Source: Actinomycetota bacterium (GTDB lineage Bacteria > Actinomycetota > CADDZG01 > JAHWKV01). Taken from it: DNA of 11,119 bases. The DNA is taken from NCBI GenBank assembly GCA_019347725.1, contig JAHWKV010000012.1, positions 1 to 11,119 on the forward strand, read 5' to 3'. A program made the translations under genes and the position numbers. The stretch's first letter is position 1, and each line of letters begins with the position of its first letter. Below are positions 1 through 11,119 of this stretch, one piece after another. The notes below the pieces were generated by a model. The model had not been told where the DNA came from and ran no database searches. It saw nothing but the letters and a program-made list of their open reading frames with translations.

Positions 1-267
1 TTCGACGTGACCGAGGTTGGCGATGCCCGCTCGCGTGTCGACAACACCGTGGTTAGCTACGCGGATGGCGCACTCGCCAAGGCGGAGTTGATCGCCGCGT
101 ACATCGGGGGTGCGACCGACCTGCGCGCAGAACCAACTCTGAGTGATGTCGATGTTGAGCTGGTCACCGGAGGAACGTTTGCCGGTATCCAGGTTCCCGG
201 CAGCGACGAGCCCCCTGCGGATGCGCCGGTTGAGACGGCTCCCGTTGAGCCGGAGTGCCTACCGTAG
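1..267 (+). CDS. LCP (LytR-CpsA-Psr) family protein, C-terminal part only
   Basis: This is the last 88 codons of a gene that begins left of the window; the frame is open from base 1 to the TAG at 265-267. The fragment resembles the LytR C-terminal domain that follows the catalytic LCP domain in many actinobacterial proteins. It has an alternating beta/alpha pattern: a VVSYADG strand, a helix (KAELIAAYIGG), then a strand ending in ELVTGGTFAGI, followed by a Pro/Glu/Ala-rich tail of about 25 residues. LCP proteins are membrane-anchored enzymes that transfer undecaprenyl-linked glycopolymers to peptidoglycan on the outer face of the membrane. The catalytic domain lies outside the window, so the assignment rests on this C-terminal domain alone and activity cannot be judged. 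The gene ends 10 bases from the convergent 3D-domain gene, and I see no strong terminator between them. Confidence 0.6.
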   Translation, partial: FDVTEVGDARSRVDNTVVSYADGALAKAELIAAYIGGATDLRAEPTLSDVDVELVTGGTFAGIQVPGSDEPPADAPVETAPVEPECLP

Positions 268-277
268 CGGCGTTACC

Positions 278-769
278 CTAACTAACGGGTTCAATCTTGA
301 TGATGCGCCGCCCGTACTCGATAGCGGCTTCGCAGTCTCCGGGATAGGCGATGTCGAACTCGCTGCTGTGGCTGATACGGTCCTCAATGGTGTAGATCTT
401 TCCGGCCTCGGGCCCGTTGACGATCCGGTACTTGCTGCCCAGCGGCACGCCGTTCATCGCCGCGGCCCCCTCGTAGACTTGCTTACCGGAGGCCATCGTG
501 CCGGTCAGGCAGTAGGCCGTGCTCTCAACTCGTAGCAGGTTCTCCAACTCTCGCTCTAATTCGCCCAGTTGGTCCAACTGGTCTGTCTGGTTGGGCTCGG
601 GTGGCTCTGCCTCCGGATCGCCATCACCGTGAGGCTCTAGCAGGTTGAGCACGGTCTCCACCACGGCGCCCAGTTTGACGTTGGGGCTTGGCGGTGAGGC
701 GGCCTGGGCCGGCGCCGCCGATAGAACGAAAGCCGAGCACAAGGCCGAAACCAGCGATAACCGTTTCAC
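278..769 (-). CDS. Secreted 3D-domain (double-psi barrel) protein
   Basis: The 163-residue product has a signal peptide: MKRL, a hydrophobic run to about residue 18, then APAQA-A with probable cleavage near residue 23. A Pro/Asp/Glu-rich linker and a short Gln/Leu/Glu helix (about 61-80) follow. The C-terminal domain (about 82-163) matches the 3D fold shared with RlpA/MltA-type wall proteins: TAYCLTG near 85-90, a VPLGSKYRI strand, EDR at 129-131 and FDIAYPGDC at 138-146. Two of the three signature aspartates are present (D130, D139); the first is Asn (N106). Cys87 and Cys146 could form a disulfide. I chose the GTG at 769 because AGGAGG at 780-775 sits 5 bases upstream; the in-frame GTG at 775 overlaps that site. 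It is probably an extracellular cell-wall protein. Enzyme activity is not proven, and the substrate is unknown. Confidence 0.75.
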   Translation of the reverse strand: MKRLSLVSALCSAFVLSAAPAQAASPPSPNVKLGAVVETVLNLLEPHGDGDPEAEPPEPNQTDQLDQLGELERELENLLRVESTAYCLTGTMASGKQVYEGAAAMNGVPLGSKYRIVNGPEAGKIYTIEDRISHSSEFDIAYPGDCEAAIEYGRRIIKIEPVS

Positions 770-959
770 TGCCACCTCCTGAGTAGAAATTCTTTGCAGT
801 TTCCGGCATCTCGAAGCCGAGCCTTGGACTCGCCGTACCCGCAGTGGTGGAAGAAGAAAGCCAGGTTCTGACTAGTTTCTCGTCCATTTGCAGTGCTGAC
901 AGTACCTGCCAGGGACGTTTTGTCCGCTGTTGTGGGGGAGGCGAGTCAATAGACGCCGG

Positions 960-988
960 AGCCTACAGGGTAAGGGATGGGATTGCAA
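960..988 (-). promoter_or_regulatory. Possible promoter for the 3D-domain gene
   Basis: On the minus strand TTGCAA (988-983) is followed after 17 bases by TAGGCT (965-960). This fits a sigma-70-type layout with a TAnnnT -10 box. Transcription would start near 953 and give a leader of about 185 bases before the GTG at 769. Only 4 of 6 bases in the -35 box match the consensus, so a chance match is quite possible. Confidence 0.2.
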
Positions 989-1008
989 AGGTAGGAGACG
1001 TAACGCGC

Positions 1009-1101
1009 ACGAAGGCTCGGTCTGTGGCTGCCGAAAGTTGGAGGATTGGAACCTTTTAAGGTTCCGACCAGCAATCTTTCACTGTGTGGCCGAGCCTTCG
1101 T
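1009..1101 (+). ncRNA. Nested 93-base hairpin, candidate structured RNA
   Basis: The outer arms ACGAAGGCTCGG (1009-1020) and CCGAGCCTTCGT (1090-1101) are a perfect 12-base inverted repeat, extended inward by a U-G and a C-G pair. Inside, GAAAG-TTG (1033-1040) pairs with CAA-CTTTC (1072-1080) around one bulged T. Within that, GGAACCTT (1048-1055) and AAGGTTCC (1058-1065) form an apical stem, extended by two pairs and then two more across a bulged A (1043-1047 with 1066-1069). About 34 pairs stack into one rod with a 10/7-base internal loop. Both wobble positions (1021/1089 and 1047/1066) are G-U on the plus strand but A-C on the minus, which favours plus-strand transcription. No U-tract follows. 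It could be an sRNA, part of the pgsA leader, or a DNA palindrome. I recognise no named family. Confidence 0.35.
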
Positions 1102-1265
1102 CACCAGCAATGATACTACTTGCGTCTTTGATGGGGAAGACCGGTTTGACTAAGAGTCTGCAGGTCGGAGATTTGTCAGCGTCTTGCCGCTTGCCGCCCC
1201 GGCAGCTTGCCGGCCGGCTTCTGCTACGGTTGTCCGGTGCTTAACCTAGCAAGGTAACCCGGATT

Positions 1266-1832
1266 ATGAACCCCGCCAACGTCGTCACCTGGATCCGCAT
1301 CGCGCTCATACCGGTCTTCGTCTACTTCATGTACGAGGCAGGCGACAGCACCCGGATGACCGCCGCCGGCTGGACCGCGTTGGCGATCTACGTTGTGGCC
1401 ACGTTCAGCGACTACCTGGACGGCTACCTGGCGCGCCGGCTGGACGTCATTACCCCGACGGGGCAGTTTCTGGATCCGCTGGCCGACAAGTTCCTGGTCG
1501 GCGCCGCGCTCGTCGGTTTGATTGCTTTTAAGGACTTTCCGGTTTGGGCGGCTCTGGTGATGGCGGTCCGGGAGGTGGCGATCGTGACCCTGCGGTCGGC
1601 CGCCATGCGACGCGGCAACTCCATGCCGGCCGGCAAGCACGCCAAGTACAAAACCACGGTCCAACTGGTGATGGTGCTTCTTTGGCTTTTCCCCCGCGCC
1701 GGGGCGTGGATGGTGGTTCAAGACGTGCTTCTGTACGCGGCCGTGCTGATCACTGCCTACTCGGGCCTTCGCTACGGGTTGCTGAGCCGGCGGCTGTTGA
1801 CCCGGCAGCCGGGACCCGCCGAGAGACAGTGA
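1266..1832 (+). CDS. pgsA: CDP-alcohol phosphatidyltransferase, probably phosphatidylglycerophosphate synthase
   Basis: This 188-residue integral membrane enzyme is predicted to join CDP-diacylglycerol and glycerol 3-phosphate to make phosphatidylglycerophosphate, the committed step to phosphatidylglycerol and cardiolipin. The family signature D-x2-DG-x2-AR-x8-G-x3-D-x3-D is complete at D49, D52, G53, A56, R57, G66, D70 and D74; the aspartates bind the catalytic metals. Hydrophobic segments at about 5-22, 34-48, 70-86, 94-108 and 130-163 fit the multi-pass fold. The N-terminus (NPANVVTWIRIALIPVFV) and FLDPLADK are typical of PgsA rather than of phosphatidylinositol phosphate synthases, but paralogue identity cannot be settled without a tree. 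The ATG at 1266 has a weak upstream AAGG. The stop overlaps the cinA start by four bases (GTGA, 1829-1832). The pgsA-cinA-recA neighbourhood is conserved in many Gram-positive bacteria. Confidence 0.9.
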   Translation: MNPANVVTWIRIALIPVFVYFMYEAGDSTRMTAAGWTALAIYVVATFSDYLDGYLARRLDVITPTGQFLDPLADKFLVGAALVGLIAFKDFPVWAALVMAVREVAIVTLRSAAMRRGNSMPAGKHAKYKTTVQLVMVLLWLFPRAGAWMVVQDVLLYAAVLITAYSGLRYGLLSRRLLTRQPGPAERQ

Positions 1833-3082
1833 AGGCTGAGGTTATCTGCGTGGGCAGCGAGCTGCTCGCGGGCGCCGTGGACGACACCAACGGCGGACAT
1901 ATAGCTCGCCAGTTGGCCAAGGTTGGGATCGAGACAACCCTGCAGGTGACGGTGGGCGACGAGATCGACTGCATCGCCCGAGCTCTCGGTGACGCCTGCG
2001 GACGGGCCGACGTGGTCATAGTCAGCGGAGGCCTGGGTCCGACACAGGATGACCTCACCCGTGAAAGCCTGGCGCGGGCGACCGGACGGAAGCTTGAATT
2101 CAGTGCCGAGCTCGATGCGAAGATCCGGGCATTCTTCAAGGCAAAGGGCAAATTAATGAGCCCTGTAAACCGAGTTCAGGCTTACTTGCCGCATGGAAGC
2201 CGGGCCATCGCCAACCCGATCGGAACCGCGCCGGGTATTGAGTTGGAGCACCAGGGCGCCAGGGTCTTTGCTCTGCCGGGCGTGCCCGGTGAGATGGAGG
2301 CAATGCTTGCACGGAAAGTGATCCCTGCAATTTCCGGCGAGCGGGGCCTCGTGGATGTCTCCGATAAAACGCTGCGGTTCACGGGTATAGGAGAGTCCGA
2401 CCTCGCGCAGCGAATCCAGGACGTTGTAGACGGATGCAGGGCGTCGGGCGGACCGGTGATTTCCATCCTGGCCTCCGGTGGCCAGATCGCGGTCAACCTA
2501 AGGGCGTCGTCCCCACCCGGCGCCGCGGCTGCGGAGGAGGTTGGTCCCGTGGAGCGGGAGATCCGCCGCCGGTTGGGCGCGGACCTGTTCGGCGTCGATG
2601 ACCAGACGCTGGAGTCGGTGGTGGTCGAGCTGGCGGCCCGCATGGGTCTGACGGTTTCGGTGGCCGAGTCGTTTACCGGCGGCTTGCTGTCGTCGCAGCT
2701 GGTGTCGGTTCCGGGGTCTTCGAAGGTCTTCCACACCGGCTTCGTCACCTATTCCCGTGCGGCGAAGGTCAAGCAGCTTGGCTTATCGTCCGACCTGCTG
2801 GAGCGTTACGGTGCAGTGTCCGAGGAGGCGGCGGCCGCCATGGCTTCGGGCGCCCGGCAGGTTTCGGGCGCCTCTGTAGGTTTGTCGACTACGGGGGAAG
2901 CCGGTCCGGATCCCAACGAGAGCCCGGTCGGAACGATGTTCATAGGGCTTTCATGGGACGGCGGTTCGGTGGTGCGTAAGTTGATGGTCTCCGGTGGCCG
3001 CGCTGAAATACGTGCGGCCGGCAGTACCGCGGCGCTCGACGCGCTGCGTAGATGGCTGCTCGGTGATGGGGCGCGGGCGTGA
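1829..3082 (+). CDS. cinA: CinA, competence/damage-inducible protein with NMN amidohydrolase domain
   Basis: The 417-residue protein has the two-domain CinA layout and the family's usual length. An N-terminal MoCF/MoaB-like domain (about 3-170) carries VICVGSELLAG and GGLGPTQDD (67-75). A C-terminal nicotinamide-nucleotide amidohydrolase (PncC-type) domain covers about 255-410. In that domain AES-x-TGG supplies the putative nucleophile S281, and Y308 and K313 in TYSRAAKVKQLG match the other catalytic positions. Family members deamidate NMN to nicotinic acid mononucleotide in pyridine nucleotide salvage; the N-terminal domain of CinA proteins has been linked to ADP-ribose hydrolysis. The frame is open far upstream, but that part is the pgsA message read out of frame. 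The GTG at 1829, four bases before the pgsA stop ends, gives the normal N-terminus. It overlaps thpR by GTGA at 3079-3082, so translational coupling is likely at both ends. Confidence 0.95.
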   Translation: MKAEVICVGSELLAGAVDDTNGGHIARQLAKVGIETTLQVTVGDEIDCIARALGDACGRADVVIVSGGLGPTQDDLTRESLARATGRKLEFSAELDAKIRAFFKAKGKLMSPVNRVQAYLPHGSRAIANPIGTAPGIELEHQGARVFALPGVPGEMEAMLARKVIPAISGERGLVDVSDKTLRFTGIGESDLAQRIQDVVDGCRASGGPVISILASGGQIAVNLRASSPPGAAAAEEVGPVEREIRRRLGADLFGVDDQTLESVVVELAARMGLTVSVAESFTGGLLSSQLVSVPGSSKVFHTGFVTYSRAAKVKQLGLSSDLLERYGAVSEEAAAAMASGARQVSGASVGLSTTGEAGPDPNESPVGTMFIGLSWDGGSVVRKLMVSGGRAEIRAAGSTAALDALRRWLLGDGARA

Positions 3083-3639
3083 GGCTTTTTGCGGCGGCGG
3101 AGATCCCGCAGAAGCATTTGGAGTCCGTGGATGCGGCCGTAGAGCCTCTGAGGAAAGAGTTAGCCGGCGCTCGCTGGACGGTGCGGTGGAACTGGCACGT
3201 GACGGTGAAGTTCTTCGGCGAGGTGCCCGACGAAGAGATCCATGACTTGGTGGAGGCTCTCGCCGGCGTAGCGCGGGCAGCCGTGCCCTTGGAGTCGCGT
3301 CTGCTTGACGTCGGGGCATTTCCTTCCCTGCGGCGGGCCAGGGTGCTGTGGGTAGGTATCGAGGATCCACAGTCCCGATTGGAGGCGCTCTCGCAGGAGC
3401 TGTCCCGGGTAAGCGCCAGGCCGGCGGAGAAGCTGCCTTTGCATCCTCACCTGACTCTGGCTCGCTTCAAGGTGCCGGCGCGGGTGGAAAAACTGGTTGA
3501 GGAGTGCCGGCCCTTTGATTTGGATCGATCCCCGTTCCCGATCGACCGGCTCACGCTGTTCAGAAGTCATCTGAGTTCCCGTGGGGCCCGGTATGAAGTG
3601 CTCGAAAGGGTCGTGTTGTCCACAGGCTTCACCCTATAA
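3079..3639 (+). CDS. thpR: RNA 2',3'-cyclic phosphodiesterase (2H phosphoesterase, LigT family)
   Basis: This 186-residue cytoplasmic protein belongs to the 2H phosphoesterase superfamily. Both HxTx motifs are present and correctly spaced: H40-V-T42-V in HVTVKFFG and H124-L-T126-L in HPHLTLARF. The N-terminal RLFAAAEIP resembles the usual RxFxAIxLP start of ThpR/LigT. Such enzymes open 2',3'-cyclic phosphates on RNA ends to 2'-phosphates; some also ligate tRNA half-molecules in vitro. Length fits the family. The GTG start overlaps the cinA stop by four bases and no clear ribosome binding site is seen, so coupling to cinA is likely. A cinA-ligT-recA order is known from Deinococcus; here recA has its own promoter 170 bases downstream, so thpR is probably the last gene of the pgsA transcript, possibly with readthrough into recA. 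Confidence 0.92.
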   Translation: MRLFAAAEIPQKHLESVDAAVEPLRKELAGARWTVRWNWHVTVKFFGEVPDEEIHDLVEALAGVARAAVPLESRLLDVGAFPSLRRARVLWVGIEDPQSRLEALSQELSRVSARPAEKLPLHPHLTLARFKVPARVEKLVEECRPFDLDRSPFPIDRLTLFRSHLSSRGARYEVLERVVLSTGFTL

Positions 3640-3667
3640 TCACAGTTGTGTAATTATCTGTGGAAAA
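3616..3667. promoter_or_regulatory. Nested inverted repeat with two DnaA-box-like 9-mers
   Basis: TTGTCCACA (3616-3624, plus) and TTTTCCACA (3667-3659, minus) resemble DnaA boxes (TTATNCACA; TTGTCCACA is a common form in high-GC Gram-positives). They face each other as part of a perfect repeat, TCCACAG (3619-3625) and CTGTGGA (3658-3664). Between them lies an AT-rich imperfect palindrome, ATAATCACA/TGTAATTAT (3636-3657), spanning the thpR stop codon. It may be a DnaA or other regulator site, or an RNA hairpin ending the thpR transcript. No U-run follows on the plus strand. Confidence 0.35.
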
Positions 3668-3679
3668 GTCGCTTGGTCG

Positions 3680-3708
3680 TTGAAATCCGAACAGACGTTC
3701 GATAGGTT
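3680..3708 (+). promoter_or_regulatory. recA promoter (sigma-70 type)
   Basis: TTGAAA at 3680-3685 is followed after exactly 17 bases by TAGGTT at 3703-3708. The -35 box matches 5 of 6 consensus bases, and the -10 box keeps the conserved TA and final T. The LexA site sits inside the spacer, as expected for a repressed SOS promoter. Transcription would begin near 3715, leaving a leader of about 97 bases before recA. Confidence 0.6.
3688..3701. promoter_or_regulatory. LexA operator (SOS box)
   Basis: CGAACAGACGTTCG matches the Gram-positive/actinobacterial LexA consensus CGAAC-N4-GTTCG, with both half-sites (GAAC 3689-3692, GTTC 3697-3700) intact. It overlaps the spacer of the predicted recA promoter, so bound LexA would block RNA polymerase. 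It implies DNA-damage induction of recA and co-transcribed recX. Confidence 0.87.
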
Positions 3709-3735
3709 TTCTGTCATACCCGCCCACTAACCTGC

Positions 3736-3785
3736 CGGGTAACACCCGAGCAACTGCAGCGCTGACCGGCTTTCCGGTTGTCAGC
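3736..3785 (+). other. Two small hairpins in the recA leader
   Basis: CGGGT/ACCCG (3736-3740, 3744-3748) forms a tight hairpin with a three-base loop. GCTG-ACCGG with CCGGT-CAGC (3761-3785) forms a nine-pair stem with a CTTT loop and a three-base bulge. Neither is followed by a U-run, so they look like leader structure rather than terminators. The strong recA ribosome binding site at 3801-3806 remains outside both. Confidence 0.3.
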
Positions 3786-3811
3786 CCTGGATCAGCTACT
3801 AGGAGGACGCA

Positions 3812-4885
3812 ATGGATTTGGGACGCGGGAACGGAAGCGACAAGGCCAAGTCGGTCGGCAACACCATGGCGCAGATCGAAAAGCAGTTCGGCAAGGGCGC
3901 CATCATGAAGCTGGGTGATCGCACCCACGTGCCCATGGAGGTAATCCCGACCGGGTCCCTGGGACTGGACGTGGCCTTGGGTATCGGGGGCCTACCCCGC
4001 GGCCGGATCGTTGAGATCTACGGGCCGGAAAGCAGCGGTAAGACCACGGTATGTCTGCATGTAATAGCCGAAGCCCAGAGAAAGGGCGGGATAGCGGCGT
4101 TCGTCGACGCAGAGCACGCTTTGGATGTCGGCTACGCGCGCAACCTGGGCGTCGATGTGGACGAGCTTTTGGTGTCCCAGCCCGATACCGGAGAGCAGGC
4201 TCTGGAAATAACCGACATGCTGGTGCGCTCCGGAGGGATAGACGTGGTGGTTATCGACTCCGTGGCCGCGCTGGTACCGAGAGCCGAAATCGAGGGCGAG
4301 ATGGGGGACACCCACGTGGGCCTGCAGGCCCGGCTGATGAGCCAGGCCTTGCGTAAGCTGGCCGGTAACCTCAGCCGCTCCAACACGACGATCGTGTTCA
4401 TCAACCAGTTGAGGGAGAAGGTCGGGGTCATGTTCGGCTCCCCCGAGACCACCTCCGGCGGCAGAGCACTCAAGTTTTACGCGTCGGTGCGCTTGGATAT
4501 TCGTAAGATCGAGAACCTCAAAAACGGTCAGGAAGTGGTCGGGTCCCGGGTACGGGTCAAGGTGGTCAAGTCGAAAGTCAGCGCGCCGTTTCGGCAGACC
4601 GAGTTCGACGTGCAGTACGGGCACGGTATCTCCAAGGAAGGCTCACTCCTGGACACCGCGTTGGAGCTTGGTATAGCCAGCAGGTCGGGGTCCTGGTACC
4701 TGCTGGATGGCGAACAAATTGGCCAAGGACGGGAGAACACCAAGGGCTATCTATCCGAGCACCCCGACGTTTTCGCCGACATGGAGCACCGGGTCAAGTT
4801 GAAGCTGGGACTGATCGAGGAGGTCGAAGAAGAGGCGCCTTCGGAGAAGAAGGTGTCCGCAAACGGCGCCTCAGCGCGCGCGTGA
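3812..4885 (+). CDS. recA: RecA recombinase
   Basis: RecA (357 residues) polymerises on single-stranded DNA, drives ATP-dependent strand exchange and activates LexA self-cleavage. The short N-terminal helix region leads into [14 protein letters not shown] (22-35). Walker A is GPESSGKT (71-78), the catalytic glutamate is E101 in VDAEHALD, Walker B is VVVIDS (145-150), and the L2 loop region [19 protein letters not shown] (196-214) is intact. The C-terminal tail ends in the usual acidic stretch (about 336-346) and then a basic and small-residue end. There is no intein or frameshift. The ATG at 3812 has AGGAGG 5 bases upstream. Regulation by LexA is supported by the operator at 3688-3701. The stop codon overlaps the recX GTG by four bases. 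Confidence 0.99.
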
Positions 4886-5397
4886 CCCATCTGTCCGGGG
4901 TCCCGGTCCAACAGGAGCCGGAGGGGGGGACCGGTAAAGCTATGGATAAGGCTATGCGCCTGCTGGGCTTTCGTTCCCGCTCCCGCCATGAGATAGCCCA
5001 GCGCCTGCTCGATTCCGGGTTCGGGGAACCAACGGTAGCGGTCGTGGATGCCCGCCTGTGTGAGCTGGGCTTGTTGGATGACGTTGCGTTTGTCCGTGAG
5101 GTGTGCCGGTCCAGGAGTCGGGCGGGATGGTCATCGACGCGTATAGACCGGGACCTTCGTTACCGCGGGGTCGCAGACGACGTTATAGAGGACGGTCTTG
5201 CCGAGTTGGAGCAGGCGGGCACATCGGATGGGGATCGAGCCTTGAAGTTGGCACTGGCCAAGGCCAGAAGTTGCCGTTCGATCGCGCCGGAGAAGGCGCT
5301 GCAACGCGTGGTTAGGCACCTGTACGCAAAAGGTTACGAATCCGAGTTGGCGTGGGAGGCAGCGCGCGCGGCTTTTCGCGAACTTGACCAGGCGTAG
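4882..5397 (+). CDS. recX: RecX, regulator of RecA
   Basis: The 171-residue product follows recA with a GTGA overlap (4882-4885) and shows the all-helical RecX pattern. It has three-helix repeats beginning with [20 protein letters not shown] (residues 24-43) and continuing through [16 protein letters not shown] and the tandem repeat-like [14 protein letters not shown] and [19 protein letters not shown]. RecX proteins bind RecA filaments and limit their growth or activity, so coupled expression with recA balances SOS output. The start is uncertain: the overlapping GTG at 4882 is favoured by coupling, while an ATG at 4942 would still keep the whole conserved region. A G-rich patch at 4919-4928 lies too far from that ATG to be a good ribosome binding site. 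No residues are visibly missing. The strong downstream promoter begins four bases after the stop. Confidence 0.9.
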
Positions 5398-5400
5398 TGA

Positions 5401-5429
5401 TTGACCCTCCTCCGGCCCGAGCATAATAT
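5401..5429 (+). promoter_or_regulatory. Promoter of the rny leader / small RNA
   Basis: TTGACC (5401-5406, 5 of 6 to consensus) and TAATAT (5424-5429) are separated by 17 bases, starting four bases after the recX stop. The expected transcription start is about 5436, at the first bases of the closing helix of the downstream structure. That coincidence supports the promoter. Confidence 0.55.
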
Positions 5430-5435
5430 TTAGAA

Positions 5436-5636
5436 GCCGGCCTAAGGAAGGTTTACGTCAGCCAACGGCTTAAAATTGAGTTAAGTACTGAAAAAGTCCG
5501 CTGTCAGACATAAAGACATGAGGTTGAGGGATAGATAACTTGCGGGAGGAGCTACGACTTTTACGAAAGTAACCGCAACGGCAGTCTACCCCGCAACTTC
5601 ATGAACCTTCTGGCCGAGCATGTGCTCGGTTTTTTT
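5436..5636 (+). ncRNA. Structured rny leader or discrete ~200-nt RNA ending in a terminator
   Basis: The two ends of this segment pair: CGGCC (5438-5442) with GGCCG (5612-5616), and after a bulge GAAGGTTTA (5447-5455) with TGAACCTTC (5602-5610, one G-U). Inside are AGCC/GGCT (5460-5470), ACTTT-TACG-AAAGT (5557-5570, a UNCG-type tetraloop) and TTGCGGG (5540-5546), which can pair with CCCGCAA (5590-5596), with CCGCAA (5573-5578) or, through GCGG, with CCGC at 5498-5501. These choices exclude each other. CAACGGC occurs twice (5463-5469, 5576-5582). The outer helix shares bases with the 5' arm of the terminator at 5614, so forming one would weaken the other. This is what a transcription attenuator or riboswitch looks like; a free-standing small RNA is equally possible. 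I compared it from memory with the common riboswitches and 6S RNA and cannot name a family. Confidence 0.45.
5614..5636 (+). terminator. Intrinsic terminator upstream of rny
   Basis: CCGAGC (5614-5619) and GCTCGG (5624-5629) form a six-pair GC-rich stem with an ATGT loop (seven pairs with a two-base loop is also possible), followed at once by seven T residues (5630-5636). This is a textbook rho-independent terminator. It ends 16 bases before the rny ATG and 6 before its AGGAGG site, so rny transcription from upstream requires readthrough or antitermination. Confidence 0.85.
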
Positions 5637-5652
5637 GTGTTGAGGAGGCCCA

Positions 5653-7188
5653 ATGCCAACTGACGTACTACTCGGAGTTGTCGGCCTTCTCGTCGGTGTC
5701 GGAATTGGATTCATTCTCTATAAACAGGCTGCCGGGCGCAGCGCGGTAACCGCGCAAGCCCGCGCGCAGCAACGCCTGGTTGAAGTCGAAGAAGAAGCCG
5801 AAAAGAAAACGCGTGAGGCGCTGACCCAAGCCAGGGAAGAGGCGTTGCGCATCCGGCAAGAAGCCGAAGAGGAGGTCAAGCAGCGCACTGCAGACGTGCA
5901 ACGCAAGCAGGTGCGTCTTGAAAAAAAAGAAACCACGTTGGAGCAGATGGCCCAACGGTTGGAAGACAAAGAACAATCCGCCGTCGAGCAGCAAAAGCAG
6001 CTCAGCGAGTTTCGCAGGCAGCTCGACGAACTCGCCTCCAAACAAAAGGCTGAGGTGGAACGGCTGGCCGGGATGTCTTCGGCTCAGGCCAAGGAGCTTG
6101 TGATTGCATCCGTGGAGAATCAAGCCAAGCGTGATGCCATGACCCTGGTGCGCGATATAGAGGCACGGGCTCGTGAAGAGGCTGAACGCAGGGCTCGAAA
6201 GATCGTGGCGATAGCCATTCAGCGGGTGGCAAGCGAAGAGACCTCGGAGAACTCGATCTCCGTGGTTACGTTGCCCAATGACGAGATGAAGGGCCGGATC
6301 ATTGGACGGGAAGGTCGCAACATCCGCGCCTTTGAATCTTGCACGGGAACCAGTTTGTTGATCGACGACACACCGGAGTCGGTGGTGCTCAGCTGCTTCG
6401 ATCCGATTCGCCGGGAGATCGCCAAACTCACGCTGGAGAAGCTTGTGGGGGACGGGCGTATTCAGCCGGCCCGGATCGAGGAAATGTACGAGAAGTCCCG
6501 CACCGAGGTGGAGCGCACCATAGTGGAATCGGGGGAGTGGGCCGCCATGGAGGTCGGTATTCCAGATCTGCATCCGGAGATGCTCAAGGTCTTGGGGCGT
6601 TTGAACTACCGGACCTCCTATGGCCAGAACGTGCTGAAGCACTTGGTGGAGGCCGCCCACATTGCAGGTGTCGTAGCCGCCGAGCTGGGTACCGACATAG
6701 CGCTGTCCAAGCGGTGCACGTTGCTGCACGACATCGGCAAGGCCATCACTCACGAGGTAGAGGGTTCGCACGCCCTGATCGGCGCCGAGCTTGCCCGCCG
6801 TCTCAATGAGTCGCCTGCCGTGTGCCACGCGATTGAAGCTCACCACAATGAGGTGGAGCAAAGAACACTGGAGGCGGTCATCACCCAGACGGCCGACGCC
6901 ATCTCGAGCGCCCGACCAGGAGCCCGGCGTGAGGCTCTGGATACGTATGTGAAACGGTTGCAGCGGCTGGAGACGCTGGCGGAGTCGTTCGAGGGCGTGG
7001 ACAAGTGCTACGCCATGCAGGCCGGGCGTGAGGTGCGGGTTATGGTGCACCCCGATGCCGTGGACGACCTGCAGGCCGAGGTACTGGCCCGCGACATAGC
7101 GAAGAAGATAGAGGAGGAGCTGCAGTACCCCGGCCAGATCAAGGTCACGGTGATTCGGGAGCACAGAGCCGTGGAATTCGCTAAGTAG
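5653..7188 (+). CDS. rny: Ribonuclease Y
   Basis: RNase Y (511 residues) is a membrane-anchored endoribonuclease that starts mRNA decay. All regions are present in order. Residues 5-24 form an N-terminal membrane segment. A long charged coiled coil rich in Glu, Lys, Gln and Arg covers about 30-175. A KH domain (about 205-270) carries the GxxG loop in IIGREGRN (216-223). An HD domain (about 325-425) has H330, H336, the HD pair H359-D360 in LLHDIGKA, and the later HH in IEAHHNE. The C-terminal domain ends with the family hallmark YPGQIKVTVIRE. Length is normal. AGGAGG at 5643-5648 lies four bases before the ATG. The coiled-coil part uses more A-rich codons than its neighbours, explained by its Lys/Glu/Gln content. 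An intrinsic terminator just upstream suggests transcription attenuation or a separate RNA. The recA-rny adjacency is typical of Firmicutes; here recX and the leader lie between. Confidence 0.98.
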   Translation: MPTDVLLGVVGLLVGVGIGFILYKQAAGRSAVTAQARAQQRLVEVEEEAEKKTREALTQAREEALRIRQEAEEEVKQRTADVQRKQVRLEKKETTLEQMAQRLEDKEQSAVEQQKQLSEFRRQLDELASKQKAEVERLAGMSSAQAKELVIASVENQAKRDAMTLVRDIEARAREEAERRARKIVAIAIQRVASEETSENSISVVTLPNDEMKGRIIGREGRNIRAFESCTGTSLLIDDTPESVVLSCFDPIRREIAKLTLEKLVGDGRIQPARIEEMYEKSRTEVERTIVESGEWAAMEVGIPDLHPEMLKVLGRLNYRTSYGQNVLKHLVEAAHIAGVVAAELGTDIALSKRCTLLHDIGKAITHEVEGSHALIGAELARRLNESPAVCHAIEAHHNEVEQRTLEAVITQTADAISSARPGARREALDTYVKRLQRLETLAESFEGVDKCYAMQAGREVRVMVHPDAVDDLQAEVLARDIAKKIEEELQYPGQIKVTVIREHRAVEFAK

Positions 7189-7233
7189 GGCGCTGATTCG
7201 GTGCCGGCACCGTCACCTGTCGTGACTGGCTTA

Positions 7234-7254
7234 GTTCGGGGCGCCCCTGCGAAC
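7234..7254 (+). terminator. Hairpin without U-tract after rny
   Basis: GTTCG (7234-7238) and CGAAC (7250-7254) enclose a GGG/CCC stem (7239-7241, 7245-7247) with a two-base bulge, giving eight pairs. No T-run follows. It may mark the end of the rny message, but it is not a canonical intrinsic terminator. Smaller dyads, GTGCCGGCAC (7201-7210) and GTCAC/GTGAC (7212-7226), precede it. Confidence 0.25.
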
Positions 7255-7272
7255 ACGATGGCACCTAGCGTC

Positions 7273-7278
7273 TATCCT
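7273..7278 (+). promoter_or_regulatory. -10 box of a possible leaderless miaB promoter
   Basis: TATCCT fits the TAnnnT -10 pattern and ends six bases before the ATG at 7285, so transcription could start at the A of the start codon. No ribosome binding site precedes this ATG, which fits a leaderless message as is common in actinobacteria. No clear -35 element is visible. Confidence 0.35.
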
Positions 7279-7284
7279 GGTGCC

Positions 7285-8610
7285 ATGACAACGACAGACG
7301 AGCGCACGTACTGGATCCGCACCTTCGGGTGCCAGATGAACGAGCACGACTCCGAGCGGCTGGCCGGGCTGCTGGAGGTGCAGGGCTACCGGAAGGTAGA
7401 TTCGCCCGACGATGCCAGCGTGGCCGTGTTCAACACCTGCGCCATCCGGGAGAACGCCGACAACCGGCTGTACGGCAACCTCGGCCGGATGAAGTCCGTC
7501 AAAGAGGCCAGGCCCGAGATGAAAATCGTCGTAGGCGGGTGCCTGGCTGAGAAGGACCGCGACGTCATCGTCCGCAAGGCCCCCTGGGTGGATGTGGTGC
7601 TGGGCACCCGAAACATCGAGGCGCTGCCCGGGCTGCTGCGCAAGGCCGAGGAGTCCGGGATCCCGGTCGTCGAGTTCTCCGAGACGTTGAACGTGTTCCC
7701 CTCCGCCCTACCCGCCCGCCGGGACAAGTCCTTTCACGCCTGGGTGGCCATCCAGTACGGATGCAACAACGCCTGTACTTTTTGCATCGTCCCCTCGGTC
7801 CGCGGCGTCGAGGCCTCCCGCCGCCTGGGCGACGTCCTGGGCGAGGTCAAGCAGCTCTGCAGCACCGGGGTCAGCGAGGTGACTCTGCTCGGCCAAAACG
7901 TCAACTCCTACGGCCGGGACATATACCGGACCCCGAAATTCGCCGACCTCCTGCTGGCGTTGGACGGCATCGAAGGTTTGGAAAGGGTCCGATACACCTC
8001 TCCGCACCCCAAGGACTTCCGGGAGCCGGTGGCCCGAGCGATGGCCGAGTCATCTGTGGTTTGCGAGCACCTGCACCTTCCCGTGCAGTCGGGCTCCAGC
8101 CGGCTGCTTAAGCGTATGAAGCGTTCGTACACCCGTGAGAAGTACCTGGAGAAGTTGCATATGGCCAGAGAGTTGGTGGACGGCCTGGCGGTGACCACCG
8201 ACATCATCGTCGGTTTTCCAGGCGAGACCGAACAGGACTTCGAGGCGACGATGAGCTTGGTGGAGCAGGCTCGCTTCGACGCCGCCTACACGTTCAAGTA
8301 CTCGGCGCGACCGGGAACCGAGGCCGCCGAGATGGACGGCCAGGTGGCCCCCGAGGTCGTTTCACGCCGGTTCGAGCGGCTAGCCGCTCTGCAACAGCAG
8401 ATCAGTCTGGAGCTCAACGAGCAGATGGTCGACTCCACGGTGCAGGTCATGGTCGAGGGACCGTCGAAAAAGAACCCGGATAAGGTCACCGGCCGCACCC
8501 GCACCAACAAGCTCGTGCACTTTGCGGCGGCCGCCGGCCAGGGCGAGTTGCTGGAGGTCAAGATAACCGGGGCAGCCCCCAGTCACCTCGAGGGTTGCCT
8601 CGTCGGCTAA
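7285..8610 (+). CDS. miaB: tRNA-2-methylthio-N6-(dimethylallyl)adenosine synthase MiaB
   Basis: MiaB (441 residues) is a radical-SAM methylthiotransferase that adds a 2-methylthio group to i6A37 of tRNAs reading U-starting codons. The N-terminal domain carries the three ligands of the auxiliary 4Fe-4S cluster: C16 (FGCQMNEHDSER), C52 (NTCAIRENA) and C86 (GGCLAEKD). The radical-SAM motif CxxxCxxC is C160-NNA-C164-TF-C167. LPVQSGS and TTDIIVGFPGET are standard MiaB stretches, and a TRAM domain occupies about 375-440. I chose the ATG at 7285 because conservation begins just after it and a TAnnnT box lies upstream. The frame is open to a GTG at 7201 and also has an ATG at 7258, but those add an unconserved Pro/Ala-rich segment with no ribosome binding site. 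It probably forms an operon with miaA, whose product makes its substrate. Confidence 0.97.
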   Translation: MTTTDERTYWIRTFGCQMNEHDSERLAGLLEVQGYRKVDSPDDASVAVFNTCAIRENADNRLYGNLGRMKSVKEARPEMKIVVGGCLAEKDRDVIVRKAPWVDVVLGTRNIEALPGLLRKAEESGIPVVEFSETLNVFPSALPARRDKSFHAWVAIQYGCNNACTFCIVPSVRGVEASRRLGDVLGEVKQLCSTGVSEVTLLGQNVNSYGRDIYRTPKFADLLLALDGIEGLERVRYTSPHPKDFREPVARAMAESSVVCEHLHLPVQSGSSRLLKRMKRSYTREKYLEKLHMARELVDGLAVTTDIIVGFPGETEQDFEATMSLVEQARFDAAYTFKYSARPGTEAAEMDGQVAPEVVSRRFERLAALQQQISLELNEQMVDSTVQVMVEGPSKKNPDKVTGRTRTNKLVHFAAAAGQGELLEVKITGAAPSHLEGCLVG

Positions 8611-8635
8611 TACCGGTTCATCCAAGCCGCGGGTC

Positions 8636-9529
8636 CTGGCCATTGTCGGTCCCACGGCGGCCGGCAAGAGCGATCTGGCGCTTAGGGTGGCCGCCGGAGG
8701 CGGCGTGCAGATTGTCGGTGTCGACTCCGCCACGGCCTACAGGGGCATGGACGTCGGCACGTCCAAGCCGACTGCTGCAGAACGCGGGCAGGTCCCGCAC
8801 CACCTGTTCGATGTGGTTGATCCCACCGAGCCGCTTACGGCAGCCGATTATCAAATCAGGGCGCGGCGGGCGGTGGCCGAGATTGACAGACAAGGTGAGG
8901 TTCCCTTGCTGGTGGGAGGGTCCGGCCTGTATTTCCGGGCGGTTGTCGACCCCCTTGAGTTTCCGGGCACCGACGCTACCGTGCGCCGCCGCCTGCAAGA
9001 CCGGGCGGACTCCGTTGGATCCGACGCCATGTACCGCCTGCTTCAGCAGGTCGACCCCGAGGCGGCAGAGCGGATCCACCCGGCCAATGTTCGCCGTACG
9101 GTGCGGGCGCTGGAGGTGGCCGAGCTCACCGGGGAAAAGTTCTCGTCGTACCGCACGGCCTGGGACCGGTGGGAGTCGATCTACGATCTGACGGCGGTGG
9201 GCCTCAGGTCGCCTATCGAGGAGCTGGACCGGCGGATAGACGAGCGCGTAGACCGTTATATAGAGCAAGGCTGGGTGCATGAGGTGGCGAATCTGCGCTC
9301 GGTGGCCTGGCCGTGGTCGGCCACCGCGCATCAGGTGCTCGGATATGCTCTGATTCTCGACCACCTGGACGGCAAGCTGTCGTTACAGGAGGCGGTTGAG
9401 GAAGTGAAGCGCCGTACCCGCAAGTATGCGCGCCGGCAGCTCAGGTGGTTCAAGTTCGACCCAAGGATCGAGTGGTTCGAGGACCCCGACTCCGCCGCGC
9501 AGCATCTGATTCAGAGGTTAGGAAGGTAG
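8636..9529 (+). CDS. miaA: tRNA dimethylallyltransferase MiaA (no standard start codon)
   Basis: MiaA transfers dimethylallyl from DMAPP to A37 of tRNA, giving the i6A that MiaB then methylthiolates. Read from 8636 the product is 297 residues. The P-loop is GPTAAGKS (5-12). Other conserved parts are DSATAYRGMDVGTSKPT, HHLFDVVDP, GGSGLY (94-99), IHPANVRRTVRALEV, ATAHQVLGYA and TRKYARRQLRWF. In the DSxQxYRG motif the usual Gln is Thr. The reading frame has no ATG, GTG or TTG between the in-frame TAA at 8564-8566 and the P-loop. The first standard start is GTG at 8687, which removes the P-loop. The native N-terminus probably lies near 8597-8636 (SSANTGSSKPR precedes the P-loop). CTG at 8636 or ATT at 8642 are the only near-cognate options, and neither has a good ribosome binding site. 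Product identity is firm; the start is provisional. Confidence 0.9.
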   Translation: MAIVGPTAAGKSDLALRVAAGGGVQIVGVDSATAYRGMDVGTSKPTAAERGQVPHHLFDVVDPTEPLTAADYQIRARRAVAEIDRQGEVPLLVGGSGLYFRAVVDPLEFPGTDATVRRRLQDRADSVGSDAMYRLLQQVDPEAAERIHPANVRRTVRALEVAELTGEKFSSYRTAWDRWESIYDLTAVGLRSPIEELDRRIDERVDRYIEQGWVHEVANLRSVAWPWSATAHQVLGYALILDHLDGKLSLQEAVEEVKRRTRKYARRQLRWFKFDPRIEWFEDPDSAAQHLIQRLGR

Positions 9530-9537
9530 CAGTAGCT

Positions 9538-10290
9538 GTGCCTATTGAGTTTTCGAAGTACCACGGCTTGGGCAACGACTTCATCCTTGTCTTCGACCGT
9601 CCGATCGACGTCGGTGCCGCCGTACAGATATGCGACCGCCACACCGGCGTCGGTGGAGACGGGGTGATAGTGCTGAGCCCCTCGCCCGACGCCGACTTTA
9701 AGTTTCTGCTTTACAACAACGACGGCGGCATCGCCGAGGTTTCCGGCAACGGCCTTCGCTGTGCCGGCAAGTTCCTCTACGAGAAGGGCTATCACCGCGC
9801 TCAGAGCGTGAGCCTGGAGGCCGGCGGCGAGGTCAAGGTGCTTGAGCTGACGGTCGACGGCTCGGAGGTGACCTCGGTGCGGGTGGATATGGGCGTAGCC
9901 GAGGACCTCGGCGAGATTGATCTGCACGGTTACCTGTGGCGGAAGGTCCTTACCGGCAACCCTCACGTGGTGACTTTTGTGGAGGACCTGGATGCGGTGC
10001 CCATCACCGAGCTCGGCCCCCTAATCGAGAACGACCCGGCCTTCCCGGACCGGACCAACGTCGAGTTCGTTAAGGTCGAAGGTGATGTTGTGCATGCACG
10101 GTTTTGGGAACGAGGTGTCGGCGTGACCCAGGCCTGCGGGTCCGGAGCGTGTGCGAGCCTGGCGGCCAGCGGCTTGGAGCGGGCGACTGTGCGCATGTTG
10201 GGTGGAGACCTATTGATCGAGAAGCAAGAAGGCGGCCGGATATTCATGACCGGACCGGCCGTCCACGTATTTGATGGGAGGACCGTTTGA
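9538..10290 (+). CDS. dapF: Diaminopimelate epimerase with altered first catalytic residue
   Basis: DapF interconverts LL- and meso-diaminopimelate for peptidoglycan and lysine. The 250-residue product has the duplicated DapF fold: SKYHGLGNDFI near the start, DRHTGVGGDG (33-42), SGNGLRC (69-75), NPHVVTFV, TNVEFVKV, and ERGVGVTQACGSGAC (191-205). The enzyme normally uses two cysteines as acid and base, in CGNG and ACGSG. Here the second is kept (C200) but the first is serine (S69). The glutamate usual in ERGxGET is valine (V196). The protein is somewhat shorter than typical members. The GTG at 9538 starts just before conservation begins; AGGAAGG at 9520-9526 is a usable but distant ribosome binding site. 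It lies 8 bases after miaA and overlaps dapL by four bases (TTGA). It is probably active, since the rest of the active site is intact, but that is inferred. Confidence 0.93.
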   Translation: MPIEFSKYHGLGNDFILVFDRPIDVGAAVQICDRHTGVGGDGVIVLSPSPDADFKFLLYNNDGGIAEVSGNGLRCAGKFLYEKGYHRAQSVSLEAGGEVKVLELTVDGSEVTSVRVDMGVAEDLGEIDLHGYLWRKVLTGNPHVVTFVEDLDAVPITELGPLIENDPAFPDRTNVEFVKVEGDVVHARFWERGVGVTQACGSGACASLAASGLERATVRMLGGDLLIEKQEGGRIFMTGPAVHVFDGRTV

Positions 10291-11119
10291 GAAGCGCCGA
10301 GAGGATCGCGAAGCTACCCCCTTACCTGTTTGCAGAGCTGGACAAAAAGGTTGCCGCAGCCAAGGAGAGGGGGGTGGACGTGATCTCCTTCGGCATCGGG
10401 GACCCGGACAGGCCGACACCCCAGCACATCGTGGACGCCGGCATCAAGGAGCTGTCGGACCCCGCCAACCATCGATACCCCTCGAACTACGGTCTACCGG
10501 AGTTGCGCGAAGCTATCGCGGCATACTACGAGCGTCGGTTCAACGTGACGCTGGATCCAAAGAGCCAGGTTCTTCCCTTGATGGGTTCCAAGGAAGGTAT
10601 TGCCCACCTGGCCGCAGCGTTTGTGGATCCGGGAGAAGGGGTGCTGGTGCAGGACCCGGGTTATCCAGTTTACCGGTCGGCGGCGATGCTCTCGGGAGGG
10701 CGACCGATATCGGTTCCGCTGATCTTAGCGGACAACTTCGTCCCACAGCTCGATCGCATCCCCGCCGGGGACGTCAGTGCCTCCAAGGTCCTGTGGATCA
10801 ACTTTCCTTCGAACCCCACTTCGGCGGTGTGCGACGAGGGATTCATGAAGACGGCGGTCAACTTCTGCGCCAACAACGACCTGCTCCTGGCCCACGATGC
10901 CGCCTACGTGGAGCTCACCTACGACGGCTACACCGCGCCCAGCGTGCTGCAGGCTCCCGGCGCTCTGGACGTTGCGGTGGAGTTTGGCTCGCTGTCCAAG
11001 ACCTACAACATGACCGGCTGGCGGATCGGCTGGGTGGTGGGTTCTGCCCAGGCTGTAGAGGCCATCGGACGCGTCAAGAGCAACATCGATTCGGGCATCT
11101 TCAACGCCGTTCAGAAGGC
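10287..11119 (+). CDS. dapL: LL-diaminopimelate aminotransferase, 3' truncated by window end
   Basis: This fold-type I PLP enzyme is predicted to convert tetrahydrodipicolinate and glutamate directly to LL-diaminopimelate, bypassing the succinylase, acetylase and dehydrogenase branches. The 277 visible residues match the DapL type well: ERIAKLPPYLFAELD at the N-terminus, VISFGIGDPDRPTPQHI, HRYPSNYGLPELREAI, GSKEGIAHL, DPGYPVY (123-129), NFPSNPTS with N176, HDAAY (203-207) and SLSKTYNMTGWRIGW, where K238 is the Schiff-base lysine. About 110 residues should be missing at the right edge. Translation starts at TTG 10287, supported by GGGAGG (10276-10281) five bases upstream and a four-base overlap with the dapF stop. 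Its pairing with dapF, the next enzyme in the pathway, supports DapL over a general aspartate aminotransferase. Confidence 0.9.
   Translation, partial: MRSAERIAKLPPYLFAELDKKVAAAKERGVDVISFGIGDPDRPTPQHIVDAGIKELSDPANHRYPSNYGLPELREAIAAYYERRFNVTLDPKSQVLPLMGSKEGIAHLAAAFVDPGEGVLVQDPGYPVYRSAAMLSGGRPISVPLILADNFVPQLDRIPAGDVSASKVLWINFPSNPTSAVCDEGFMKTAVNFCANNDLLLAHDAAYVELTYDGYTAPSVLQAPGALDVAVEFGSLSKTYNMTGWRIGWVVGSAQAVEAIGRVKSNIDSGIFNAVQK

Follow-up and report, generated by a model that had tools for sequence, protein, structure and literature searches.

The interval between recX and rny in a genome of the Actinomycetota carries a predicted promoter, a folded RNA and an intrinsic terminator, which, judged from sequence, probably act together as a transcription attenuator of rny. 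The gene encodes RNase Y, the enzyme that initiates mRNA decay in many bacteria. Attenuation is supported since a promoter lies 5' of the terminator, no space remains for another one, and rny genes of many families are preceded by this arrangement, which is hardly ever seen at other genes. The preliminary description of this DNA had suggested either attenuation or a riboswitch-like control of rny. The recurrence of the part order before rny speaks for the former, whereas the latter lost ground, with neither an Rfam class nor a shared interior motif among the rny leaders.

Architecture and conservation of the rny leader

The window, i.e. the whole stretch of 11,119 nucleotides that was analyzed, stems from a genome (G000) of 64% completeness. 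By family models it contains pgsA, a LigT-type phosphoesterase gene, recA, recX, rny, miaB and miaA; two further translations we take to be those of cinA and dapF. An open reading frame of 165 amino acids on the minus strand (278–775) has a signal-peptide-like start, and Pfam returned nothing for it at 1e-3. Among named records, the rny that ranked best comes from an Actinomycetota MAG and shares 56% identity with that of the window. The element occupies the interval from the recX stop at 5397 to the rny start codon at 5653; its parts and the gene that follows are:

5401..5429, plus strand: predicted sigma-70-type promoter TTGACC (5401–5406)-N17-TAATAT (5424–5429), from sequence, scan and conservation in the order
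5436..5636, plus strand: predicted leader RNA of about 200 nt in its terminated form, from folding and a match of model R1 at 5436–5636
5438..5453, plus strand: 5' strand of the outer helix P1 (CGGCC, GAAGGUU), predicted antiterminator, from pairing in the order's leaders and a deletion test
5457..5509, plus strand: predicted hairpin P2 (GUC..CA-CGG / CCG-UG..GAC), from a hand alignment of the order's leaders
5517..5603, plus strand: predicted hairpin P3, base CAUGAGGUUG (5517–5526) with CAACUUCAUG (5594–5603), tip unconserved, from a hand alignment of six f1 leaders
5604..5616, plus strand: 3' strand of P1, overlapping the 5' arm of the terminator by GGCCG (5612–5616), from sequence and hand alignment
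5612..5636, plus strand: intrinsic terminator GGCCGAGC-AUGU-GCUCGG-UUUUUUU, from the scan and the conservation of its stem before rny
5653..7188, plus strand: rny (RNase Y) with KH and HD domains, TIGR03319 above cut-off, Pfam RNase_Y_N, KH_1 and HD

The predicted promoter begins four bases 3' of the recX stop, as described earlier, and transcription is expected to start near 5436. A scan of 5390–5700 recovered this site (in two frames, with 0.1 promoter-like sites expected from shuffles) as well as two terminator-like sites including that before rny (0.3 expected). Across the whole window, terminator-like sites numbered 17 against 9.5 expected, and promoter-like sites 2 against 1.7. Since the latter occur at chance frequency, the promoter assignment rests on position and on the -10 box conserved in the order rather than on score. 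A likely ribosome-binding site, GAGGAGG, lies in the 16 nt between the terminator and the rny ATG. This spacer is too short to hold a further promoter, so that transcription of rny must pass the terminator.

In the outer helix, CGGCC (5438–5442) pairs with GGCCG and GAAGGUU (5447–5453) with AACCUUC (5604–5610). The 205-nt RNA folds with -64.6 kcal/mol (z -2.37), and 5 of 200 shuffles were equally stable. The sequence features of a structured RNA of about 200 nt, closed by distant strands and ending in a terminator that shares bases with the closing helix, are present as the preliminary description had proposed. Its further suggestion of mutually exclusive partners for TTGCGGG (5540–5546) held in part: the complementary strands exist (5573–5578 and 5590–5596), but TTGCGGG itself belongs to the tip of P3, whose sequence varies among the order's leaders, and the proposed switch was therefore given no weight and dropped. 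A leader peptide was also considered; inspection of the printed sequences by eye revealed no small open reading frame common to the order's leaders.

Eight genomes of the order were available, seven of them with an uncut leader; in the eighth (G003) a contig end truncates the leader (L004), and model R1 matches another piece of it on contig C215. The terminator precedes rny in all eight genomes and the leader RNA is present in 7/7 uncut leaders, in which the -10 box, a GCCGG start and the terminator are conserved. The -35 box TTGACC is clear in the complete leaders of the window's family (f1) and unclear in the two f2 leaders. For the six other complete leaders fold z values of -2.80, -0.01, -2.61, -2.49, -1.50 and -2.89 were obtained; the leader of G004 is no more stable than its shuffles.

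P1 pairs in 7/7 leaders, with changes on both sides in 0/5 pairs of P1a and 2/5 of P1b. A shuffle test of this pairing in the seven leaders gave weak values (p 0.04–0.43). In the lower part of P2 all three pairs vary on both sides (18/21 cells paired); the upper part is nearly invariant (0/5, 32/35 cells paired), and P2 of G006 deviates from the others. The order's leaders share conserved nucleotides in P2. P3 varies on both sides in 5/10 pairs with 56/60 cells paired, counted in six f1 leaders including G003, the f2 leaders being unalignable here. As P1, P2 and P3 were aligned by hand, these counts are biased towards structure, and the near-invariant P1a and upper P2 contribute no covariation. 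RNAalifold on a MAFFT alignment returned the terminator and a GCCG-CGGC pairing only, with no pair changed on both sides.

The terminator before rny beyond the order

Seven leaders of the order served to build model R1, with which 149 genomes of the window's phylum were searched blind. The model recovered the leader at the rny loci of all eight order members searched. Outside the order, 21 matches were found at E <= 1, 13 of which lie on the same strand 40–89 nt upstream of rny and 8 do not. Three of the 13 span the full model (G099, E 2e-4; G078, E 7e-4; G041, E 0.11), and the others cover its terminator end alone. Among 15 R1 matches whose loci were fetched, rny follows directly 3' in 8. In the fetched loci besides the eight of the order, 3/69 matched at E <= 1 with the terminator only, two before rny (L051, L087) and one elsewhere (L057).

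The pattern GCCGAG-N3-12-CTCGG-NN-TTTT occurs 45 times in the 149 genomes, 25 times at 17–113 nt upstream of rny and 20 times elsewhere. The sole other match in the window's genome (G000:C112:937-958, minus strand) lies away from rny.

For a survey of the phylum, 114 regions upstream of rny from 33 families were compiled: 110 genomes less five with gene start or contig end problems (G026, G074, G130, G131, G134) gave 105, to which nine order and class genomes were added; G019 was left out owing to a split gene. An intrinsic terminator was present within 200 nt of rny in 58/114 (23 families) and not found in the remaining 56; a CCGAG..CTCGG stem occurred in 35/114 (15 families). The complete order promoter-terminator-gene was observed for 43/114 rny genes (18 families) and for 0/79 other open reading frames of the fetched loci (Fisher 2.9e-12). 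The distribution is uneven: in f3, the sister family that makes up the rest of the window's class, none of the 15 regions examined has a terminator before rny, and in f13 one of 12 does.

Similar observations were made for 80 named rny records (L032–L111), which are mostly Bacillota by their titles. With a stricter test, from which L051 was omitted, the order was found for 19/79 rny genes and for 2/819 others (Fisher 1.8e-19 and 2.5e-9). The CCGAG..CTCGG stem lies within 200 nt of rny in 13/80 loci, including Actinomycetota-titled (L032, L051) and Bacillota records (L041, Desulforamulus aeronauticus; L087, Syntrophomonas zehnderi), and forms part of 9/26 terminators before rny compared to 2/283 elsewhere. 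In four Bacillaceae loci (L072, L079, L086, L088) no terminator before rny was found. Species are possibly shared between the two sets. Since loci are also related by descent, all Fisher values given here overstate independence and the family counts are the fairer measure.

Some leaders differ in the stem or lack the U-tract. The f3 leaders (L009–L023) share, within up to 300 nt upstream of rny, a TACCAT -10 box and a GGTACGAACGA-like strand, followed in their 3' part by a TCGTACC-like strand and a GC hairpin without a T-run. The two ends appear complementary by eye; GC hairpins without a U-tract were excluded from the terminator count. The f3 leader is possibly a relative that lost or never had the U-tract. 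In L043, L058 and L083 the terminators 45–102 nt upstream of rny share a different stem, AGCTGTGT..ACACAGCT, in place of CCGAG..CTCGG. In L051 and L078 a GCCGAG..CTCGGC hairpin is conserved upstream of rny without a proper T-run, possibly a sign that the stem has a role besides termination.

The 5' end of the leader and alternative readings

Cross-group comparisons covered 56 leaders sorted into 29 groups; 16 of these are families and 13 consist of one named record each, with some relatedness among them. Leaders with a promoter below 9/12 were excluded from the pairing, interior-motif and folding tests, a threshold that drops both f2 leaders and G003.

In family f20, AUUUUUGCC has its pairing partner in a GGCAAAAAU-like strand 8 to about 20 nt past the predicted start; the terminator GCCGAGC begins with the GCC of AUUUUUGCC. 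The same layout occurs in the window (CGGCC/GGCCG), in L032 and in G051 of f24 (GGCGCU/AGCGCC). Over the 29 groups, 5' ends pair better with their own leader than those of other groups do (mean rank 0.19 with 0.5 expected by chance, Wilcoxon 2.8e-5), and the reciprocal control with exchanged 3' strands gave 3.1e-5; for G096 the hairpin used here differs from that in the survey. A shuffle test of the 5'/3' pairing over 35 loci was mixed (summed z -5.4, promoters mispicked for L006 and L007), and the cross-group control is the better of the two. Where the terminator base reads GCC, 20/41 leaders have GGC within their first 14 nt, compared to 1/15 of the others.

Partition-function folding pointed in the same direction for part of the leaders. 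In the window, the basal terminator pairs form with a probability of 0.16 in the intact leader and 0.99 after removal of the first 30 nt; a 30-nt deletion in the interior leaves the value at 0.16. Group means of terminator formation were 0.76 intact, 0.96 without the 5' 30 nt and 0.72 with the interior deletion (p 0.001 for 5' removal against the intact leader, p 1.2e-4 against the interior deletion). Considered one by one, 17/56 leaders from eight families, that of the window and 16 others, go from below 0.5 to above 0.9 upon 5' removal, 30/56 form the terminator at >=0.9 regardless of the 5' end, and the remaining 9/56 show intermediate or other behavior. Within f1, G000 and G002 rise from below 0.5 to above 0.9, G001 from 0.67 to 0.99 and G005 from 0.66 to 0.97; in G004 the terminator stays unformed (0.02 to 0.06). 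In f20, 7/8 leaders rise from below 0.5 to above 0.9. These predicted folds support an antiterminator role of the 5' end in the window's leader and in f20, not in general.

An Rfam search returned no match at E <= 5 to the stretch before rny, in agreement with the earlier remark that no known riboswitch class was recognizable. Among the rny leaders, riboswitch, T-box and leader classes all stayed below their gathering scores, and the 6S models gave no match, although divergent 6S RNAs could escape them. A known RNA class was rejected, the weak matches being far under the cut-offs (SorY, for example, 25.7 bits against 111). The interior yielded no convincing motif over the 29 groups; the best five-letter word, ATAGA, is present in 17/29 with 9.3 expected. 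Without an outstanding interior word or an Rfam class, one common ligand is unlikely. Seven of the eight f20 leaders (L121, L122, L131, L130, L134, L149, L154) carry ACATAGA or ACATAAA about 40–50 nt into the RNA, where by eye it falls within a loop closed by TTTAGTTTT/AAAACTAAA.

These results bear on the other readings of the locus. The strongest competitor, which we nevertheless consider rather unlikely, is a fixed partial terminator that sets the level of rny, with P1 protecting the 5' end and nothing being sensed. The 30 leaders in which predicted terminator formation does not depend on the 5' end would fit it; the frequent GCCGAG..CTCGG stem before rny and the GGC near the start in leaders with a GCC terminator base would be left unexplained. 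A metabolite riboswitch with P1 as closing stem and an expression platform of the ON type could account for the overlap of the terminator with the 3' strand of the closing helix and for the P2 nucleotides conserved within the order, but is highly improbable in view of the Rfam result and the interior without a motif common to the 29 groups. A lineage-specific sensor in the leader is conceivable.

The alternative of an independent small RNA was already raised in the preliminary description; its gene could be 6S-like or encode a regulator that acts in trans. The terminator would then lie 5' of rny by chance, and rny would be transcribed by leaky read-through or from a recA-recX operon. Many small RNAs have a closing helix between their 5' and 3' ends and finish in a terminator, as does the RNA described here, and the P2 sequence is common to the order's leaders. 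Rfam, on the other hand, contains no matching small RNA, the terminator precedes rny in many families that have no interior in common, and the distance from the terminator end to the gene match is just 19–25 nt in f1 (60–66 nt in f2), so that rny would still need read-through. This dependence on read-through weakens the proposal, and a separate gene is improbable; the terminated product of an attenuator could additionally act in trans.

Related systems and a possible autoregulation by RNase Y

Among the closest known likenesses is the rimP-leader (Naville and Gautheret 2010, PMC2965389), described in the main text of that work as a terminator with a conserved GGGc..gCCC stem in many bacteria. 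Its authors propose recognition by NusA, the KH-domain protein of the operon, and the main text describes no antiterminator for the rimP-leader in general. Shared with the rny element, as far as this text goes, are the leader terminator of a conserved gene, the unusually conserved stem, the lack of a larger conserved sensor, and a candidate KH-domain protein of the operon, RNase Y itself carrying a KH domain. Set against that description, the rny element has a different stem (GCCGAG..CTCGGC), a different gene and, in part of its leaders, a predicted 5'-end antiterminator; with stem and gene both deviating, membership in the rimP-leader family was rejected.

In Bacillus subtilis, too, rny is transcribed from a promoter of its own and preceded by a long leader, of 164 nt, and RNase Y cuts this leader and autoregulates, according to PMC10303841; PMC10578586 cites a sigma-A promoter for this gene and the mapping of its start site. 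In PMC10303841 control is described as cleavage of the mRNA in the open reading frame and leader, and the word terminator is absent from its text. In the same text RNase E of E. coli is reported to bind a stem-loop in the rne 5' UTR, which expedites cleavage elsewhere in the mRNA. There, too, an RNase that starts decay limits its own synthesis via a leader, but termination plays no part in that description. Terminated riboswitch leaders accumulate upon depletion of RNase Y, according to PMC3542257. No terminator or attenuator before rny was reported among the literature matches listed, as far as titles and abstract openings tell; rny is absent from the main text of PMC11109978, and the main text of PMC2965389 contains none of the words ymdA, ribonuclease and RNase; the supplementary family tables of that work may still list rny.

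The arrangement of strands also resembles a familiar regulatory logic. When riboswitches of the ON type use a terminator as platform, the helix that closes the leader takes bases of the terminator 5' arm, and closing favors read-through. The closing helix of the rny leader likewise uses these bases; the difference is that rny leaders have no cross-family aptamer core and no Rfam match. We file the rny element as a putative new attenuator family. Its kind is known, but the stem is unusually fixed, and part of its range has a predicted 5'-end antiterminator.

For the preferred reading as an attenuator the following course can be proposed. Polymerase would initiate near 5436 and either stop at 5612–5636, releasing an RNA of about 200 nt, or read through into rny. 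The 5' end (CGGCC..GAAGGUU) and the 3' arm of the terminator would compete for the base of the terminator's 5' arm; a closed leader would then favor read-through, and loss of the 5' strand would favor termination. The leading candidate for a trigger is RNase Y, described as membrane-bound in B. subtilis: it may cut within the long interior during synthesis of the leader, whereupon the 5' strand would be gone, the terminator would form and rny would be shut down. Alternatively, the KH domain of RNase Y might recognize the conserved terminator stem, by analogy to the NusA proposal for the rimP-leader. Either way, RNase Y would regulate its own synthesis through the leader.

Since an antiterminator formed by the far 5' end of the transcript would be lost by any intervening cut, read-through could report RNase Y activity. 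The leader would then be a direct meter of this activity, with a cut anywhere in the interior of about 150 nt removing the antiterminator. We put forward this idea tentatively and regard it as rather unlikely. If true, two or more phyla would have an ancient feedback loop that responds to the activity of an enzyme rather than to a ligand; an intact tether would suffice and no conserved aptamer would be required. That rny is preceded by a nearly invariant terminator sequence in two phyla or more suggests an ancient control of RNA decay at the level of transcription, for which the integrity of the leader as the sensed quantity may offer a simple mechanism.
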